64,000 nt of DNA, taken from positions 2,852,001-2,916,000 of the forward strand of contig NZ_CP114013.1 of assembly GCF_028416635.1 (NCBI RefSeq), written 5' to 3'. The position numbers and the translations under genes were made by a program. Under the pieces are notes generated by a model. That model did no database searches. It was not told the origin of the DNA and worked only from the letters and a program-made list of their open reading frames with translations. Shown piece after piece: positions 1 to 64,000 of this stretch. How positions within the stretch are numbered: position 1 is the stretch's first letter; each line of letters opens with the position of its first letter. The stretch is from Baekduia alba (GTDB lineage Bacteria; Actinomycetota; Thermoleophilia; Solirubrobacterales; Solirubrobacteraceae).

Positions 1-676
1 GCGTCCGCGCGATGCGCCGGACGAGGTCCTCGGCGCGCGCGTCGAGCTGGTCGGCCGACGGCGCCTCGATCGCCAGCCCCCACTCCAGCGCCTCGGCGCC
101 GCTGAGGCAGTCGCCGGTGAACAGCAGGCGCTTGGCGCGCTGCGGGCCGAGGCGGCCGGCCCAGAGCGAGGTCGTCGGCGAGCCCCAGACCCGCGCCGGC
201 GGGTAGCCGATCTTGGCGTCGTCGGCGATGACGAGCAGGTCGCTGCACAGCGCCAGGTCGGTGCCGCCGGCGACGCAGAACCCGTGGACCTTGCAGACCA
301 CCGGCTTGGTGCACTCGAAGAGCGACATGAAGGCCTTGACGTTGCGCGACATCATCGCGTAGTCGACCATCGGGTCCCAGGTGCCGGTCGGGTCGTGGTT
401 GGCGGCCATGACGGCGGGGTCCAGCGGCGAGCCGGACGCCGCGAGCTCACCGCCCCCTCCGAGTCCCTCCGCGCTGTCGACCAGGTCGTAGCCGCCGCAG
501 AAGCCCTTGCCGTTGCCGCTCAGCAGGATCACATGCACGGCCGGGTCCAGGTCGGCCTGCTCGACGCGCGCCGCCAGCTCGTCGATCAGCGCGCGCGTCA
601 GGCCGTTGCCGCGCTCCGGCCGGTTCAGCGTGATCCGAGCGACGCGTCCGTCCACCGCGTAGGTCATCGTCTCCAT
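1..676 (-). CDS. Enoyl-CoA hydratase/isomerase (crotonase) family protein, 3' end outside window
   Basis: The reverse strand is open from an ATG at 676 to the window edge (about 225 codons), so the C-terminus is missing. The N-terminus reads METMTYAVDGRVARITLNRP, a typical crotonase start. It is followed by GNGKGFCGGYDL (oxyanion-hole loop 1) and HGFCVAGGTDLALCSDLLV (loop 2 with the conserved AGG), then AKIGYPP. Family members hydrate or isomerise acyl-CoA thioesters in the cytoplasm, often in fatty-acid or aromatic degradation. The exact substrate cannot be read here, and no beta-oxidation neighbour lies to the right. A second in-frame ATG three codons in is also possible. Confidence 0.85.
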   Translation of the reverse strand, partial: METMTYAVDGRVARITLNRPERGNGLTRALIDELAARVEQADLDPAVHVILLSGNGKGFCGGYDLVDSAEGLGGGGELAASGSPLDPAVMAANHDPTGTWDPMVDYAMMSRNVKAFMSLFECTKPVVCKVHGFCVAGGTDLALCSDLLVIADDAKIGYPPARVWGSPTTSLWAGRLGPQRAKRLLFTGDCLSGAEALEWGLAIEAPSADQLDARAEDLVRRIART

Positions 677-749
677 CCAGCACTTCTACCGGTCCGAGCG
701 GGAACTCCGCCTGCCGCCGTCCGCCCCGTGGCCTAGGCTCGGTCGCCGC

Positions 750-1442
750 ATGATGCCCGTCGCCCCCTTGACCGACTCCGGACCATTGCTCGCGCATCAC
801 CCCATCGGCGCGTCCACCGGCTTCCTGGTCGAGGAGCGCGGCAACTGGCCGGCGCTGACCGCCGGCGCCGCGGCGCTGTCGCCCTTCACGGCCGAGCTGG
901 CCGCGCTGTCCGAAGACGAGCTGCCAGGCCTGCTGGCCTACCTCCAGGACGGCCCGTCGCTGCCGTTCCACTACCTCTCGGTCCACGGCCCGTCGAAGCA
1001 CCTCAAGATGGCCGAGAGCAAGTTGGTGGACTCGCTCAACCGCCTGCCGGCGGTCGTCGACGCGATCGTCGTGCATCCCGACGTCATCGACGACGCGGCC
1101 GAGCTGCGCCGCCTGGGCTCGCGGCTGGTGCTCGAGAACATGGACTCGCGCAAGGCCGGCGGCCGGACCGCGGACGAGCTGGCGCCCTACTTCGCCGAGC
1201 TGCCGGACGCGGGCCTGTGCCTCGACGTCGCCCACGCGCGCGACGTCGACCCGTCGATGGCCGGCGCCCACGAGCTGCTCGACCGCTTCGCGGTGCGCCT
1301 GCGCCACCTCCACGTCAGCTCGCTCGATGCCGACGGCCACCACGTCCCGCTGCGGGACAGCGACCTGGAGGCCTTCGGGCCCGTCCTGCGACGCTGCCGC
1401 GACGTCCCGTGGATCCTCGAAGCCCCGCTGCCGGCGGCCTGA
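750..1442 (+). CDS. Sugar phosphate isomerase/epimerase-like TIM-barrel protein
   Basis: A 230-residue protein with the pattern of the AP-endonuclease-2 / xylose-isomerase-like TIM barrel. Metal-ligand-like residues recur at strand ends: His in VHGPSK, His in VVHPD, Glu in VLENMD, Asp and His in LDVAHA, His in HLHVSS and Glu in WILEAP. Such proteins bind divalent metals and act on sugars, or are uncharacterised. It starts 73 bp from the divergent crotonase, and its 3' end probably overlaps the next gene, which suggests an operon with the nucleotidyltransferase and HAD genes. The substrate is not known. Confidence 0.7.
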   Translation: MMPVAPLTDSGPLLAHHPIGASTGFLVEERGNWPALTAGAAALSPFTAELAALSEDELPGLLAYLQDGPSLPFHYLSVHGPSKHLKMAESKLVDSLNRLPAVVDAIVVHPDVIDDAAELRRLGSRLVLENMDSRKAGGRTADELAPYFAELPDAGLCLDVAHARDVDPSMAGAHELLDRFAVRLRHLHVSSLDADGHHVPLRDSDLEAFGPVLRRCRDVPWILEAPLPAA

Positions 1443-2449
1443 GCGCGCTGGAGCGCCTCGGCGCCCACGGCGCCGACGGCTTCCCGAACCTCCTCGCCGC
1501 CCGCGCGCGCACCGAGGCTCAGATCGCGCGGCTGCGCGGGCAGTTCGCCGAGGGCGCGCTCAGCGGCGGGGCGACCGCGCGGCTGGACGACACGCGCGCC
1601 GACGTCTCGGTCGTGCTGTTCGGCTCGTGGGGCCGGCGCGAGCTGACCGAGCACTCCGACGACGACTGGCTGCTGCTCGTCGAGCGCGAGGGCGAGGCGG
1701 AGGCTGAGCTGGCCGCGGTCCGCGAGGTGCTCGGCGGCGGCAAGCGCGAGCCCGGCCTGCAGGCGACGTTCGGCGTCGCCAGCTCGGCCGAGGACCTCGT
1801 CCAGCACATCGGCCTCGAGGAGGACCACAACCGCAACCTGACGCGGCGCATGCTGCTCATGCTGGAGTCGGTCCCGGTCGCCGGCGACGACATCCACCGT
1901 CGCTGCTGGCTGGCGGTGCTGGACCGCTACCTCGCCGAGAGCCGCACCGACCGCCGGCCACCGCGCTTCTTCCTCAACGACGTCATCCGCTATTGGCGGA
2001 CGATCGCGGTGGACTTCGCGGGCAAGCACCGCGACGACGACACCAAGTGGGGCCTGCGCAACGCCAAGCTGCGCACGTCGCGCAAGATGCTCTTCGCCGG
2101 CGGCCTGGTCCCCATCCTGCGCTGCAGCGCGCTGCCGCGCGACGACGTCCGGGCGTTCCTGTGCGCGCAGCTGGCGCTGCCGGCGACCGACCGCGTCGCC
2201 GACGCGTTCCTCGCCGCCGAGCAGGTCGACGCCGGCGTGCGCTGCCTCGGCGCCTACGACCGCTGGGTCGGGATGGCCGCCGATGCCGCGCTCCGCGAGG
2301 AGCTGGCGGCGCTGGACCGCTCCACCGCCATGGACTCGGCGACGTTCCGCGAGGTGCGGCGGCTGGCCACCGAGCTGCAGAACGGGCTCAACGCGCTGCT
2401 GTTCGAGACGACGCTCGCGCCGGTCGTGCGCGAGTACGCGATCTTCTAG
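1409..2449 (+). CDS. Nucleotidyltransferase-domain protein
   Basis: The N-terminal region has the DNA-polymerase-beta/MNT nucleotidyltransferase signature GSWGRRELTEHSDDDW, with the GS motif and a downstream Asp pair that would bind the metal. The remaining 250 residues are alpha-helical. The start is uncertain. Between the upstream stop (1442) and the GSWGR motif there is no ATG, GTG or TTG in frame, so I chose the GTG at 1409, which overlaps the preceding gene by 34 bp. A CTG at 1439 or 1448 is an alternative. It lies directly before the HAD phosphatase. The target (nucleotide, protein or antibiotic) is not evident. Confidence 0.65.
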   Translation: MDPRSPAAGGLSALERLGAHGADGFPNLLAARARTEAQIARLRGQFAEGALSGGATARLDDTRADVSVVLFGSWGRRELTEHSDDDWLLLVEREGEAEAELAAVREVLGGGKREPGLQATFGVASSAEDLVQHIGLEEDHNRNLTRRMLLMLESVPVAGDDIHRRCWLAVLDRYLAESRTDRRPPRFFLNDVIRYWRTIAVDFAGKHRDDDTKWGLRNAKLRTSRKMLFAGGLVPILRCSALPRDDVRAFLCAQLALPATDRVADAFLAAEQVDAGVRCLGAYDRWVGMAADAALREELAALDRSTAMDSATFREVRRLATELQNGLNALLFETTLAPVVREYAIF

Positions 2450-2456
2450 GACGCCC

Positions 2457-3122
2457 ATGCGCCGCGCCCACATCTTCGACATGGACGGCACGCTGCTGCA
2501 CGGCACGAGCGCGCCGCTGCTGCTCGCCGGCGCGCTCGGCCAGGTCGACGCGCTGCACGACCTCGAGCGCCGCTTCGCGGAGGGCAGCGCCACCGCGGTC
2601 GACTTCGCCCGCGCGCTGCACGCGATGTGGGGCGTCGTGCCTCCCGAGGTCGCCGCCGAGGCGTTCGCGGCCGCGCCGCTGCTGGCCAACGTCCGCGCGG
2701 TGCTGGCCGACATCCGCGCCCGCGACGAGAGCGCCTGCCTGATCACGATGTCGCCCCAGTACTTCGCCGAGCAGTTCCTGGACTTCGGCTTCGACGCCGT
2801 CTTCGGCTCGCGCTTCCCGCTGACCGCCGACGACCCGCTCGACGAGTCCGCGATCCTCCACCCGCGCGACAAGCCGGTCCTGGCCGAGCGCTTCTGCGCC
2901 GATCACGGCCTCGCCCTCGAGCACGCGATCGCCTACGGCGACTCGATGTCCGACGTCTTCCTCTTCGACGCCGTCGGCATCCGCGTCGCGATCAACGGCG
3001 ACCACCACCTCGCCGAGCGGTGCGACCTCGCGGTCGACGGCACCGACCTGCTGCCCGCCTACGAGGCCGCCCGCCGACTAGGCGATCCTGCGGGCCGCCC
3101 GCGTGCGTCTGACGGTTGCTGA
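2457..3122 (+). CDS. HAD-family phosphatase (SerB-like, subclass IB)
   Basis: All HAD motifs are present: motif I IFDMDGTLLHG (nucleophile Asp8, acid/base Asp10), motif II around CLITMS, a Lys in RDKPVL and motif IV YGDSMSD. A helical cap of about 80 residues sits between motifs I and II, as in IB phosphatases such as phosphoserine phosphatase. The length of 221 residues fits. It begins 8 bp after the nucleotidyltransferase stop, so the two are probably co-transcribed. The last codons and stop overlap one copy of a 78-bp dispersed repeat (see 3109-3186), so the C-terminal tail may be repeat-derived. Confidence 0.8.
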   Translation: MRRAHIFDMDGTLLHGTSAPLLLAGALGQVDALHDLERRFAEGSATAVDFARALHAMWGVVPPEVAAEAFAAAPLLANVRAVLADIRARDESACLITMSPQYFAEQFLDFGFDAVFGSRFPLTADDPLDESAILHPRDKPVLAERFCADHGLALEHAIAYGDSMSDVFLFDAVGIRVAINGDHHLAERCDLAVDGTDLLPAYEAARRLGDPAGRPRASDGC

Positions 3123-3186
3123 CGCGCTTCACGTGCTGGCGCTCGCTGCCGCTGCGCCGGCGACGTCAGCCACGACCGTGCGGGCC
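3109..3186. repeat. 78-bp dispersed repeat, copy 1
   Basis: This segment matches the reverse complement of 12603-12680 at 66 of 78 positions by hand alignment, without gaps. It begins CTGACGG, has a core CGCTTCACGTGC and ends TGCGGGCC. It covers the stop codon of the HAD gene and the following spacer. Inside it, GGCGC and GCGCC could pair as a short hairpin. It is annotated as an intergenic repeat of REP type because it is repeated, short and not in a conserved reading frame. Confidence 0.55.
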
Positions 3187-3217
3187 GCACAACCGACCTA
3201 GGTACGATCGGGCGCCC

Positions 3218-3769
3218 ATGCCCGATCGTCTCTACTTCACCGAGTCCGACGAGGCCAACGCCCTGATCGCGAGCGATCCGATGGCGCTCCTCGTCGGGTT
3301 CGCGCTCGACCAGCAGGTCACCGTCCAGAAGGCGTTCATGGGCCCGCTGGTGATCCAGGAGCGGCTCGGCTCGCTCGACGCCGCCACGCTGGCCGACGCC
3401 GACCTCGACGCGGTGTTCCGCACCAAGCCTGCCGTCCACCGCTATCCGGGCGCGATGGCCAAGCGCGTGCACGACCTCGCCGCGCACATCCGCGACAACT
3501 ACGACGGCGACGCCGCGCGCGTCTGGACCGACGCGACCGACGGTGCCTCGCTGCGCGCCAACCTCGAGGGCCTGCCCGGCTTCGGCGAGATGAAGATCAA
3601 GTCCATGGGGTCGGTCTTGTTCCATCACTACGGGCTGGAGATCGCGCACGACCTCGTGCCGTGGCATCCGACGCTCGGCGGCGTCGCGTCGCCCGAGGGG
3701 CTGGCCGACTACCAGGCCAAGAAGAAGCTCCACAAGGCCGAGTGGACCCGGCCCGCCCCCACCGCATGA
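3218..3769 (+). CDS. HhH-GPD-type base excision DNA repair family protein
   Basis: A 183-residue protein with a helix-hairpin-helix element LPGFGEMKIKSMGS and the N-terminal features ALLVGFALDQQVTVQKAF typical of the small actinobacterial HhH-GPD family of uncharacterised glycosylase-like proteins (TIGR03252 type, from memory). It is expected to bind DNA and perhaps excise damaged bases. There is no [4Fe-4S] cysteine motif and no obvious catalytic Lys, so the activity is inferred only. The ATG at 3218 follows a 95-bp spacer; its stop overlaps the next gene's ATG (ATGA), so the two are translationally coupled. Confidence 0.8.
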   Translation: MPDRLYFTESDEANALIASDPMALLVGFALDQQVTVQKAFMGPLVIQERLGSLDAATLADADLDAVFRTKPAVHRYPGAMAKRVHDLAAHIRDNYDGDAARVWTDATDGASLRANLEGLPGFGEMKIKSMGSVLFHHYGLEIAHDLVPWHPTLGGVASPEGLADYQAKKKLHKAEWTRPAPTA

Positions 3770-4653
3770 AGGTCGCCACCCACCCTGGGAACTTCCACGC
3801 CGACGACGTCTTCGCGCTCGCCGCGCTGCGCCTGGCGCACGGCGAGCCGGTGGAGGTCGTGCGCACGCGCGACGCGGCGGTCCAGGACGCGGCCGACGCC
3901 CGCGTGGACGTCGGCGGCCGCAGCGATCCCGCGACCGGCGACTTCGACCACCACCAGAAGGGCGGCGCGGGCGAGCGCGCCAACGGCATCCGGTACGCGA
4001 GCTTCGGGCTCGTGTGGCGCCACGTCGGCGAGCGCGTCGCCGGCAGCGCCGAGGCCGCGCAGGCGATCGACGAGCGCCTCGTGCAGGGCGTCGATGCCAA
4101 CGACACCGGGCAGACCATCACGGAGTCCTTGGTCGACGACGTGCGGCCGCTGGCGGTCAGCGGCGTGATCGCCGCGCTCAACCCGTCCTGGGACGAGCAG
4201 CTGTCCCCGGAGCAGGAGGACGCTCGCTTCGCGGAGGCCGTGGCGCTCGCGCAGGGCATCCTGGGCCGCGAGGTCGCCGGCGCCGCCGCGTTCCACCGCG
4301 CCCGCCAGCTCGTCGCCGACGCGATCGCCCGCGCCGACGATCCGCGCCTGATCGAGCTCGACCGCAACATGCCGTGGCGCGACGCGGTCGTCAACCATGC
4401 GCCCGACGCGCTCTACGTCATGTACCCCAAGTCGGACGGCTGGGGCCTGCAGGCCGTGCCGGTCGCCGCCGGGTCCTTCGACAACCGCCTCGACCTGCCC
4501 GGCGAATGGGCCGGGCTGACCGGCGCCGAGCTGGCCGCCACGACCGGCGTGGACGACGCGATCTTCGCCCACGCCGCCGGCTTCTACGCGTCGGCCGGCT
4601 CGCGCGAGGGCGTTACCGCGCTCGCGCGGTTGGCGATGGCGCGGCGGACGTAG
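3766..4653 (+). CDS. MYG1 / UPF0160 family metal-dependent hydrolase
   Basis: The 295-residue protein has the DHH-like metal motifs of the MYG1 family: THPGNFHADDVFALAAL near the N-terminus, DFDHHQKGG around residue 65 and GVDANDTG further on. The eukaryotic homologue is a 3'-5' exonuclease acting on RNA; bacterial members are uncharacterised. The start codon overlaps the stop of the HhH-GPD gene by ATGA. A perfect 9-bp inverted repeat 70 bp downstream probably ends the transcript. Confidence 0.85.
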   Translation: MKVATHPGNFHADDVFALAALRLAHGEPVEVVRTRDAAVQDAADARVDVGGRSDPATGDFDHHQKGGAGERANGIRYASFGLVWRHVGERVAGSAEAAQAIDERLVQGVDANDTGQTITESLVDDVRPLAVSGVIAALNPSWDEQLSPEQEDARFAEAVALAQGILGREVAGAAAFHRARQLVADAIARADDPRLIELDRNMPWRDAVVNHAPDALYVMYPKSDGWGLQAVPVAAGSFDNRLDLPGEWAGLTGAELAATTGVDDAIFAHAAGFYASAGSREGVTALARLAMARRT

Positions 4654-4721
4654 CGGGCGCGCCGGCACCGACCTTCGTGAACCGCCCGGCGCGGTGGTCG
4701 GGCTCGGCCGTGCCGCCCCTG

Positions 4722-4747
4722 CGACCTGACGCCCATATGTCAGGTCG
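4722..4747. terminator. Bidirectional terminator-like hairpin between convergent genes
   Basis: CGACCTGAC and GTCAGGTCG form a perfect 9-bp stem around an 8-nt loop. It lies between the convergent MYG1 and epimerase genes, 5 bp from the latter's stop. There is no T tract, so it could act by hairpin pausing or with Rho. Confidence 0.55.
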
Positions 4748-4752
4748 TTACG

Positions 4753-5754
4753 TCACGCCGTGCGCATCGCGGACAGCGCTGCCCGCTCGCGCTCCGGGTC
4801 CAGCCCGTGCGGCGGGATGTCGTCACGCTGCGGCGGCGCCCCGGCCAGCGCGCGGAGCCACGCCCACGTGTCGCGGACGGTGTCCCGCACCGGCCGCGTG
4901 CGCAGGCCGGCGGCGTGCGCGCGCTCGACGTCGGCCGCGTGCATCGCGGCGTACTCGTGGTCGGGCGGTAGCCAGATCGGCAGCTCGCTCCAGGGCTCGA
5001 TGCCCTGCTGGGCGATGACGGCGGGCGTGACCCACGTGAGGCGCGCGGCGCCGCCGGTCGCCGCGACGCCCGCCTCCAGCAGCGACCGCATCGTCGCGTG
5101 GCCGCGGCGGCTGACCGTGTTGTAGGCCCCGCCCAGGCCGGCGTCCGCCGCGTCGAGCGCGAACGTCGCGAGGTCGCGCGCGTCGATCAGCTGCAGCGGC
5201 TGGTCGGCGGGGCCGGGCGCGAGCACCTCGCCGCCGCGCGCCAGGCGCAGCAGCCACCACGGCAGGCGCCCGACGTCCTCGTGCGGGCCGAGGATCAGGC
5301 CGGGCCGGAGCAGGAGGGCGCGATCGCCGAAGGCCTCGGTGATCGCCAGCTCGCTGCCGCGCTTGCGCTGGGCGTAGTCGTCCACGTGGCCGTCGTCAGC
5401 CGCGGCGGCGACCGTCGGGTCGGCCTCCGCGACGCCCATCGGCGGGGGCGGCGCGTAGACCGAGCAACTCGAGATGTAGGCGTAGCGTCCGACGCGGTCG
5501 CGCAGGACGGCGGCGGCGTCGCGCGCGGCCCGCGCGGCGCCCGACCAGGTGTCGGCGACGACGTCGAACTCCCGGCCGTCGAGCACGCCCAGCGACGCGG
5601 CGTCCTCGCGGTCGCCGATCAGCCGCTCGACGTCCGGGTGCGCCCAGGCGCCGCGGCCGCGGTTGAACGTCGTCACGTCCCATCCGCGGGCGACGCCGTC
5701 CTCGACGAGGGCGCGGCCGACGAACGAGCTTCCACCGAGGACGAGCAGGCGCAT
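4753..5754 (-). CDS. NAD-dependent epimerase/dehydratase family protein
   Basis: Starting at the ATG giving MRLLVLGGSSFVGRAL, the protein has the N-terminal Rossmann motif GGSSFVG (GxxxxxG), an acidic/basic turn NRGRG, the SSCSVYAP strand, a downstream YAQRK (YxxxK catalytic pair) and LLRPGLILGP, as in extended SDR epimerases. Its 333 residues are normal for the family. The open frame extends 15 codons further upstream, but the Rossmann fold begins exactly at this ATG. The substrate is likely a nucleotide sugar or related reductone; it is not determined. Confidence 0.8.
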   Translation of the reverse strand: MRLLVLGGSSFVGRALVEDGVARGWDVTTFNRGRGAWAHPDVERLIGDREDAASLGVLDGREFDVVADTWSGAARAARDAAAVLRDRVGRYAYISSCSVYAPPPPMGVAEADPTVAAAADDGHVDDYAQRKRGSELAITEAFGDRALLLRPGLILGPHEDVGRLPWWLLRLARGGEVLAPGPADQPLQLIDARDLATFALDAADAGLGGAYNTVSRRGHATMRSLLEAGVAATGGAARLTWVTPAVIAQQGIEPWSELPIWLPPDHEYAAMHAADVERAHAAGLRTRPVRDTVRDTWAWLRALAGAPPQRDDIPPHGLDPERERAALSAMRTA

Positions 5755-5803
5755 GGCCCGGCACGTTAGCGCAACCGGACGGTTGCGCATGCGCTCCACC
5801 GCC

Positions 5804-6343
5804 CTACCGCAGCTCCGCCGCGCTCACCAGCGTCGCGTAGTTGCTGGCCAGCGCGGCCATGAACGCCCCGTGCACCGTCTGGCCCGGGATCGCGGCGCCG
5901 CCGAACTCCAGGTCCGGCGCCGCGCAGGCGTCGTGGATCACCGTCGCGGTGAACCCGAGGTCGACCGCGGCCCGCACGGTCGCGTCCACGCACATCGACG
6001 ACATCATGCCGGCGACGACGAGCTCGTCGACGCCGCGGCCGCGCAGCTCGGCCTCCAGCGCCGTGCCGACGAAGCCGTTGGGCTCGGCCTTCTGGAGCAC
6101 GGTCTCGCTCTCCAGCGGCGTGACCGACGCGTGGATCGCGACGCCGTCGGTCCCGGGCTTCATGAACGCCGCGTCGGGTGCGTCCCACACGTGCTGGAGG
6201 TGGACGACGGGCTCGCTCGCGGCGCGGAACGTGCTCAGTGCGCGCCCCGCGTTGGCCGCCGCGGCCTCGGGCTCGACCAGCGGGAACGCGCCGCCGGGGA
6301 AGTAGTCGTTCTGGATGTCGATGATGAGCAGCGCGCGGGCCAT
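5804..6343 (-). CDS. Isochorismatase-family cysteine hydrolase
   Basis: The catalytic triad of the family is visible: Asp9 in LIIDIQNDYF, Lys85 in VLQKAEPN and Cys118 in MSSMCVDATVR, which follows the usual non-proline cis-peptide region. The length is 179 residues. Members hydrolyse amides or vinyl ethers (nicotinamidase, isochorismatase, biuret or ureidoacrylate hydrolases); the substrate is not evident. It is divergent from the PAS kinase at 6401, with only 57 bp between the starts. Confidence 0.85.
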   Translation of the reverse strand: MARALLIIDIQNDYFPGGAFPLVEPEAAAANAGRALSTFRAASEPVVHLQHVWDAPDAAFMKPGTDGVAIHASVTPLESETVLQKAEPNGFVGTALEAELRGRGVDELVVAGMMSSMCVDATVRAAVDLGFTATVIHDACAAPDLEFGGAAIPGQTVHGAFMAALASNYATLVSAAELR

Positions 6344-6400
6344 GGGCGGGATCTTCTCACGGGTGTAGGCTCGCGGCCCGAGGACCCCGACGGAGGGCTC

Positions 6401-7900
6401 ATGCCGGTCGAGCTGGAGCAGCTGTTCGGAACGAGCGCGCCCGTGCTGGCACGGGCGTTCGACGAGTTCCCCGACGGCGTCGCCGCCTTCGTCCCGGTCC
6501 ACGACGCGGCCGGCGCGCTGGTCGACTTCCGCTGCATCTACGCCAACCAGGCGACCGCGGCGATCAGCGGCGTCCCGGCCGGCGACCTGCTCGGCGCGCG
6601 GCTGCTCGAGGTCGCGCCCGCCTTCCGCGACCGCGGCCCGTTCGACGCCTACCGGCGCGCGCTGCAGGACGGCGTCCCGGGCGACCTGGAGATCGGGTTC
6701 GACGCCAACGTCGCGGGCGAGCGGATCGACATCCGGCTCGAGATGCGCGCCGTCCGCCTCGGCGACGGCCTGCTCGTCACCTACCGCGACGTCACGACGC
6801 TGCGCCACGGCGAGGACGCGGTCGAGCGGATGGCCGCGATCATGCAGTCGACCGACGACGCGATCGTCAGCGCCGACCGCGACGGCCGCATCACGCACTG
6901 GAACCGCGGCGCGGAGCGCCTGCTCGGCTACCGCGGCGACGAGATCGTCGGCCGGCGCGTGCGGCGGCTGGTGCGCGAGGAGGACTTCGCCGACCAGATG
7001 ACGCGCTTCCGGCGGACGCTGGCCGGCGGCAGCGTCGAGCGGATCGAGACGCAATGGGTGCGGCGCGACCGGACGCTCGTCGACGTGCGCCTGACGGCGT
7101 CGCCGCTGCGCGACCGCGACGGCGCGGTGGTCGGCGTCACGGCGGTCGTCCACGACATCACGCGCAGCAAGCGGATCGAGTCCGACCTGCGGCGCTCCAA
7201 CGCCGAGCTGGAGCGCTTCGCGGCCGTCGCGGCCCACGACCTGCGCACGCCGGCGATCACGCTCGTGCACCTCGGGCGGCTCCTGTCGGCGGCGCCGGAC
7301 GGCGACGCCGAGACCCTGCCGGCGCGCGTGCGCGAGCTCAGCGCGCTGGTCGAGTCCGCCGCGGCGCACGCCCAGCGGCTGGTCGACGGCCTGGCCGAGT
7401 ACGCGCGCACGGCCCAGACCCCGCCGGCGCCCGAGCCCGTCGACCTCGGCCGGCTCGCCGCCGACGTCGTCACCGCGCTGGGCGCCGAGATCGAGGCGGC
7501 CGGCGCGACGATCGACGTCGCCGTCCTGCCCAGCGTGCTCGGCGACGGCGGCGGCCTCTCGCGCGTCCTGCAGAACCTGATCGCCAACGCGATCAAGTAC
7601 CGCCGCGACGACGCGCCGCCGCGGGTGCGGGTCGACGCCGAGCGCGACGACGGCGCCTGGGTCGTCGCGGTGCGCGACAACGGACCCGGCGTCGGCGACC
7701 GCGATCGGCAGCGCATCTTCGAGATCTTCGCCCGCGCCCACGCCGACGACGACGTGGAGGGCAGCGGCGTGGGCCTCGCGGTCTGCCAGACCATCGTCGA
7801 GCACCACGGCGGCCGCATCTGGGTCGACGCGGCGCCGGACGGCGGCAGCGTCTTCCGCTTCTCGCTGCCCGAGCGCCTGCTGGAGGCCGAGCGCCGCTAG
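6401..7900 (+). CDS. PAS-domain sensor histidine kinase (soluble)
   Basis: The 499-residue protein has no membrane segment. Two PAS domains (about residues 20-135 and 140-258, the second with ITHWNRGAERLLGY and VVHDITRSKR) precede a HisKA domain with the phospho-acceptor His279 in VAAHDLRTP. A HATPase follows: N box LQNLIANAIKYR, G1 VRDNGPGV and G2 GSGVGLAV. No response regulator is adjacent, so it is an orphan kinase. A GGAGGG ribosome site stands before the ATG. Its stop shares the bases CTAG with the stop of the convergent small membrane gene. Confidence 0.9.
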   Translation: MPVELEQLFGTSAPVLARAFDEFPDGVAAFVPVHDAAGALVDFRCIYANQATAAISGVPAGDLLGARLLEVAPAFRDRGPFDAYRRALQDGVPGDLEIGFDANVAGERIDIRLEMRAVRLGDGLLVTYRDVTTLRHGEDAVERMAAIMQSTDDAIVSADRDGRITHWNRGAERLLGYRGDEIVGRRVRRLVREEDFADQMTRFRRTLAGGSVERIETQWVRRDRTLVDVRLTASPLRDRDGAVVGVTAVVHDITRSKRIESDLRRSNAELERFAAVAAHDLRTPAITLVHLGRLLSAAPDGDAETLPARVRELSALVESAAAHAQRLVDGLAEYARTAQTPPAPEPVDLGRLAADVVTALGAEIEAAGATIDVAVLPSVLGDGGGLSRVLQNLIANAIKYRRDDAPPRVRVDAERDDGAWVVAVRDNGPGVGDRDRQRIFEIFARAHADDDVEGSGVGLAVCQTIVEHHGGRIWVDAAPDGGSVFRFSLPERLLEAERR

Positions 7901-8115
7901 CCCACCGAGCGCCGGAACAGGAAGCCGCCGGCGACCGCGACGATCAACGCGAGGAAGAACAGCCCGTAGCCGATGACGCCGGCCACCGCCAGGACGAGCG
8001 CGACGACGGCGACCGCCGCGGCGCCGCCGCCGACGACGAGTGCGCGGAACGCGCGGCTCTCGCGCTGGCTGCGCGACAGGTTGGAGCCGGACTTACGGGA
8101 CGGCAAGTTGCTCAT
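7897..8115 (-). CDS. Small two-helix membrane protein
   Basis: A 72-residue protein with a basic, Ser/Arg-rich N-terminus (SNLPSRKSGSNLSRSQRES) and two closely spaced hydrophobic segments (around residues 25-45 and 47-66). It is the last gene of the leftward series kinase - regulator - ankyrin - this gene, 5 bp after the ankyrin stop. Its stop overlaps that of the PAS kinase by CTAG. I do not recognise a family. Confidence 0.65.
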   Translation of the reverse strand: MSNLPSRKSGSNLSRSQRESRAFRALVVGGGAAAVAVVALVLAVAGVIGYGLFFLALIVAVAGGFLFRRSVG

Positions 8116-8120
8116 GGCGT

Positions 8121-8741
8121 TCAGGATGTCACGCCGGGCGGCGCGGCGAGCAAGTCCACCATCTCGCCGTAGCCGCGGGAGCGCGCGTGCTCCAGCGCGG
8201 TGACGCCCTCGGGGTCGGCGATCGCGCGGTCGGCGCCGGCCTTCAGGAGCAGGCCGACGATCTCCACGTGGGCCGGGCCGCCGTCGGCGAGGATCACCGT
8301 CTCCAGCAGAGCGGTCCACCCAAGGTCATTGACATGGTCGACGTCGATGTCGGTGGTGGCCAGCAGCTCGCGGACGAGGTCGACGTGACCGCGCTCGCAC
8401 GCCGGGATGATCGCGATGCCGCCGTGCTTGTTGCGGAGCTTGAGGTCGGGGCGGGCGCGCAGCACCTCGCGCAGGACGGCGACGTCGCCGGTGACGCCGG
8501 TCGCCAGGACGGCGTTGTAGCGCTCCTCGTCCTGGCGGTCGACGTCGGCACCGGCGTCGACCAGCTCGCGAACGACCTCGGCGTGGCCGGAGAAGGCGGC
8601 GACGGTGACCGCGGTGCGGCCGCGCGTGTCGGCGGCGTTGACGTCGGCCTCGGCGCGGATCAGCGCGACCACGCCCTGCACGTCGCCGCGCTCGACGGCC
8701 GCCAGCAGCTGCGCCTCGAGGGTGACGTCGTCGTCGGGCAT
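8121..8741 (-). CDS. Ankyrin-repeat protein
   Basis: The 206 residues consist of about five to six ankyrin repeats, with recurring patterns such as GRTAVTVAAFSGHAEVVREL, GADVDRQDE, ACERGHVDLVRELL and GVTALEHARSRGYGEMVDLL. There is no signal peptide, so it is probably a cytoplasmic protein-interaction module. It starts 4 bp after the response-regulator stop and is likely expressed with the two-component pair. A link to that signalling pathway is inferred from position only. Confidence 0.85.
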   Translation of the reverse strand: MPDDDVTLEAQLLAAVERGDVQGVVALIRAEADVNAADTRGRTAVTVAAFSGHAEVVRELVDAGADVDRQDEERYNAVLATGVTGDVAVLREVLRARPDLKLRNKHGGIAIIPACERGHVDLVRELLATTDIDVDHVNDLGWTALLETVILADGGPAHVEIVGLLLKAGADRAIADPEGVTALEHARSRGYGEMVDLLAAPPGVTS

Positions 8742-8745
8742 GGGC

Positions 8746-9402
8746 TCAGGCCGATCGCAGGAAGGTGAGCACGGCGAGGACGCGGCGGTGGTCGTCGTTG
8801 GTCGCCGGCAGGTCGAGCTTGCCGAAGATGTTGGTGACGTGCTTCTCGACCGCGCCTGGCGTCACGACCATGTGGCGGGCGATCGCCGCGTTGGTCCGGC
8901 CCTCGGCCATCAGCTCCAGGACCTCGCGCTCGCGCGGCGTCAGCGAGGCGAGCGCGTCGTCGGCGCCGCCGCCGGTGCGCTGGCGCACGAGCTCGGAGAC
9001 GACCTCGCGGTCCAGCGCCGTGCCGCCCGCGGCCACGCGCTGCACCGCGTCCATGAACGAGCGGACCTCGCCGACGCGCTCCTTGAGCAGGTAGCCGACC
9101 CCGCCCTCGCCGGACTCCAGCAGCTCGGCGGTGTAGATCGGCTCGACGTACTGCGACAGCACCAGGATCCCGAGGCCCGGCTGGCGCCGGCGCGCCTCGA
9201 TCGCCGCGCGCAGGCCCTCGTCGGTGAACGTCGGCGGCAGGCGGACGTCGACGACCGCGAGGTCGGGCTTGTGGCCGGCGACGATCCGCAGCAGGCCCTC
9301 GGCGTCCTCGGCCTGGGCGACGACGTCGACGTCGTGCTCGCGCAACAGCGCGACGACGCCCTCGCGCAGCAGCGCGAGATCTTCGACGATCACCGCCCGC
9401 AC
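8746..9402 (-). CDS. NarL/LuxR-family response regulator
   Basis: The receiver domain starts at the GTG-encoded MRAVIVEDLALLREG, has the phosphorylation Asp52 in LAVVDVRLPP and a Lys in YLLKERVGE. The C-terminal LuxR helix-turn-helix reads LTPREREVLELMAEGRTNAAIA and GAVEKHVTNIFGKL. The length of 218 residues is standard. The start codon lies inside the end of the partner kinase (13-bp overlap), so the pair is translationally coupled. A second GTG three codons later is less likely because it would cut the first beta strand. Confidence 0.93.
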   Translation of the reverse strand: MRAVIVEDLALLREGVVALLREHDVDVVAQAEDAEGLLRIVAGHKPDLAVVDVRLPPTFTDEGLRAAIEARRRQPGLGILVLSQYVEPIYTAELLESGEGGVGYLLKERVGEVRSFMDAVQRVAAGGTALDREVVSELVRQRTGGGADDALASLTPREREVLELMAEGRTNAAIARHMVVTPGAVEKHVTNIFGKLDLPATNDDHRRVLAVLTFLRSA

Positions 9403-10526
9403 GGGAACTCCGCGTGGATCGTCGTGCCCGAGCCCTTGACGCTCGTCACGGTCAGCGTGCCGTCCAGCGCCTCCACGCGATGGCGCAGCCCGGTCAGGCC
9501 GCCGCCGTCGGCCACGGCGCCCCCCGGCCCCTCGTCGGCGACCTCGATGATCAGCCGGCCGTCCTGCTCGGAGAGCCGGATCTGGGCGGGTGCGCCGGCG
9601 GCGTGCTTGGCGACGTTGGTCAGCGCCTCGGCGACGACGAAGTAGGCGGCGGTCTCGACGACCGGCAGCGGACGCTGGTCGAGCTGCTCGGCGTCGACGG
9701 TCACCGGCGTGACCGCGCGCCGGCCGAGCGCCTCGACGGCCGCGGCCAGCCCGCGGTCGGCCAGGACCGGCGGCGCGATCCCGCGCGCGAGGTCGCGCAG
9801 CTCGCCGATCGCGGCCGACGCCTCGACGCGGGCGCGCCGCACCAGCTCGGCCTCCTCGGGGCGGTCGCTCAGGCGCTCCTCGGTCCGGCCGAGCAGCAGC
9901 GACAGCGCGACGAGCCGCGCCTGCGCGCCGTCGTGGAGGTCGCGCTCGATGCGGCGCAGCTCCGCGGCCTGGACGTCGAGCGCGCCCTGCCGGGTGCGCG
10001 TCAGCTCGCCGACGCGCTCCTCGAGCTGGGCCTCTCGACGGCGGCCGCCCGGCAGCCGGTCGGCGTAGATCACGAGGGCGTGGACCGCGACCGCGACGCC
10101 GAGGATCAGCAGCGGCCACAGCGGCCAGAAGCTGTGCACGTCGTTGGTCGTGAAGCCCCAGACGATCAGCAGGATGCCGCCGATCAGGCCCGTGACCATG
10201 CAGTGCAGCGCCAGCCCGTGGCGCGCGCTGGCCGGCGCGCTGAGGCCGAAGCGGATGATCGCGTGGACGGCGACCGGGATCGCGACGCCCAGCCAGACCC
10301 ACGCCGGCCAGTAGTAGCCGCCGCCGGTGATGGCCCAGATGATCGTCGTGACCAGCCCGGCGAGCGCCGAGAGCGCGACGTGCAGCGGCAGCGCGTTGGC
10401 CGGCGGCGGCGCGGGGCCGACCGGTGGCGGGACGTCGAGGCGGGCGCTGCCGCCGTCGCCGTGCGCGGGGGCGTCGAGCGTGGGGAGCGCGAGCGTGTCG
10501 GTCGGGGTCGGGGCGTCAGCGTCCAC
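9390..10526 (-). CDS. NarX-type sensor histidine kinase (HisKA_3) with integral membrane input domain
   Basis: A Pro/Ala-rich cytoplasmic N-terminus of about 45 residues precedes four hydrophobic helices (about 48-70, 75-95, 105-127, 132-155) that look like two tandem 2TM domains. A short coiled coil follows, then the HisKA_3 motif ERDLHDGAQARLVALS with His198, and a HATPase with EALTNVAKHA, DEGPG and GGGLTGLRHRV. It phosphorylates the overlapping NarL-type regulator. There is no extracytoplasmic sensor loop of size, so the stimulus may be sensed in or at the membrane. Confidence 0.9.
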   Translation of the reverse strand: MDADAPTPTDTLALPTLDAPAHGDGGSARLDVPPPVGPAPPPANALPLHVALSALAGLVTTIIWAITGGGYYWPAWVWLGVAIPVAVHAIIRFGLSAPASARHGLALHCMVTGLIGGILLIVWGFTTNDVHSFWPLWPLLILGVAVAVHALVIYADRLPGGRRREAQLEERVGELTRTRQGALDVQAAELRRIERDLHDGAQARLVALSLLLGRTEERLSDRPEEAELVRRARVEASAAIGELRDLARGIAPPVLADRGLAAAVEALGRRAVTPVTVDAEQLDQRPLPVVETAAYFVVAEALTNVAKHAAGAPAQIRLSEQDGRLIIEVADEGPGGAVADGGGLTGLRHRVEALDGTLTVTSVKGSGTTIHAEFPCGR

Positions 10527-10688
10527 GGGTCACCTCCGCGGCCTCGAGCACCGCGGGACGGCCATCTTCGCAACCTCGTCGGCCGGCGTGGGGTTCAGCG
10601 TCCGTCATCGCCACCATGATGGGCGTCGGACGGTGCCCCGTCGTTGGGGCGCGGCGGCGTCCGGACCGCCGCGCTCCCCCGGGTCGGA

Positions 10689-10706
10689 GGTCGGGCTAGC
10701 CCGACC
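10689..10706 (-). terminator. Perfect palindromic terminator hairpin
   Basis: GGTCGGGCTAGCCCGACC is an 18-bp perfect palindrome (7-bp stem, CTAG loop) 8 bp past the stop of the ABM-domain gene. No T tract follows. Confidence 0.5.
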
Positions 10707-10713
10707 GCGCGCG

Positions 10714-11037
10714 CTAGCGGTGGGCGGGCTGGAGCATGGACTCCAGCGCGCGGCTGACGGCGATGTCGCCGTGCATCGTGTCCGTCAACGTCACGTCGAA
10801 CTGCGGCTCCAGCGTGGACCGCACCCACTCCATGGCCATCAGGTCGGAGTCGCGCGCGGCCGCGTCGTCGCGGAACACGCTGATCGTGACCACCTCCGTG
10901 CCGCCGCAGTCGAGGACCTCGTAGGCGACGAAGCCGTCGACCTCGGCGATCGCCTCCGCGAAGTCGGTGTCGACCAGGTGCAGGAGGTCGTTCATCTCGC
11001 CGGAGTCCAGGCGGTAGCGCCGGATGCTCGCGAACAT
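10714..11037 (-). CDS. ABM-like (antibiotic biosynthesis monooxygenase fold) protein
   Basis: The 107-residue protein resembles the dimeric alpha/beta-barrel ABM fold: an N-terminal strand MFASIRRYRL, a helix with TDFAEAIAEVDGF, then VAYEVLDCGGTEVVTISVFRD, AMEWVRSTL and a C-terminal stretch. The ATG at 11037 is chosen because AAGGGAG lies six bases upstream; a farther ATG at 11058 has none. Members include mono-oxygenases and haem-handling proteins, but no catalytic residue can be assigned here. Confidence 0.65.
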   Translation of the reverse strand: MFASIRRYRLDSGEMNDLLHLVDTDFAEAIAEVDGFVAYEVLDCGGTEVVTISVFRDDAAARDSDLMAMEWVRSTLEPQFDVTLTDTMHGDIAVSRALESMLQPAHR

Positions 11038-11159
11038 GTGCCGCTCCCTTCGATCCATCAGGGCAGGAGCCTCACGCTACTCCTCGCCGCTGCGGTGGAC
11101 AACGGCGCGCCTACGCATGCGCCATCCGGGTTCGCGCCGCCGCGCTACGGTCCGCCCGC

Positions 11160-12587
11160 ATGCCGCGCCCCTGGCCCACCACGCCGCCCACGGCGGCCCA
11201 TCGCGCCGCCTACGCGGACGCCAAGACGGTGTCGTTCTGGCTCGACGACCTGCCCGAGCGCGCACGCGACGCGCCGCTGGCCGGGATCACCGACGCCGAC
11301 CTGTGCATCGTCGGCGGCGGCTTCACCGGGCTGTGGGCGGCGCTGCACGCCAAGGCCGACGACCCGTCGCGCGACGTCGTGGTGCTGGAGGCCGACGTGG
11401 CCGGCGGCGGCGCCAGCGGGCGCAACGGCGGGTTCATGGTGGCGTCGCTGACCCACGGGCTCGCCAACGGCCTCGCGCGGTTCCCGGACGAGATGGTCGC
11501 GCTGGAGCGCCTGGCCTTCGAGAACTTCGAGGGCATCAAGGCCGATCTGAAGACCTACAACATCGATGCGCAGCTCGAGGAGACCGGCGAGCTCGGCGTG
11601 CTCTTGGAGGCCCACGAGGTCGCCGCCGCCGAGGAGGACGCCGAGCTGCTGCGCGGCTACGGCCACGAGGTCGACGTGCTCGACGCCGCGGCCATGCACG
11701 CGCAAGTCGCCTCCCCCACCTACCTCGGCGGCGTCTGGGACCGCAGCGGCGGCGCGCTCGTCCACCCGGGCCGGCTGGCCGCGGGCCTGCGCGAGGCCGC
11801 GCTGCGCGCCGGCGTCCGGATCCACGAGCACACGCCGGCGACGACCATGACCGCGGCGAAGGCCGCCGTGACGATCGGCACGCCGGGCGGCGCGGTCCGC
11901 GCCAGGCGCGTCCTGCTGGCGACGAGCGCCTACCCGTCGTTGTTGGGGCGGTTGGCCCACTACGTCGTCCCGGTCTACGACTACGTGTTGGTCACCGAGC
12001 CCCTGAGCGCCGCCCAGAAGGACGCGATCGGGTGGCGCAACCGGCAGGGCATCGGCGACGGCGGCAACCAGTTCCACTACTACCGCCAGACGGGCGACGA
12101 CCGGATCCTGTGGGGCGGCTTCGACGCCGTCTACCGCCGCGGCGGCCCGGTCGGCGCCCACCTCGACGACCACGACCCGACGTTCGGGACGTTGTCCCAG
12201 CACTTCTTCACGACCTTCCCGCAGCTCGAAGGCCTGCGCTTCACCCATCGCTGGGGCGGCGCGATCGACACGTGCTCGCGCTTCAGCGTGTTCTTCGGGA
12301 CCGCGCGCGGCGGCCGCGTCGCCTACGCGACCGGCTACACGGGCCTCGGCGTGGCAGCGACGCGCTTCGGCGCGCGCGTCGGCCTCGACCTGCTCGACGG
12401 GCGCGAGACCGAGGCCACGCGGCTGCAGTACGTGCGTCGCCGGCCGGTGCCCTTCCCGCCCGAGCCGCTGCGCACCGGCGTGATCGCGCTGACGCAGCGC
12501 GAGCTGGCGCGCGCCGACCGCCACGAGGGCCGCCGCGGCCTGTGGCTGCGCACGCTGGACCGGCTGGGCCTGGGCTTCGACAGCTAG
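11160..12587 (+). CDS. FAD-dependent amine oxidoreductase (DAO / gamma-glutamylputrescine oxidase-like)
   Basis: A 475-residue flavoprotein. The dinucleotide fold DLCIVGGGFTGLWAAL (GxGxxG) begins near residue 47, followed by VVLEADVAGGGASGRNGG, typical of the PuuB/OrdL group. The substrate-domain motifs HPGRLAAGLREAA, LLATSAYPS and RFTHRWGGAIDTC also fit, and the C-terminal FAD contact is YATGYTGLGV. Family members oxidise secondary amines or glycine-like compounds to aldehydes with release of H2O2. The substrate is not shown. It stands alone, upstream of the repeat region at 12588-12712. Confidence 0.85.
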   Translation: MPRPWPTTPPTAAHRAAYADAKTVSFWLDDLPERARDAPLAGITDADLCIVGGGFTGLWAALHAKADDPSRDVVVLEADVAGGGASGRNGGFMVASLTHGLANGLARFPDEMVALERLAFENFEGIKADLKTYNIDAQLEETGELGVLLEAHEVAAAEEDAELLRGYGHEVDVLDAAAMHAQVASPTYLGGVWDRSGGALVHPGRLAAGLREAALRAGVRIHEHTPATTMTAAKAAVTIGTPGGAVRARRVLLATSAYPSLLGRLAHYVVPVYDYVLVTEPLSAAQKDAIGWRNRQGIGDGGNQFHYYRQTGDDRILWGGFDAVYRRGGPVGAHLDDHDPTFGTLSQHFFTTFPQLEGLRFTHRWGGAIDTCSRFSVFFGTARGGRVAYATGYTGLGVAATRFGARVGLDLLDGRETEATRLQYVRRRPVPFPPEPLRTGVIALTQRELARADRHEGRRGLWLRTLDRLGLGFDS

Positions 12588-12712
12588 CCAGGGCGGTTCT
12601 CTGGCCCGCATGGCCGTGGCGGGCGTCGCCGGCCCAGCGGCAGCGTGCGCCGGCACGTGAAGCGGGTTGGCGGCCGTCAGGCGCGGCTAGGCGGCACGGA
12701 GAACCGCCCTGG
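12588..12712. repeat. 125-bp unit bounded by 14-bp inverted repeats
   Basis: CCAGGGCGGTTCTC (12588-12601) is repeated perfectly in inverted orientation at 12699-12712. The pair encloses the second copy of the 78-bp dispersed repeat. The right arm lies inside the 3' end of the XRE regulator gene. It could be a MITE-like element or a long-range hairpin; no target-site duplication is visible. Confidence 0.4.
12603..12680. repeat. 78-bp dispersed repeat, copy 2
   Basis: It is in inverted orientation relative to copy 1 at 3109-3186 (66/78 matches). It fills the spacer between the convergent flavoprotein and XRE genes. Confidence 0.55.
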
Positions 12713-13490
12713 TGTGGTCGTCGGCGGGGAAGAACGCCTCGATCGACAGCTCGGCGACCGTGATGTCCAGCGGCGTGCCGAACGTCGTGATCGTCGACAT
12801 GAAGGACAGCTCGCCGGCCTCGTGGCGCATCCGCAGCGGCACGACGATCTCGCCCGGCTTCGGCACGCCCTCGTCCTCCTCGCCACCCGGGTAGCCCTCC
12901 AACTCGGCCAGCAGCGCACGCAGCTGCGCGTCCTGGGTCGCGGCGACCTCGCGCCGCAGCCGGCCGAGGATGTGCGCCCGCCACTCGGGCAGGTTGGCGA
13001 TCCGCGGCGCCATCCCCTCGGGATGCAGGCTGAGGCGCAGCGCGTTGACCGGCGGCTCGAGCAGGTGCGCCGCGGCGCCGGCGGTGATGAGCGCGACGCC
13101 GGCGTTGCCGTCGAGCAGCTCCCAGCGGCGGTCGACCGCGACCGCCGGGTAGGGCTCGTGCGCGGCCAGCAGCCGCTTGACGGCATCGCGCACCTGGCTC
13201 ATCTCCTCGTCCTCGAACGACGACTCGGCGTAGGCGGGCGCGTAGCCGGCGGCGAGGAGCAGCTCGTTGCGCTCGCGCAGCGGCACCTCGAGGTGCTCGG
13301 CGAGCCTGACCACCATGTCGCGGCTGGGCTTGGAGCGCCCGGTCTCGACGAAGCTCAGATGGCGCGTGGAGACCGCGGCCTCGAGCGCGAGCTCCATCTG
13401 GCTGAGGCGCCGCTGGTCGCGCCAGCGGCGCAGGAGGGGCCCGACGCCGAGGGGCGGCGCCGGCGGGGAGAGGACGGCTGTAGAGGGCAC
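12687..13490 (-). CDS. XRE-family regulator with C-terminal MmyB-like ligand domain
   Basis: The N-terminal HTH spans about residues 16-75: LLRRWRDQRRLSQMELALEA then STRHLSFVETGRSKPSRDMV, the classical XRE recognition region. It is followed by the MmyB-type domain (PAS-like) with YPAVAVDRRWELLDGN and ALRLSLHPEGMAPRI. Such actinobacterial regulators commonly repress a neighbouring SDR or oxidoreductase gene; here the convergent neighbour is the amine oxidase, and no divergent partner is seen. The last nine codons overlap the right arm of the 14-bp inverted repeat. Confidence 0.88.
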   Translation of the reverse strand: MPSTAVLSPPAPPLGVGPLLRRWRDQRRLSQMELALEAAVSTRHLSFVETGRSKPSRDMVVRLAEHLEVPLRERNELLLAAGYAPAYAESSFEDEEMSQVRDAVKRLLAAHEPYPAVAVDRRWELLDGNAGVALITAGAAAHLLEPPVNALRLSLHPEGMAPRIANLPEWRAHILGRLRREVAATQDAQLRALLAELEGYPGGEEDEGVPKPGEIVVPLRMRHEAGELSFMSTITTFGTPLDITVAELSIEAFFPADDHTRAVLRAA

Positions 13491-13523
13491 AGCACAAACC
13501 GTATGGGCCCGCGGGTGATCCCC

Positions 13524-13546
13524 GCGATGACCCCGGAGGTCATCGC
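13524..13546 (-). terminator. Terminator hairpin overlapping a stop codon
   Basis: GCGATGACC and GGTCATCGC form a perfect 9-bp stem with loop CCGGA. The 3'-most gene codon and the TGA stop (13540-13542) of the Rho-N-like gene are part of the stem. Confidence 0.55.
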
Positions 13547-13815
13547 CGCCAGTGGTTGCGCAGCGCGGCGATGAGCTCGTCCTTGCTCATGTCCGACCGG
13601 CCGTCGATGTCGAGCTCCTTGGCGCGATCCTGGAGGTCGACGACCGTCCAGTCCTCGTAGGAGCCGGACCGGCCGCCCTTCTTGGACACGTTCGTGCCGG
13701 CCGCCTTGGCGTTGGCGATGCGGGCCGCCTTCTCCTTGCTGGCGCCGTCGTCGCGGAGGGCCTCGTAGGTCGCGTCGTCCTCGACGCTGGGACCTGGGCT
13801 CTTGGATCCGGGCAT
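13540..13815 (-). CDS. Small basic protein with Rho N-terminal (SAP-like) domain
   Basis: A 91-residue protein. The first half (PGPSVEDDATYEALRDDGAS, KEKAARIANAKAAG) resembles the plasmid-stabilisation/ChaB-like small proteins common in actinobacteria, and the second half (WTVVDLQDRAKELDIDGRS, MSKDELIAALRNHW) is a Rho termination factor N-terminal / SAP-like helix-extended-loop-helix that binds nucleic acid. The function is unknown. Its stop lies inside a terminator stem. Confidence 0.75.
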   Translation of the reverse strand: MPGSKSPGPSVEDDATYEALRDDGASKEKAARIANAKAAGTNVSKKGGRSGSYEDWTVVDLQDRAKELDIDGRSDMSKDELIAALRNHWRR

Positions 13816-13845
13816 GCCTTCGGGCTACCCGGACCCCCGCGGCGC

Positions 13846-14397
13846 CTATGCGTGCGCGCGCGCCGCGGCGACCGCGAGCTGGTCCGCCCGGTCGTTGAGG
13901 GCCTTGTGCGCGTGCTCGGCGCCGGTCTCGTGGCCCTTGACCCAGTGCCAGCGCACGTCCTCGTGGCGGGCGATCTCCGCCTCCAGCGCGATGACGAGGT
14001 CCTGGTTCTTGACCGGCTGGCCCGACGCGGTCTTCCAGCCCTTCTTCTTCCAGCCGTGGATCCACTTGGTCATCGAGTCCAGCAGGAGCGTCGAGTCGGT
14101 GACGATGCACACCGTCGCGCCGGGCGCCAGCGACCGCAGGCCCTCCAGCGCCGCCGTGTACTCCATGCGGTTGTTGGTGGTGTGGCCCTCGCCGCCCGAG
14201 AGCTCCACGGGCTCGGCGCCGTCGGGGCCGACGACGATCGCCGCCCAGCCGCCCGGGCCCGGGTTGCCGCTGCACGCGCCGTCGGTCCAGACCAGCGCCT
14301 CGCCCGGACGCGCCTGGACGGGGACCTCGGGCGCGCGCGCGGCCTTGGGTCGGCGTCGGCGGTACGGAGGTGCGGAGGAAGGCATGCGGCGGGCCAT
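13846..14397 (-). CDS. rnhA: Ribonuclease HI
   Basis: RNase H fold with the catalytic DEDD set: Asp in VWTDGACSGNPGPGGW, Glu in NNRMEYTAALEG, Asp in VTDSTLLLDS and Asp in KALNDRADQLA; WVKGHETG supplies the mobile-loop His. It cleaves the RNA strand of RNA-DNA hybrids in the cytoplasm. About 35 extra Arg/Pro/Ala-rich residues precede the catalytic core. Two in-frame ATGs (14397 and 14385) are equally possible; neither has a good Shine-Dalgarno sequence. Confidence 0.92.
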   Translation of the reverse strand: MARRMPSSAPPYRRRRPKAARAPEVPVQARPGEALVWTDGACSGNPGPGGWAAIVVGPDGAEPVELSGGEGHTTNNRMEYTAALEGLRSLAPGATVCIVTDSTLLLDSMTKWIHGWKKKGWKTASGQPVKNQDLVIALEAEIARHEDVRWHWVKGHETGAEHAHKALNDRADQLAVAAARAHA

Positions 14398-14437
14398 GCT
14401 AGGTGGCGCGCAGGACGGGTTCGTCGCGCCGGCGCGC

Positions 14438-14866
14438 TCAGGTCGGGATCGGCGGCTCGAGCAGCCGCCAGGCGATCCAGGAGAGCGCGCAGCCCACGGC
14501 CAGCGCGTTGAGCACGAGCGTCCAGCGCCGCAGCGCGAAGCGCGTCGAGGCCGCCAGCGCGGCGAGCCCGAGGACGAGCCCCCCGATGCCCAGCACCCAC
14601 TGCGCCTGCCACTGCCATGCGTCCTGGTAGGCCGTCCACGCGTGGCCGCCCTGGTAGGGCAGGATGCCGTCGCCGTCGGAGCATGCGAGGCCGCAGTCGT
14701 GGTTCTCGTGCGTGATCGCGAGCAGCATGACCAGGAACGCGCCGGCGCAGACGATCGCCGACGTCGCGCCGCGCTCCAGGAGGCGGCGCGGGCGAGCGAC
14801 CTCGTCGTAGAAGTCGCGGTTGCCCCACCCGCCGGGCCGGACGTCGGAGCGGTGCTCGGTGGCCAC
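14438..14866 (-). CDS. Three-helix membrane protein of unknown function
   Basis: The 142-residue product has a polar N-terminus, then hydrophobic segments at about 36-52, 88-107 and 115-134. The loop between helices 1 and 2 is rich in Asp, His and aromatic residues and contains two cysteines (CGLACSDGDG). The GTG start (VATEH) was chosen because no ATG is available close to the first helix. I do not recognise a family. Confidence 0.55.
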   Translation of the reverse strand: MATEHRSDVRPGGWGNRDFYDEVARPRRLLERGATSAIVCAGAFLVMLLAITHENHDCGLACSDGDGILPYQGGHAWTAYQDAWQWQAQWVLGIGGLVLGLAALAASTRFALRRWTLVLNALAVGCALSWIAWRLLEPPIPT

Positions 14867-14889
14867 GACCCGATGTTCCCACACACCGG

Positions 14890-15561
14890 TCAGCGCCGAT
14901 GAGCCAACCGCAACCGGAACTCGAGGGTCCCGTGGTCGCGCACGGTGACCAGGCCGGCGACGGATGGCGGCGCGATCGCGAAGTCCGCGAACGCGACGGG
15001 CGCGCGGCCGACGAGGACGAGGTCGCCGCCCGCCAGCCGCGCGGCCGACACCCGGACCGCGACGGGCGCCGACGCGCCGTGCAGCTCCAGGCGCCCGCGC
15101 GCCCCCACCGGCCGGGCCGACAGCGCCACGGGCCCGGTGAGCGCGAACCGCGCGGACGGGAACCGCGCGGTCTCCAGGCCGCGCGCCTGGAGGGCGCGGT
15201 CGCGGCCGTCCTGGTCGCTGTGCAGGGAGCCGAGCAGCCGCGCGGCGAAGCGCGCCGTGACGATCCGCCCGCGTCGCACCGACGCCGACCCGGCGAGCAG
15301 GCCGGTCCGCCCCACCGCGGTCCGCACGCCGACGCCGAGGTAGCGCTCGTCGACGCGGTAGCCGGCGTAGCTGTCGTCGCCGCGCGCGATCGCGTAGGTC
15401 CCGTCGGGCGTCGCGGCCACCGCGCCGACCGAGGTCGGCACCCGCGCCGGCGCCGGCGCGTCGCCGCCGTTCAGCGCGAAGAACGCGAACCCGCCGGCGA
15501 CCGCGAGGACGGCGAGCGCCACGGCGGCGAGCACGACGGTGCGGGGCCGGACGCGCGACAT
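14890..15561 (-). CDS. YceI-like lipocalin-fold protein with N-terminal membrane anchor
   Basis: An N-terminal signal-anchor (about residues 9-30, RTVVLAAVALAVLAVAGG) leads to a YceI-type domain: GTYAIARGDDSYAGYRVDE, then SDQDGRDRALQARGLETARF, which is the family signature (D..R...L...F....P...F), and a final strand GTLEFRLRLA. YceI proteins bind isoprenoids or other lipids outside the cytoplasm. The ATG giving MSRVRP is preferred over one four codons upstream. It diverges from the cupin gene. Confidence 0.8.
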   Translation of the reverse strand: MSRVRPRTVVLAAVALAVLAVAGGFAFFALNGGDAPAPARVPTSVGAVAATPDGTYAIARGDDSYAGYRVDERYLGVGVRTAVGRTGLLAGSASVRRGRIVTARFAARLLGSLHSDQDGRDRALQARGLETARFPSARFALTGPVALSARPVGARGRLELHGASAPVAVRVSAARLAGGDLVLVGRAPVAFADFAIAPPSVAGLVTVRDHGTLEFRLRLAHRR

Positions 15562-15584
15562 CGGCGCAAGCATAGGCTGGCCCC

Positions 15585-16114
15585 ATGAGCGAATCCGAGC
15601 AGCCGCGCCTGGGCACGCCGAGCGACCCGTGGTTCGTGGTGAACGCCACCGAGATGCCCTGGCGGGCGGCGCCCGGCTGGGGCGCTTCGTGAAGTTCGAG
15701 CAGGAGGGGACGCGGTTCCGCGACTACGGGCTCAACATCCACGTGGTCGCGCCGGGCGAGCGCAGCACGATGTACCACGGCGAGGACGGCCAGGAGGACT
15801 TCCTGGTGCTGTCGGGCTCGTGCACGGTGGTGGTCGAGGGCGAGCAGCGCACGCTGCGCGCGTGGGACCTGCTGCACTGCCCCGCGTGGACGCGTCACAC
15901 GTTCGCCAACACCGGCGACGAGCCGTGCGCGATCCTGATGGTCGGCGCGCGTCGGGACGGCGTCGAAGTGGACTGCGAGTACCCCGTCGACCGCATGGCC
16001 GTCGCGCTGGGCGCGGGGGTCGAGGCCTACACCACGGAATCGGACGTCGCCTACGCGGGGACGCCGGACTACGACGTGGAGGACTACCGGGAAGGGACGT
16101 TGCCCGGGGCGTGA
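15585..16114 (+). CDS. Cupin-domain protein, reading frame broken by an apparent 1-base deletion
   Basis: The ATG at 15585 gives MSESEQPRLGTPSDPWFVVN and continues to WRAAPGWG, then hits TGA. The remainder of the protein continues in the -1 frame as RFVKFEQEGTRFRDYGLNIH, followed by the cupin motifs YHGEDGQEDFLVLSGSC and HCPAWTRHTFAN. Adding one G to the G4 run at 15679-15682 restores one continuous protein of about 177 residues. The N-terminal part matches the way this small-cupin family normally begins, so this is a frameshift rather than a late start. It may be a real mutation or a homopolymer error. The stop codon sits in the loop of a terminator hairpin. Confidence 0.75.
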
Positions 16115-16125
16115 CGCCCCGGGCA
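16101..16125. terminator. Perfect 11-bp terminator hairpin with the cupin stop codon as its loop
   Basis: TGCCCGGGGCG and CGCCCCGGGCA pair perfectly, leaving TGA (the stop of the cupin frame) as the 3-nt loop. It lies between convergent genes, 18 bp from the cold-shock gene's stop, and can serve both strands. Confidence 0.7.
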
Positions 16126-16142
16126 GTGTCCGTGTGGTGCGA

Positions 16143-16346
16143 CTAGATCTGGGAGACGTTGATCGCGTTCGGGCCCTTGGGGCCGCTCTCGGCCTCGTAG
16201 GACACCTTGGAGCCCTCGGCCAGCGAGCGGAAGCCGTCGCTGTTGATCGCCGAGTGGTGCACGAACAGGTCCTTGCCGCCGTCGTCCGGCGTGATGAAGC
16301 CGAAGCCCTTCTCGTCGCTGAACCACTTCACGGTTCCAGTAGCCAT
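16143..16346 (-). CDS. cspA: CspA-family cold-shock protein
   Basis: A 67-residue OB-fold protein starting [20 protein letters not shown], with both RNA-binding motifs (KGFGFI = RNP1, DLFVHHS = RNP2). It is a nucleic-acid chaperone in the cytoplasm. GGAGG stands eight bases upstream of the ATG. The 380-bp upstream gap leaves room for the long 5' UTR usual in cold-shock genes. Confidence 0.95.
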
Positions 16347-16725
16347 TGCTTTTCCTCCAACTTCGGTGCTCTGGTGCTACGCGGAGGATGCTGAGGCAAC
16401 GATCTGCGGACACACGGGCACTGCTCTGCCGAGGTCGCTCCCCGGCCTGTACAGAGCAAAGGCTAGCACTACCTGGACGATCGGTCGGGACGCTAGGCTG
16501 TGTCCTCCGGCGGGCCGCCTACTCGACCGGGGCCCTTCCCTCGTGGTGGGGCCCAGCCAGTGGCAACGCGCCGGTCTTCGGACCGGCGGTCACGTCCACG
16601 GTGGTCGGGAGTGTGACGCCGCCCAGGCATACACACTCGTCCTGGGATGTAAGAAAAAAACGGTGGCCTCTGACCGGGCGGAGGCGCTCGGACCCACGTG
16701 GTCCGGGCGCCGTAATCCGCCTCGC
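16347..16725. other. Gene-free stretch: cold-shock gene leader and sigma-gene 3' region
   Basis: No convincing gene lies here. The left part should hold the promoter and 5' UTR of the cold-shock gene. The middle contains GCCGGTC-TTCG-GACCGGC (16570-16587), a 7-bp stem with a cUUCGg tetraloop when read on the plus strand, and a GGGCCC pair near 16525-16550. The right part contains the sigma-factor terminator with a T7 tract on the minus strand. A small RNA is possible but unproven. Confidence 0.5.
16654..16685 (-). terminator. Rho-independent terminator of the sigma factor gene
   Basis: Read on the minus strand, GCCTC and GAGGC (5-bp stem, 10-nt loop) are followed within five bases by TTTTTTT. 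A second, imperfect stem (GGACC/GGTCC) lies just upstream. It is the only clear T tract near a gene end in this window. Confidence 0.55.
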
Positions 16726-17784
16726 CTACGCGGCGTCCTTCAGGGCTTCGATCTCGCGCACCGTGGACAGGTGCTCGAGGGCGCGGCGCTCGAGGTTGCG
16801 GACCTCGTTCTGGCGCAGGCCCAGGCGGCGCCCGATCTCCTGGATGCCGACCGGCGCCTGCTCGCCGTCGAGGCCGTAGCGCAACTCGACGACGGCGCGC
16901 TCGCGCTCGGGCAGCGACCCCAGCGCGTGGCGCACCGCGGCCTCGCGCAGGCTGACGACGACCTCCTCCTCCGGCGCCGGCGCGTCGGACGGCAGCAGGT
17001 CGCCGAATGCGGCCTCTCCGGAATCGCCGACCGGACGGTCCAGCGACGTGACCGTGCGGGCCATGTCGCGCAGCTTCTCGATGTCCTCCAGGTCGATCTC
17101 GGAGCGCGCCGCGATCTCGGCGTCGGTCGGCTTGCGCCCCAGCTCGGCGGCCAGCTCCTTCTCCACGCGCGCGGCCTTGCGCTCGCGCTGCAGGACGTTG
17201 GTCGGGATCCGGATCGTGCGCTCCTTGTTCTCCATCCCGCGCTGGATCGCCTGGCGGATCCAGTAGGTGGCGTAGGTGGAGAACTTGAAGCCGCGGCGCC
17301 AGTCGAACTTCTCGGCCGCGCGGATCAGCCCGAAGATGCCCTCCTGGATGAGGTCGAGCAGCGTCATCCCGTCGGTCGGGTAGCGCTTGGCGATCGAGAC
17401 GACGAGCGCGAGGTTGGAGGTGATCATCCGCTCCTTGGCGGCCTCGTCGCCGTTCTCGATCCGCTTGGCGAGCGCGATCTCCTCGTCGGCGGTCAGCAGC
17501 GGATGGCGGCGGACCTCGCGCAGGAACAGGCTGAGCGCGTCGGTCGTCGTGGTCGCCAGGTCGCCGTTGAGGTAGTGCGTGGCCGGGATGTGGGCGCGGC
17601 CGCAGTCGTCGGTCAGGTCGATCCCGCGCAGGCGCGCCTCGTCCTCGATCTGGCCCTGGGCCTCGTCGTCGAGCTCGAGGCGCGCGATGAGCGCGGCCAC
17701 GTCGTGGAGGCAGAGCGAGCCCTGCTCCTCGGCGGCGTCGAGGAGGGCGGTGACCGTCGTGCGCTGCGTGTCGTCGAGATCCAC
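16726..17784 (-). CDS. RpoD/SigA-family RNA polymerase sigma factor
   Basis: The 352-residue protein has sigma region 1.2 ([20 protein letters not shown]), region 2 ([31 protein letters not shown], and the -10 recognition helix [17 protein letters not shown]), region 3 (IRIPTNV onwards) and region 4 with [10 protein letters not shown]. The region 4.2 recognition helix reads [14 protein letters not shown], where the usual primary-sigma form is ERIRQIE, so it may be a group 2 (SigB-like) factor with altered -35 preference. The GTG start follows AAGGA by six bases. It diverges from the riboswitch-controlled wall hydrolase. Confidence 0.88.
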
Positions 17785-17896
17785 AATGGGTCCTTACCCG
17801 CCACGCGGTGGAGGATGCGCGCGTGGGCAGGGGATTGCGCTTTCACACATTGCAACAGATCTTGCGGGTTGCAGGGATTTTCGCTGGTAGAACGAC

Positions 17897-18035
17897 GGCG
17901 CGCCGAATCGTTCGCTTGCGAACGGACGGGGGACCCACTGCGACCGCGATCCGGTCGCCGGGGCGAATCGCGGTCCGGACGACCGTGTAGCGCCGCTTGT
18001 GCGGTGCGAGCCCGACAGCTCACCTCGCAGGCGCC
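17897..18035 (+). promoter_or_regulatory. c-di-AMP riboswitch (ydaO/yuaA)
   Basis: The spacer before the wall hydrolase has the ydaO layout: P1 5' strand GGCGC (17897-17901), CCGAATCG, a variable hairpin (CGTTCG/CGAACG), the block GGACGGGGGACCCA, the middle motif GGGGCGAATCGCGG, and the 3' block GCCCGACAGCTCACCTCG ending in the P1 3' strand GCGCC (18031-18035). These blocks recur at 60541-60682. This class binds cyclic di-AMP and usually shuts off wall hydrolase and osmolyte genes. P1 ends seven bases before the ATG, so ligand-stabilised P1 would cover the ribosome-binding region. Confidence 0.88.
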
Positions 18036-18042
18036 TCCAACC

Positions 18043-18957
18043 ATGCCCGTTCCCACATCCCGCCGACTCCTGGCCGCGCTCGCCGCGACGACCTTCGTCG
18101 TCCCCGGCGCCGCCTTCACCGCCTCTGCCGACGCCAAGCCGCTGAAGAAGGGCAGCCACGGCGTCCGCGTCAAGGTCCTGCAGCGCGACCTCGGGCTCTC
18201 CCCCGCCGACGGCATCTTCGGCAAGGGCACGTACAAGGCCGTCCGCCGGTTCCAGCGCCGCCATCACCTGGCCATCGACGGGATCGTCGGCACGGTCACC
18301 TGGCGCCTGGTCCACGGATCGCGCGCGAAGGCGTCGCGCAGCGCCGGGGCCGGCGGCGCGCGGGTCCAGCGCCGCGGGTCCTCGGTGTCGCTGCTGCAGC
18401 GCCGGCTCGGCGTCGCCGCCGACGGCGTCTACGGGCCCGGAACGGCCCGCGCCGTCCGCACGTTCCAGCGCGCGCACGGGCTGACCGCCGATGGCGTGGT
18501 CGGGCCGTCGACCTGGAGCGCGCTCGGCGTCCACGGGCACCATCCGGTGCTCAAGCGCGCGCACCTCGGCGGTGGTGGCGTCGTCGTGGTCCCGCGCCAC
18601 GTGATCCTGCTGCGCCGCGCGGTCGCCGCGGCCAACCGCATCCAGTACAAGCCCTACGTCTACGGCGGCGGGCACGGCAGCTTCTCGGCCTCCGGCTATG
18701 ACTGCTCGGGCAGCGTCTCCTACGTCCTGCACGGCATGGGCCGCCTGTCGATCCCGATGGACTCCGGCGAGCTGATGTCCTACGGCCAGCCGGGCCGCGG
18801 CCGCCACATCACGATCTACGCGAACCCCGGGCACGCGTTCATGGTCATCGACGGACGCCGCTACGACACCTCGGGCCGCGCGTCGAGCGGCTCGCGCTGG
18901 GGTCCGGGCATGCGCTCGACCGCGGGCTACGTCGCGCGGCATCCGTCGGGGTTGTAG
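18043..18957 (+). CDS. Secreted peptidoglycan-binding hydrolase (two PG_binding_1 repeats + NlpC/P60-like domain)
   Basis: The 304-residue protein starts with a signal peptide (RRLLAALAATTFVVPGAAFTASADA). Two PG_binding_1 repeats follow: VLQRDLGLSPADGIFGKGT with VRRFQRRHHL, and LLQRRLGVAADGVYGPGT with VRTFQRAHGL. The C-terminal domain has YDCSGSVSYVLHG (catalytic Cys) and NPGHAFMVIDG (His), as in NlpC/P60-like peptidases. It should cleave peptide stems in the wall. The c-di-AMP riboswitch directly upstream ties its expression to second-messenger control of wall turnover and osmotic state. Confidence 0.9.
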   Translation: MPVPTSRRLLAALAATTFVVPGAAFTASADAKPLKKGSHGVRVKVLQRDLGLSPADGIFGKGTYKAVRRFQRRHHLAIDGIVGTVTWRLVHGSRAKASRSAGAGGARVQRRGSSVSLLQRRLGVAADGVYGPGTARAVRTFQRAHGLTADGVVGPSTWSALGVHGHHPVLKRAHLGGGGVVVVPRHVILLRRAVAAANRIQYKPYVYGGGHGSFSASGYDCSGSVSYVLHGMGRLSIPMDSGELMSYGQPGRGRHITIYANPGHAFMVIDGRRYDTSGRASSGSRWGPGMRSTAGYVARHPSGL

Positions 18958-18973
18958 GGCGCGGCTCCGCCGC

Positions 18974-19669
18974 TCACCAGGGAACGGCGCCGCTGCGATC
19001 GGTGAAGGTGCCGGTCGGGCCGCCCGGTCCCAGCTGCGCGAGCGCGACGATCGCGTCGGTGCCCTCGGTGACGGTCTGGTGGCCCTGGTGCCCGTTGAGG
19101 TCGGTCGCGGTGTAGCCGGGGTCGGCGGCGTTGATCCGGAACGCCGGGTAGGCCTTGGCGTATTGCGTGGTGAGCATGTTGACCGCGGCCTTCGAGGACG
19201 GGTAGCCGAGGCTGACGACCCCGAACTCGACGCGGTTCGGGTCGGACGTGATCGTCATCGAGCCCATGCCGCTGGAGACGTTGACGACGACCGGCGCGTC
19301 CGACGCCTCCAACAACGGCACGAACGCCTGGGTCACGCGGACCAGCCCGAGCACGTTGGTCGCGTAGGTCTGCGCGAGGTCGTCGGGGCGCACCTGCGGC
19401 ACCGGCACCCGGGGGCCGATGATCCCGGCGTTGTTGATCAGCACGTCCAGCCCGGTGCCGGCGGCCCGGATCGTGCCGACGGCGGCCACGACGCTCGCGT
19501 CATCGGTGACGTCGAGCTCGACGAACCGCGCGCCGAGCGCGTCGGCGGCCTCCCGGCCGGCGGCGGCGTCGCGCGCCCCGACCCAGACGTCGTGGCCGGC
19601 GTCCAGCAGGCGGCGCGCGGCCTCGCGGCCCAGGCCCTTGTTGGCTCCCGTGATCAAGGTGGTGGTCAT
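18974..19669 (-). CDS. Short-chain dehydrogenase/reductase
   Basis: Classical SDR: cofactor motif LITGANKGLGRE (TGxxxGxG), DVTDDASV, the NNAG motif, Ser in NVSSGMGS and the catalytic YPSSK. The arrangement with Arg after the first strand turn suggests NADP(H). The length of 231 residues is normal. It is divergent from an XRE/MmyB regulator 104 bp away, a common actinobacterial pairing in which the regulator controls the SDR. The substrate is unknown. Confidence 0.9.
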   Translation of the reverse strand: MTTTLITGANKGLGREAARRLLDAGHDVWVGARDAAAGREAADALGARFVELDVTDDASVVAAVGTIRAAGTGLDVLINNAGIIGPRVPVPQVRPDDLAQTYATNVLGLVRVTQAFVPLLEASDAPVVVNVSSGMGSMTITSDPNRVEFGVVSLGYPSSKAAVNMLTTQYAKAYPAFRINAADPGYTATDLNGHQGHQTVTEGTDAIVALAQLGPGGPTGTFTDRSGAVPW

Positions 19670-19773
19670 GCCTCCATGGTGCGCCGGATCGCCGCGCGGC
19701 AAAAGGGGACGCCGTTGCCTGGGACCGGCAGGGCGACGCTACGTGGCCGCCGGTGCGCGATCATGGAGGCACG

Positions 19774-20613
19774 ATGGACCACGGCGAGCTCGCCAGCTGC
19801 CTGCGCTCGTGGCGCGACCGCCTGGCGCCCGCCGACGTCGGCCTCCCCACCGGCGGCCGCCGCCGCGCGCCCGGCCTGCGCCGCGAGGAGGTCGCGCGCC
19901 TCGCCGGCCTCTCCGTCGACTACCTCGCGCGCCTCGAGCAGGGCCGCGCCGCCAACCCGTCGCCGTCGGTGCTGGAGCCACTGGCCCGGGCGCTGCGCCT
20001 CAGCGACGACGAGCGCGCCCACCTCTTCCGCGTCGCCGGCCAGGCGCCGCCGCTGGCCGGCCACATCGACCGCCACATCCCGCCCGGCGTCCAGCGCGTG
20101 CTCGACCGGCTCGCCGACGTCCCGGTCGTCGTGATGGACGCGGCCTGGACCATCGTCGCCGCCAACCCGCTCGCCGTCGCGCTGATCGGCGACGGCAGCC
20201 AGCAGTCCGGCCCGCACGCCCGCAACATCGCCTGGCGGCACTTCACCGGCGCGCCGTCGCGCTTCGTCCGCGACGCCGACGACGACGCGCGCATGGGCAC
20301 CGAGGCGGTCGCCGACCTGCGCGAGGCGCTCGGCCGCCACCCGGACGACACCGCGCTGCTCGCGCTGATCCGCGACCTCCGCGCGGCCAGCCCGCGCTTC
20401 GCCGAGCTGTGGGAGCGGCGGCCGGTCGGCCAGCGCGTCGCGGACCGCAAGACGATCGACCATCCCGAGGTCGGGCCGATCACGCTGGACTGCGACATCC
20501 TGACGGTCCGCGGCAGCGATCTGCGCCTCATCGTCTACACCGCCGCGCCCGGCTCGGCGGACGCCAGCGCGCTGGCGCTGCTGGCGACGATCGGGCTCCA
20601 GACCTTCCCCTGA
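19774..20613 (+). CDS. XRE-family regulator with MmyB-like domain, divergent from SDR gene
   Basis: HTH around residues 8-70 with RRAPGLRREEVARLAGLSVD and YLARLEQGRAANPSPSVLEP, then the MmyB-like ligand domain with VVMDAAWTIVAANPLAVAL and NIAWRHFTGAPSRF. The ATG at 19774 is preceded by GGAGG at four bases; an upstream in-frame GTG has no such site. It probably regulates the divergent SDR gene and itself from the shared 104-bp spacer. Confidence 0.9.
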   Translation: MDHGELASCLRSWRDRLAPADVGLPTGGRRRAPGLRREEVARLAGLSVDYLARLEQGRAANPSPSVLEPLARALRLSDDERAHLFRVAGQAPPLAGHIDRHIPPGVQRVLDRLADVPVVVMDAAWTIVAANPLAVALIGDGSQQSGPHARNIAWRHFTGAPSRFVRDADDDARMGTEAVADLREALGRHPDDTALLALIRDLRAASPRFAELWERRPVGQRVADRKTIDHPEVGPITLDCDILTVRGSDLRLIVYTAAPGSADASALALLATIGLQTFP

Positions 20614-20629
20614 GCCCGGCGCGACCACC

Positions 20630-20824
20630 GTGGGCGCGACCCAGCTGGCCGAGGCGATCGGCGGCGACGACCTCGGCGCGGGCGTCCGCGGCGAGCTGGC
20701 CGCACACCCGCTGCCCAGCGACGCGGTCGGCCTCGGCGAGGACGACGTCGCGGCGCTCCAAGACGCCTACGGGGCCGAGGAGCGCACGGTCCTGACGCTG
20801 GCCGCCGCCCTGGACGGGCGCTGA
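20630..20824 (+). CDS. Small acidic protein of unknown function
   Basis: A 64-codon GTG-started frame between the XRE regulator and the DUF2277 gene. Nearly every third codon position is G or C, as in its neighbours, which supports coding. The product is Ala/Asp/Glu/Gly-rich and acidic with no recognised motif. It is spaced 16 bp from the upstream stop and 22 bp from the downstream start. Confidence 0.4.
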   Translation: MGATQLAEAIGGDDLGAGVRGELAAHPLPSDAVGLGEDDVAALQDAYGAEERTVLTLAAALDGR

Positions 20825-20846
20825 GCGGCGCGTCTACCCTGGAGGC

Positions 20847-21131
20847 ATGTGCCGCAACATCCGGACCCTGCACAACTTCGCCCCGCCCGCGAACGAGGAC
20901 GAGGTGCGCGCCGCCGCGCTGCAGTACGTCCGCAAGATCAGCGGCTTCACGAAGCCGTCGCAGGCCAACGCCGAGGCGTTCGACCGCGCGGTCGAGGCCG
21001 TGACCGAGGTGACCGAGCGGCTGCTGGCCGAGCTCGTCACCAACGCGCCGCCGAAGGACCGCGAGGTCGAGGCGGCCAAGGCGCGCAAGCGGGCCCAGGC
21101 GCGCTACACGATCACCGCGCAGGCCAGCTAG
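20847..21131 (+). CDS. DUF2277 family protein
   Basis: A 94-residue protein beginning MCRNIRTLHNFAPPANEDEV, with QYVRKISGFTKPSQAN in the middle and TERLLAELVTN after it. This is the recognisable pattern of the DUF2277 family, often annotated only as uncharacterised, with a conserved N-terminal Cys. Function is unknown. It converges with the CAP-domain gene, with 3 bp between the stops. Confidence 0.85.
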   Translation: MCRNIRTLHNFAPPANEDEVRAAALQYVRKISGFTKPSQANAEAFDRAVEAVTEVTERLLAELVTNAPPKDREVEAAKARKRAQARYTITAQAS

Positions 21132-21134
21132 GGC

Positions 21135-21770
21135 CTAGCGGCGCGGCGCGCAGCGGCGGGCCGCCGCGCGGTGGCCCACGAGCGCCACGCGGGCGCGGCT
21201 CGCGCAGCGCGCGACGGGACGCTTGGCCGCGGCGGCCGAGCCCGAGGTGAAGTCCGTGACGTAGGTCCCGGCCTCGTCTCCGATGCCGCCCTCCGGTGCG
21301 CCTTCGACCACGCCGATCCCGATCTGGCCGAACGATCCGTTGAGGATGTTGGCGCGGTGGCCGGCGCTGTGCATCCAGCCGTCGACGATCGACGCGGGCG
21401 TCGCCAGCGAGCCCGAGCCCCAGGCGATGTTCTCGCCCGCGCTCCAACTCCCGGTCGCGACCCAGCCCGCCGCCTTGATGCGGTCCATCATCGTCCCGCC
21501 GCCGGGCGAGACGTGGTCGAAGAAGCGCCGGTCGACCATGTCGGCGGCGTAGCCGTCGGCCGCGCGATCCAAGGTGGAGGACTCGCTCAGCGCGCCGAGC
21601 CCGTGCGCCGCGCGCTGCTCGTTGAGCAGGCACAGCGTGGCCGGGACGGCGGCGGCGTCCGACGCCGACGCGTCCTCGTTCGCGCACGCCGCGAGCGCGG
21701 CCGGCGCGGGCAGCGCCAGCGCGCCGAAGACGGCGAGCACGGGCAGGATGCTGCGAGCGAGACGTGGCAT
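21135..21770 (-). CDS. Secreted CAP/SCP-domain protein
   Basis: The 211-residue protein has a signal peptide (LARSILPVLAVFGALALPAPAALAA) followed by a CAP domain: LLNEQRAAHGLGAL, FFDHVSPGG, SAGENIAWGSG, WMHSAGHRANILNG and IGIGV. The HxxxP..., ENIA and GHR..IL motifs are all present. A basic C-terminal tail (about 35 residues) with four cysteines may bind the wall. Bacterial CAP proteins are extracellular and of poorly known role. The ATG at 21770 is placed to start the signal peptide. Confidence 0.88.
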   Translation of the reverse strand: MPRLARSILPVLAVFGALALPAPAALAACANEDASASDAAAVPATLCLLNEQRAAHGLGALSESSTLDRAADGYAADMVDRRFFDHVSPGGGTMMDRIKAAGWVATGSWSAGENIAWGSGSLATPASIVDGWMHSAGHRANILNGSFGQIGIGVVEGAPEGGIGDEAGTYVTDFTSGSAAAAKRPVARCASRARVALVGHRAAARRCAPRR

Positions 21771-21854
21771 CCCGGGTGGGTTCGACCGACGGGACGGCCG
21801 CACGTGAGCGCCGGTTGAGGGATCTGGACGGGTGTCCGATCCGGAAAGGGGCGA

Positions 21855-21888
21855 CGAGCGCCCCAGCTGTGCGGAGCTGGGACGCTCG
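21855..21888 (-). terminator. Strong terminator hairpin
   Basis: CGAGCGCCCCAGCT and AGCTGGGACGCTCG pair at 13 of 14 positions around a 6-nt loop. On the minus strand it follows the 101-residue hypothetical gene and is trailed by CCCCTTT. Confidence 0.6.
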
Positions 21889-21938
21889 CCTATCGGCCGC
21901 CGGTCCCGGTCAAGCGGAGAGCGGCGGCCGAGCCTGGT

Positions 21939-22244
21939 TCAGCCGATGGTCAGCGACGACCGATCCCACAGGTCCACGCGGACCGGGATCGTCGCGCCGG
22001 GCTGGAAGCTCGCGATGGCGATGCGGGAGATCGTCTGGCGGTGGGTGACCGCGTAGGGCGCGTCGCCGTCGCAGGTCACCGACAGGTCGAGCTCGACTGT
22101 GGTGTCGTCGTCGGTCGTGAGGCCGGTGTCGCGGATCGCCGTGATCGTCGCCGACGCGACGCGGCCGGTGACGACGCGGTGCGCCGGCGGCGTCATGGCC
22201 TCGGCCTGCTGCTGGAGGTTGCGGATGTCCTTCAAGAACCCCAT
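21939..22244 (-). CDS. Hypothetical protein, small beta-rich
   Basis: A 101-residue protein starting MGFLKDIRNLQQQAEAMTPP, an amphipathic helix, then alternating beta-type segments (RVVTGRVASATITAIRDTG, TTVELDLSVT, HRQTISRIAIASFQPGATIP, VRVDLWDR). The layout (short helix plus OB- or SHOCT-like strands) resembles small actinobacterial proteins that describe a modulated dose/flow term, but I do not recognise a family. It stands alone, with its own terminator. Confidence 0.6.
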   Translation of the reverse strand: MGFLKDIRNLQQQAEAMTPPAHRVVTGRVASATITAIRDTGLTTDDDTTVELDLSVTCDGDAPYAVTHRQTISRIAIASFQPGATIPVRVDLWDRSSLTIG

Positions 22245-22369
22245 GGCGATCGTTGCTCCTGGCTCCGAGGGGAGGTCGAGTCTCTGGCGGTGACAACCGC
22301 ACCCGGCCCGCCGTCTTACGCGGGGCGAACGTAAGGGAGCGCGCAGGGCGCGTCAGTGTCGAGCGAGTC

Positions 22370-22984
22370 TCAGGCTCGCGGCGACATCAGCGCGACGCGG
22401 ACGCCGAGGCCGGCGGCCCGGTCGACGACCGCGATGCGCCGGCCCGGCTGGGCGGCGTCGCGCGGCGCGCCGACGTGGTCGCCCGCGGCCGCGGCGTCGA
22501 GGTCGTCGGCGACGAGCGTGACGCCCCACAGCCGCGCGGGGTCGCCGGCCGTGCCGGGCCGCGGCTCGGGCGGCCCGACGACCTCCAGCAGGACGTCGTC
22601 GAACAGGAAGAAGCCCTGCCGCAGCTCCGGGCCCGCGTCGCGCACGCGGCGCAGCGCGAAGCCGGCGGCCTCGAGCGTCTCGAAGGTCCGCGCGGTGTCG
22701 GGCGTGGCGAGGACGACGTGGTCGATCGCCGAGACGGTGTTCGGATGGCGCGGGCTGGGCGTCGGGCTCGACGTGGGCACGATCGTCGTCGGCACGCCGT
22801 CCAGCCCGTCCCGCGCCGGGATCGCGTCGCTCACGGTCCAGCCCGCGAAGCCGCCGTCGCCGCCGCCGAGGACCAGGTCGGTCGTGCCGATCCGGCAGCG
22901 CCCGTCGCCGGCCACGGCGAACCCCGCCGCCCGCCACGGCGCCGGCTCGGCCTGGAGCGCCACCGCCACGAGGCGCGGCCTCAC
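22370..22984 (-). CDS. VOC-superfamily (glyoxalase-like) protein
   Basis: A 204-residue protein with two half-domains; the second is the clear one: AIDHVVLATPDTARTFETLE, AGFALRRVRD, QGFFLFDDVLLEVVGP and WGVTLVADDLDAAAA, the beta-alpha-beta-beta-beta pattern of VOC proteins with His and Glu as possible metal ligands. The GTG start overlaps the ABC exporter's stop (GTGA), making it the third member of a coupled glycosyltransferase - exporter - VOC cluster. The reaction is not known. Confidence 0.75.
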   Translation of the reverse strand: MRPRLVAVALQAEPAPWRAAGFAVAGDGRCRIGTTDLVLGGGDGGFAGWTVSDAIPARDGLDGVPTTIVPTSSPTPSPRHPNTVSAIDHVVLATPDTARTFETLEAAGFALRRVRDAGPELRQGFFLFDDVLLEVVGPPEPRPGTAGDPARLWGVTLVADDLDAAAAGDHVGAPRDAAQPGRRIAVVDRAAGLGVRVALMSPRA

Positions 22985-24750
22985 GCGGCCGGCTCCGAGT
23001 CGCGCTGGCCCTCGCCCTGGGCGCGCTGCAGGGCCGCGTAGCGACCGCCGTGCTCCAGCAGGTCCTCGTGGGTTCCGCGCTCGACGATCCGGCCGGCGTC
23101 GAGGACGACGATCTGATCGGCGTCGCGCACGGTCGACAGGCGGTGGGCGATCGCGATCGTGGTGCGTCCCGCCGCCAGGTGGTCCAACGCGTCCTGCACG
23201 GCGCGCTCGGTCTCGGTGTCCAGGGCGCTCGTCGCCTCGTCGAGCACCAGCACCGGCGGGTTGCGCAGGACGACGCGGGCGATCGCGATCCGCTGCTTCT
23301 CGCCGCCGCTGAAGCGGTAGCCGCGCTCGCCGACCATCGTGTCGTAGCCGTCGGGCAGGCGCGCGACGAGGTCGTGGATCTGCGCCGCCCGCGCCGCGGC
23401 CTCGATCTCGGCGTCGGTCGCGTCGGGCCGCGCGAAGCGCAGGTTGTCGCGCACGGTCGCGTGGAAGAGGTAGGTGTCCTGCGAGACCAGCCCGACGGTG
23501 CGCGCCAGCGACGCGAACGACGCGTCGCGGACGTCGACGCCGTCGATCGTCACGCGGCCCGCGTCGACGTCGTAGAGCCGCGCGGCGAGGTAGGCGAGCG
23601 TCGTCTTCCCGCTCCCCGTCTCCCCCACGATCGCGGTGAACGAGCCGGGCGCCACGTCGAGGTCGACGCCGTCGAGCGTCGGCCGCGCGTCGGCGTCGTA
23701 GCCGAACGTCACGCCCTCGAACCGGACGTCGCCGCGGACGTCGCCCAGCTCGATCGGCTCGTCGGCCTCGAGGAGGTCGACCGGCAGGTCGAGGTACTCG
23801 AAGATCCGGTGGAAGAGCGCCATCGAGGACTGGAGGTCGACCGACACGGACAACAACGACCCGATCGGGAACAGCAGCCGCGTCTGGAGCGTCGTGAAGG
23901 CCACCAACGTGCCGACGCTGATCGCCGAGGTCTGGCCGGCGAACCAGTACACCAGCGCCGGCATGATCGCGAAGGACATCTGCACGCTCGCCATCCGCCA
24001 GCGGCCGGCCATCCGCGAGCGGACCTCGAGCGTCGCCAGCTCGCGCGACTCGGCGGTGAAGCGCTCGGCCAGCTCCTCGCCGCGCCCCATCGTCCGGCCG
24101 AGGAGGATGCCCGACACCGACAGCGACTCCTCGACCAAGGACGACATGTCGGCGACGCGCCCCTGGCGGGCGGCGGTGATCTTGCGCCGCTCGCCGCCGA
24201 CGCGCCGCGTCATCCACACGAAGAACGGCAGCACCGCGAGCGAGAACGCGGCCAGCCGCCAGTCCAGCGCGAACATCGCGATGATCGTGGCCAGGACCGT
24301 CGTGACGTTGGCGACGATCGACGTCGCCGTCGAGGTCACGACGCTCTGGATCCCGCCGATGTCCGACGCGATCCGCGACTGCACCTCGCCCGTGCGTGTG
24401 CGGGTGAAGAACGCGAGCGACAGCCGCTGCAGGTGGCGGTAGACCGCGGCCCGCAGGTCGTGCATGACCTCCTGGCCCACGATGTTGGACAGGTAGGTCT
24501 GGGCGACGCCGAGCGCGCCGGTCGAGATCGCGACCGCGATCATCCCCAGCACCAGCCACGTCAACATGGTGGTGTTGCCGTCCGGGATCGCGGTGTCGAG
24601 CACCGCGCGCAGCAGGAACGGCGAGATGAGGCTGATCCCCGCGCTCAGCGCGATCAGCGCCAGGACCGCGCTGAGGCGGGCCTTGTAGGGCTTGAAGAGC
24701 GCGCCGGTGCGGCGCAGCTCGGCGCGGCGCGACGCCTCTGCGTCGTTCAC
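22981..24750 (-). CDS. ABC exporter, fused membrane and ATPase domains
   Basis: The 589-residue half-transporter has six predicted helices (residues about 25-310) with the exporter motif LSLAFFTRTRTGEVQSRI. The ATPase has Walker A GETGSGKTT, Q-loop VSQDTYLF, signature FSGGEKQRIAIAR (Phe-Ser-Gly-Gly-Glu rather than LSGGQ), Walker B VLVLDEATSALD and the H-loop AHRLST. It exports a lipid, peptide or drug as a dimer. The GTG start overlaps the glycosyltransferase stop, and its own stop overlaps the VOC gene's start. Confidence 0.92.
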   Translation of the reverse strand: MNDAEASRRAELRRTGALFKPYKARLSAVLALIALSAGISLISPFLLRAVLDTAIPDGNTTMLTWLVLGMIAVAISTGALGVAQTYLSNIVGQEVMHDLRAAVYRHLQRLSLAFFTRTRTGEVQSRIASDIGGIQSVVTSTATSIVANVTTVLATIIAMFALDWRLAAFSLAVLPFFVWMTRRVGGERRKITAARQGRVADMSSLVEESLSVSGILLGRTMGRGEELAERFTAESRELATLEVRSRMAGRWRMASVQMSFAIMPALVYWFAGQTSAISVGTLVAFTTLQTRLLFPIGSLLSVSVDLQSSMALFHRIFEYLDLPVDLLEADEPIELGDVRGDVRFEGVTFGYDADARPTLDGVDLDVAPGSFTAIVGETGSGKTTLAYLAARLYDVDAGRVTIDGVDVRDASFASLARTVGLVSQDTYLFHATVRDNLRFARPDATDAEIEAAARAAQIHDLVARLPDGYDTMVGERGYRFSGGEKQRIAIARVVLRNPPVLVLDEATSALDTETERAVQDALDHLAAGRTTIAIAHRLSTVRDADQIVVLDAGRIVERGTHEDLLEHGGRYAALQRAQGEGQRDSEPAA

Positions 24751-26105
24751 GCCGTGGGCGTCCTGGCCGTCAGCCGACCGTCGGCGACCCCGCCGGCGAC
24801 CTCGTCGAGCACGAGCGCCAGGTCGCCCGCCAGCGACGGCCACGAGAAGCGCTCATGCGCGTCGCGCCAGGCGCGGCGACCGCGCCGGCGCCGCTCGACC
24901 GGGTCGGCGATCGCGCCCGCGAGCGCCGCGGCCAGCTGCGCCTCGTCGTCGGGCTCGACGAGCCAGCCGGTGACGCCGTCGTGCACGATGTCCGCCGGGC
25001 CGAAGCGGTCGACGGCGATCGCCGGCAGCCCGCAGGCCATGGCCTCGACGAGCACCGAGCCGAACTGCTCGCGCACGGAGGCGAGGACGAAGACGTCGGC
25101 GGTCGATAGGAACGACGGCAGGCCCTGGTGGTCGTGCCAGCCGCCGAGGAAGACGTTGCGCGCGCCCGAGGCGGCGACGGCGTCGGCGGGATGCTCGCCC
25201 TCCCACTCGCCGGGGTAGCCGCCGAGCAGCACGAGCGACGCGTCGGCCGGCAGGTCGCCCGCCTGCTGCGCGCGCGCCCAGGCGCGGACCAGCAGCCCCA
25301 GGCGCTTGACGGCCGTGAACCGGCTGACGCAGATCGCGACCGGCCCGCCGCCGGTCAGCGGCGCGATGTCGTCCAAGGTGTAGGAGATGCTGCCCTCGTC
25401 TGCGCCCGGCGCCCAGCCGCGCGGCGCGTCGACGAGGTGCGCGCGCCAGTGCGCGGCGCGGTCGACCGGCAGGCGGTCGAAGCGCTCGGGGTCGAAGCCG
25501 TTGGGGCTGACGACGCAGCGCTCCGGGTCGATCCCGAGCAGGTCCACGGCCCGGTCGACCTGCGACGGCGACAGCACCAGCAGCCGCTCGGAGCGCTGCG
25601 CCCAGCGGCGCATGCGGCGCACCCACGCCTGGGCGTAGGGCCACGGGGCGCCGTCGGCGATCTCCTCCAGCATCAGCAGCTCGGTGCCGTGCAGGTGCGT
25701 GACGACCGGGACGTCGGGCGCGACGCGCGCGGCCGCCTCGTGCAGCGGCGTGAGGTGATGGAGGTGCAGGACGTCGTGGTCGGCGGCGCCGGCGTCGTCG
25801 AACACGCGCGACCAGGCGGCCACGTGCGCCTCGAAGCCGGCGTCGTCGATCGCCGCGAAGACCCGGTCGTGCGCGCCGGGCCGGTCCTCGAAGGACGGGT
25901 GCATCGGCGCGTAGCCGGCGTCGAAGTCCACGGGCCGGATGTCGAGGTCCTCGAAGAACCGCCGCGCGTCGCCGTGGCCGCTGGCGCGCGACCCGGTGAC
26001 GAGCGTGACGTCCCAGCCGTGCGCGGGCAGCTCGTGGGCCAGGGCGCGGGTCACGTGCGCAGATCCGCCACGCGGGAAGAACATCAGACCGGAGAGGACG
26101 CGCAC
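24747..26105 (-). CDS. Family 4-type glycosyltransferase (GT-B)
   Basis: A 452-residue GT-B enzyme. The N-terminal domain starts MRVLSGLMFFPRGGSAHVTR and has VTHLHGTELLML; the C-terminal nucleotide-binding domain has AICVSRFTAVKRLGLLVRAW, NVFLGGWHDHQGLPSFLSTAD and the EX7E motif around REQFGSVLVEAMACGLPAIA. It transfers a sugar from a nucleotide donor to an unknown acceptor. Its 3' end overlaps the exporter start, which suggests that the product or a related glycan is exported. Confidence 0.88.
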   Translation of the reverse strand: MRVLSGLMFFPRGGSAHVTRALAHELPAHGWDVTLVTGSRASGHGDARRFFEDLDIRPVDFDAGYAPMHPSFEDRPGAHDRVFAAIDDAGFEAHVAAWSRVFDDAGAADHDVLHLHHLTPLHEAAARVAPDVPVVTHLHGTELLMLEEIADGAPWPYAQAWVRRMRRWAQRSERLLVLSPSQVDRAVDLLGIDPERCVVSPNGFDPERFDRLPVDRAAHWRAHLVDAPRGWAPGADEGSISYTLDDIAPLTGGGPVAICVSRFTAVKRLGLLVRAWARAQQAGDLPADASLVLLGGYPGEWEGEHPADAVAASGARNVFLGGWHDHQGLPSFLSTADVFVLASVREQFGSVLVEAMACGLPAIAVDRFGPADIVHDGVTGWLVEPDDEAQLAAALAGAIADPVERRRRGRRAWRDAHERFSWPSLAGDLALVLDEVAGGVADGRLTARTPTA

Positions 26106-26136
26106 ACCTCTGTTATATGAAACTCCGGAAGGATGA

Positions 26137-26916
26137 CTATCGGCGGCGGAAGACGATCGCCGTCGGCACCGTGCGCCCGCCGGGCAGCGCGATCCCGTGC
26201 GCCTCGCGCGGCACGTTGCGCAGCCGCCCGCCGCAGACCAGCGACGTCGAGCCGCCGCCGTCGAGGTTCATCGCCTGCACGGCGCCCAGGGCGGCCATCG
26301 CCTCGGCCAGCTCGCCCATCGTCAGCCCGGCCTCGTCGTCGGCCCGGCCGTCGCACGCGACCGCCAGCGCCTCGCCGCGACGCGTCACGCCGATCGCGGC
26401 GCGCGGATGGCGGCCCGCGGTGATGTCGGAGTCGAACTGGTGCGAGCCGGCCGAGAAGCCCTCGCGGTCGCCGCGGACCGGGGCGCCGCCGCGCACGAGC
26501 AGCGGCCCGGCCTGGAGCAAGTCGCCGCGCAGCGACGCGGGCAGCTCGTGGCGCCGGGCGATCGCGATGTCGGCGCCGTCGATGCTCAGGCACGCGCGCA
26601 CGTCGTCGAACGGCGCGGCGAAGGGCACGTGGCGACGCTCGACGCCGCCGGTGCGCAGCGCCCCGAGCGGGACGAGGTCCGGACGCTCGTAGAAGCCGCC
26701 GACGAGCGCCTCGTCGAAGCCGTTGGCCCGGCAGTAGACCTCGAGCGGCGCCGGCTGCGCCAGGCGCACGACGCGCAGCTCGAAGCGGCGCAGGTCGTAG
26801 CGCGCGACGTAGAGCGTGGTCCGCTCGCCGTCGGGCAGGCGCAGCCGCTCGCGCCGGAGGTGGCGCAGCTTGGGCTGCGGCGCGAGCAGCGGCGTCAGGC
26901 GAGGCAGGGAGGCCAT
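26137..26916 (-). CDS. Phosphodiester glycosidase (NAGPA) family protein
   Basis: A 259-residue protein with the NAGPA-domain signatures: CRANGFDEALVGGFYERPD (the NGGFF-like motif), RHPRAAIGVTRRGEALAVACDG and the C-terminal AMNLDGGGSTSLVCGGRLRN, which contains the conserved LDGGGS. Members cleave phosphodiester-linked sugars. No signal peptide is seen. The ATG is preferred to a GTG four codons upstream. It follows the glycosyltransferase by 31 bp in the opposite sense of transcription order, so it may belong to the same leftward unit. Confidence 0.82.
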   Translation of the reverse strand: MASLPRLTPLLAPQPKLRHLRRERLRLPDGERTTLYVARYDLRRFELRVVRLAQPAPLEVYCRANGFDEALVGGFYERPDLVPLGALRTGGVERRHVPFAAPFDDVRACLSIDGADIAIARRHELPASLRGDLLQAGPLLVRGGAPVRGDREGFSAGSHQFDSDITAGRHPRAAIGVTRRGEALAVACDGRADDEAGLTMGELAEAMAALGAVQAMNLDGGGSTSLVCGGRLRNVPREAHGIALPGGRTVPTAIVFRRR

Positions 26917-27054
26917 GGCGCGGGGCACAGGATCGGCGTGGCGAGTGAGGTTCGCGTGAAGGTCTTGTGACGACGGTCGACGGGAGACCGCAAAGCATGA
27001 GTTCGCCGCTCGCCTCCCGCGCCCTTCGGAAGACTAGGTACGCCGTCGGCGGGC

Positions 27055-27663
27055 TCAGGTCTCGTGCACGCGGTCGCGCCGCTGCCGGGCCCGGAACTCG
27101 CGGCCCTTGACCCGGTTGCCGCAGATCTGCATCGAGCACCACTGGCGCGAGCGGTTGCGCGAGCCGTCGTAGAACAGCCAGCCGCAGTGCGGCCCCGGGC
27201 ACGCCTTCAACCTGCTCCAGCGCCCGTCGCCCATCGCCTCGGCCACGACGCCGAGCACGAGCGCGAGCGCCGCGTCGGGGCCGTCGCCGACGGCGACGTG
27301 GCACGGCGGGGATCCCGCCCCGCGCCCGAACCGCAGGCGCAGCGGCGCCCGCTGCGCCACCTCGTCGAGGATCGCGAGGTCGCCCGCGACCGGCTGCGCG
27401 TCGGGCGCGTCGTGGTGGGTCAGGGCCATGCGGCGCAGCGCCTCGCGCAGGGCGATGGCCTGCGCGCGGTCCGCCTCAGAGGCCTCGCGGCCGTCGAACC
27501 CGCGCGCGTCCAGCCATCGCCCGTACGCGGCCGCGTCGCCCCATTCGTCGGCGCCGCCGGCTTGGAGGTCCCAGAACGAGTTCGCGAAGGCCTGCACCAG
27601 GCCGAGGCGGCCGGGCGCGGGCGTGCGACCCGAGGGTTGGCGTCCGGGATCGAAGGGATCCAC
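27055..27663 (-). CDS. CGNR zinc-finger (ABATE-like) regulatory protein
   Basis: A 202-residue protein whose C-terminal 45 residues form the CGNR zinc finger: CPGPHCGWLFYDGSRNRS and WCSMQICGNRVKGREFRAR, with four Cys/His ligands and the namesake CGNR. The N-terminal half (LGLVQAFANSFWDLQAG) resembles the ABATE stress-induced ligand-binding domain. These are putative transcription regulators. The GTG at 27663 is chosen because it leaves a spacer to the divergent gene; an open frame continues upstream to 27741 across that gene's start. Confidence 0.82.
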   Translation of the reverse strand: MDPFDPGRQPSGRTPAPGRLGLVQAFANSFWDLQAGGADEWGDAAAYGRWLDARGFDGREASEADRAQAIALREALRRMALTHHDAPDAQPVAGDLAILDEVAQRAPLRLRFGRGAGSPPCHVAVGDGPDAALALVLGVVAEAMGDGRWSRLKACPGPHCGWLFYDGSRNRSRQWCSMQICGNRVKGREFRARQRRDRVHET

Positions 27664-27713
27664 CCACGGGATACTTGCGCAAAACCACCCATGCTGTCTA
27701 CGCTGGTTAGGCC

Positions 27714-28538
27714 GTGATCGAGGACGCACCACCCGACGCACCTGACCTCCCTCCCCTCCGGACCTGTCCCAACTGCGGTCGCGAGGGCCGGACGCGGTAC
27801 GAGCGCTGCCCGTTCTGCCAGACCTCGTACTACGCCCGCAACCGCAACCAGAAGCGGCGGCGGCTCGCCGTCGTGGTCGGCGCGCTGGCCGTCCTGATCG
27901 TCCTCGGCGGCGTCGGGACGGTCTTCGCGCTCAGCGACCGCGACGACCGCAACGCGCGCCAGAAGACCCAGCAGGGCAAGCTCGTCGCGGCGCTGCGCGT
28001 CAAGCTCACCCGCATCCAGGCCCCCCACCGCGGCGCGGCCCCTGAGCTCAGGCCGCCGGCGGGCGCCTCCGACGGGCAGCGGCTGGCCGCGCGCAAGGCG
28101 CTGGTCGGCGCGGTCGAGCGCCGCATCACCGCCGACGCGCGGGCGCGCGCCGCCGCCGGCGAGCTCGACGGGCCGATCACGCACACCGAGTGCGGGCCGA
28201 TCCTCAAGGCCCGCAACGCGATCCCCGACGACCGCGTCCTGGCCAAGGACGTCGGCCGCTACGACTGCGTGGCGATCAAGCACGCGGTCATCGCGCAGGA
28301 GGGCGAGAAGGTCGCCGACCTCGGCCACGCCTTCGTCGCCGCGCTGAACTTCAAGACCTACACCTACACATGGTGCCGGAACACGCCCGCCCAGGGCGAG
28401 GCCGGCGTCGCGCTGGTCTTCGTCCGGCTGGACCGCTCGTGCCTGGCCGCCAAGGGCAAGGCGCTCGGGAGCGGCTACGCGGCGATGCCGGGCGAGCAGA
28501 ACGAGACGTCCGACGACGTCTCGGAGACCGCGGGCTGA
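27714..28538 (+). CDS. Zinc-ribbon membrane-anchored protein
   Basis: The GTG-started 274-residue protein has an N-terminal zinc ribbon (TCPNCGREGRTRYERCPFCQ, four Cys), a basic stretch, one transmembrane helix (LAVVVGALAVLIVLGGVGTV, about residues 51-71) and a 200-residue external domain with four cysteines. The external domain (ITHTECGPI, YDCVAIKHAV, YTWCRNTP) has no family I recognise. It is divergent from the CGNR gene and converges with a membrane protein gene, 4 bp between the stops. Confidence 0.75.
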   Translation: MIEDAPPDAPDLPPLRTCPNCGREGRTRYERCPFCQTSYYARNRNQKRRRLAVVVGALAVLIVLGGVGTVFALSDRDDRNARQKTQQGKLVAALRVKLTRIQAPHRGAAPELRPPAGASDGQRLAARKALVGAVERRITADARARAAAGELDGPITHTECGPILKARNAIPDDRVLAKDVGRYDCVAIKHAVIAQEGEKVADLGHAFVAALNFKTYTYTWCRNTPAQGEAGVALVFVRLDRSCLAAKGKALGSGYAAMPGEQNETSDDVSETAG

Positions 28539-28542
28539 GCCG

Positions 28543-28938
28543 CTAGCGGTTGCGCTTGCGCGCCTGGCGCGAGCGCTTGGTCGCGGCGCGGTTCTTGGCC
28601 TTGCGGCGCTTGATGTCCTCTTCCTTGCGCAGGCGGGACTCGTGCTGCTCCTCGGTGTCGTCCTTGACCGGCGCGTGGCTGCGCGCGTCGGTGACGATCG
28701 CCCAGGCGATGCCGAGCAGCAGGATGCCGCCGCCGGCGAAGATCAGGATCTGCTGCCAGCTCTTCAGACCGCCGTCGTCAGAGGTCGTCGAGGTCGCCGA
28801 GGTGACCGTCGGCTCCGCGTCCGGCGTCGTCGCCGCGGGCGGCAGCGGCGCGAACGGCGAGCTCTGCGCGTGCGCGATCCCGACCGGGACGGCGAGCGCG
28901 GCGACCAGGCAGATGAGGAGCGTGAACCGGCGAGGCAT
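28543..28938 (-). CDS. Small membrane protein with signal peptide and basic cytoplasmic tail
   Basis: A 131-residue protein: signal peptide (FTLLICLVAALAVPVGIAHA), a Pro/Thr/Ser-rich external linker, one transmembrane helix (ILIFAGGGILLLGIAWAIV) and a highly basic tail (ending RSRQARKRNR) that could contact nucleic acid or lipid. This design recurs in actinobacteria without known function. An ATG three codons upstream is an alternative start. Confidence 0.68.
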   Translation of the reverse strand: MPRRFTLLICLVAALAVPVGIAHAQSSPFAPLPPAATTPDAEPTVTSATSTTSDDGGLKSWQQILIFAGGGILLLGIAWAIVTDARSHAPVKDDTEEQHESRLRKEEDIKRRKAKNRAATKRSRQARKRNR

Positions 28939-29006
28939 CGAGCGCATCCTCCCACGGTTCGGCGAGGCGGTGGGCAGCGACCGGTGCCGGTAGGCTGCAT
29001 GGCGAC

Positions 29007-29621
29007 ATGCCGCCCAAGCAGCGACAGATCCGGATGCAGCAGCAGGGCGGCCTGGCCGCGATGCAGCAGCTCGAGACCCGCTCCGACGAGGAGCTCGAGC
29101 GCGAGCAGAAGTTCAAGGCCGCCGCACAGGCGATCCTGGGCGCGCGCGCCGCCGAGCGCTACGACGCCAAGGCGTCGCGCGAGCACTTCCGCAAGGCGCT
29201 CGCCGCCGCCCGTCCGCAGGAGCGGATGGCGCTCAGGCGGATGGCCGACGCGTCGCTCGCGCTGGCCGAGCGCCGTCCGGACGACCTGAAGGCCGCGGTC
29301 GAGCGCCTCGGCCAGGCGCCGCCGTCCTCGCGCCAGCTGCTGCTCCTGCGCTTCATGGGCATCGTCGCGCCGCCCGCGTCGGCCGGCATGGTCGCGCGCG
29401 TCCGTGGCATCGCCATCATCGTCGGCCTGATCGTCGCGCTGATCCTGGTCGGGACCGGGATCGCCCAGGTCCTCGCCCTGCCGTTCGGCGGGGTCAGCCT
29501 GCTGGTGTCGGTCTGGCTCGGGATCCTGATCGTCATCGTCGCGCTGGTCGTGCTCGCGCTGCTCGGCCGGCGCCGCCAGGCCCGCGCCGCGGCGACGAGA
29601 GCCGCGGGTCCCGGCTCGTAG
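29007..29621 (+). CDS. Membrane protein with helical (TPR-like) cytoplasmic region
   Basis: The first 125 residues are strongly helical with Ala/Glu/Arg periodicity (SDEELEREQKFKAAAQAILG, REHFRKALAAARPQERMALR) resembling a short TPR region. Two membrane helices follow (about 133-155 and 163-187), and the protein ends in a basic tail. It has no recognised family. It starts 68 bp from the divergent membrane protein gene and ends 10 bp before the SRAP gene. Confidence 0.65.
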   Translation: MPPKQRQIRMQQQGGLAAMQQLETRSDEELEREQKFKAAAQAILGARAAERYDAKASREHFRKALAAARPQERMALRRMADASLALAERRPDDLKAAVERLGQAPPSSRQLLLLRFMGIVAPPASAGMVARVRGIAIIVGLIVALILVGTGIAQVLALPFGGVSLLVSVWLGILIVIVALVVLALLGRRRQARAAATRAAGPGS

Positions 29622-29631
29622 CCTGTAGGCC

Positions 29632-30366
29632 ATGTGCGGGCGGTACTCGCTGGCGACGCCGGCCATGAGCGACATGCGGGGCCGCTTCGGCCTCGGCGAG
29701 TCGCTCGAGCTCCGGCAGCGGTTCAACATCGCGCCGGGCGACGACGTCGTGACGGTCACGACGACCAAGGACGGCGAGCCGCGCGGCGAGCTGCTGCGCT
29801 GGGGCCTCGTGCCGTTCTGGGCCAAGGACCCCAAGGTCGGCTACAAGATGATCAACGCGCGGGCCGAGACGGTCGCCGAGAAGCCCGCGTTCCGCGATGC
29901 CTTGAAGACCCACCGCTGCCTGGTCGTCGCCGACGGCTTCTACGAGTGGCAGCCGCGGACGGCCGGGGTGGGTGGGTCCAGGTCCCGCAAGCGGCCGTTC
30001 CACATCACCCGCGCCGACGGCGCGCCGTTCGCCTTCGCCGGGCTGTGGGCGAGCTGGCACGGCGCCGGCGACGAGGCGTTGCGCACCTGCACGATCATCA
30101 CCACCGACGCCAACGACAAGCTGCGCGACATCCACGACCGGATGCCCGTGATGCTGCCCGACCAGGGCGCGGAGGAGGCGTGGCTGGAGCACGGGACGCC
30201 GCCGGAGCTCCTGCAGGACCTGCTCGTGCCGCTGCCCGGCGCGCTGACCGCCCGGCGCGCGGTCGGGCCGGCCGTCAGCGACGCCCGTCACGACGAGCCC
30301 GACTGCCTCGACGACGCCCCGCCCGGGGACGCCGAGGGCGAGGGCGACGCGCTCAGCCTGTTCTGA
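29632..30366 (+). CDS. SRAP (SOS response-associated peptidase) / HMCES-YedK family protein
   Basis: Starts MCGRYSLA, with the invariant Cys2 that becomes N-terminal after Met removal and cross-links abasic sites in single-stranded DNA. The other conserved residues are present: Asn in MINARAET, Glu in DGFYEWQ and His in IHDRMPVML. The length is 244 residues. It protects abasic sites during replication in the cytoplasm. No LexA box is evident in the short upstream spacer. Confidence 0.95.
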   Translation: MCGRYSLATPAMSDMRGRFGLGESLELRQRFNIAPGDDVVTVTTTKDGEPRGELLRWGLVPFWAKDPKVGYKMINARAETVAEKPAFRDALKTHRCLVVADGFYEWQPRTAGVGGSRSRKRPFHITRADGAPFAFAGLWASWHGAGDEALRTCTIITTDANDKLRDIHDRMPVMLPDQGAEEAWLEHGTPPELLQDLLVPLPGALTARRAVGPAVSDARHDEPDCLDDAPPGDAEGEGDALSLF

Positions 30367-30405
30367 CGCAGGCGGGCTCCGAGCGGTCGGCTAGGGTCGT
30401 CCTCC

Positions 30406-30903
30406 GTGGACCTGACGACCCCTCGACTGCGCCTCCGGCCCCTCGCGCCGGCCGAGATGCGCGAGCTGCTCGAGGGCCGTCCGCTGCGGGGGCAGACGTG
30501 GGCGGAGGGCTATCCGCTGGACGGGACGCTGGTCGCCGTCGCGATGCAGGCGGAGCTGGTCGACCGCGCGGTCGACCGCGGCGGGTTCTGCCACTACCAG
30601 GTGCTCCTGCGCGAGGACGGCGTCGACGTCGTCGTCGGCGACATCGGCTTCCACGCGCCGCCCGACGAGCTGGGCGAGGTGAGCGTCGGCTTCGGCATCG
30701 TGCCGGCCGCGCGCCGGCGCGGCTACGCGGTCGAGGCGCTGCGCGCGGTGCTGGCGTGGGCGCTCGCGCAGCCCGAGGTCCGGTCGGTCCATGCCGACAC
30801 CGACCTGGTGAACCTGGCCTCGCAGCGCGTGCTGCTCGGCGCCGGGATGCTGGTGGTCGCCGACGAGGGCGACCGCAAGGTGTACGAGATCCACGCGACG
30901 TGA
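30406..30903 (+). CDS. GNAT-family N-acetyltransferase
   Basis: The GTG-started 165-residue protein begins DLTTPRLRLRPLAPAEM (RimJ-type strand 1). It has VSVGFGIVPAARRRGYAVEA (acetyl-CoA loop with RRRGYA) and a final LVNLASQRVLLGAGM, as in RimJ/RimL-like GNATs. The substrate is unknown. It is the first gene of a coupled operon: its stop overlaps the HAD-IIA start by GTGA. Confidence 0.85.
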   Translation: MDLTTPRLRLRPLAPAEMRELLEGRPLRGQTWAEGYPLDGTLVAVAMQAELVDRAVDRGGFCHYQVLLREDGVDVVVGDIGFHAPPDELGEVSVGFGIVPAARRRGYAVEALRAVLAWALAQPEVRSVHADTDLVNLASQRVLLGAGMLVVADEGDRKVYEIHAT

Positions 30904-31862
30904 GCTCGCTCGCGCTCTCCGAGCTGGTCGCCGAGTACGCCTACGTGCTGCTCGACCTCGACGGCGTCGTCTACGTCGGCGAGGAGGCCGTGCCCGGCGC
31001 TGTCGACGCGGTCGCCGCGCTGCGCGCCGCCGGCAAGGGCGTCGCGTTCGTGACCAACGACGGGCGCCGCTCCGGCGAGGAGTACGTGCGCAAGTTGTGG
31101 GCGCTGGGGCTGCAGGCGTCGCTGGAGGAGGTCGTGACCGTCGGCGGCGCGATCCAGCACGTGCTGGCCGAGACCGAGCGCTGGCGCACCGCCTACGTCG
31201 TGGGCGCGCCGGTCATGCACCGCCACGTGCTCGACGCCGGGCTGAAGGTCGTCAACGGCCGCGACGTGCCGCCGCCCGACGTGGTGGTCGTCGCCGCGCA
31301 CGACGCGTTCGGCTACGACGAGCTGCGCGACGCGGTGCAGGCCGTGCTCGCCGGCGCCGAGCTGGTCTGCGCGGGGCGCGACCCGATCTTCCCGATGCCC
31401 GACGGGCCCTGGCCCGGGACCGGCGCGGCCATCGCCGCGGTCGAGGCCGCGACGGGCGCGACGGCGATCAACCTCGGCAAGCCGGCGGCGCAGCCGTTCT
31501 GGACGGCGCTGGAGCGGCTGGACGCCGGGTTCGTGCCGCAGCCCGGAGGCGCGCCCGACCTCCCGCCGCGCGAGCCGACGGCGGCCGAGCGGCTGGCCGC
31601 GGCGCCCGGCGCCGGCGCGCCGACCCCCGAGCCCGAGGCGCCGGAGCCGGACGGCCCCGAGCCTCACGCGTCCTCGGGGCCGAAGGCCCTCGTCGTAGGC
31701 GACCGGCTCGACGCCGACCTCGCCGGCGCGCACGCCGCCGGCCTCGACGCCGCGATCGTGCTCACGGGCGCCACCACCGAGCACGAGGCCCGCGCCGCGA
31801 CCGACCCGGCGCCCGTCGCCATCGCCGCCTCGCTGGCCGAGCTGGTCCTGGGAGCCTGTTGA
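30900..31862 (+). CDS. HAD-IIA family phosphatase with Pro-rich insertion
   Basis: HAD-IIA (NagD/phosphoglycolate phosphatase-like): motif I VLLDLDGVVYVG, motif II AFVTNDGRRSGEE, the C2 cap, Lys in INLGKPAAQPF and motif IV VVGDRLDADLAGA. About 50 residues of Pro/Glu/Ala-rich, low-complexity sequence (for example PEPEAPEPDGPEP) are inserted between the cap-domain Lys motif and motif IV, where other members have a short loop. The 320-residue length reflects that. The GTG start overlaps the GNAT stop. Confidence 0.88.
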   Translation: MSSLALSELVAEYAYVLLDLDGVVYVGEEAVPGAVDAVAALRAAGKGVAFVTNDGRRSGEEYVRKLWALGLQASLEEVVTVGGAIQHVLAETERWRTAYVVGAPVMHRHVLDAGLKVVNGRDVPPPDVVVVAAHDAFGYDELRDAVQAVLAGAELVCAGRDPIFPMPDGPWPGTGAAIAAVEAATGATAINLGKPAAQPFWTALERLDAGFVPQPGGAPDLPPREPTAAERLAAAPGAGAPTPEPEAPEPDGPEPHASSGPKALVVGDRLDADLAGAHAAGLDAAIVLTGATTEHEARAATDPAPVAIAASLAELVLGAC

Positions 31863-31905
31863 GCGTTCGACCGTCGAGGCGGGAAAAGACCAACAGGCTC
31901 CTAGG
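31847..31905 (+). terminator. Long-stem inverted repeat spanning a stop codon
   Basis: CCTGGGAGCCTGTTG and CAACAGGCTCCTAGG pair over 15 positions (one G-U) with a 29-nt loop. The left arm is the end of the HAD-IIA gene, including the first base of its TGA. It may attenuate between the HAD and lipid-kinase genes rather than fully terminate. Confidence 0.45.
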
Positions 31906-31955
31906 TCCGCGCTGAGGCGGCCCCGGCGCGCGCGATGCGGCAGGATGGTCCGCGC

Positions 31956-32864
31956 ATGTCGCGCCCCATCGCCCTGCTCGTCAACCCGTCGGCCGGCGGT
32001 GGTCGGGCCCTGAAGGTCCTCCCCGCGGTGGAGGCCGAGCTGCAGCGGCTGGGGCTGACGCACCGCGTCGCGATGACCGAGTCGATCCGGCACACGCGGG
32101 AGCTCGCGACCGCGGCGGCGGACGCGGGCGAGGTCGCGGTCCCGCTGTCGGGCGACGGCCTCGTCGGTGCGGTCGCGGCGGCGCTGCGCGGGCGCGACGA
32201 CGCGGTCATGGGCGTCCTGCCCGGCGGGCGGGGCAACGACTTCGCCCGCTCCGTGGGCATCCCGCGCGACGCGGTCGCCGCGTGCGCGATCCTGGCCGAC
32301 GGCGTGCCCACGCCGCTCGACGTCGGCGAGGTCGTCTCCGACGGCGGCGCCTCGCACGACCCGCAGACCTTCATCGGGATCGCCTCGCTCGGCTTCGACT
32401 CCGACGCCAACCGGATCGCCAACGAGGCGCCCGCCGTGCTCGGCCCGCTCGTGTACGCCTACGGCGCGCTGCGCGCCCTGGCGACGTTCCGGCCCGCGAC
32501 GTTCGACGTCGCCGTCGACCGCGAGCGGCGCACGTTCACCGGCTGGTCGGTCGGCGCCTGCAACACGAGCTTCTACGGTGGAGGGATGCGCGCCGCCCCC
32601 GACGCCCGCCTCGACGACGGCCAGCTCGACGTCCTGATGTGCTGGCCGCGCTCGCGCGTCGAGTTCCTGACGAAGGTGCTGCCACGCGTCTTCAAGGGCA
32701 CGCACACCGAGCTGGACGTCGTCGCCTGCCTGCGCGGCGCCGAGGTCCGGGTCGCCGCCGACCGGCCGTTCACCGTCTACGCCGACGGCGACCCGATCGG
32801 CGAGCTGCCGGTGACGATCCGGGCCGTCCCGGGCGCGATCAAGGTGCTGCTGCCCGCCGCATGA
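31956..32864 (+). CDS. Diacylglycerol/lipid kinase family protein
   Basis: 302 residues with the DAGK catalytic fold: ALLVNPSAGGGRALK, the ATP-binding loop as LSGDGLVGAVA (usual GGDGT altered to SGDGL) and VLPGGRGNDFAR (usual GTGNDFAR), plus the C-terminal TVYADGDPIGELPVTI. It phosphorylates diacylglycerol, sphingoid or polyprenol-like lipids at the inner membrane face. The altered GGDGT motif makes activity a little uncertain. Its stop overlaps the murT ATG (ATGA). Confidence 0.85.
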   Translation: MSRPIALLVNPSAGGGRALKVLPAVEAELQRLGLTHRVAMTESIRHTRELATAAADAGEVAVPLSGDGLVGAVAAALRGRDDAVMGVLPGGRGNDFARSVGIPRDAVAACAILADGVPTPLDVGEVVSDGGASHDPQTFIGIASLGFDSDANRIANEAPAVLGPLVYAYGALRALATFRPATFDVAVDRERRTFTGWSVGACNTSFYGGGMRAAPDARLDDGQLDVLMCWPRSRVEFLTKVLPRVFKGTHTELDVVACLRGAEVRVAADRPFTVYADGDPIGELPVTIRAVPGAIKVLLPAA

Positions 32865-34228
32865 CGCTGTTGGGCGCAAAGCTCGTCGCCGCGCGCGCCG
32901 CCGGCGCGGTCTCGCGCCGCGCGGGCCGCGGCGGCACCTCGCTGCCGGGCAAGCTGCTGCTGCGGATGGAGCCGGGCGCGGTCGGCTCGCTGGCCGCGCG
33001 GCTGGCCAACGGCAGCGCGGTCATCTCGGCCACCAACGGCAAGACGACGACGGCCGCGATGGTCGCCTCGATCCTGGAGCGCGGCGGCCATCGGCTGGTC
33101 CACAACCGCGCGGGCGCGAACATGGCCGGCGGGATCGCGGGCACGCTGCTGGAAGCCGCCGGCCGGGGCCGGTCGATCGACGGCGACACCGGCCTGTTCG
33201 AGATCGACGAGTTCTGGCTGGACCGCCTCGTCCCGCAGATCCGGCCGCGCGCGCTGCTGCTGGCCAACCTGTTCCGCGACCAGCTGGACCGCTACGGCGA
33301 GCTGGAGACGATCGCCGACCGCTGGGCGGGCGTCGTGGCCGAGGCCAAGGACACCACCTTGGTGCTCAACGCCGACGACCCGCTCGTGGCCGACCTGGGC
33401 CGCCAGCGCGACGGCGTCGTGTACTTCGGCGTCGAGGACCCCGCGATGGCGCTGGCGGGGATGGCCCACGCCGCAGACTCCAAGCACTGCCGCCGCTGCG
33501 GCGCGCCCTACCGCTATGACTACGTGTTCTTGGGGCACTTGGGCCACTACCACTGCGACGCGTGCGGCGCGACGCGCCCGGCGCCCGCGGTCGCGGCGGA
33601 GCGCGTCGTGCTCGACGGGGTGCGCGGCGCGCGCGTGACGCTGCGGCTGCCGTCGGCGACGGTCGACGTCGCGCTCCCGCTGCCCGGCCTCTACAACGTG
33701 TACAACGCGCTCGGCGCCGCAGCGCTGACGACCGCTCTCGGCGCGACGCCGGAGGAGGTCGTCGCGGGCCTGGAGGCGGTGGCCGCCGCGTTCGGCCGCG
33801 CCGAGACCGTGCAGCTCGGAGGCCGCGACCTCCTGCTGCTGCTGGTCAAGAACCCGGCCGGCGCCAACGAGGTGCTCCGCACGCTCGCCCTGGAGCCCGG
33901 CGAGCACGACGTCCTCGCCGTCCTGAACGACCACACCGCGGACGGCCGCGACGTGTCCTGGGTCTGGGACGCCGACTTCGAGGTGCTGGCCGGCCGTCTG
34001 CGGCGCGTCGTGTGCAGCGGCACGCGCGCGGCCGAGATGGCGCTGCGCTTCAAGTACGCCGGCGTCGCCGAGGACCGGCTGGTCGTCGAGCCCGAGCTGC
34101 CCGCCGCGCTGGACCGCGCGGTCGGCGACGGCACCGGGCGGCTGGTCGCGATCCCGACCTACACCGCGATGCTCGAGCTGCGCCGCGAGCTGGTGGCGCG
34201 CGGCGCGGCGGGGAGCTCGTTCGGGTGA
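32861..34228 (+). CDS. murT: MurT, lipid II isoglutaminyl synthase Mur-ligase subunit
   Basis: A 455-residue Mur ligase-like protein with ATP motif SATNGKTTTAAMV, the MurT-specific Cys4 zinc ribbon CRRCGAPYRYDYVFLG ... HYHCDACG inside the central domain, and a C-terminal DUF1727 domain with LNDHTADGRDVSWVWDADFE, which carries the catalytic Asp. With GatD it amidates the D-Glu of lipid II to D-isoglutamine. It overlaps the lipid-kinase gene at its start (ATGA) and the methyltransferase at its end (TGATG). Confidence 0.95.
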   Translation: MTLLGAKLVAARAAGAVSRRAGRGGTSLPGKLLLRMEPGAVGSLAARLANGSAVISATNGKTTTAAMVASILERGGHRLVHNRAGANMAGGIAGTLLEAAGRGRSIDGDTGLFEIDEFWLDRLVPQIRPRALLLANLFRDQLDRYGELETIADRWAGVVAEAKDTTLVLNADDPLVADLGRQRDGVVYFGVEDPAMALAGMAHAADSKHCRRCGAPYRYDYVFLGHLGHYHCDACGATRPAPAVAAERVVLDGVRGARVTLRLPSATVDVALPLPGLYNVYNALGAAALTTALGATPEEVVAGLEAVAAAFGRAETVQLGGRDLLLLLVKNPAGANEVLRTLALEPGEHDVLAVLNDHTADGRDVSWVWDADFEVLAGRLRRVVCSGTRAAEMALRFKYAGVAEDRLVVEPELPAALDRAVGDGTGRLVAIPTYTAMLELRRELVARGAAGSSFG

Positions 34229-34965
34229 TGGCCTCCACGACGCCCCGCAGCGTGATCTGGCACGACGTCGAGTGCGGCGGCTACGGCGAGGACCACGCGC
34301 TGTGGCGGGCGCTGGCGGGCGAGGTCGACGGGCCCGTGCTCGACGTGGGCGCCGGGACCGGGCGCGTCGCGCTGGACCTGGCCGCGCACGGCGTCGAGGT
34401 GGTCGCGCTGGACCTCGAGCCGGAGTTGTTGGAGGCCTTGGACGCGCGCGCCGAGCGGCGCGGCGTGCACGTCGAGACGGTCGTCGCCGACGCCCGCTCG
34501 TTCGACGCCGGCGCCGGGCGCTTCGGGCTGGTGATCGTGCCGATGCAGACGCTGCAGCTGCTCGACGGCGCCGCCGAGCGCGCCGCGTTCTTCGGCGCTG
34601 CGCGCCGCGCGCTGCGCCCGGGTGGGCTCGTCGCGATCGCGCTGGCCGACGCGCTGGAGAGCTTCGACGGCGAGTCCGACGGCCTGCCCGAGCCCGACAT
34701 GGCCGTCATCGACGGCCTCCGCTACGTCTCGCTCCCGCTGGCGGTCGTCGACGAGGGCGACCGCGCGGCCATCCACCGCCTGCGGCAGGTCATGGGGATC
34801 ATCGCGCCGGTCGAGGAGGAGCACGACGTCATCCGCCTCGCGCGGGTCGACGCGGTCATGCTCGCCGACGAGGCCGAGGCGCTCGGCTTCGAGGCGCTCG
34901 AGGCGCGCCGGATCCCGGCCACCGACGTGTACGTCGGCTCGACGGTGGTGGTCCTCCGTGGCTGA
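34228..34965 (+). CDS. SAM-dependent methyltransferase inserted between murT and gatD
   Basis: A 245-residue class I methyltransferase: motif I VLDVGAGTGRVALDLA, motif II-like VVALDLEPELLEAL, VVADARSF, and the post-motif RRALRPGGLVAIAL. No membrane or wall-binding segment is present. The start overlaps the murT stop (TGATG) and the end overlaps the GTG of gatD by 8 bp, so all three are translationally coupled. murT and gatD are normally adjacent, so this enzyme may act on lipid II, on a MurT/GatD product or on the complex itself. The substrate is inferred from position only. Confidence 0.85.
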   Translation: MASTTPRSVIWHDVECGGYGEDHALWRALAGEVDGPVLDVGAGTGRVALDLAAHGVEVVALDLEPELLEALDARAERRGVHVETVVADARSFDAGAGRFGLVIVPMQTLQLLDGAAERAAFFGAARRALRPGGLVAIALADALESFDGESDGLPEPDMAVIDGLRYVSLPLAVVDEGDRAAIHRLRQVMGIIAPVEEEHDVIRLARVDAVMLADEAEALGFEALEARRIPATDVYVGSTVVVLRG

Positions 34966-35698
34966 CACGCTGCGCGTCTGCGCGCTCTACCCCGACCTGA
35001 TGAACATCTACGCCGACCGCGGCAACATGTTGATGTTGGAGCGCCGGTGCGGGTGGCGCGGGCTCGGCTTCACGCTCACCGCGGCCGGCCTCGGCGACGT
35101 GATCGACCCCGACGCGCACGACCTCTTCTACCTCGGCGGCGGCCAGGACCGCGACCAGCAGCTCTGCGCGCACGACCTGTACGACAACAAGCGCGAGGCG
35201 CTCCACGCGGCCGCCGCGCGCGGGGCGATCGTCCTGGGGATCTGCGGCGGCATCCAGCTGCTCGGCGACCACTACGAGCTCGGCGACGAACGCGTGCCCG
35301 GCATCGGGTTGGTGGACTTGGTCACCAAGCGGGCGGTCGACGGCTCGCGGCTGACCGGCAACGTCGCGATCGAGCTCGAGTTGGAGGGGTTGGACGGGCC
35401 GCGCGTCCTGGCCGGCTTCGAGAACCACGGCGGGCGGACCGTGCTCGGCGCCGGCGAGCAGCCGCTGGGCCGCGTGCTGAAGGGCCACGGCAACGACGGG
35501 CGCTCCGGCGTCGAGGGCGTGCACCGCGGCTCGGTGATCGGGACCTACCTCCACGGCCCGCTGCTGCCGAAGAACGCGTGGTTCGCCGACTGGCTGCTGG
35601 CGACCGCGCTGCGCCGCGCGCCCGGCGACCTCGCGCTGCTGGACGACGCGCTCGAAGACGCGGCGCACGCCTCGGCGCGCCGCGCGGCCGGCGTCTAG
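34958..35698 (+). CDS. gatD: GatD, lipid II isoglutaminyl synthase glutaminase subunit
   Basis: Class I glutamine amidotransferase of the cobyric acid/GatD type: YPDLMNIYADRGNMLMLERR at the N-terminus, FYLGGGQDRDQQLC, the nucleophile in IVLGICGGIQLLG and the catalytic His in GTYLHGPLLPKNAWFADWLL. It supplies ammonia to MurT for lipid II amidation at the inner membrane face. The GTG start lies inside the methyltransferase gene. Its TAG stop shares CTAG with the stop of the convergent GFA-family gene. Confidence 0.95.
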   Translation: MADTLRVCALYPDLMNIYADRGNMLMLERRCGWRGLGFTLTAAGLGDVIDPDAHDLFYLGGGQDRDQQLCAHDLYDNKREALHAAAARGAIVLGICGGIQLLGDHYELGDERVPGIGLVDLVTKRAVDGSRLTGNVAIELELEGLDGPRVLAGFENHGGRTVLGAGEQPLGRVLKGHGNDGRSGVEGVHRGSVIGTYLHGPLLPKNAWFADWLLATALRRAPGDLALLDDALEDAAHASARRAAGV

Positions 35699-36129
35699 CG
35701 CGGGTCGCGCACGCCCGGCGAGGGGCCGTCGTAGCGTGGCAGGCCGTCGTCGGGCAGGGCCTCCCAGACGGCCGCGGTCGCGACGCGCTGGTGGTACTGG
35801 GGCCGGATGCCGGGGTCGCCGTCCACGGTCCCGAGCCGGATCGCGAGGATCGACGGGTCGTCGGGATGGCGGCTGTACAGCGCGCCGCCGCAGCCGGTGC
35901 AGAAGGCCTTCCAGAACCCGCCGTCGCCCGGGTCGTAGGCCTTGACCAGCTCCTCGCCGGCGACGACGCGGAAGCTGCCCGGCGCGACCCGCGCCGACGC
36001 CCCGGCCGCCGCGCCGGTCCGCCGCTGACAGCGCGTGCAGTGGCAGTAGCCGGCGTCCACGAGCGGCTCGTCGACCTCGTAGCGCACGCCGCCGCACAGG
36101 CACGCTCCGGTGAGCTGGGGAGAGGACAT
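35695..36129 (-). CDS. GFA (glutathione-dependent formaldehyde-activating / CENP-V) family protein
   Basis: A 144-residue zinc protein with the GFA cysteine pattern: GACLCGGVRYEV, DAGYCHCTRCQRRTG and AFCTGCGGALYS. The fold is common and most members are not glutathione enzymes, particularly in actinobacteria, which lack glutathione; the true role is unknown. It converges on gatD with the stops overlapping in CTAG. Confidence 0.85.
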   Translation of the reverse strand: MSSPQLTGACLCGGVRYEVDEPLVDAGYCHCTRCQRRTGAAAGASARVAPGSFRVVAGEELVKAYDPGDGGFWKAFCTGCGGALYSRHPDDPSILAIRLGTVDGDPGIRPQYHQRVATAAVWEALPDDGLPRYDGPSPGVRDPR

Positions 36130-36176
36130 GCCGGCAGCATGCCACGGCGCGCTCGCGGCGTGGCACGCTTCGCGGG

Positions 36177-37226
36177 GTGCGCCGCCGCGTCGCCATCGCC
36201 GCCGTCCTCGCCGCCGTCGCGGCCGTCGCCGGATGCGGCGGCCAGGCGCCCGGCCGCGCCACGACGCCCCGCGCGGCCGCGCCGCAGGCCGCCGACGTCA
36301 CCTCGGGCCCCGCCCTCTCGCCACCACCGCCCCGGCGCCCGGCCGCCCGGACGATCCGCGTCGGCCCGCTGCCCGACGCCATCGCCGCCGACCCGCAGAC
36401 GCACACGTTCGCGGTCGCCATCCACGACCCGAGCCGGCTGGCGCTCGTCGACACCCGCTCCGGCCGGATCCGGCAGCGCGTGGACGTGCCGGTCGGGCAG
36501 GAGCGCGACGTCCCACCCGCCGTCTTCCTCGTCCCGGCCGAGGTCGGCAAGCGCGCGGTCGCGGTCGCGCCGGCGCTGCGCACGCCGGCCTCCACCCTGC
36601 CCCGAGCCGCGGCCGTCGTCCTGGACCGCACGTTCGTCGCCAACGCCGGCGCCGTCGACGTCCTGGACCGCGGGCGCCCCACCGCGCAGCTCGGCTCGGC
36701 CGCGACCCGCCCCGCCGGGATCGCCGCGGCCGACTACGACACCCGCCTCGCCGTCGTCTCCACCGGGCGCCGCACGATCGAGCTCTACGACCCGCGGACG
36801 CTGCGCCTGGCCGCCTCCGCCCCCGCCGGGCGCGGACCGACGAACGTCGTGGCCTTCGGCGACCTCCTGTTCGTGGCCGACACGCGCGGCGACGCCCTGC
36901 TCACGTTCGCGACGCGGCCGCGCCTGCACGCGCTCGCCCGGACCCCTCTGCCCGGCTCGCCCTACGGCCTCGCGGTTGATCCCGTCCGCCGTCAGGTGCA
37001 CGTCACGCTCACCGACCGCGACCTCCTGGTGACGATCCCGATCGCCGGCCCGAACGCCCGGCCCCCGATCACGACGGCCCCCACCGTCCGCCAGCCGGAC
37101 GCGGTCGCGGTCGACTCCCGCACCGGCACCGTCGCGGTCGCCGGACGCACCGACGGCGTGCTCCAGCTCATCACCGCCGAGCGGCCGGACGCCGTACTGC
37201 CTCGACACACCCGTCCACCGGGCTAG
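36177..37226 (+). CDS. Lipoprotein with YVTN-like beta-propeller
   Basis: GTG-started 349-residue protein with a lipoprotein signal and lipobox VAGC (Cys20), a Pro/Ala-rich linker, and then repeats of beta-propeller type (GPLPDAIAADPQTHTFAVAI, RPAGIAAADYDTRLAVVST, SPYGLAVDPVRRQVHVTLTD, QPDAVAVDSRTGTVAVAG). It is predicted to sit on the outer face of the membrane; the ligand is unknown. It has no clear operon partner, the Opu genes starting 113 bp downstream. Confidence 0.82.
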   Translation: MRRRVAIAAVLAAVAAVAGCGGQAPGRATTPRAAAPQAADVTSGPALSPPPPRRPAARTIRVGPLPDAIAADPQTHTFAVAIHDPSRLALVDTRSGRIRQRVDVPVGQERDVPPAVFLVPAEVGKRAVAVAPALRTPASTLPRAAAVVLDRTFVANAGAVDVLDRGRPTAQLGSAATRPAGIAAADYDTRLAVVSTGRRTIELYDPRTLRLAASAPAGRGPTNVVAFGDLLFVADTRGDALLTFATRPRLHALARTPLPGSPYGLAVDPVRRQVHVTLTDRDLLVTIPIAGPNARPPITTAPTVRQPDAVAVDSRTGTVAVAGRTDGVLQLITAERPDAVLPRHTRPPG

Positions 37227-37338
37227 GATCGTTCGTTCCGCCGGCCGCGGACCTCCTCATGCCCCCGTTCAACACCGCCCACCCTGAGGGGCCGTCCGGC
37301 TACCTCCACCCACTCTTTCCCAGTACGTTGGTGGACAA

Positions 37339-38142
37339 GTGAGCTCTCCTGCCGCCGCCACGGTCGAGTTCGACCACGCCGCGAAGTCCTATCCCGGCAC
37401 CGACGAGCCGGCGATCCGCGACCTCAGCCTCGAGGTCCCCGCGGGCAAGCTGACGATCTTCATCGGCCCGTCGGGCTCGGGCAAGACGACGGCGATGCGC
37501 CTCGTCAACCGCATGCTCGAGCTCACCTCCGGCGACGTGCGGGTCGACGGCGTCTCGGTCCGCGACCGCCCCGCCTCCGAGCTGCGCCGCGGCATCGGCT
37601 ACGCGATCCAGCAGATCGGCCTGTTCCCGCACCTCACGGTCGCCGAGAACATCGGGACGGTGCCCAAGCTGCTGGGCTGGGACGGCAAGCGCATCGACGC
37701 GCGCGTCACCGAGCTGCTGGACCTCGTCGGCCTCGAGCAGCCGATGGGCAAGCGCTACCCCGCGCAGCTCTCGGGCGGCCAGCGCCAGCGCGTCGGCGTC
37801 GCCCGCGCGCTCGCCGCCGACCCGCCGCTGCTGCTGATGGACGAGCCGTTCGGCGCGATCGACCCGATCACGCGCGGCCGCCTGCAGGAGGAGTTCCGCC
37901 GCCTGCAGTCCGACCTGGGCAAGACTGTCATCTTCGTCACCCACGACATCGACGAGGCGCTGCGCATCGGCGACCGGATCGCGGTCCTCAAGCCCGGCGG
38001 CGAGCTGGCGCAGTTCGGCACCGCGGAGGAGATCGTCGCGTCGCCCGCCGACGCGTTCGTCGAGGAGTTCGTCGGCGCCGATCGCATGATCGCGCGCCTG
38101 GAGTGGCTGACCTCCGTCCGCGAGGAGGGGCGCCGGCGGTGA
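37339..38142 (+). CDS. Quaternary amine (Opu-type) ABC importer, ATP-binding protein
   Basis: 267 residues: Walker A GPSGSGKTTAMRLVNRM (the MRLVNR after the P-loop is typical of OpuCA/OpuBA), Q-loop AIQQIGLFPHLTV, signature LSGGQRQRVGVARAL, Walker B LLLMDEPFGAIDP and H-loop FVTHDIDEA. There are no C-terminal CBS domains, unlike OpuCA of Bacillus. Substrate class: glycine betaine, choline, carnitine or related (ergothioneine for EgtU-type). The GTG overlaps the stop of a possible 27-codon upstream frame. Its own stop overlaps the first permease (GTGA). Confidence 0.92.
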   Translation: MSSPAAATVEFDHAAKSYPGTDEPAIRDLSLEVPAGKLTIFIGPSGSGKTTAMRLVNRMLELTSGDVRVDGVSVRDRPASELRRGIGYAIQQIGLFPHLTVAENIGTVPKLLGWDGKRIDARVTELLDLVGLEQPMGKRYPAQLSGGQRQRVGVARALAADPPLLLMDEPFGAIDPITRGRLQEEFRRLQSDLGKTVIFVTHDIDEALRIGDRIAVLKPGGELAQFGTAEEIVASPADAFVEEFVGADRMIARLEWLTSVREEGRRR

Positions 38143-38861
38143 CCGCCGACACGCTCACGATCCTCGGGCAGGTCCAGATCCACCGCCGCGACGCGGGCAC
38201 GCTGTCGTGCGTCCAGGACAACGGCATCTGCCCGGACTGGATCGTCCACCACCTCGACGACTACCTGTCGCCGCTGTGGCGCCATCTGGAGCTCACGCTC
38301 GCCAGCGTCGCGATCGGCTTCGTCATCGCGTTCGCGCTGGCGCTGATCGCCCACGAGCGCCGCTGGCTGGCCGGGCCGATCGTCGGCGTCACCGGCATCC
38401 TCTACACGATCCCGTCGCTGGCGCTGTTCGCGATCCTGATCCCGCTCACCGGCTTCGGCTTCGCGACCGCGCTGATCCCGCTGACCGCGTACACGCTGCT
38501 GATCCTGTTCCGCAACATCATCGCGGGGCTGGACAACGTGCCGGCCGAGGCCAAGGACGCCGCGCTGGGCATGGGCTTCACCGACCGCCAGCTGCTGTGG
38601 AAGGTCGAGCTGCCGCTCGCGCTGCCCGAGATCTTCGCGGGCCTGCGCGTCGCGACGACGACGAACGTCGGCCTCGCCGCGCTGGCCTTCTACGCCGGCG
38701 CCGGCGGCCTCGGCCAGCAGATCCTCACCGACATCGCGTTCAAGTCCAACATCCTGGTCGCCGGCGGCCTCTGCGTCCTGCTGGCCTTCGTGCTGGACCT
38801 GGCGCTGCTCGGCATCCAGCGGCTGATGCTGCCCTGGCAGCGCGCGAGGGCGACCGCGTGA
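38139..38861 (+). CDS. Opu-type ABC importer permease 1
   Basis: A 240-residue permease with a 45-residue N-terminal periplasmic-type stretch, then about five or six membrane helices and the ABC permease EAA loop (NVPAEAKDAALGMGFTDRQL, then WKVELPLALPEIFAGLR). It forms the channel together with the second permease. The GTG overlaps the ATPase stop and its stop overlaps the next GTG (GTGA on both sides). Confidence 0.9.
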   Translation: MTADTLTILGQVQIHRRDAGTLSCVQDNGICPDWIVHHLDDYLSPLWRHLELTLASVAIGFVIAFALALIAHERRWLAGPIVGVTGILYTIPSLALFAILIPLTGFGFATALIPLTAYTLLILFRNIIAGLDNVPAEAKDAALGMGFTDRQLLWKVELPLALPEIFAGLRVATTTNVGLAALAFYAGAGGLGQQILTDIAFKSNILVAGGLCVLLAFVLDLALLGIQRLMLPWQRARATA

Positions 38862-40570
38862 AGGACGCCATCAACTACCTGCTGCACTCGCGCGAGTCGG
38901 TCGGCGGCGGCGTCGAGATCGGCGGCAGCCACCTCTGGCCGCTGCTGTGGACCCACCTGCGGGTGACCTTCGAGGCGATGGTCGTGGCGATCGCGCTGGC
39001 GCTGCCGCTCGCGCTCTGGCTCGGCCACAAGGGCAAGGGCCAGCTCGCCGCGTCGACCGCCGCCAACGTCGGGCGCGCCGTCCCGAGCTTCGCGGTCCTG
39101 GTCTTCGCCTCGACCTACCTGGGGCTCAACGCCGGCAACCTCGTCTTCGCGATGGTCCTGCTCGCGGTCCCGCCGATCTTCACCAACACCTACGTCGGGG
39201 TCCGCCAGGTCGACCGCGACGTGGTCGACGCCGCCCGCGGCATGGGGCTCTCCGAGCGCCAGCTCGCGGTGCGGGTCGAGCTGCCGCTCACGCTGCCGCT
39301 GGTCTTCGGCGGCATCCGGACGTCGGTCGTCAACGTGCTGGCGACGGCGACGCTCGGACCCTACGTCGGGGTCGACACGCTCGGCGTGCCGATCATCAAC
39401 GCCAACGTCCACGGCGACGCCGGTCGCCTCGGCACCGCGATGCTGGTCGCGCTGCTGGCGATCGGAGCGGAGCTCCTGTTCGCCGCCCTGCAGCGCGCCG
39501 TGACGCCTCGCGGACTCAAGCTCTCCCAGCAGACACCCACCCCCAGGAGGAACCGACGCATGCGCTCTCGCAGCGTCCTCGCCCTGCTCGTGCTGGTCTT
39601 GGCCACCTTCGGCCTGGCCGCATGCGGCAGCGACGACGACAACAACAGCGGCGGCACCGGCGCCGACACGGGCCAGTCCACGGCCGCGTCGACCACGGCC
39701 GCCACCGATTCGAAGGCCATCCAGTCCAACCCCGAGAACGGCAGCAAGCCGCAGGTCACGATCGGGTCCAAGAACTTCACCGAGGAGTTCATCCTCGGCG
39801 AGATCTACGCCCAGTCGCTGCAGGCCGCCGGCTACAAGGTCAAGAAGCAGCTGAACCTCGGTTCGGAGCAGATCGCCCTGAAGGCCCTGAAGGCCGGCAC
39901 CATCGACGCGTACCCGGAGTACACCGGCACCGCGTTGACGAGCTTCTTCAAGGTCAAGAACGAGGACGTGCCGAAGGACCCGCAGGAGGCGTACGCGATG
40001 ACGAAGGACGAGTTCGCCAAGATCGGGTTCACCGCCTTCGCCCCGACGCCGTTCACGGACTCCAACGGCTTCGCGATGACCCAGGAGGGCGCGCAGAAGG
40101 CCGGCAACGTGACGACGCTCTCGGGCCTCAAGCCCAAGGCCTCGTCGCTGGTCCTGGCCGGGCCGCCGGAGTGCGCCCAGCGCCTGGACTGCAAGCTCGG
40201 CCTGGAGAAGGTGTACGGGTTGAAGTTCAAGCAGTTCAAGTCGATCGACCTCGCCAAGCGCCACGAGGTGCTCAAGAGCGGCCAGGCCGACGTGTCGCTG
40301 GTGTTCACCACCGACGGCCAGATCAAGGCCGACAACCTGGTCCTGCTCAAGGACGACAAGTCGCTGTTCCCGCCCTACAACGCGTCGCTGATCGCCAACA
40401 CCAGCGTCGTGAAGGGGGCCGGTCCCGACTTCCAGAAGACGATCGACACGGTGACGTCGGGTCTGACCACCGAGGTCATGCAGGAGCTCAACTCCCGCGT
40501 CGACCTCGACAAGGAGAAGCCGGCCGCCGTGGCAAAGGAGTACCTGAAGGAGGCGGGCTACCTCCAGTAG
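38858..40570 (+). CDS. Opu-type permease 2 read through in frame into the substrate-binding protein
   Basis: A single 570-codon frame. Residues 1-215 are a permease (helices from about 25, EAA loop DRDVVDAARGMGLSERQL and VELPLTLPLVFGGIR). A basic linker (RGLKLSQQTPTPRRNRR) leads without a stop codon into a complete lipoprotein-type binding protein starting at Met235. Fused permease-binding proteins are known in some Opu systems, and the linker topology (basic side in, hydrophobic segment next) would suit a fusion. An AGGAGG stands before the internal ATG, so free binding protein is probably also made. See the internal feature at 39560. Confidence 0.75.
   Translation: MKDAINYLLHSRESVGGGVEIGGSHLWPLLWTHLRVTFEAMVVAIALALPLALWLGHKGKGQLAASTAANVGRAVPSFAVLVFASTYLGLNAGNLVFAMVLLAVPPIFTNTYVGVRQVDRDVVDAARGMGLSERQLAVRVELPLTLPLVFGGIRTSVVNVLATATLGPYVGVDTLGVPIINANVHGDAGRLGTAMLVALLAIGAELLFAALQRAVTPRGLKLSQQTPTPRRNRRMRSRSVLALLVLVLATFGLAACGSDDDNNSGGTGADTGQSTAASTTAATDSKAIQSNPENGSKPQVTIGSKNFTEEFILGEIYAQSLQAAGYKVKKQLNLGSEQIALKALKAGTIDAYPEYTGTALTSFFKVKNEDVPKDPQEAYAMTKDEFAKIGFTAFAPTPFTDSNGFAMTQEGAQKAGNVTTLSGLKPKASSLVLAGPPECAQRLDCKLGLEKVYGLKFKQFKSIDLAKRHEVLKSGQADVSLVFTTDGQIKADNLVLLKDDKSLFPPYNASLIANTSVVKGAGPDFQKTIDTVTSGLTTEVMQELNSRVDLDKEKPAAVAKEYLKEAGYLQ
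39545..39550 (+). promoter_or_regulatory. Internal Shine-Dalgarno for the binding protein
   Basis: AGGAGG, nine bases before the ATG at 39560, inside the continuous permease-binding protein frame. It is stronger than the sites before most genes here. Confidence 0.6.
39560..40570 (+). CDS. Glycine betaine/quaternary amine-binding lipoprotein (internal start of the fused frame)
   Basis: From the internal ATG the product is 336 residues: lipoprotein signal with lipobox GLAAC (Cys22), an Asp/Asn/Ser/Thr linker of about 45 residues, then the OpuAC/OsmF-type domain beginning VTIGSKNFTEEFILGEIYAQ and including TIDAYPEYTGTAL and ADVSLVFTTDGQI. It binds the transported osmolyte at the outer face of the membrane. 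The lipobox and AGGAGG strongly suggest that it can be made alone, although the upstream permease has no stop codon. Confidence 0.85.
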   Translation: MRSRSVLALLVLVLATFGLAACGSDDDNNSGGTGADTGQSTAASTTAATDSKAIQSNPENGSKPQVTIGSKNFTEEFILGEIYAQSLQAAGYKVKKQLNLGSEQIALKALKAGTIDAYPEYTGTALTSFFKVKNEDVPKDPQEAYAMTKDEFAKIGFTAFAPTPFTDSNGFAMTQEGAQKAGNVTTLSGLKPKASSLVLAGPPECAQRLDCKLGLEKVYGLKFKQFKSIDLAKRHEVLKSGQADVSLVFTTDGQIKADNLVLLKDDKSLFPPYNASLIANTSVVKGAGPDFQKTIDTVTSGLTTEVMQELNSRVDLDKEKPAAVAKEYLKEAGYLQ

Positions 40571-40599
40571 CCCGTCCGGCGTGACGTTCGCGGTCCGGG

Positions 40600-41298
40600 C
40601 TAGCGCGCCCGGACCGTGACGTCGCCCACGTTGGTGAGCGCGTCGATGGCCTGCGGGGCGAGGTCGTCGCGGATCAGGCCCTCGACCTTGACGTTGCCGC
40701 CGGAGGCGTTGGCGTCCACGCGGTAGGGGCCGTAGGGCACGGTCACGTGGACGTCGCCGGCGTCGGACTTCGCCTCGGTGCGGGCCGGCTGGCCGAAGAG
40801 GTCCAGCGAGACGTCGCCCGCGTCGGTCATCGCCCTCACCGTCACCGGCTCGAGGCGGTGCGTGCGGATGTCGCCGGAGTCGGTCTCGACGTCCGCGCGA
40901 CCCGACAGGCCGCGGAGGTCCACGTCGCCGGACTTCGTCTTGATCTTGACGTCGACGTCGGGCGGGGCGTCGATCTTGAGGTTCGAGCGGCAGCGCAGCA
41001 CGGCCTTGAGGTGGCCGCAGCCGGTGGTGATCGTCAGCACGCCGTCCTTGAGCGACTCGCTCACGTTGGGCCGGTCGACGAGCCACGCGTCGTCGCGCTG
41101 GACGACGACGTCGGCGGTCAGGCCCGCCCGGATGTCGACGTCGCCCGCGTCGCTGTGCACCATGATCGCGTGGATCGGCGTCGCGACGACCGCCCTGCTG
41201 CGCTCGGTCCGGTGCAGCGACTCCGACACGCCGAACGCGACCCCGCTCAGGACGAGCAGGCCCAGCGCGGCGAACAGGACGATCCGGAGGGTCGACAA
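40600..41298 (-). CDS. Membrane-anchored DUF4097-type beta-solenoid protein
   Basis: 232 residues: one N-terminal helix (IVLFAALGLLVLSGVAFGV), then an external domain made of repeating short strands with the recurring unit xxGDVxxxx: SDAGDVDIRAG, KSGDVDLRG, DSGDIRTHR, DAGDVSLDL, SDAGDVHVTV and NVGDVTVRAR. This is the pattern of DUF4097/adhesin-like parallel beta-helices. Two Cys in GCGHLKAVLRC may form a disulfide. Function unknown. It ends 29 bp from the convergent binding-protein gene. Confidence 0.82.
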   Translation of the reverse strand: MSTLRIVLFAALGLLVLSGVAFGVSESLHRTERSRAVVATPIHAIMVHSDAGDVDIRAGLTADVVVQRDDAWLVDRPNVSESLKDGVLTITTGCGHLKAVLRCRSNLKIDAPPDVDVKIKTKSGDVDLRGLSGRADVETDSGDIRTHRLEPVTVRAMTDAGDVSLDLFGQPARTEAKSDAGDVHVTVPYGPYRVDANASGGNVKVEGLIRDDLAPQAIDALTNVGDVTVRAR

Positions 41299-41462
41299 CG
41301 TGGGCAGAAGCTAGAGCCGTTCACACGTTCGGGTGGTACGGCTGACCCCCCTCCTGGCATCCCCACTGTCGGCCTCCCCCGATTAGGGGATCCCCTGGAA
41401 ATGGACGCCTAATGCCGGTTGGCCGGGGCGTCCACCGGGGCGCCCGAGCGAGGGCCGTCGCG

Positions 41463-41930
41463 CTAGCGGCCCGAGGAGCCGAAGCCGGCTTCGCCGCGGT
41501 CGTCCGGCGACGGCGGCAGCTCGTCCACGACGCTCAGCGCCGGGGTCCAGACCGGGACCAGCAGCAGCTGCGCGATCCGGTCGCCGACCTCCACCGCGAA
41601 CGGCTCGGCGCCCGCGTTGTGCAGCGCGACGCGCAGCTCACCGCGGTAGTTGGGGTCGATGAGCCCGGGCGCGTTCAGGGGGTGGATGCCGTGGTTGGCG
41701 GCCAGCCCGGAGCGCGGCGTGACCAGCCCGGCGAGCCCGGGCGGGATCGCGACCGCGACGCCCGTCCCGACCAGCCGGCGCGCGCCCGGCGCCAGCACGC
41801 ACGCCTCGACCGACGCGAGGTCGTAGCCGGCGTCGTGGGCCCGGCCGCGCGCGGGCGCCTTGGCGTCGGGGTGCAGCAGGCGCACCGCGAGCGCGGCGGT
41901 CGCCAGGGCGGTGGCGTCGACGGCGGTCAC
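41463..41930 (-). CDS. dut: Deoxyuridine 5'-triphosphate nucleotidohydrolase
   Basis: 155 residues with the five trimeric dUTPase motifs: AHDAGYDL (1), PRSGLA (2), GLIDPNYRGEL (3, with the catalytic Asp and Tyr), GDRIAQLLLVPV (4) and RGEAGFGSSG (5). It hydrolyses dUTP to dUMP and PPi, which limits uracil in DNA and supplies thymidylate synthesis. It follows hflX in the same leftward direction. Confidence 0.96.
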   Translation of the reverse strand: MTAVDATALATAALAVRLLHPDAKAPARGRAHDAGYDLASVEACVLAPGARRLVGTGVAVAIPPGLAGLVTPRSGLAANHGIHPLNAPGLIDPNYRGELRVALHNAGAEPFAVEVGDRIAQLLLVPVWTPALSVVDELPPSPDDRGEAGFGSSGR

Positions 41931-41979
41931 CGCCGCGATGATGCCGCGCCGGAGCGCCGGTCGCGCGCGGCGAACCCGC

Positions 41980-43278
41980 TCACACCGAGAATCGCTGGTA
42001 GCGCTCCGCCACCGCGGCCGGGAGCCGCGCGACGACGTGGACGCCCTCGGCGGTGTCCTCGCGATGGAGGTCGCCGGCCACGTCGTGCAGCTCGGCCAGG
42101 CGGCCGCCCTCGGAGTAGGGCAGCAGCAGCTCGACGGACTGCAGCGTCCGCGCGAAGGCGTGCTCGATCGCCTCCTCCAGCGCCGGCACCCCTTCGCCGG
42201 TCAGCGCGCTCACCTGCACGCCGTCGGGATGGCGGTGGCCGAGCTCCAGGCGCTGCTCGGCGTCGAGCTGGTCGACCTTGTTGACCACCAGCAGCCGCGG
42301 GCGGTCGCCGGCGCCGATCTCCTCCAGCGTGTCCTCGACCGCGCGCAGCATCTCCATGCGGTCGTCCTCCTCGGCCGAGCCGTCGACGACGTGGAGGATC
42401 AGGTCGGCGAGGCGCGTCTCCTCCAGCGTCGCGCCGAACGCGTCGACCAGCTGGTGGGGCAGCTTGCGGATGAAGCCGACGGTGTCGGTCAGCAGGTACG
42501 GGCGCCCGTCGATCGACAGCTGGCGCGTCGTCGGGTCCAAGGTGTGGAACAACCGGTTGCGCACGCCGACCTCGCTGCCGGTCATCGCGTTCAACAGCGT
42601 GGACTTGCCCGCGTTGGTGTAGCCGGCCAGCGCGACCTGCGGCAGGTGCGCCCGCTCGCGCTCGGCGCGCTGCACCGCGCGCGTGCCCTTGACGTGCTCC
42701 AGCCGGCGCCGCAGCGCCGCGATGCGGTCGCGCGCCAGCCGGCGGTCGGTCTCGATCTGCGACTCGCCGGGACCGCGCGTCGCGAAGCCGCCGCTGGAGA
42801 CGCCGCCGAGGCGCTCGAGGTGCGTCCACAGCCCGCGCATGCGGGCCAGGTTGTACTCCAGCTGCGCGAGCTCGACCTGGAGCTTGCCCTCGGCCGTGTT
42901 GGCGTGGGCGGCGAAGATGTCGAGGATCGTCGCGGTGCGGTCGACGACGCTGATCCCGAGGTCCTTCTCGAGGTTGCGCTCCTGGCGCGGCGACAGCTCG
43001 TCGTCGCAGACGACGACGTTGGCGTCGGCGGCCTTGGCGGCGACCTTGACCTCCTCGAGCTTGCCCGGCCCCAGGTAGGTGTTGGGGTGCGGCTTGTCGC
43101 GGTGCTGGACGGCCTGGCCGACGACGGCGACGCCGGCGGTGCGCAGAAGCTCGCGCAGCTCGCGGAGGTCGTCGCCCGTCTCGAGGGCGGCGATGAGGTA
43201 CGCGCGCTGCTTGGCCTTGCCTTCCGGCGTTGTGCCATTGCGCGTCGGGGTGTGGCGTCCGTTGCGACCGCGTTCCAT
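41980..43278 (-). CDS. hflX: Ribosome-associated GTPase HflX
   Basis: 432 residues. The N-terminal HflX domain has HPNTYLGPGKLEEVK and the family motif TRGPGESQIETDRR; a coiled-coil linker follows. The G domain has G1 GYTNAGKSTLLNAM, G2 LFHTLDPTTR, G3 DTVGFIRKLP and G4 VVNKVD. HflX splits stalled or 100S ribosomes under stress. In actinobacteria it lies near miaA/dapF, as here. The ATG was chosen because it gives a basic leader leading into the conserved domain. Confidence 0.95.
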   Translation of the reverse strand: MERGRNGRHTPTRNGTTPEGKAKQRAYLIAALETGDDLRELRELLRTAGVAVVGQAVQHRDKPHPNTYLGPGKLEEVKVAAKAADANVVVCDDELSPRQERNLEKDLGISVVDRTATILDIFAAHANTAEGKLQVELAQLEYNLARMRGLWTHLERLGGVSSGGFATRGPGESQIETDRRLARDRIAALRRRLEHVKGTRAVQRAERERAHLPQVALAGYTNAGKSTLLNAMTGSEVGVRNRLFHTLDPTTRQLSIDGRPYLLTDTVGFIRKLPHQLVDAFGATLEETRLADLILHVVDGSAEEDDRMEMLRAVEDTLEEIGAGDRPRLLVVNKVDQLDAEQRLELGHRHPDGVQVSALTGEGVPALEEAIEHAFARTLQSVELLLPYSEGGRLAELHDVAGDLHREDTAEGVHVVARLPAAVAERYQRFSV

Positions 43279-43326
43279 GTGCCTATTGAGTCTAGGAGCT
43301 GGGGAGCCGAACAACAGGATTCCGAT

Positions 43327-43343
43327 GCACCGTATATCGGTGC
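43327..43343. promoter_or_regulatory. Possible operator palindrome between hflX and the TOBE regulator
   Basis: GCACCG-TATAT-CGGTGC is a perfect 6-bp inverted repeat with an AT-rich centre, unusual in this GC-rich DNA, in the 171-bp divergent spacer. It could be the binding site of the HTH-TOBE protein. Confidence 0.3.
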
Positions 43344-43449
43344 GGATTTGGTCCTTGTGGTTAGTCAGAACTGTGGCCGCGACTGGACGGATGATGCAGG
43401 TTGCCCAGGTAAGCCAGGAGTAGCTTGCGAGATCGAGGAGGTGGTGGCC

Positions 43450-43845
43450 GTGTCGGAATTGACCGGACGTCCAGAGGACTGGATCCGCATCGGCGCGGCG
43501 GCGGCGGCATTGGGCGTGAGCGTCGACACGCTGCGCCGCTGGGAGCGCGACGGCCGCATCCAGTTCGAACGCCGTGGCCAGCAGCGCTACCTCCGCGCCG
43601 ACGAGCTCGCCGCGCTGCTGCGCGAGCGCGCCCGCGAGGGCAGGTCGAGCGCGCGCAATCGCCTCCAGGGCATCGTGCTCGGCGTGCGCCGCGACGGCGT
43701 CATGGCACAGATCGACATGGCCTGCGGGCCCTACCGGATCGTGTCGCTGATGTCGCGCGAGGCGGCCGACGACCTCGGGATCAAGCCCGGCGACCAGGCC
43801 GTGGCGTTGATCAAGTCGACGACGGTCGTCGTGGAGAAGCGGTGA
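43450..43845 (+). CDS. MerR-type HTH protein with C-terminal TOBE (molybdate-binding-like) domain
   Basis: 131 residues: an N-terminal winged HTH of MerR/Xis type (IRIGAAAAALGVSVDTLRRW, ERDGRIQFERRGQQRYLRA), then a TOBE/Mop domain (NRLQGIVLGVRRDGVMAQID, ... GDQAVALIKSTTVVVEK). Such small HTH-TOBE proteins occur in actinobacteria, sometimes near molybdate transporters; none is present here. Three in-frame GTGs compete; the last (43450) sits nine bases after GGAGG. Confidence 0.85.
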   Translation: MSELTGRPEDWIRIGAAAAALGVSVDTLRRWERDGRIQFERRGQQRYLRADELAALLRERAREGRSSARNRLQGIVLGVRRDGVMAQIDMACGPYRIVSLMSREAADDLGIKPGDQAVALIKSTTVVVEKR

Positions 43846-43874
43846 GAGCGCCCGCCTAGGGGCGGGGGCTCTCA
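43843..43874. terminator. Bidirectional terminator bounded by two stop codons
   Basis: TGAGAGCGCCCGCC and GGCGGGGGCTCTCA pair at 13 of 14 positions with loop TAGG. The first three bases are the TGA of the HTH-TOBE gene and the last three are the reverse-strand TGA of the DUF429 gene, so the hairpin exactly fills the convergent junction. Confidence 0.65.
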
Positions 43875-44708
43875 GCGCGGCTGTTCGCCCTGAGGGCGAG
43901 ACCCGCGGCCGCGGACGAGCGACTGGCGCGCGGGCACCGGCAGCTTGTCGTAGCGGTCGGCGAGCCGGGCGATCGGCAGGACGATCACGCCCTCGCGCGG
44001 GTCCCCGACCCAGCCGCCCGTCCCGGCGGCCAGCGCGTAGGCCGCGTACGCGGCGGCGGTCGCGTCGAGCTCGTCGATCGTCCGCTGCCACAGGCCGCCG
44101 TCGTCGTCGACCACGCGCTTGAGCTTCAGCGCGGCGATCCGCTGCTGGAGGCCGGAGGGCGTGCGCTTGGCCGGCGGCCGATGGCCGAGCAGCGCGCAGA
44201 AGACGGCGTCCGGGTAGGTCGCGGCGACGCGGCCGAAGCGCAGCGCCCCGTCCCCCACCGGGCCTTCGAGGCGATGGCCCTGGCTGGCGTCGGGCGTGAA
44301 GCGCTCCAGCGCGTCCAGCGCGGCGAAGAGGTCGAAGCCCTGCTGCATCCAGCCCTGCCAGCGCGTCAGCGCCGTGTCGGCGGCGGGCACCGGGTACAGC
44401 GGCAGGCGGCGGCGGAAGAGCAGCGTGTCGCAGACGCGCATCGTCTCGTAGCGGCCGTCGGCCAGCCCGAGGGTGGCGCGCAGCGGCTGGCCCGGCGCGA
44501 GCAGGTTCAGCCGCGGACCCGACGGGGCGTCGATCGCGACGACCGCCTCGCCGCCGAAGCTGAGGATCGTCTGCGCGACGTCGGCGACCGCGCCCGGCGC
44601 GTAGAAGGTCGCGACGAGCTCCGTCCCGTCGACCCCGCGCCGCTCGTGCAGCGTGACGAGCTGCTGGTTGGCCGGCTTGGCGCTGATGTCCACCCCGCAG
44701 TAGCGCAC
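43872..44708 (-). CDS. DUF429-domain protein
   Basis: A 278-residue protein with an RNase H-like fold of the DUF429 type: YCGVDISAKPANQQLV (first strand with Asp), VVAIDAPSG (second Asp), MRVCDTLLFRRRLPLYP, YPDAVFCALLG and a final ELDATAAAYAAYALA (acidic helix). Function unknown; a nuclease-like activity is possible. The GTG at 44708 opens directly on the first strand. The frame also has an ATG at 44756, which would overlap the divergent dapE start by two bases. Confidence 0.75.
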   Translation of the reverse strand: MRYCGVDISAKPANQQLVTLHERRGVDGTELVATFYAPGAVADVAQTILSFGGEAVVAIDAPSGPRLNLLAPGQPLRATLGLADGRYETMRVCDTLLFRRRLPLYPVPAADTALTRWQGWMQQGFDLFAALDALERFTPDASQGHRLEGPVGDGALRFGRVAATYPDAVFCALLGHRPPAKRTPSGLQQRIAALKLKRVVDDDGGLWQRTIDELDATAAAYAAYALAAGTGGWVGDPREGVIVLPIARLADRYDKLPVPARQSLVRGRGSRPQGEQPR

Positions 44709-44754
44709 CGCCGTCGAGGCTATCCGGGGCGCGTCGGCGATAGCGTGGCGGCCC

Positions 44755-45804
44755 ATGTCCGCCGATCGCCTCGGAGCGCGGGTGCTGGAGATCGTCAACG
44801 TCGCGTCGGAGTCGCGCGACGAGGCGGCGCTGGCCGCGCACGTCCTCGCCGCGCTGGCGCCCGTGGGCGCGCGCGACGCGGGCGACACCTGCGTGCTCGC
44901 GGGCGTGACCGCGCGCCGCGACCGGCCGCTCGTGCTGTTCGCCGGCCACCTGGACACCGTCCCGGCGCAGGGCAACTTCCCGGGACGCCTCCAGGACGGC
45001 GTCGTGCACGGCCTCGGCAGCGCCGACATGAAGGCCGGCGTCGGGGTGATGATGGAGCTCGCCCTGGCGCTGCCGGCCGACGCGACGGTCGACGTCGGGT
45101 TCGTCTTCTTCGGCCGCGAGGAGCTGCCGTTCGGGGACTCCTCGCTCACGCCGCTGCTCGCGCGCGAGCCCGGCCTCACGACCGCCGACCTGGTCGTCGT
45201 GATGGAGCCGACCGACAACGAGCTGCACGCCGGCTGCGTCGGCAACATCAACGCGACGTGGACCTTCCGCGGCGTCGCCGGCCACAGCGCCCGGCCGTGG
45301 CTGGCCGACAACGCGATCCACCGCGCCGGCCGCGGGATCGCCGAGCTGGCGGCGCTGGAGCCGGTCGACCACGCGTTCGCGGGCCTGACGTTCCGCGAGG
45401 TGATCTCCGCCGTGACCGTCCATGGTGGCGTCGCCCGCAACGTGGTCCCGGACACCTGCGTCGTCGAGATCAACATGCGCTACGCGCCCGGTACGTCGGC
45501 CGCGGAAGCGGAGGCGAGGCTGCGCGCGCTGTGCGAGCCGCACGGCGAGCTGCGCATCGACGGCAACGCGCCGTCGGGCGCGGTGGCGACCGGTCCGCTC
45601 ATCGACCGCCTCGCCGCCGCCGGTTCGCTGGCGCTGGCCCCCAAGCAGGCGTGGACGCCCGTCGCGGAGCTCGCCGCGGCCGGGGTCGACGCCATCAACT
45701 TCGGCCCCGGCAAGCCGCTCTACGCCCACCGCCGCGACGAGCAGGTCGCGGTGGAGGCCCTGGTCAAGTCCTACGACACGCTCGTGAGGTTCCTGTGCGC
45801 CTGA
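44755..45804 (+). CDS. dapE: Succinyl-diaminopimelate desuccinylase
   Basis: 349 residues of the M20 peptidase family: metal ligands His in FAGHLDTVPAQG, Asp in GLGSADMKAGV and Glu in FFGREELPFGDSSL; the dimerisation domain begins ATWTFRGVAGHSARPWLADN. It hydrolyses N-succinyl-LL-DAP to LL-DAP and succinate in the succinylase lysine pathway. It overlaps dapC and converges with dapD, so the pathway genes lie together. Confidence 0.93.
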   Translation: MSADRLGARVLEIVNVASESRDEAALAAHVLAALAPVGARDAGDTCVLAGVTARRDRPLVLFAGHLDTVPAQGNFPGRLQDGVVHGLGSADMKAGVGVMMELALALPADATVDVGFVFFGREELPFGDSSLTPLLAREPGLTTADLVVVMEPTDNELHAGCVGNINATWTFRGVAGHSARPWLADNAIHRAGRGIAELAALEPVDHAFAGLTFREVISAVTVHGGVARNVVPDTCVVEINMRYAPGTSAAEAEARLRALCEPHGELRIDGNAPSGAVATGPLIDRLAAAGSLALAPKQAWTPVAELAAAGVDAINFGPGKPLYAHRRDEQVAVEALVKSYDTLVRFLCA

Positions 45805-46925
45805 ACCCGGTCCTGGAGTCGCTGGGCACGTACCCGTTCGTCCGCCTCGACGAGGCCAAGGCGGCGGCGGTCGCGCGCGGGATCGAGCTGATCGACTTCG
45901 GGATCGGCGAGCCGCGCGAGGAGACCGCGCCGTTCATTCGGGCGGCGCTGGCCGACGCGCTGGACCCCGTGTCGACCTACCCGAAGGCGGTCGGCCTGCC
46001 GGCGCTGCGCGCGGCGGTCGCGCGCTGGGTGGCCCGGCGCTACGGCGCCGACCTCGATCCCGACACGCAGGTGCTCCCGACGCTGGGGTCCAAGGAGGTC
46101 ATCTTCTCGATGGCCCAGGTCGTCGGCGGCGAGGCCGTCGGCGTGACGACGCCGGGCTATCCGGTCGCCGCCCGCGGTGCGCTGTTCGCGGGGCGCGAGG
46201 TCGTCGAGATCCCGCTCGACCCGGCGGCGGGCTTCCTGCCCGATCTCGACGCGCTCGACCCCGGCACGCTGTCGCGGCTGGGGCTGCTGTGGCTCAACTT
46301 CCCCAACAACCCGACCGGCGCGACCGTGCCGCCGGCGGTGCTGGAGCGCGCCGCCGCGCTGGCGCGCGAGCACGACTTCGTCCTGGCCTGCGACGAGGCC
46401 TACTCCGAGCTCTGGTTCTCCGGCGATCCCCCGGCCAGCGCGCTGCAGCTGGGCGACCTGACCAACGTGGTGGTGTTGAACACGCTGTCCAAGCGCTCGT
46501 CGATGCCCGGCTACCGCTCCGGGTTCGTGGCCGGCGACCCGCAGCTCATCGCCGCGCTGAAGAAGTACCGGCCCAACGTCGGCGTCGCGCCGCAGGAGTT
46601 CGTCCAGCGCGCGTCGATCGCGGCGTGGGACGACGAGCAGCACGTCGAGGCCGTCCGGGCGCGCTACCGCCGCAAGCGCGACCTGCTCTGGCCCGCGCTC
46701 CAGGACGCGGGCTTCCGCGACGCCGGCGGCCCGGCGTCGTTCTTCCTGTGGTTGGCCACGCCCGAGGGCGAGGACGACGAGGCCTGCGCGGTCCGCCTGC
46801 TCGAGCACGGCGTCGTCTGCGCGCCCGGCGCGTTCTTCGGCGCCGGCGGCGCGGGACACGTGCGCTTCGCGCTGGTCCCGACGCCGGAGGCCTGCGAGGC
46901 CGCGGCGCACCGCTTGCGCCGCTGA
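45795..46925 (+). CDS. dapC: Succinyldiaminopimelate transaminase
   Basis: A 376-residue class I/II PLP aminotransferase. It has LIDFGIGEPREETAPFIR, LPTLGSKEVIFSMAQ, LWLNFPNNPTGATVPP, CDEAYSELWF and the PLP-binding Lys in TLSKRSSMPGYRSGF. It matches actinobacterial DapC and acts with glutamate on N-succinyl-2-amino-6-ketopimelate. The GTG start lies within the dapE end (10-bp overlap). Confidence 0.9.
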   Translation: MRLNPVLESLGTYPFVRLDEAKAAAVARGIELIDFGIGEPREETAPFIRAALADALDPVSTYPKAVGLPALRAAVARWVARRYGADLDPDTQVLPTLGSKEVIFSMAQVVGGEAVGVTTPGYPVAARGALFAGREVVEIPLDPAAGFLPDLDALDPGTLSRLGLLWLNFPNNPTGATVPPAVLERAAALAREHDFVLACDEAYSELWFSGDPPASALQLGDLTNVVVLNTLSKRSSMPGYRSGFVAGDPQLIAALKKYRPNVGVAPQEFVQRASIAAWDDEQHVEAVRARYRRKRDLLWPALQDAGFRDAGGPASFFLWLATPEGEDDEACAVRLLEHGVVCAPGAFFGAGGAGHVRFALVPTPEACEAAAHRLRR

Positions 46926-46941
46926 CCCGCGCGCGGCGCCG

Positions 46942-47949
46942 CTAGGCGTTGCTGTGCAGCGCGGCGTTCAGGCCGCCCCACGACGTGCCCGCGCGCGGCA
47001 GCACCTCGACCGCGCCGGTCGTCGAGTTGCGGCGGAACAGCAGACTCGACTGGCCGGACAGGTCGCGGGCCTTGACGACCTCGCCCTCGGGCGTGGTCAC
47101 GCGGGTGCCGGCGGTCAGGTAGAGGCCGGCCTCGACGATGCAGTCGTCGCCCAGCGAGATGCCGAGGCCGGCGTTCGCGCCGATCAGCGACCCGGTGCCG
47201 ACCGAGATGATGTCCTTGCCCCCGCCACTCAGCGTGCCCATGATCGATGCGCCGCCGCCGACGTCGCTGCCGTCGCCCACGACGACGCCCTGGCTGACGC
47301 GGCCCTCGACCATCGAGGCGCCGAGCGTGCCGGCGTTGAAGTTCACGAACCCTTCGTGCATGACGGTCGTACCGTCGGCGAGGTGCGCGCCGAGGCGGAC
47401 GCGGCGCGCGTCGGCGACGCGCACGCCGGCCGGCGCGACGTAGTCGGTCATCTGCGGGAACTTGTCGACCGAGGTGACGGTCAGCGGGCGGTCCAGCGCG
47501 CGGGCGCGCAGGCGGGCCTCGTCGAGGTGCGCGGGGTCGACCGGGCCGCGGTTGGTCCACGCGACGTTCGGCAGCACGCCGAAGATGCCGTCCAAGTTGA
47601 TGGTGTTGGGCTGCGCGAGGCGGTGGCTGAGCAGATGCAGGCGCAGGTAGGCGTCGTGCGTGTCGGCCGGCGGCGCGGCGAGGTCCTCGACGACGGTCAG
47701 GACCGGCACGACCGTCACGCTGCGCAGGTCGTCGGCGCCGACCGCGCCGGCGAAGGCGCCGCCGCCCAGGTCGGTGGCCTCGGCGGTCCGCAGCGTGCGC
47801 GTCCCGGGGGCGGCCCCGGCGGGGGCGCCGTCCAGACCGAGGTGCGGCGCGACGTAGAACGTGTCGAGCACCTTGCCGTCGGGCACGGTCGTGGTGGCCA
47901 GGCCGACGGCCCACGCGGGCCCGGAGATGCGCTGCTGCGGGTCGGTCAT
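46942..47949 (-). CDS. dapD: Tetrahydrodipicolinate N-succinyltransferase (actinobacterial type)
   Basis: 335 residues. The C-terminal half is a left-handed beta-helix built of hexapeptide repeats ([46 protein letters not shown]-like [33 protein letters not shown]). The N-terminal part has the actinobacterial DapD signature [15 protein letters not shown]. It adds succinate from succinyl-CoA to THDP. It is co-directional with dapF and miaA, at 15 bp from dapF. Confidence 0.94.
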
Positions 47950-47964
47950 CGCCCGAGACGATAG

Positions 47965-48819
47965 TCAGGCCAGCGCGGCGAGGTCGTCCAGCAGCGCGCC
48001 GCTGGCCTCGCCCGCGTAGACGGGCACGGCCCAGCCGGTGAGCGTGAACAGGAGGCTCTCGTCGACGTCGACGACCAGCTCGCCGCCGTCCAGCAAGACC
48101 GTCACCGGCGCGTCCCCGCCGCGCAGCACGTGGGCGATCGCGGCGCCCGACGCGCCGGTGCCCGACGCGCTCGTCTCCCCCACCCCGCGCTCGAAGATTC
48201 GGGCGCGGACGCGGTCCGGCGCGAGCGCGCGGAAGAACGACACGTTGGTCCGGTTCGGGAACGCGGCGTGGTGCTCGATCCCCGGTCCGATCGCGGCGAG
48301 GTCGAGCGCCTCGAGCGCGTCGAGGTCCGGGACGTGGATCGCGCACTGCGGGTTGCCGACCTGGAGGTGCTGGAAGTCCCAGACGCGGCCGTCAGGCGTC
48401 GTGAGCTGGCCGCGGCCGTCGTCGGCCCCGCCGGGGTAGTCGTCGGAGCGCAGGCGCGCGCGCCCCATGTCCAGCGTGCAGGTGCGGTCGTCGTGGATCG
48501 TCGGTCGGATCTCGCCCGCGGCGGTCTGGATCGAGAACTGCCGCTGGTCGGTCCAGCCGTGCGCGCGGAGGTACATCACGGCCTCGCGCGCGCCGTTGCC
48601 CGACAGCTCGGCCTCGGAGCCGTCCGGGTTGAAGATGCGCAGCCGCGCGACGAAGCCGGACGCGTCGGGTGGCGACAGCTCCAGGACGCCGTCGCCGCCG
48701 ATGCCGAGGTGGTAGTCGCAGATCCGCGCGACGCGGGCGGGCGTCAGCGCGAACGGCAAGGTGTCGCGCTCGACGATGATGTAGTCGTTGCCCAGCGCCT
48801 GCCACTTCTCGAAGTGCAT
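47965..48819 (-). CDS. dapF: Diaminopimelate epimerase homologue lacking both catalytic cysteines
   Basis: 284 residues with the DapF two-lobed fold: FEKWQALGNDYIIVE, RIFNPDGSEAELSGNGAR, HLQVGNPQCAIHVPDLD, FPNRTNVSFF and IFERGVGETSASGTGASGAA. In characterised DapF, the residues after GNGAR and in GETxxCGxGA are the two catalytic Cys. Here they are Glu79 (GNGAREA) and Ser219 (SASGTGA). The gene position beside dapD and miaA supports a DAP role, but the usual two-thiol mechanism is impossible. See findings. Confidence 0.85.
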   Translation of the reverse strand: MHFEKWQALGNDYIIVERDTLPFALTPARVARICDYHLGIGGDGVLELSPPDASGFVARLRIFNPDGSEAELSGNGAREAVMYLRAHGWTDQRQFSIQTAAGEIRPTIHDDRTCTLDMGRARLRSDDYPGGADDGRGQLTTPDGRVWDFQHLQVGNPQCAIHVPDLDALEALDLAAIGPGIEHHAAFPNRTNVSFFRALAPDRVRARIFERGVGETSASGTGASGAAIAHVLRGGDAPVTVLLDGGELVVDVDESLLFTLTGWAVPVYAGEASGALLDDLAALA

Positions 48820-48831
48820 CGGCGGGCGAGG

Positions 48832-49734
<903 letters not shown>

Positions 49735-49787
49735 CGCGCCACAGTGTGCCGCGCCGCGATCGTGCGCGGCATGACAGAGTGCGCACC

Positions 49788-50579
49788 ATGGAACTCCGAG
49801 GTTCATCTGTCCTGCTGACGGGCGCGACCGGCGGCATCGGCCACGCGATCGCCCGTGCGCTGCACGGCGAGGGCGCGTCGCTGCTGCTCACCGGCCGGCG
49901 CGTCGACGTCCTGGAGCCGCTGGCGGCCGAGGTCGGCGGCCGGGCCAGCGCGGTAGACCTGTCGAACCGGGCGGCGGTCGACGCGCTGCTGGACGCGGCC
50001 GCCGACGTCGACGTGATGGTCGCCAACGCGGCGCTGCCGGCGTCCGGCGACGTGCTGGCGTTCAGCGTCGACCAGATCGACCGCGCGCTGGAGGTCAACC
50101 TCCGCGCGCCGGTGATCATGTCGCGCGTGCTGGGCGAGCGGATGGCGGCGCGCGGCCGCGGCCACATCGTCCTGATCTCGTCGCTGAGCGGGAAGTCCGG
50201 CCAGGCGCAGAGCGCGATCTACAGCGCGACGAAGTTCGGCCTGCGCGGCTTCGGCCAGGGCCTGCGCGGCGATCTCGGCCCGCGCGGCGTCGGCGTCAGC
50301 GTCGTCTTCCCGGGCTTCATCCGCGACGCCGGCATGTTCCACGAGTCGGGCGCGAAGCTCCCCAAGGGCGTCGGGACCTCGACGCCGGACCAGGTCGCCG
50401 CCGCCGTCATCCGCGCGATCACCGCCGACAAGGGCGAGATCGACGTCGCGCCCGTCGGGATGCGCGCCGGGACCGCGTTCGCGCAGATCGCGCCGGAGAT
50501 CTCGGCGAAGGTCGCCAAGCGCCTCGGCGGAGACAAGGTCGCGGCGCAGCTCGCCGACGGCCAGGCGGACAAGCGCTAG
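49788..50579 (+). CDS. Short-chain dehydrogenase/reductase
   Basis: 263 residues: LLTGATGGIGHAIARAL, the NAA motif in VANAALPASG, ISSLSGKSGQ with catalytic Ser and YSATKFGLRGF (YxxxK). It has an unusually long C-terminal tail of about 55 residues after the fold core, with VAPVGMRAGTAFAQIAPEIS, as in the DltE-like SDR subfamily. The substrate is not known. It is divergent from miaA. Confidence 0.88.
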   Translation: MELRGSSVLLTGATGGIGHAIARALHGEGASLLLTGRRVDVLEPLAAEVGGRASAVDLSNRAAVDALLDAAADVDVMVANAALPASGDVLAFSVDQIDRALEVNLRAPVIMSRVLGERMAARGRGHIVLISSLSGKSGQAQSAIYSATKFGLRGFGQGLRGDLGPRGVGVSVVFPGFIRDAGMFHESGAKLPKGVGTSTPDQVAAAVIRAITADKGEIDVAPVGMRAGTAFAQIAPEISAKVAKRLGGDKVAAQLADGQADKR

Positions 50580-50623
50580 CGGGTCGTGCCGCACAACGCC
50601 ACGCGACCTTCTGGTTCAGACCA

Positions 50624-52264
50624 CTACGGGATCGCGAGGTTGACGAGGTCGCTGAGCGTGAAGGTCCCGGTCGTCGCCGCCGGGAGGTCCGGCTTCCAGT
50701 TCGGCTCGACGTTGACGTAGGACAACGGGTCGCCGGCGAGCAGGCCGATCAGCACCTCGGCGACGATCCGACCGCCGACCGGGCCGAGGTGCGACGCGTT
50801 GGTGTACAGCTCGGCCTCCTTGAGGACGTAGTACCAGAGCGGCTCGCGGCCGGCGAGGGCGGCGCGGGAGGCGGCGTCGCGGGCGGGGTCGGCGTTGAGC
50901 GCGAGCGCGGGCGGGATCAGGACGTCGGGCGCGATCGGGTCGATGCCCATCGCCCGCGCGACGTCGGGCCCAGAGGGCAGGTCGAGCCGCTTGCCGCGGA
51001 CGAGGTTGCGCACCGCCAGGCTCTGGGCGATCGCCGGGTCGAAGCCGGCGACGATCTGCTCGGGCATCGCGACGCTGCCAGGCAGCGCGCCGAGCGGATG
51101 GGAGAGCGTCGCGTCGAGCTTGTAGCTGGGCTGCGGCAGGTCGTCGACGGGCGGCCCGATGCCCGCCAGGAAGAACTTCCACTCGACGCCCCAGAACGCG
51201 GGCAGCGGGCGGAACCCGCTCAGCGAGGTCCGCGGCTGGCCGGTCTGGTCGAAGATCGGGATCCGGGCGGCGCCGGCGACGGGCGGGTCGGTCGTGGCGA
51301 CGTCGTTGATGAGGTAGCTCGGGCGGATCATCGAGTGCCCGAACCGGTAGGCCGCGACCGCGAACTCCAATGGCATGAACGGCTCGTTGTTGTAGTGGTA
51401 GAAGCGCAGCTTCGGCTCGGCGCGCCCGACCGGGTTGGTGAGCGGCGGCACCGTGTTGGGCGGCGAGCCGGTCGGGACGTCGTACTCCTCCACGTTGAGG
51501 ATGTCGTCCACGACGTCGTCGCCGACGAGGCGCTTGAGGAAGTCGTGGATCACGACCCACTGGTAGTGCCACCGCACGACCTTCTGCGTGAACTTGAAGC
51601 GATCGTCGTTGCTCAGGTTGGGGTGGTCGGTCGCGACGCGGTCGGCGACGGCGTTGTGGAACCGGAACATCGTGCTCTGCAGCTGCGAGACGATCAGGTT
51701 CTCGTCGTTGCGTGGGTCGCCGATGATCGCGCGGCCGTTCGTGTTGCGGGGGAGGTCGGGACCGCCCTGGGGGGAGCCCGCGGGGTCGGCCAGGCCGAGG
51801 AGCAGGTGGATGCCGTCGTCGGCGTAGAGGAACGGCTGGTCGGCGGGGCCGCGGCCGTAGACGTTGTCGAGGTCGAAGCGCGGCGTCCGGAAGTCGACGA
51901 GCGCGTCGGGGTCGTTCTGGCGCTGGAGGCTGGAGACGGGGTCGAACGTGATGTCGTGGTCGACGAACTGGCCGAAGTAGGTGTAGCCCGCCGGGAGTCG
52001 CAGCTCGCCGCTGTCGAGCGTGGCGGTGTTCTCGTCGTCGTCGGCCTCGCCGAGCGGCTTGTCGAGCTCACCGTCCTCGAGCGGCTGGACCATCCCGTTG
52101 CCGAGGTCGACGAGCGACGCGTCGGCGACGTCGTAGCTCGGCAGGTGCCGGAACATCCGGCCGAAGCGTCCGGTGGAGAACGAGGAGCCGGGCGTCCCGT
52201 CGAGGCCGCGCGGCGGACTGGCCCCGTGCTGCCCGGGCCCTGTCGGAGTGGTCGACTGTCCCAT
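50624..52264 (-). CDS. Animal-type haem peroxidase family protein
   Basis: 546 residues, without a signal peptide. The distal His is in YTYFGQFVDHDITFDP, the catalytic Arg region in QSTMFRFHNAVADRV, and the proximal His in AVAAYRFGHSMIRPSYLIND. It belongs to the peroxidase-cyclooxygenase superfamily that oxidises halides or organic substrates with H2O2; bacterial members are mostly uncharacterised. The C-terminus has WYYVLKEAELYTNASHLGPV. Upstream lies a 32-bp tandem repeat. It may be linked to peroxide defence but no regulator is adjacent. Confidence 0.88.
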   Translation of the reverse strand: MGQSTTPTGPGQHGASPPRGLDGTPGSSFSTGRFGRMFRHLPSYDVADASLVDLGNGMVQPLEDGELDKPLGEADDDENTATLDSGELRLPAGYTYFGQFVDHDITFDPVSSLQRQNDPDALVDFRTPRFDLDNVYGRGPADQPFLYADDGIHLLLGLADPAGSPQGGPDLPRNTNGRAIIGDPRNDENLIVSQLQSTMFRFHNAVADRVATDHPNLSNDDRFKFTQKVVRWHYQWVVIHDFLKRLVGDDVVDDILNVEEYDVPTGSPPNTVPPLTNPVGRAEPKLRFYHYNNEPFMPLEFAVAAYRFGHSMIRPSYLINDVATTDPPVAGAARIPIFDQTGQPRTSLSGFRPLPAFWGVEWKFFLAGIGPPVDDLPQPSYKLDATLSHPLGALPGSVAMPEQIVAGFDPAIAQSLAVRNLVRGKRLDLPSGPDVARAMGIDPIAPDVLIPPALALNADPARDAASRAALAGREPLWYYVLKEAELYTNASHLGPVGGRIVAEVLIGLLAGDPLSYVNVEPNWKPDLPAATTGTFTLSDLVNLAIP

Positions 52265-52390
52265 GGAGCGACGCTAGGCGCGCAGCAACGCTGAGCGCAA
52301 GGGCGATGTGGGAAGCGATGGGCCGCTGAGCGCGAGACGATGCAGAAGCGCGGCCGGCGCCTAGGCAGGACGGGCGCGGCGCAAGCGGCG

Positions 52391-52505
52391 GGCCGCACTG
52401 AGCCTGGCGCGCTCCGGCGCTCGGCCGCGCTGAGCCTGACGCGCTCCGGCGCTCGGCCGCGCTGAGCCTGGCGCGCTCCGGCGCTCGGCCGCGCTGAGCC
52501 TGACG
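52391..52505. repeat. 32-bp tandem repeat, about 3.5 copies
   Basis: AGCCTG begins at 52401, 52433, 52465 and 52497, an exact period of 32 bp. Copies 1 and 3 are identical (AGCCTGGCG...), and copy 2 differs by one base (AGCCTGACG...), as does the partial copy 4, so the units alternate G/A. The remainder of the unit is GCTCCGGCGCTCGGCCGCG-type. A degenerate partial unit precedes it. It lies between the peroxidase and MscS genes. Confidence 0.85.
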
Positions 52506-52548
52506 TGCCTCCTGCGCTCAGGATCGTCGGGCGTCTCCTCGCCCCCGG

Positions 52549-53442
52549 CTAAGCCGCTTCGGCGCGGCGTGTCTCGGCCGCCAGCGCATGGAGCACTTCG
52601 GAGGACAGGCGGGCGCCTTCCAGCGGGTCCTCGGGCGACACGCCGATCCGGACGACGGTCTCGTCGCCGTCGATCTCCTCCAGCGCGACGCGGGGCTTGT
52701 CGCGCATCGGGGTGGCGATGGTCTGCTCGAGCAGCGTCTGGATGTCGACCGGCGTGACGCCGGGGCGGAGGCGGGCGCGGAGGTCGACGCCCGCGGGCTC
52801 GTGGAGCGGGATGACCGCGACGGACAGCACCACGTTGTTGGGGACCATGATCTGGTTCTCGCCGTCGGAGAACGTGGTGTACAACAACCCGAGCGAGCTC
52901 ACGACGCCGACGATCTCACCGGCCAGGCCGCCGCCCTGGAGGCGCACGCGGTCGCCGACGCGGAAGGGACGGGCGCTCAGCAGGACGAGCCCGGCGAAGA
53001 GGTTGCCGAACGTCTGCTGCGCGGCGAGGCCGAGGATGACCGCGGTGAAAGCACCGCCGACGGCGAGCGTGCGCGGGTCCAGCCCGGCGACGCGGAGCGC
53101 GACGAGCACCGCCACGATGATCGTGAGGAACCGCACGAGGAAGCCCACCGTGCCCGCGGTGCCGGGGTCGAGGCGCCGGAAGAGCGTCGGCCCGGCGGCA
53201 CGGCCGAGGTCGCGCGCGAACTGCCAGCCGAGCGCGACCAGCGCCAGCACCGTGGCAATGCGGACCGGCTGGTCGACGCCGAACAGGCGCTCGCGGTTGG
53301 AGAACACGACGAGGACGCCGGCGATGAGGGGCAGCAGCACCAGCGTCTGGATCCGCGCGCGCTTCACGGCGCGGGAGCTGAGCTGACGGGCCAGCCCGGC
53401 CTCTCGCCAAGAGTGGCTGCGGGTGTCCAGAAGGCGCTTCAT
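52549..53442 (-). CDS. MscS-family mechanosensitive channel
   Basis: 297 residues with three or four N-terminal helices. The pore helix is ILGLAAQQTFGNLFAGLVLL, followed by SARPFRVGDRVRLQGGG and the beta domain with IVGVVSSLGLLYTTFSDGENQIMVPNNVVLS, all MscS signatures. It releases osmolytes on hypo-osmotic shock, in balance with the Opu importer at 37-40 kb. AAGGAG stands before the ATG. Confidence 0.93.
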   Translation of the reverse strand: MKRLLDTRSHSWREAGLARQLSSRAVKRARIQTLVLLPLIAGVLVVFSNRERLFGVDQPVRIATVLALVALGWQFARDLGRAAGPTLFRRLDPGTAGTVGFLVRFLTIIVAVLVALRVAGLDPRTLAVGGAFTAVILGLAAQQTFGNLFAGLVLLSARPFRVGDRVRLQGGGLAGEIVGVVSSLGLLYTTFSDGENQIMVPNNVVLSVAVIPLHEPAGVDLRARLRPGVTPVDIQTLLEQTIATPMRDKPRVALEEIDGDETVVRIGVSPEDPLEGARLSSEVLHALAAETRRAEAA

Positions 53443-53580
53443 GGGCTCCTTGGGTGGTCGCTTGTCGGGGCGATGCGTCTCGTCCTTCCACGTTGGGGCA
53501 CATCATGCTCAGCTGTGTGATGCCCCTCACACGCACCGGAAAACGGCTGCACGCGGACATGTTCGTTCGCTCCCGACGAG

Positions 53581-55581
53581 CTAGAAGAGCGCCTCCTGCA
53601 CCGCGCCGGGCGGCCCGGGGCGACGGCGGTCGTCGCGGCCGGCGCTCTCACCGCGCGGGCCCATCTGCCGCCGAAACGCGCGCTCGAACGGGCGCTCGTC
53701 GGCGGGATCGCGGCGGAACGGCCGGCGCTCCGGCGCCCCCGCGTCGCGCAGCAGCCGCGCGATCCGGTCGCGCTCCGGCTGCGGCAGGTAGGCGCCGCGC
53801 GCGTAGAGCTCCTCGTACCGATCGACGAGGTCCGGCCGGTAGGCGCGCAGCCACTCCATGAACACGCCGCGGACCTCCCCGCGCAGGTGCAGCCCGATCC
53901 CGCCGATCGCCGTCGCGCCCGCGTCGATCGCGGTCTGGATGATCTCCTCGACCTGCTTGGGATCGTCGTTGATCCCCGGCATGAGCGGCGCGACGAGGAT
54001 GCCCGTCGGGATGCCGGCCCGGTTGAGCTCGGCGACCGCCTCGAGCCGCGCGCGCGGGTTGGGCGTGTGCGGCTCGGTCGCGCGCCACGCCTTCTCGTCG
54101 ATCGTCGGGATCGACAGGTTCGCGCTTACGTCGGTGACCTCGGCGATCTCCTTCAACAACGGCAGGTCGCGCAGCAGCAGCGGTGACTTGGTCAGCACCG
54201 AGCACGGGTTGCGGAAGTCGCGCAGCGCCTCCCAGATCCCGGGCATGAGCTTGTAGCGCCCCTCGACCCACTGGTACGGGTCGGTGTTCGTGCCCATCGC
54301 GATGTGCTCGCCCTTCCACGACGGACGGCGCAGCTCCGCCCGCAGCACCTCGGGCACGTTGACCTTCACGACGATCTCGCGCTCGAAGTCCCTCCCTGCG
54401 TCGAAGTCCAGGTAGGTGTGCGTCGGGCGCGCGAAGCAGTTGTGCGACACCACGCCGTTGGCGATGAAGTCGCCCGTGCCCGTCGTGATGTCATACAACT
54501 CGACTGGCTCGGTCCCCACCGGCTCGATCGCCGCCACGCGCAGCGGCGCGTTGCTCTTGACCGGACGCCCGACGAAGTCCCACTTCGCCGTCGCCGCCGG
54601 CCACGCGAGATGGCAGAACCGCAGCTGCTCGCGCACCCCGCCGCGCACGCGCACGGAGCGGACCCCGACCGCGTCGGCCGCGCCCAGCGCGCTCGCGAAG
54701 CCGAACGAGGCCAGGCACGCCTCGGTCCACGACAGGATCGTGGCGTCCGCGTTGGCGATCCGCAGCTCCTCGCGGTCGATCGCGCCGTCGGCGTCGAACA
54801 CGCCCGCGAGGAAGCCCTTGCGCCAGCCGTCGCCCGGCTCGAACGGCCACGCGATCAGCGACTCGACCCGCTCGGCCCGCGCGAGCGCCGCCATCGTGCG
54901 TCCGCGGCCTCCGTCCTCGATCCCGAACAGCGCGAGGTAGGACACCGCCCGCCCGCGCGCCTCGGGCTCCTGGCCGTCGCCCCGGATCATCCCGCACAGG
55001 TAGCCCCGCCGGTAGGCGTCGGACTCCGCCGGCGGCGCGACGAACCTGCCCGGGCCCAGCAGCGACACCGCGCGCGTGAGGAACGGCCGCGGCGGCCCGG
55101 ACCCCCGTTCCACGTGCTTCCACCCGCGGTCGGTCAGGAACCGGTGGTCGCCGCTGGCCAGCAGCTCCGTCCCGTCTTCCAGCGTGACGCGCAGCGCGGG
55201 CTTGAGGGTCGTCCAATGCGCGCGTACGCGGGTCCGGACGTAGCGCCGCGGGCCGCCGTCGCGCTGCTCGGTCCCGTAGATGTCGTCGCCGACCGCGACG
55301 TCGCGGAGCGCGCGATGCCGCCCGTCGGCCATCAGGATCGGGGTGTCGCCGTCCAGGCAGTACACGCACGCGTGCGAGCAGCCGCGATACGGGTTGATCG
55401 TCCACCGAAACGGCATCCGCGACGCCTCCGGCACCCGGTTGAGCGCGCTCTTGGCGTGGATCTCGTAGAACCGCATGTCCAACGCCTCGGGCGCGTCGAA
55501 CCGCCGCACGGTCGCGGGATCGCGGTAGCCGGGAAGCCGCGCGCCCTCCTCTGCCTCGATCTTCAGGTTGTCCCAACGCAT
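53581..55581 (-). CDS. Intein-containing Rv2578c-type radical SAM protein
   Basis: 666 residues. The host protein starts MRWDNLKIEAEE, has NPYRGCSHACVY | CFARPTHTYLDFDAG (radical SAM CxxxCxxC motif, split by the intein) and later GTNTDPYQWVEGRYKLMP, SVLTKSPLLLRDLPLL and ends ALF like its Mycobacterium homologue. The intein (residues 75-381) splices in just before the third Fe-S Cys, which becomes the C+1 residue. Without splicing no cluster can form. The ATG at 55581 fits the family start; an upstream ATG at 55599 lies inside a LexA box. The reaction is unknown. Confidence 0.92.
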   Translation of the reverse strand: MRWDNLKIEAEEGARLPGYRDPATVRRFDAPEALDMRFYEIHAKSALNRVPEASRMPFRWTINPYRGCSHACVYCLDGDTPILMADGRHRALRDVAVGDDIYGTEQRDGGPRRYVRTRVRAHWTTLKPALRVTLEDGTELLASGDHRFLTDRGWKHVERGSGPPRPFLTRAVSLLGPGRFVAPPAESDAYRRGYLCGMIRGDGQEPEARGRAVSYLALFGIEDGGRGRTMAALARAERVESLIAWPFEPGDGWRKGFLAGVFDADGAIDREELRIANADATILSWTEACLASFGFASALGAADAVGVRSVRVRGGVREQLRFCHLAWPAATAKWDFVGRPVKSNAPLRVAAIEPVGTEPVELYDITTGTGDFIANGVVSHNCFARPTHTYLDFDAGRDFEREIVVKVNVPEVLRAELRRPSWKGEHIAMGTNTDPYQWVEGRYKLMPGIWEALRDFRNPCSVLTKSPLLLRDLPLLKEIAEVTDVSANLSIPTIDEKAWRATEPHTPNPRARLEAVAELNRAGIPTGILVAPLMPGINDDPKQVEEIIQTAIDAGATAIGGIGLHLRGEVRGVFMEWLRAYRPDLVDRYEELYARGAYLPQPERDRIARLLRDAGAPERRPFRRDPADERPFERAFRRQMGPRGESAGRDDRRRPGPPGAVQEALF
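54439..55359 (-). mobile_element. Intein with LAGLIDADG homing endonuclease
   Basis: 307 residues. Splicing block A is CLDGDTPILMADGRHRALRD, block B GDHRFLTDRGW, and the C-terminal blocks F/G are YDITTGTGDFIANGVVSHN, ending His-Asn before C+1. Two DOD-type motifs, YLCGMIRGDG and FLAGVFDADG, each keep the catalytic Asp, so the endonuclease looks intact and the element may be mobile. Confidence 0.93.
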
Positions 55582-55582
55582 G

Positions 55583-55596
55583 CGAACAGATGTTTG
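55583..55596 (-). promoter_or_regulatory. LexA (SOS) box 2
   Basis: CGAACAGATGTTTG fits the actinobacterial/Bacillus consensus CGAACRNRYGTTYG, with the last half-site as GTTTG. It ends two bases before the ATG at 55581, so LexA would occupy the start region. Confidence 0.65.
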
Positions 55597-55615
55597 CATA
55601 ACCGAAGCCGGTATG

Positions 55616-55629
55616 CGAACATTTGTTCG
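55616..55629 (-). promoter_or_regulatory. LexA (SOS) box 1
   Basis: CGAACAAATGTTCG (minus strand) is a perfect CGAACRNRYGTTCG box. Its centre lies 33 bp from that of box 2, three helical turns, and it stands 22 bp from the miaB stop. Confidence 0.75.
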
Positions 55630-55650
55630 TATGAGGGGTTCAGCCGAAGA

Positions 55651-56985
55651 TCACACCAGAGCGCGCGCCAGGAGCGACATCTCGCCTGCCAGCGTCTGCG
55701 ACGTCGCCGCGGTGATCTGCACCGGAACGATCTCGCCGGGCTCGGCCAGGCCGCTGAAGTTGACGACCTTGCCGTGGCCCGAGCGGCCGCGCAGCCGGGC
55801 CGCGTCCGTGCGCGAGGAGCCTTCGACCAGGACGTCCAGCGTGCGGCCGACGAAGCGCTGGGCGCGCTCGGCCGCGCGGCGCTGGATGACCTCGACCAGG
55901 CGCTCCATCCGGGCGACGGCGATCTCGTGATCGACGAAGTCCTCGACGAGCTCGGCCGCCTCCGTGTCCCGCCGCGGCGAGTAGATGAAGGTGAACGCGC
56001 CGTCGAAGCCGACCTCCTCGCAGACCTCCAAGGTCTCCGCGAAGTCGGCCTCGGTCTCCCCCGGGAAGCCGACGATGATGTCGGTCGTCAACGCGATGTC
56101 CGGGTTGTGCTCGCGGATCAGCGCGACGCGGTCCAGGAAGCGGGCGCGGTCGTAGGTGCGGCGCATCGCCTTCAGCACGCGCGAGGACCCGGTCTGCAGC
56201 GGCAGGTGCATGTGCGGGCACACGCTCTCCAGCTGCGCGTGCGCGAGGACGACGTCCTCCTTCATGTCCTGCGGGTGTGGCGAGGTGTAGCGGATGCGGC
56301 GCAGGCCGTCGAGCGCGTCGAGCTCGTGCAGGAGCGCGGCGAACGACGACCGCTCCCCGCCGCGGACGGCGCGCCCGTACGCGTTGACGTTCTGCCCCAG
56401 CAGCGTCACCTCGAGGACGCCGTTTTCCACCATGTCGCGCACCTCGGCGACCAGCTCGTCCAGCGGCCGGTCGACCTGGCGCCCGCGCGTGGCCGGCACG
56501 ATGCAGTACGAGCACTTCATGTTGCACCCGGCGCTGATCTGCACCCACCCCTGGAAGTCCCGGGCGCGCTTCACCGGCAGGTGACCGGTGAAGCCCTCGA
56601 ATTCGAAGAAGCCCTGAGCGGTCAGCGAGTCGGTGGTCAGGAACTCCGCCAGCTTGTGCACCTGGCCGGGCCCGAAGGCGACGTCCACGTACGGGAACTG
56701 CCGGAACACGTCGTGCTTGACCGACTGCGCCCAGCAGCCGCCGACCCCGATCACCGTCCCCGGCGCGCGCCGCTTGTGCGCGGCGGCCTGCTGCAGGTAG
56801 GCGATGAAGCGGCTGTCGGCCTTCTCGCGGATCGAGCACGTGTTGAACAGGATGAGGTCGGCGCCCTCCTGCTCGGGGGCCTCGGCGTAGCCGAGCGACT
56901 CGAGCATGCCCTTCATGCGCTCCGAGTCGTGCTCGTTCATCTGGCACCCGAAGGTGGTGACGTGGAAGGTCTTCGCGGCGTTCAC
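55651..56985 (-). CDS. miaB: tRNA-2-methylthio-N6-dimethylallyladenosine synthase
   Basis: 444 residues. The N-terminal UPF0004 domain has the three auxiliary cluster Cys (TFGCQMNEHDSERM, LFNTCSIREKA, GGCWAQS), the radical SAM motif SAGCNMKCSYCIVPATRGRQ, and a C-terminal TRAM domain (VGRTLDVLVEGSSR to LAGEM). It methylthiolates i6A37 made by MiaA. The GTG start (VNAAKTFHVTTFGC) gives the family N-terminus. Confidence 0.95.
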   Translation of the reverse strand: MNAAKTFHVTTFGCQMNEHDSERMKGMLESLGYAEAPEQEGADLILFNTCSIREKADSRFIAYLQQAAAHKRRAPGTVIGVGGCWAQSVKHDVFRQFPYVDVAFGPGQVHKLAEFLTTDSLTAQGFFEFEGFTGHLPVKRARDFQGWVQISAGCNMKCSYCIVPATRGRQVDRPLDELVAEVRDMVENGVLEVTLLGQNVNAYGRAVRGGERSSFAALLHELDALDGLRRIRYTSPHPQDMKEDVVLAHAQLESVCPHMHLPLQTGSSRVLKAMRRTYDRARFLDRVALIREHNPDIALTTDIIVGFPGETEADFAETLEVCEEVGFDGAFTFIYSPRRDTEAAELVEDFVDHEIAVARMERLVEVIQRRAAERAQRFVGRTLDVLVEGSSRTDAARLRGRSGHGKVVNFSGLAEPGEIVPVQITAATSQTLAGEMSLLARALV

Positions 56986-57014
56986 GGCCGCCGAAGGGTA
57001 TCGCCGTGTGCGTC

Positions 57015-57614
57015 TCAGGCCGGCTCGACCGCGCCGCCGGTGACGCGGCCGCCCGCGACGTCCAGCCGCAGGACCAGGCGCTCGCCGCCCGGGGTCTGGG
57101 CGGCGAGGTCGTACACGAGCCCCGCCGACCCCGTCTGCGCGCCGGCGCCGAGCAGCCGGGCGACCCGCGCGGGCGACCGCTCGCGCACGATCCCGCAGCG
57201 CGCGACCCCGTCGGCCGCCGCGACCCGCTCGCTGGCGCTCGACGACCGCCATGCGGACTGCGTGAACCGGTACGTCGCGCAGTCCGCGACGTGCAGGACG
57301 CTGCCCCGCTCGATCAGCCAGTTGCCGCCGACCAGGACGCCGGCCAGCAGGAACGTCCCGCCGGCCCAGCGCGCGATCGACCGGCCGACGCCCGCCGCGC
57401 CGCGCCAGGCGTCCCGCCACAGCGCGTGGCTCAGGATGCCCAGCGCGATCGCCACCCCGACCAGGAACGGCGCGCCGATCATCACCGGTGCGAGCTCGTC
57501 GAGCGTCCGCGGCCGCGCGTCGCCCGTCTGCGTGAACGGATCCGGCGCGCTGAGCGCGACCAGGACCGCGGCCGCGCCGGCCACGCCGAGCACGAGCGCC
57601 AGCAGGCCGGACAT
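57015..57614 (-). CDS. Hypothetical membrane protein
   Basis: 199 residues: two or three N-terminal helices (LLALVLGVAGAAAVLVALSA, PFLVGVAIALGILSHALW, WAGGTFLLAGVLVGGNWLI) and a C-terminal external domain with two cysteines (VADCATYRF, VARCGIV). An upstream GTG at 57680 would overlap RNase Y by 32 bp; I prefer the ATG at 57614, where the first helix begins. It lies between RNase Y and miaB in the same direction. I do not recognise a family. Confidence 0.55.
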   Translation of the reverse strand: MSGLLALVLGVAGAAAVLVALSAPDPFTQTGDARPRTLDELAPVMIGAPFLVGVAIALGILSHALWRDAWRGAAGVGRSIARWAGGTFLLAGVLVGGNWLIERGSVLHVADCATYRFTQSAWRSSSASERVAAADGVARCGIVRERSPARVARLLGAGAQTGSAGLVYDLAAQTPGGERLVLRLDVAGGRVTGGAVEPA

Positions 57615-57648
57615 CAGCGCGGCCCAGGCTACGCCGAGCCGGCCGACG

Positions 57649-59103
57649 TCACTTGGCGTAATCCACTGCTCGCGACTCACGGATCACCGTGACCTTGATC
57701 TGTCCCGGGTATTCGAGCTCCTGCTCGATCTCGCGCGCGATCTTGTGCGACAGGGCGATCGCCTTGTCGTCGCTGATCGCCCCGGGTTCGACGATGACGC
57801 GGATCTCGCGGCCGGCTTGCATGGCGTACACCTTGTCGACGCCATCGTGCCGGGTCGCGAGCTTCTCGAGGTCCCGCAGACGCTTGACGTACTGCTCCAG
57901 CGACTCGCCGCGCGCCCCCGGGCGGGCCCCGGACAGCGCGTCGGCGGCCTGGACGATCACGGCCTCGACGGTCTGCGGCTCCACCTCGTTGTGATGGGCC
58001 TCCATCGCGTGGGCGACGGCCTCGGCCTCGCCGTGGCGCCGCGCGAGGTCGCCGCCGACGAGCGCGTGCGGGCCTTCGACCTCGTGCGAGACGGCCTTGC
58101 CGATGTCGTGCAGGAGCGCGGCGCGGCGCGCCGTCTTTGTCGACGCGCCCAGCTCGGAGGCCATCAGCGCGGCAAGGTGCGCGCACTCGACGCTGTGGGC
58201 GAGGACGTTCTGGCCGTAGGACGTGCGGAACTTCAGCCGGCCCAGGATCTTCACGAGCTCGGGATCCAGGCCCTGGACGCCGGCCTCGAAGACGGCCTCC
58301 TCCCCCGCCTCGAGCATGTGCGACTCGAGCTCGGACTTGGCCTGGTAGTAGGTCTCCTCGATGCGGGCCGGATGGATCCGGCCGTCCTGGAGGAGCTTCT
58401 CCAGCGTCATGCGCGCGACCTCGCGGCGGACGCCGTCGAAGGCCGACAGCACGACCGCGTTGGGCGTGTCGTCGATGATGAAGTCGACGCCGGTCAGGTT
58501 CTCCAGCGCGCGGATGTTGCGGCCCTCGCGGCCGATGATCCGGCCCTTCATGTCGTCGCTCGGGAGCTGGACGACGCTCACGGTGGTCTCGGCCGCATGC
58601 GACGCCGCCAGCCGCTGCATGGCGACGCTGAGGATCGAGCGGACCCGGCGCTCGGCGTCGCGCTTGGTCTCCTCCTCCACCTGGCGCAGCACGCGGACGG
58701 CGTCGTGGCGGGCGTCGTCCTCGACGTCCTTGAGCAGGGCCTGCTTGGCCTGCCCGGCGGAGAGCCCGGCGATCCTCTCGAGCGACTGCTCGCGCTGGGC
58801 GCGGAGCTGCTCGATCTCGGTCGAGTGCGCGCGCAGATGCTGGTCGCGGCGCTCCAGCTCGGCCTCGCGGCGGTCGAGGTCGGCGCCGCGACGGTCCAGC
58901 GCGGCCTCGAGGGCGGCGGTCCGGACGGCGCTGCGCTCCAGCTCGGCGGCGCGGCGGGCCAGCTCGGCGTCCTCGGGCGGCGGCCCGGAGGACGGCGGGG
59001 CGACGGCCGCGGCGACGGCTGCGGCCGGACGCTGGCGTCCGTACACGAGCGCCGCGACGACGATGGCGACTCCGATGAGCGCCGCGCCGATCAGGGTTTC
59101 CAT
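57649..59103 (-). CDS. rny: Ribonuclease Y
   Basis: 484 residues: an N-terminal membrane helix (LIGAALIGVAIVVAALVYG), a long coiled coil (about residues 45-120, rich in ELERR), a KH domain (MKGRIIGREGRNIRALENLT) and an HD domain with LAHSVECAHLAALMA and LLHDIGKAVSHEVEGPHALV. The last residues VTVIRESRAVDYAK are the conserved RNase Y terminus. It starts mRNA decay at the membrane. The recA - rny - miaB order is typical of actinobacterial and firmicute chromosomes. Confidence 0.96.
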   Translation of the reverse strand: METLIGAALIGVAIVVAALVYGRQRPAAAVAAAVAPPSSGPPPEDAELARRAAELERSAVRTAALEAALDRRGADLDRREAELERRDQHLRAHSTEIEQLRAQREQSLERIAGLSAGQAKQALLKDVEDDARHDAVRVLRQVEEETKRDAERRVRSILSVAMQRLAASHAAETTVSVVQLPSDDMKGRIIGREGRNIRALENLTGVDFIIDDTPNAVVLSAFDGVRREVARMTLEKLLQDGRIHPARIEETYYQAKSELESHMLEAGEEAVFEAGVQGLDPELVKILGRLKFRTSYGQNVLAHSVECAHLAALMASELGASTKTARRAALLHDIGKAVSHEVEGPHALVGGDLARRHGEAEAVAHAMEAHHNEVEPQTVEAVIVQAADALSGARPGARGESLEQYVKRLRDLEKLATRHDGVDKVYAMQAGREIRVIVEPGAISDDKAIALSHKIAREIEQELEYPGQIKVTVIRESRAVDYAK

Positions 59104-59366
59104 TGGGTGTCCTCTCCCCAGCGGCCGATGGAGGGCGACGGCTGGTCTCCGATGCTGCGATCAGGGAGCGAGGTTCCGGACCGCCGCGGCGAGGTGGACG
59201 GACGGTTTCGGGTCATGCGTGGCCGGGCGCGCTCGGCAATGGGCAGCGCGACGCGGGCCGGTGTCGGAAATGAAAGCGCTGGAAACTCTCGGGTTCGTTC
59301 GCCGTGTGGGGGCCGGTTCTTCGCTGGCCGAGATCGTAGTACCGGACGCGTTGCGCGTGCAATCAG

Positions 59367-59384
59367 CCTGACCGTCGGGTCAGG
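59367..59384 (-). terminator. Hairpin after the NlpC/P60 gene
   Basis: CCTGACC-GTCG-GGTCAGG, a perfect 7-bp stem four bases past the stop of the NlpC/P60 gene. Confidence 0.5.
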
Positions 59385-59387
59385 GGC

Positions 59388-60513
59388 TCAGCCCACGCGG
59401 CGGGCGCCGACGAAGTGCGATCCCCAGTAGCTGTCGAAGATCGCGTGGTTCATCACGCCGTGCGTGGTGGCCGAGACGGCGGTCGTCGCGGAGGTGGCGA
59501 TCCCGACGTCGGACGCGCCCGGACCGGCGGTGTTGAAGAACACGAGGTCGCCGGCCTGGATGGCGCTTTGGCCGACGGCCGAGCCGGTGCCGAACTGGGC
59601 GAAGCTCGTGCGCGGGATCGCGATCCCGGCCTGGCGCATCGCCCAGCTGGTGAGGCCGGAGCAGTCGAACGACGACGGGCCGTTGCCGCCGGAGACGTAG
59701 GGCGAGCCGACCTTGGACATCGCGGCGGAGACCGCCGCCTGCGCGCCGGAGCCGGCGGCGGCGGGCGCGCTGCTCGCCGCCGTCGTCGTGTCGCCGGCGT
59801 CGGTCGCCGCGGCGGTGCGCGTCGCGGCGGCGGTGACGCCGAGCGCGGAGAGCGTCGCGGGCCCGACGACGCCGTCGACCTCGAGGCCGTGCGCGCGCTG
59901 GTAGGCCCGGACCGCCTTGCGCGTCTGCGAGCCGAACACCCCGTCGGCGGCGATCCCGAGATGCTGCTGGACGGCGCGCGTGGTGGCGGCCGGGAGGCGA
60001 GCGTTCAACGCGGCGGCGTGGGCGTTCGCGCTGCGCGTCGTCGCCGTGGCGTCGGCGGTGGTGGTCGTCGTCGCCGCGAGCCCGAGCCCGAGCGCCGCGC
60101 GCGTCTGCGGCCCGACGCGGCCGTCGACGAGCAGTCCGTGCGCCCGCTGGAAGGCCCGGACCGCCTTGCGCGTCTGCGGGCCGAACACGCCGTCGGCCGC
60201 GATGCCGAGCGCACGCTGGGCCGCCGCCACGCCCTCGCCGTGCGCGCCGCGCCCGAGCGTGGGCGTCGCCGCCTGGGCCGCGCCGAGCAGCGGGCCGGTC
60301 TGCCCCGAGGATCCCGGCCGCGATCAGCGCCGCCGAGATGCGCGCCGTCACCGTCTTGGGCAGCGCGACGATGCGCGCCGCGGCGGCCCGACGGCGCCGC
60401 TCCGAACGGGCGGCGGAGCGCTCCCACACCTCCGGCAGCGCGAGATCGCGGATTCCGGGAGGCTCGGCGAAGATCGCGAAGCGGTCGTCCGTGCGGGCGT
60501 AGGCGGCGTCCAT
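59388..60513 (-). CDS. NlpC/P60 peptidoglycan hydrolase with an apparent frameshift
   Basis: The ATG at 60513 (GAGGAG eight bases upstream) opens a frame of 69 codons ending ...ISAALIAAGILG; the rest of the protein continues in another frame as QTGPLLGAAQAATPTLGRGA. Removing one base from the C4 run at 60303-60306 joins them into a signal peptide (cut near AQA-ATP). Two PG_binding_1 repeats follow (VAAAQRALGIAADGVFGPQT and AVQQHLGIAADGVFGSQT) and then an NlpC/P60 domain with FDCSGLTSWAM. The HVGI catalytic His is Asp here (ASDVGIATS). Gene may be inactive or the frameshift a read error. Confidence 0.8.
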
Positions 60514-60540
60514 CAGGGTGCTCCTCGGGCTGTGGTGTGG

Positions 60541-60682
60541 CGGCCTACGAGGTGAGCTGACGGGCTCGCGCTGGCGCGCTACGTCGCATGGACCGCGACG
60601 ATTCGCCCCGGGACCGCCGCGTCGTGCAGCGGTCCATGTGGGTCCCCCGCTCCCGCGCTCCGGAGAGGGCGGGACTCGGCCT
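60541..60682 (-). promoter_or_regulatory. c-di-AMP riboswitch (ydaO/yuaA)
   Basis: On the minus strand: AGGCCGAGTC, a variable stem, GAGCGGGGGACCCAC, GGGGCGAATCGTCGCGG and the 3' block GCCCGTCAGCTCACCTCG followed by TAGGCC. The order and conserved blocks match the first switch at 17897-18035. It ends 28 bases before the NlpC/P60 start, leaving the GAGGAG outside P1. Confidence 0.87.
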
Positions 60683-60745
60683 GGTCGAACAGGTTCGACG
60701 ATGGAACACCCTCGGCCGGACGACAGTTGCGGTCGGTTCATGAAC

Positions 60746-61264
60746 TCAGCGTTCGACGCGGTAGACGACGTGCGGAAGGCCCGCGTGCATCACCGAGTCG
60801 ACGTGCCGCATGCCGAGCTTCTCCATCACGGCGCGTGACGCGTGGTTGCCGTCGACGGTCTGGGCGACCACCTCGTCGAGCTCCAGGACCTCGAACGCGA
60901 CGCGCAGCGCCTCGCGCGCCAGCTCGGTCGCGTAGCCCTGGCCCCAGTGGGCGGCGTCGAGGAACCACAGCAGCTCGACCGCGGGCCGGCCGGCCACCTG
61001 CGCGTGACGCAGGCCGTCGTAGCCGATGGGCGTGCCGTCGAGCAGCACCGTCCACGGCCCGAAGCCCCACCGGTCCCAGTGCACGATCGCCTCGTCGAGC
61101 ATCGCCTGCGCCCGGTCGGCGGTCCGCAGGTGCTCGGGCCACGCCTCCTCGTCGACGCGGGCGTCCGTGAGGACCCGCGCGTAGGCCAGCGCGTCACCGG
61201 GCTCGGGCCGGCGGCCGACGAGACGCCGCGTGGCGACGCGATCGATGCCGAAGTCGATGGGCAT
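60746..61264 (-). CDS. GNAT-family N-acetyltransferase
   Basis: 172 residues of RimJ/RimL type: VATRRLVGRRPEPGDALAYA, a core ELLWFLDAAHWGQGYATELA (acetyl-CoA loop HWGQGYA), and the end VDGNHASRAVMEKLGMRHVD. The substrate is not known. It lies 20 bp from the next gene of the same direction, so it may be transcribed with the secreted protein gene. Confidence 0.85.
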   Translation of the reverse strand: MPIDFGIDRVATRRLVGRRPEPGDALAYARVLTDARVDEEAWPEHLRTADRAQAMLDEAIVHWDRWGFGPWTVLLDGTPIGYDGLRHAQVAGRPAVELLWFLDAAHWGQGYATELAREALRVAFEVLELDEVVAQTVDGNHASRAVMEKLGMRHVDSVMHAGLPHVVYRVER

Positions 61265-61351
61265 GCTCGACGCCGGAGCCTAGCCGGCACCGAGCGACGT
61301 CCCGTCTGCCCCCTCCGCGCCGCTCCGGGTCGGCGCGCCGCCGCCACGGGT

Positions 61352-61391
61352 CGGCGGGGGGTTCGGGTTCGTATGGAACCCCAACCCGCCG
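61352..61391 (-). terminator. Two-part terminator hairpin
   Basis: Outer arms CGGCGGG/CCCGCCG and inner arms GGGTTC/GAACCC around GTATG, 38 bp after the stop of the secreted-protein gene. Confidence 0.45.
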
Positions 61392-61428
61392 CTGACCTCC
61401 TGCCGTGCGCCGCGGTGCGAGCGCGGCG

Positions 61429-62184
61429 TCAGGCCAGCGCGGCGGCCCGGGGCGAGCCGCCGCGCAGCCAGGTGACCGTGTCGGTCGTGCCGGTGCAGCC
61501 GTTGGCGCTGTCGGTGCTCGCGGTCTGGCTGCTCAGCGTGCGCACGATGCGGTGGGCGCGGAGGTCGTACAGCGACAGGCTGTTGAAGCCGCACGTGTTG
61601 CCGCCCACGGTGACGAACGCCACGAAGGGCGCGGCGATGGCGATGCTGTCGGCCGACACGCCCGTGAGGGCGTCGGCCTCGGTGGCGACGAGGTCGGGGC
61701 GACGGTGCGGGTCGGTGCAGGCGTAGACGCCGAACCCTTCGACGCGGAAGAGCCGGACGGCCGGTGACGAGCCGATCGTCGTGCCGCTCCGGCACGAGAC
61801 GCGTAGGGACAGGGCGGCGAAGCCGATCAGCCGCTTGCGCCCACCGGCGGGCGTGAGCGACAGGTCCACCTCGGTCTCCTCGCCGGCTTCGCTGAGGTCG
61901 TGCAATGCGTCCTCGGCCAGCCGCATGGCGATGCGCCGAGGCTGGCGCGAGGGCAAGCGGACGGGCCGGGTGCGTGCGACGGTGACGCCGTCCAGGCTCT
62001 GCGCCCGCAACCGCCCGGCACATCGAGCGCGCGGCGCGTTGCAACGCAGCGTGAGCGTGATCAGGACCCGGTCCGGATGCAGCGCGGAGCTGCGCACCTG
62101 CAGCGTGTCCCGCGCGGCCGCCGGGGCGGGAGCGCTCGCCGCCAGGCCACCGGCGAGCAAGGTCATGATCATGATCCGGCGCAT
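61429..62184 (-). CDS. Secreted protein of unknown function
   Basis: 251 residues with a signal peptide (IMIMTLLAGGLAASAPAPAAA). The mature part is beta-rich with eight cysteines (RCNAPRARCAGRL, SLRVSCRSG, YACTDPH, GNTCGFN, ANGCTGTTD), suggesting several disulfides. It resembles the lectin- or Ig-like secreted proteins common in Solirubrobacterales but I cannot name a family. It is followed in the same direction by recX after 59 bp of spacer. Confidence 0.65.
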   Translation of the reverse strand: MRRIMIMTLLAGGLAASAPAPAAARDTLQVRSSALHPDRVLITLTLRCNAPRARCAGRLRAQSLDGVTVARTRPVRLPSRQPRRIAMRLAEDALHDLSEAGEETEVDLSLTPAGGRKRLIGFAALSLRVSCRSGTTIGSSPAVRLFRVEGFGVYACTDPHRRPDLVATEADALTGVSADSIAIAAPFVAFVTVGGNTCGFNSLSLYDLRAHRIVRTLSSQTASTDSANGCTGTTDTVTWLRGGSPRAAALA

Positions 62185-62244
62185 GCCCTCAACGGCCACG
62201 GCGGTGTTGCGCCCCTAGGCGCCGGCGCGCCGGCGCGGCGCGCG

Positions 62245-62736
62245 TCAGTCGCGCCCGTAGGCGCGGATCGCGTCGTAGGCGACGTCGAGCTCGTAGCCCT
62301 TGCGCACGAGGAAGCCGAGCGCGCGGTGGCGGTCCTTCTCGGACTCCGGCGGAATGCGGTAGCGGCCGCGGAGGGTCGCGAGCGCCGCGTCGAACTGGGA
62401 CTCCGGCTCGCCCCCGGACTCGGTGGCGCCGAAGAGCGCGGCGGTCACCAGCTCGGCCTCGACGCCCGAGGCCAGGAGCTTGCGCTCGATCCGCTCGTTG
62501 CCCCAGTGGTCCAGCGTGCGGCGATCCTCGACGAAGCGACGGGCGAACCGGGCGTCGTCGAGGTAGCCCTGCGTCGAGAGCTCGGCGACCGTCTGCTCGA
62601 TCGTGTCCGGCTCTACCCGCTTGCTCTCGAGATGTCGCCGCACCTCGAGCACCGTGCGATCACGGAACCCGAGGTAGCGGTAGCTCAGATCGAGCGCGTG
62701 CTGGAGGCGCGCCTCCGGAGTCGTCTCGGTGATCAT
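62245..62736 (-). CDS. recX: Regulatory protein RecX
   Basis: 163 residues of three-helix repeats: ALDLSYRYLGFRDRTVLEVR, HLESKRVEPDTIEQTVAELS, then GYLDDARFARRFVEDRRT and KLLASGVEAELVTAAL. It inhibits or remodels RecA filaments. It lies directly downstream of recA (110-bp spacer), the usual actinobacterial arrangement. Confidence 0.93.
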   Translation of the reverse strand: MITETTPEARLQHALDLSYRYLGFRDRTVLEVRRHLESKRVEPDTIEQTVAELSTQGYLDDARFARRFVEDRRTLDHWGNERIERKLLASGVEAELVTAALFGATESGGEPESQFDAALATLRGRYRIPPESEKDRHRALGFLVRKGYELDVAYDAIRAYGRD

Positions 62737-62846
62737 CCGTGGTCTGTGGTGGTCGTATCAGCGGGACGGCCGCCACAGGCCGCGGGAATCGCCGAGACGG
62801 CTCCTAGATCGACGGCACGCTCAGCGGTCGTCACGACGACGGACGG

Positions 62847-63959
<1,113 letters not shown>

Positions 63960-64000
63960 GTGGAAGTACGACCTCTCTCGGCAGCTGAACTGGATGGGAG

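What the first reader, a model, noticed from the sequence alone, without database searches (positions are those of the whole stretch)
34228..34965. Methyltransferase translationally coupled between murT and gatD
murT and gatD are normally neighbours and their products form one enzyme. Here a SAM methyltransferase sits between them with start and stop overlaps of 1 and 8 bp, so all three are made in step. It may methylate a lipid II intermediate or the amidated product (for example an O-methyl or N-methyl glutamyl residue), which would be an undescribed wall modification, or it may regulate the complex.
Basis: partly seen in the sequence, partly recalled or inferred. Interest (0 to 1): 0.7.

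Follow-up and report, generated by a model that had tools for sequence, protein, structure and literature searches.

The report
Methyltransferase gene inside cell-wall amidation operon
A methyltransferase gene sits, overlapping at both ends, between the two genes of a cell-wall amidating enzyme across a whole order of soil bacteria and a second order, yet it survives in relatives that have lost that enzyme, so it is probably a separate, still unknown envelope-modifying activity rather than part of the amidation reaction.

Summary
murT (32861-34228), a class I SAM methyltransferase (MT, 34228-34965) and gatD (34958-35698) overlap head to tail, behind a YegS-type lipid kinase (31935-32864). It is not a local oddity. 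64 non-duplicate loci of the order (and 28 genomes of a second order of the class) carry murT-MT-gatD, usually with 1-13 bp overlaps. Sixty-seven sampled murT/gatD genomes elsewhere in the phylum do not. MTs of both orders share an active-site signature absent from other MTs of the class. The only two high-quality genomes of the order without gatD (and without murT) both keep the MT, signature intact, directly behind the lipid kinase. Eight others keep gatD and have lost the MT. One genus moved murT away and kept MT-gatD. Branch-rate covariation is complex-like for murT-gatD (partial r 0.66), not for MT with either (0.22, 0.28). So the MT is an independent enzyme, not a subunit, and does not need the amidated product. 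An envelope-precursor substrate fits best but is unproven; an unrelated small-molecule substrate is not excluded. The fold is that of N-methyltransferases such as TylM1, CypM and CcbJ. No paper describing this gene order was found.

The parts
31935..32864 (+). YegS/DAGK-family lipid kinase, first gene of the coupled run; overlaps murT by 4 bp; stays next to the MT where murT and gatD are gone
   Evidence: YegS_C 158.8 bits, DAGK_cat 85.7
32861..34228 (+). murT: Mur-ligase-like subunit of lipid II isoglutaminyl synthase; TNGKTT (58), GAN (85), two CxxC pairs (210, 232), KNP (330) and DGRD (361) present
34225..34230 (+). murT stop / MT start junction GTGATG: 1-bp overlap with the ATG at 34228, or 4-bp with the GTG at 34225
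34228..34965 (+). class I SAM-dependent methyltransferase, 245 aa (the finding)
   Evidence: (AlphaFold2 pLDDT 94.9)
34258..34305 (+). N-terminal cap residues W11..E15...Y19..D22...W26; E15, Y19, D22 and W26 are shared with the MTs of the second order
34336..34365 (+). SAM-binding motif I VLDVGAGTGR (residues 37-46)
34543..34557 (+). motif IV active-site signature M106-Q107-T-L-Q110
34777..34785 (+). invariant or nearly invariant R184 and R186 in the C-terminal sheet; only in the MTs of this order
34958..34965 (+). 8-bp overlap GTGGCTGA of gatD start and MT stop
34958..35698 (+). gatD: glutaminase subunit; GICGG with Cys96, GTYLHG with His199, YADRGN with Asp20

Best explanation
The gene encodes an intact, free-standing class I SAM methyltransferase that became fixed between murT and gatD long ago and is made in step with them by stop/start-overlap coupling. 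It is neither a subunit of the MurT/GatD amidotransferase nor dependent on its product. The most likely role is methylation of a small amino- or carboxyl-bearing cell-envelope precursor (a lipid II / stem-peptide or lipid-kinase-linked intermediate) made at the same time and place. Shown here: gene identity, overlapping arrangement, long conservation, shared active-site signature, and independence from murT/gatD. Inferred: translational coupling itself, and that the substrate is an envelope precursor. Not determined: the atom methylated.
For: Intact SAM motif and confident GNMT/TylM1/CcbJ-type fold. murT-MT-gatD with overlaps in 64 loci of the order and in the second order; 28 genomes of that order have both hits listed, all adjacent. 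Eight-residue active-site signature scoring 7-8 of 8 in 66/71 MTs of the order (the other five 5-6) and 7 in all 10 of the second order, against 0-3 in 16/17 other MTs. Retained with full signature behind the lipid kinase in G047, G071 and G323, where murT and gatD are absent, with dN/dS in the usual range. Kept with gatD when murT moved away in one genus. In the second order it sits with murT-gatD but no lipid kinase was found upstream, so the lipid kinase is not the sole partner. What all these genomes share is envelope synthesis.
Against: No direct substrate evidence; gene position is the only pointer to the envelope. Lost at least four times while murT-gatD stayed, so it is dispensable. 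No curated family names a wall methyltransferase close to it. Its rate covariation is as high with the lipid kinase (0.34) as with murT or gatD.
Confidence: 0.42

Rival explanations
1. The MT acts on an unrelated small molecule (for example a secondary metabolite or an osmolyte) and stays in this operon only because the position gives steady expression.
For: Nearest folds are small-molecule N-methyltransferases. Repeated losses and the fastest evolution of the four genes (total tree length 19.9 against 9.6-11.9). A second, unlinked copy exists in one genus. A glycine-betaine-type ABC transporter follows gatD in many genomes of the window's family.
Against: Same position and overlaps in two orders with a shared active-site signature, although flanking genes changed. 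No match over cut-off to glycine/sarcosine methyltransferase NF051855 (24.7 bits against 350). The transporter was not found beside the operon in most loci outside the window's family, where flanks are short.
Confidence: 0.33
2. First reader, option 1: the MT methylates the amidated product (D-isoglutamine) or a residue made accessible by amidation.
For: Gene order and coupling with both amidation genes in two orders. Methylated stem residues are known in M. smegmatis.
Against: MT with unchanged signature persists in genomes without murT and gatD, where no amidated product is expected.
Confidence: 0.08
3. First reader, option 2: the MT is a third subunit or regulator of the MurT/GatD complex.
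For: Strict overlap of the genes across dozens of genomes, which often marks interacting proteins.
Against: MT kept without MurT/GatD and MurT/GatD kept without MT. Partial rate correlation with murT 0.22 and gatD 0.28, against 0.66 for the known complex pair. Active-site residues are conserved as in a catalyst.
Confidence: 0.1
4. The MT partners the upstream YegS-type lipid kinase in lipid modification.
For: The lipid kinase precedes murT or the MT in most loci of the order with enough upstream sequence; it stays with the MT when murT and gatD are lost.
Against: No lipid-kinase hit upstream of murT in the ten fetched loci of the second order, where the MT is also present. Some lineages keep the lipid kinase beside murT-gatD without the MT (L067, L077, L089).
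Confidence: 0.07

Closest known systems
MurT/GatD lipid II isoglutaminyl synthase operon (Staphylococcus aureus, Streptococcus pneumoniae, Mycobacterium tuberculosis)
   Same: Both subunits present with their catalytic motifs, in the usual order and strand
   Different: A 245-aa methyltransferase gene lies between the two, overlapping both, and a lipid kinase overlaps murT upstream
GNMT/TylM1/CcbJ/CypM-type class I methyltransferases (Methyltransf_25)
   Same: Whole-length fold match (3d2l Z 24.3, 1wzn 24.1, TylM1 23.7, CypM 22.6, CcbJ 21.9), same motif I
   Different: About 14-24% identity; own signature E15/Y19/W26/M106/Q110 plus S168, R184, R186; substrate unknown
Daptide-type RiPP methyltransferase (NF041820, MpaM)
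   Same: Matched by every in-locus MT of the order, and the best NCBIfam hit of the window's MT
   Different: Far below cut-off (91.8 against 175). Unrelated MTs of the class score 62-116, so the hit is not specific. No daptide genes were recognised beside the gene
Methylated lipid II / muropeptides of Mycobacterium smegmatis
   Same: Precedent for methyl groups on Glu, DAP and Ala of the stem peptide (PMC12632261, citing Mahapatra 2005)
   Different: Whether any enzyme is assigned was not established here; no link to this gene shown

Membership tests
MurT/GatD lipid II isoglutaminyl synthase | MurT_C plus Mur ligase middle domain, with cysteine-rich insertion (two CxxC pairs) | tested here: met
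   PF08353 121.8 bits, PF08245 57.8 bits; CRRC at 210, CDAC at 232
MurT/GatD lipid II isoglutaminyl synthase | GatD class I glutaminase with catalytic Cys and His | tested here: met
   PF07685 118 bits; GICGG (Cys96), GTYLHG (His199); roles after PMC6085368
MurT/GatD lipid II isoglutaminyl synthase | NCBIfam equivalog cut-offs (NF045635 800 bits, NF045636 400 bits) | tested here: not met
   259.4 and 164.5 bits; these cut-offs are set high, while the Pfam domain cut-offs and catalytic motifs are met
class I SAM methyltransferase, Methyltransf_25 | Domain above curated cut-off, GxGxG motif I | tested here: met
   66.8 against 27 bits; G41, G43, G45 invariant in 57 sequences
TylM1/CypM/CcbJ-type N-methyltransferase | Fold over the whole length | tested here: met
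   Z 21.9-23.7 over 223-224 residues
TylM1/CypM/CcbJ-type N-methyltransferase | Methylation of a primary amine | not testable with these tools
   needs an enzyme assay; C-methyltransferases (PsmD, SgMT) also match the fold
Daptide-type RiPP methyltransferase NF041820 | Score above 175 bits | tested here: not met
   91.8 bits; unrelated MTs score 62-116
Glycine/sarcosine N-methyltransferase NF051855 | Score above 350 bits | tested here: not met
   24.7 bits
Third subunit of the MurT/GatD complex | Presence tied to MurT/GatD | tested here: not met
   retained without murT/gatD, lost with them present
Third subunit of the MurT/GatD complex | Physical association | not testable with these tools
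   no complex prediction or pull-down available

The most novel reading that the evidence does not exclude
The MT places a methyl group on lipid II or another peptidoglycan precursor (stem-peptide carboxyl or amine, or an amino sugar) in Solirubrobacterales and a second order of the class: a widespread wall modification with a dedicated enzyme, independent of D-glutamate amidation.
Probability: 0.25. Interest if true: 0.75.

Novelty: new variant of a known kind. Interest (0 to 1): 0.45.

Why it matters
murT and gatD are usually close together; in a phylum sample 62 of 68 pairs outside this class lay within 300 bp. A methyltransferase held between them across a whole order and a second order, with a common active-site signature, points to an unrecognised step in envelope synthesis. 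Methylated stem peptides have been reported in mycobacteria. Natural gene losses in both directions supply ready-made comparison strains for finding the substrate.

Tried and rejected
Own-genome paralogues as the source of the hits: they score 23-44 bits against 509.5 for the gene itself. Daptide-family match as a substrate clue: rejected, because unrelated MTs of the class match equally well. One common origin for the MTs of the two orders: not settled. The tree rejects neither (order + second order) as one clade (p-AU 0.449) nor (second order + other MTs) (p-AU 0.258), and the murT+gatD tree puts the second order with families that lack the MT; the shared signature favours one origin, but it was named after the alignment was seen. 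Apparent 743-bp gap in G435: a partial murT hit covering residues 16-196 only, so not an inserted gene. Osmolyte idea from the neighbouring ABC transporter: kept as part of a rival. Literature: no paper on a murT-methyltransferase-gatD order and none on 'methylated muropeptide' with methyltransferase, in an open-licence library only. One family scan failed on a wrong coordinate and one on a frame with a stop; both were replaced.

Full report
Observation. The window lies at 2,852,001-2,916,000 of a one-contig genome of 5.86 Mb. Four genes run without gaps: a YegS/DAGK-type lipid kinase (31935-32864), murT (32861-34228), a methyltransferase (MT, 34228-34965) and gatD (34958-35698). The overlaps are 4, 1 and 8 bp. 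A GTG one codon before the MT's ATG would make the second overlap 4 bp, which is the commonest value in relatives.

What the proteins are. MurT has MurT_C and Mur ligase middle domains, two CxxC pairs, and the GAN, KNP and DGRD motifs. GatD has the glutaminase Cys and His; the meaning of these residues is taken from the S. pneumoniae structure paper PMC6085368. The amidotransferase therefore looks functional. The MT is a Methyltransf_25 enzyme with an intact SAM motif. AlphaFold2 gives pLDDT 94.9. The closest solved folds are 3d2l and 1wzn (unknown function), the sugar N-methyltransferases TylM1 and DesVI, CypM, glycine/sarcosine N-methyltransferase, CcbJ and MtfA, but also C-methyltransferases. 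The fold does not decide the acceptor atom. All 57 in-locus MTs of the alignment match the daptide methyltransferase model; the window's MT is far below its cut-off, and unrelated MTs match about equally well, so this is not substrate evidence.

Conservation of the order. In the order (232 genomes held; 112 at least 90% complete and at most 5% contaminated), gatD is found in 110 and the MT in 104 of the 112. In 64 non-duplicate loci holding all three genes, the MT overlaps murT in 56 and overlaps or touches gatD in 54 (loci). Named relatives are Solirubrobacterales, Solirubrobacteraceae and Thermoleophilaceae MAGs. In family f5, of another order of the class, ten of ten fetched loci have an MT in the same place with overlaps, and all 28 f5 genomes for which both hits were listed show adjacency (my comparison of coordinates). 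Families f4, f7, f9 and f11 have murT-gatD without an MT between. In a phylum sample of 198 genomes, 62 of 68 murT-gatD pairs outside the class (67 genomes) lie within 300 bp, five are far apart or split, and the single 743-bp gap is a partial murT hit. So the insertion appears limited to this class, as far as sampled.

One family or two. The MTs of the order and of f5 each form a clade. Trees reject neither a shared origin (p-AU 0.449) nor a grouping of f5 with other MTs (p-AU 0.258). The murT+gatD tree places f5 with the MT-free families. But the two sets share E15, Y/F19, D22, W26, M106, Q/N107 and Q/H110: 66 of 71 MTs of the order score 7-8 of 8 and all ten f5 MTs score 7, while 16 of 17 other MTs score 0-3. 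I read this as probably the same ancestor and substrate class; two insertions remain possible. R184, R186 and S168 are specific to the order.

Independence from amidation. G047 and G071 (96% and 94% complete; 30 and 10 contigs as tabulated) are the only two high-quality genomes of the order without gatD. They also lack murT, with no MurT_C domain at E 0.1 or better, while the window genome and four others scored 107-124 bits in the same search. Both keep the MT directly behind the lipid kinase with a 4-bp overlap, as does G323, a less complete genome of G047's genus. All three have the full signature plus R184, R186 and S168, and dN/dS between G047 and G323 is 0.55, within the range of in-locus MTs. 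In genus g41, murT lies elsewhere in the genome; in G296, where the locus was read, the order is lipid kinase-MT-gatD. Conversely, eight high-quality genomes keep gatD and have no MT match at E 1e-10 or better (from the tables G127, G130, G175, G188, G103, G208, G388, G390); on the murT+gatD tree these are at least four losses. Branch-length covariation over 33 loci recovers the known complex (murT-gatD partial r 0.66) but gives 0.22 and 0.28 for the MT with murT and gatD, and 0.34 with the lipid kinase.

Reading. The MT is a separate enzyme whose gene is long and tightly joined to murT and gatD. A substrate that exists only after amidation, or a role as subunit, does not fit the genomes that lost murT and gatD. 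A lipid-kinase-only role does not fit f5, where no lipid kinase was found upstream. An envelope precursor present in all of them fits best, but rests on gene position. An unrelated small-molecule substrate remains a serious rival.

Limits. MAG completeness could hide genes, although two genera agree. Rate covariation with 33 loci is a weak test. The library searched for literature holds open-licence papers only. Translational coupling is inferred from the overlaps, not measured. No chemistry was tested.

Noticed in passing
L031:890-1474 and L082 about 2717-3298 (genus g27 of family f3): A gamma-glutamyl cyclotransferase (GGACT, PF06094, 27 bits against cut-off 22.8 for the L031 protein) gene lies between murT and the MT, a second insertion into the same operon by an enzyme type that acts on gamma-glutamyl bonds.
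   Followed up: partly
L118:6126-6863 and L128:5833-6555: Genus g15 carries a second, unlinked copy of the MT; in G157 it is closer to the window's MT (55-56%) than the genome's own in-locus copy (46-47%).
   Followed up: partly
L085:2368-4700; L132: In G296 (genus g41) murT has moved elsewhere in the genome and the operon reads lipid kinase-MT-gatD.
   Followed up: partly
window 37339-40570: A glycine-betaine/choline-type ABC transporter (ATPase, permeases, binding protein; named from the translations) follows the operon; its ATPase gene lies downstream of gatD in many genomes of the same family.
   Followed up: partly
L148 (G065:C24): A divergent unlinked MT paralogue that keeps W11, E15, Y19, D22, W26 and Q110 but not M106 or Q107.
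   Followed up: no
L113 1997-3883: In G027 (family f7) murT and gatD are separated by about 2.1 kb holding an opposite-strand ORF that looks like a subtilisin-type protease.
   Followed up: no
G208, G103, G188 and G240 loci (L089, L077, L067, L129): Several lineages that lost the MT have longer murT/gatD branches than MT-bearing relatives; whether this is genome-wide was not tested.
   Followed up: no

What the first reader, a model, noticed from the sequence alone, without database searches (positions are those of the whole stretch)
47965..48819. DapF homologue with both catalytic cysteines replaced (Glu79 and Ser219)
The DapF fold motifs are intact but the two residues that are Cys in characterised epimerases (Cys73 and Cys217 of E. 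coli) are Glu and Ser here (GNGAREA and GETSASGTGA). The classical two-thiol epimerisation is therefore not possible. In PhzF, a relative, the first Cys is also a Glu and the second is not Cys, and that enzyme is an isomerase with a single base. The gene sits with dapD and miaA, so it may be a one-base DAP racemase of a new mechanistic class, or a different isomerase in wall synthesis.
Basis: partly seen in the sequence, partly recalled or inferred. Interest (0 to 1): 0.78.

Follow-up and report, generated by a model that had tools for sequence, protein, structure and literature searches.

The report
Serine-serine DapF lacking catalytic cysteines
The only enzyme this soil bacterium appears to have for making an essential cell-wall building block carries serines where textbook versions need two cysteines; whole groups of bacteria share this change, so the accepted two-cysteine chemistry may not be the only way to do the reaction.

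Summary
Window 47965-48819 (minus strand) encodes a full-length DapF (TIGR00652, 191 bits; AlphaFold pLDDT 94; best PDB matches are DapFs). Cys217 aligns with Ser219, as claimed. A third catalytic residue, His159, is Gln158. The active site is therefore Ser/Gln/Ser, with every substrate-binding residue kept.

All 54 distinct sequences read from the window's order are Ser/Gln/Ser. Ser/Ser DapFs also fill much of Acidobacteriota and arose separately there (AU p 0.0006 for Ser/Gln/Ser as one clade). Ser/Cys and Cys/Ser intermediates exist. Both Ser codon families occur at each site, so serine itself is under selection.

The genome has no second DapF and no Ddh. It has lysA and a murE with the DNPR motif, and members of this order contain meso-DAP. 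dapF lies beside dapD/dapC/dapE, or beside dapL in another family of the order. It is most likely the working LL-DAP epimerase, using a Ser/Ser pair. Engineered Cys-to-Ser enzymes of this fold keep under 0.1% activity, so how it works is an open, testable question. Activity is not shown.

The parts
47965..48819 (-). dapF (Ser/Gln/Ser type), 284 aa, ATG start
   Evidence: TIGR00652 191 bits over cut-off 114.65; PF01678 147.5 bits; AlphaFold pLDDT 94, pTM 0.90; DapF fold
48601..48603 (-). codon for Ser73 (TCG), column of E. coli catalytic Cys73; model has helix 74-86, so Ser73 is at its N-terminus
   Evidence: alignment; codon; helix
48346..48348 (-). codon for Gln158 (CAG), column of catalytic His159
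48190..48192 (-). codon for Glu210, column of Glu208, conserved
48163..48165 (-). codon for Ser219 (TCG), column of E. coli catalytic Cys217; model has helix 220-232
46942..47949 (-). dapD, tetrahydrodipicolinate N-succinyltransferase, next gene downstream of dapF
   Evidence: TIGR03535 452 bits over cut-off 441.5
45804..46925 (+). probable dapC, succinyldiaminopimelate transaminase
   Evidence: best family TIGR03537 370 bits, below its cut-off of 453.6
44755..45804 (+). dapE, succinyl-diaminopimelate desuccinylase
   Evidence: TIGR01900 335 bits over cut-off 304.2
48832..49806 (-). miaA, directly upstream of dapF
   Evidence: TIGR00174 178.5 bits over cut-off
41980..43296 (-). hflX-type GTPase (extent approximate)
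   Evidence: PF13167, PF16360, PF01926 over cut-off

Best explanation
This is the organism's only LL-diaminopimelate epimerase, a true DapF orthologue in which both catalytic cysteines have been replaced by serines and the accessory histidine by glutamine. It most likely still interconverts LL-DAP and meso-DAP by 1,1-proton transfer. In this reading one serine takes the alpha-proton and the other delivers one to the opposite face. Each serine sits at the N-terminus of a central helix, where the dipole and backbone amides that stabilise the thiolate in ordinary DapF would stabilise an alkoxide in the closed, desolvated site. Shown here: residue identities, conservation, separate origins, selection for serine at both sites, absence of a second DapF and of Ddh, genome context and fold. 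From the literature: meso-DAP in this order. Inferred: that it is active, and that the serines themselves are the acid/base pair.
For: Family: TIGR00652 and PF01678 well over cut-off; fold closest to DapF (TM 0.88 to 9mro; Z 33-36 for most DapFs and O-ureidoserine racemase against about 26 for PhzF). Substrate residues N11, N64, N75, N157, N190, E208, R209 and G218 (E. coli numbers) are kept. Need for the activity: one PF01678 protein in a single-contig 5.86-Mb genome, lysA present, one full-length murE with the DAP-type DNPR motif. Ddh is absent in 181 of 183 order genomes. [quoted passage not shown] Context: dapF next to dapD/C/E in one family and next to an LL-DAP aminotransferase in another. 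Selection: both TCN and AGC Ser codons at both sites inside the order, with no other residue at either site. Recurrence: Ser/Ser also in Acidobacteriota, with Ser/His/Cys and Cys/His/Ser intermediates; Ser/Gln/Ser as one clade rejected, p-AU 0.0006. Precedent: a Ser93/Cys 4-hydroxyproline epimerase is active (PMC4113996).
Against: Cys-to-Ser mutants of DapF-fold racemases keep under 0.1% activity (PMC8225329). A review holds Cys to be favoured because Ser and Thr have higher pKa and are harder to desolvate (PMC8142540). Known Ser or Thr replacements in related enzymes usually affect one side only and can turn an epimerase into a dehydratase. No Ser/Ser enzyme has been assayed in anything I found. 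In some Actinomycetota a Ser/His/Ser paralogue coexists with a Cys/Cys DapF, so Ser forms are not always the cell's epimerase.
Confidence: 0.62

Rival explanations
1. It is a working DAP epimerase, but the serines are not the bases. They hold water or relay protons, and the real general base is another residue (for example Glu210) or an ordered water, possibly with one base only.
For: The low acidity of Ser argues for help. Glu208 (window Glu210) is in the listed catalytic set (PMC3581254) and is invariant in all DapFs read.
Against: Glu208 is equally conserved in Cys/Cys enzymes, so it is not a new base. No ionisable residue was gained in parallel in the two Ser lineages. His159, a possible alternative base, is lost in this order.
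Confidence: 0.2
2. It no longer epimerises. It is kept as a binding protein (E. coli DapF also binds RppH), and an unidentified enzyme makes meso-DAP.
For: Engineered Ser forms are almost dead; RppH-DapF complexes are known (PDB 6d13).
Against: No second DapF and no Ddh although lysA, murE and meso-DAP walls are present. Substrate residues are strictly kept, Ser is actively maintained at both sites, and the gene stays with LL-DAP-forming genes.
Confidence: 0.1
3. It is a racemase or isomerase for another amino acid.
For: O-ureidoserine racemase ties with DapF in fold comparison, and a 'DapF' from Fusobacterium proved to be a histidine racemase (PMC11602996).
Against: Scores over the DapF equivalog cut-off; DAP-binding residues intact; neighbours are dapD/C/E or dapL; the cell would then have no DapF.
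Confidence: 0.06
4. One reading: Glu79 acts as a single base.
For: Both cysteines are indeed absent.
Against: Glu79 is not in the catalytic column, is replaced by Gln or Ala in order members and by Cys in Acidobacteriota Ser/Ser enzymes, and PhzF matches are weaker.
Confidence: 0.02

Closest known systems
Canonical DapF (EC 5.1.1.7; E. coli, H. influenzae, Anabaena, Arabidopsis)
   Same: Full-length alignment at about 30-38% identity, same fold, all DAP-binding residues, Glu208
   Different: Cys73 to Ser, Cys217 to Ser, His159 to Gln; no thiol acid/base pair possible
Ser/Cys 4-hydroxyproline 2-epimerase of the proline racemase superfamily (Agrobacterium vitis, PMC4113996)
   Same: Same wider fold; a natural Ser in the first catalytic position with proven epimerase activity
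   Different: Keeps one Cys; other substrate and family
Ser/Thr trans-3-hydroxyproline dehydratase (B9K4G4, PMC4113996)
   Same: No catalytic cysteine at all; catalytic Ser in the first position
   Different: Carries out dehydration, not epimerisation; second position is Thr
Laboratory C73S and C217S DapF mutants (PDB 2q9h, 2q9j)
   Same: Same substitutions, one at a time; among the closest structures
   Different: Engineered forms with hindered catalysis; the natural enzyme has both, plus His159Gln
PhzF
   Same: Related fold (TM about 0.74)
   Different: No PF02567 match, much lower Z and identity

Membership tests
DapF (diaminopimelate epimerase) | Profile score over the curated DapF cut-off across the full length | tested here: met
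   TIGR00652 191 bits, cut-off 114.65, model 1-268 of 270; all 20 members of alignment A1 match
DapF (diaminopimelate epimerase) | DapF fold (two similar domains, catalytic residue at the N-terminus of a helix in each) | tested here: met
DapF (diaminopimelate epimerase) | DAP-binding residues (N11, N64, N157, N190, E208, R209 and glycines) | tested here: met
DapF (diaminopimelate epimerase) | Two catalytic cysteines (thiol/thiolate pair) | tested here: not met
   Ser73 and Ser219; conserved in all 54 order sequences read. It is therefore filed as a cysteine-less variant, not a classical DapF
DapF (diaminopimelate epimerase) | Catalytic His159 | tested here: not met
   Gln158; also varied among Acidobacteriota Ser/Ser enzymes
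DapF (diaminopimelate epimerase) | LL-DAP/meso-DAP epimerase activity | not testable with these tools
   indirect only: sole DapF, no Ddh, meso-DAP in the order
PhzF | PhzF profile match | tested here: not met
   only PF01678 at E 0.001 or better
PhzF | Catalytic Glu in the PhzF position | not tested
   no PhzF sequence was aligned; Glu79 lies outside the DapF catalytic column
Meso-DAP dehydrogenase (Ddh) as an alternative source | PF16654 protein in the genome | tested here: not met
   absent in the own genome and in 181 of 183 order genomes

The most novel reading that the evidence does not exclude
A cofactor-free amino-acid epimerase that works with a serine/serine proton-transfer pair and no catalytic cysteine or histidine, evolved separately in at least two phyla, and used as the sole source of meso-DAP for wall and lysine in whole orders of soil bacteria.
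Probability: 0.45. Interest if true: 0.86.

Novelty: new variant of a known kind. Interest (0 to 1): 0.72.

Why it matters
DapF is the model for two-thiol, cofactor-free racemases and a studied antibacterial target. Naturally selected Ser/Ser forms would show that thiols are not essential to this chemistry. They offer enzymes in which the pKa problem of alpha-proton removal can be measured, they should be insensitive to thiol-directed reagents, and they call for a check of public annotations that name such proteins DapF without comment. If they prove inactive, large groups of bacteria must have an unknown route to meso-DAP, which would be just as surprising.

Tried and rejected
(1) Glu79 as the replaced catalytic residue: wrong column and not conserved. 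(2) Hidden canonical DapF: none in the own genome; single DapF genes over the cut-off in nine named or related genomes. (3) Ddh bypass: absent here; full-length matches only in G001 and G012 of the order, partial matches in two Cys/Cys Acidobacteriota. (4) Horizontal transfer from Acidobacteriota: the tree, with the three catalytic columns masked, places the window clade inside Thermoleophilia (100*) beside Cys/Cys and Ser/His/Ser relatives; Ser/Gln/Ser as one clade rejected, p-AU 0.0006; all Ser/Ser as one clade only weakly rejected, p-AU 0.031. (5) 'All Acidobacteriota are Ser/Ser': the first sample suggested it, but it was biased by a Ser/Ser query; a second sample found many Cys/Cys. (6) 'His159 is lost only in Ser/Ser backgrounds': two sub-cut-off Cys/Gln/Cys proteins (L257, L258) break the rule. 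(7) A compensating ionisable residue gained in both Ser lineages: none found. (8) Paired-change tests on the tree had too few independent pairs to be significant. (10) Literature searches for a described Ser/Ser DapF found none in the held open-access library; subscription papers are not covered. (11) No paper was found here for wall DAP in Ser/Ser Acidobacteriota.

Full report
WHAT WAS CLAIMED. A DapF homologue at 47965-48819 with both catalytic cysteines replaced, as Glu79 and Ser219, perhaps a one-base DAP racemase.

CHECK OF THE OBSERVATION. The ORF is real, 284 aa, on the minus strand. It scores 191 bits to the DapF equivalog TIGR00652 (cut-off 114.65) and 147.5 bits to PF01678. Alignments to E. 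coli, Acinetobacter, Arabidopsis and Anabaena DapF show that E. coli Cys73 lies before GNGAR, so its counterpart is Ser73. Glu79 is opposite E. coli Cys79, which is not catalytic. Cys217 corresponds to Ser219. The catalytic set given for H. influenzae DapF is Cys73, His159, Glu208, Cys217 (PMC3581254). His159 is Gln158 here and Glu208 is kept (Glu210). The DAP-binding residues N11, N64, N75, N157, N190 and R209 and the glycines are all kept. In an AlphaFold model (pLDDT 94, pTM 0.90) helices run 74-86 and 220-232, so each Ser sits at a helix N-terminus, as the cysteines do in DapF (PMC12039745). The model is closest to DapFs (TM 0.88 to 9mro; Z 33-36 for most, tied with O-ureidoserine racemase) and clearly less close to PhzF (TM about 0.74, Z about 26).

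HOW WIDESPREAD. I call the three-residue state at 73/159/217 SQS here, against CHC in E. coli. In the window's order 220 of 232 genomes hold a match, and all 54 distinct sequences read are SQS. In the rest of the class most families are CHC. Family f8 and one f7 genome are SHS, and four f5 genomes are SHC. Elsewhere in Actinomycetota CHC dominates, with a CHS clade, one SHC, one SHS, and an SHS paralogue (with Gly218 to Ala) in five genomes that also have a CHC DapF. In Acidobacteriota about 90 genomes were read: SHS is the commonest state, then CHC and SQS, with a few SNS, SVS, CHS and CQC. The first Acidobacteriota sample was biased toward Ser/Ser by its query; the second, ranked by the general DapF model, corrected this.

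HISTORY. A tree built with the three columns masked puts the window clade inside Thermoleophilia (100*), with CHC and SHS neighbours, away from the Acidobacteriota Ser/Ser clade. Holding all SQS together is rejected (p-AU 0.0006); holding all Ser/Ser together is weakly rejected (p-AU 0.031). Cys-to-Ser has therefore happened more than once. Support is from a quick tree, and fine branching is uncertain.

SELECTION FOR SERINE. In the order, Ser73 is encoded by TCN (50) and AGC (3), and Ser219 by TCN (45) and AGC (8). No single base change joins these codon families without passing through another residue, yet no order sequence has any other residue at either site. This is expected if serine is needed and not if the sites are free.

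IS THE ACTIVITY NEEDED, AND IS THERE ANOTHER SOURCE? The genome is a single contig of 5.86 Mb (96% complete by estimate) with one PF01678 protein. It has lysA, whose substrate is meso-DAP, and one full-length murE with the DNPR motif of DAP-adding enzymes (motif meaning from general knowledge). Ddh is absent from it and from 181 of 183 order genomes. [quoted passage not shown] Solirubrobacter deserti CPCC 204708 has meso-DAP (PMC10722151), and its only DapF is SQS. In Acidobacteriota the only two genomes with (partial) Ddh matches carry CHC DapFs.

CONTEXT. In the window, dapF is followed by dapD, with dapC and dapE convergent and hflX beyond; miaA precedes it. The same order is seen in relatives of this family. 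In another family of the order the slot after dapF is filled by an LL-DAP aminotransferase (535 and 544 bits to NF006756, cut-off 507), in one case followed by hflX. Two different ways of making LL-DAP thus stand beside the same Ser/Ser dapF, which points to LL-DAP as its substrate.

HOW IT MIGHT WORK. The simplest reading is the ordinary two-sided proton transfer with Ser/Ser in place of Cys/Cys, helped by helix dipoles, backbone amides and a closed dry site. It runs against chemistry: Cys is thought to be favoured because it has a lower pKa and is more easily desolvated (PMC8142540), and engineered Cys-to-Ser enzymes of this fold keep less than 0.1% activity (PMC8225329). Precedent shows that one side can be Ser in an active epimerase (PMC4113996). 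The natural SHC and CHS DapFs look like steps on the way. A search for residues gained in both Ser lineages found no new ionisable group, so no obvious substitute base exists. His loss in the SQS order would fit a His that served mainly to tune Cys73 (inference).

VERDICT. The protein is a DapF by family, fold, binding site and context, but it fails the two-cysteine test. It is filed as a cysteine-less variant of DapF, likely active. Activity and mechanism are unproven. I found no earlier description in the open-access library, which does not cover subscription journals.

Noticed in passing
window 53581-55599 (-): A radical SAM protein (PF04055) whose CxYC region is interrupted by about 270 residues beginning 'CLDGDTPILMADG' and ending 'VVSHN|C': an apparent in-frame intein with weak intein and LAGLIDADG matches.
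   Followed up: partly
L169, L171, L173, L175, L177 (G748, G740, G659, G733, G700): Second DapF-like gene in Actinomycetota that also have a Cys/Cys DapF: Ser/His/Ser with Gly218 to Ala, probably another function.
   Followed up: partly
L040, L044 against the window: Within one order the slot next to dapF switches between the succinylase pathway (dapD, with dapC/dapE) and the aminotransferase pathway (dapL).
   Followed up: partly
L257, L258: Acidobacteriota DapF-like proteins below the DapF cut-off with Cys/Gln/Cys and Asn64 to Asp.
   Followed up: no
L263 (G012), L264 (G001): Two members of the order carry a full-length Ddh C-terminal domain besides their DapF, a possible DapF bypass.
   Followed up: no
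L187, L191, L202, L207; L055, L161, L164, L166, L189: Natural half-way forms: Cys/His/Ser and Ser/His/Cys DapFs, useful for testing each catalytic side apart.
   Followed up: partly
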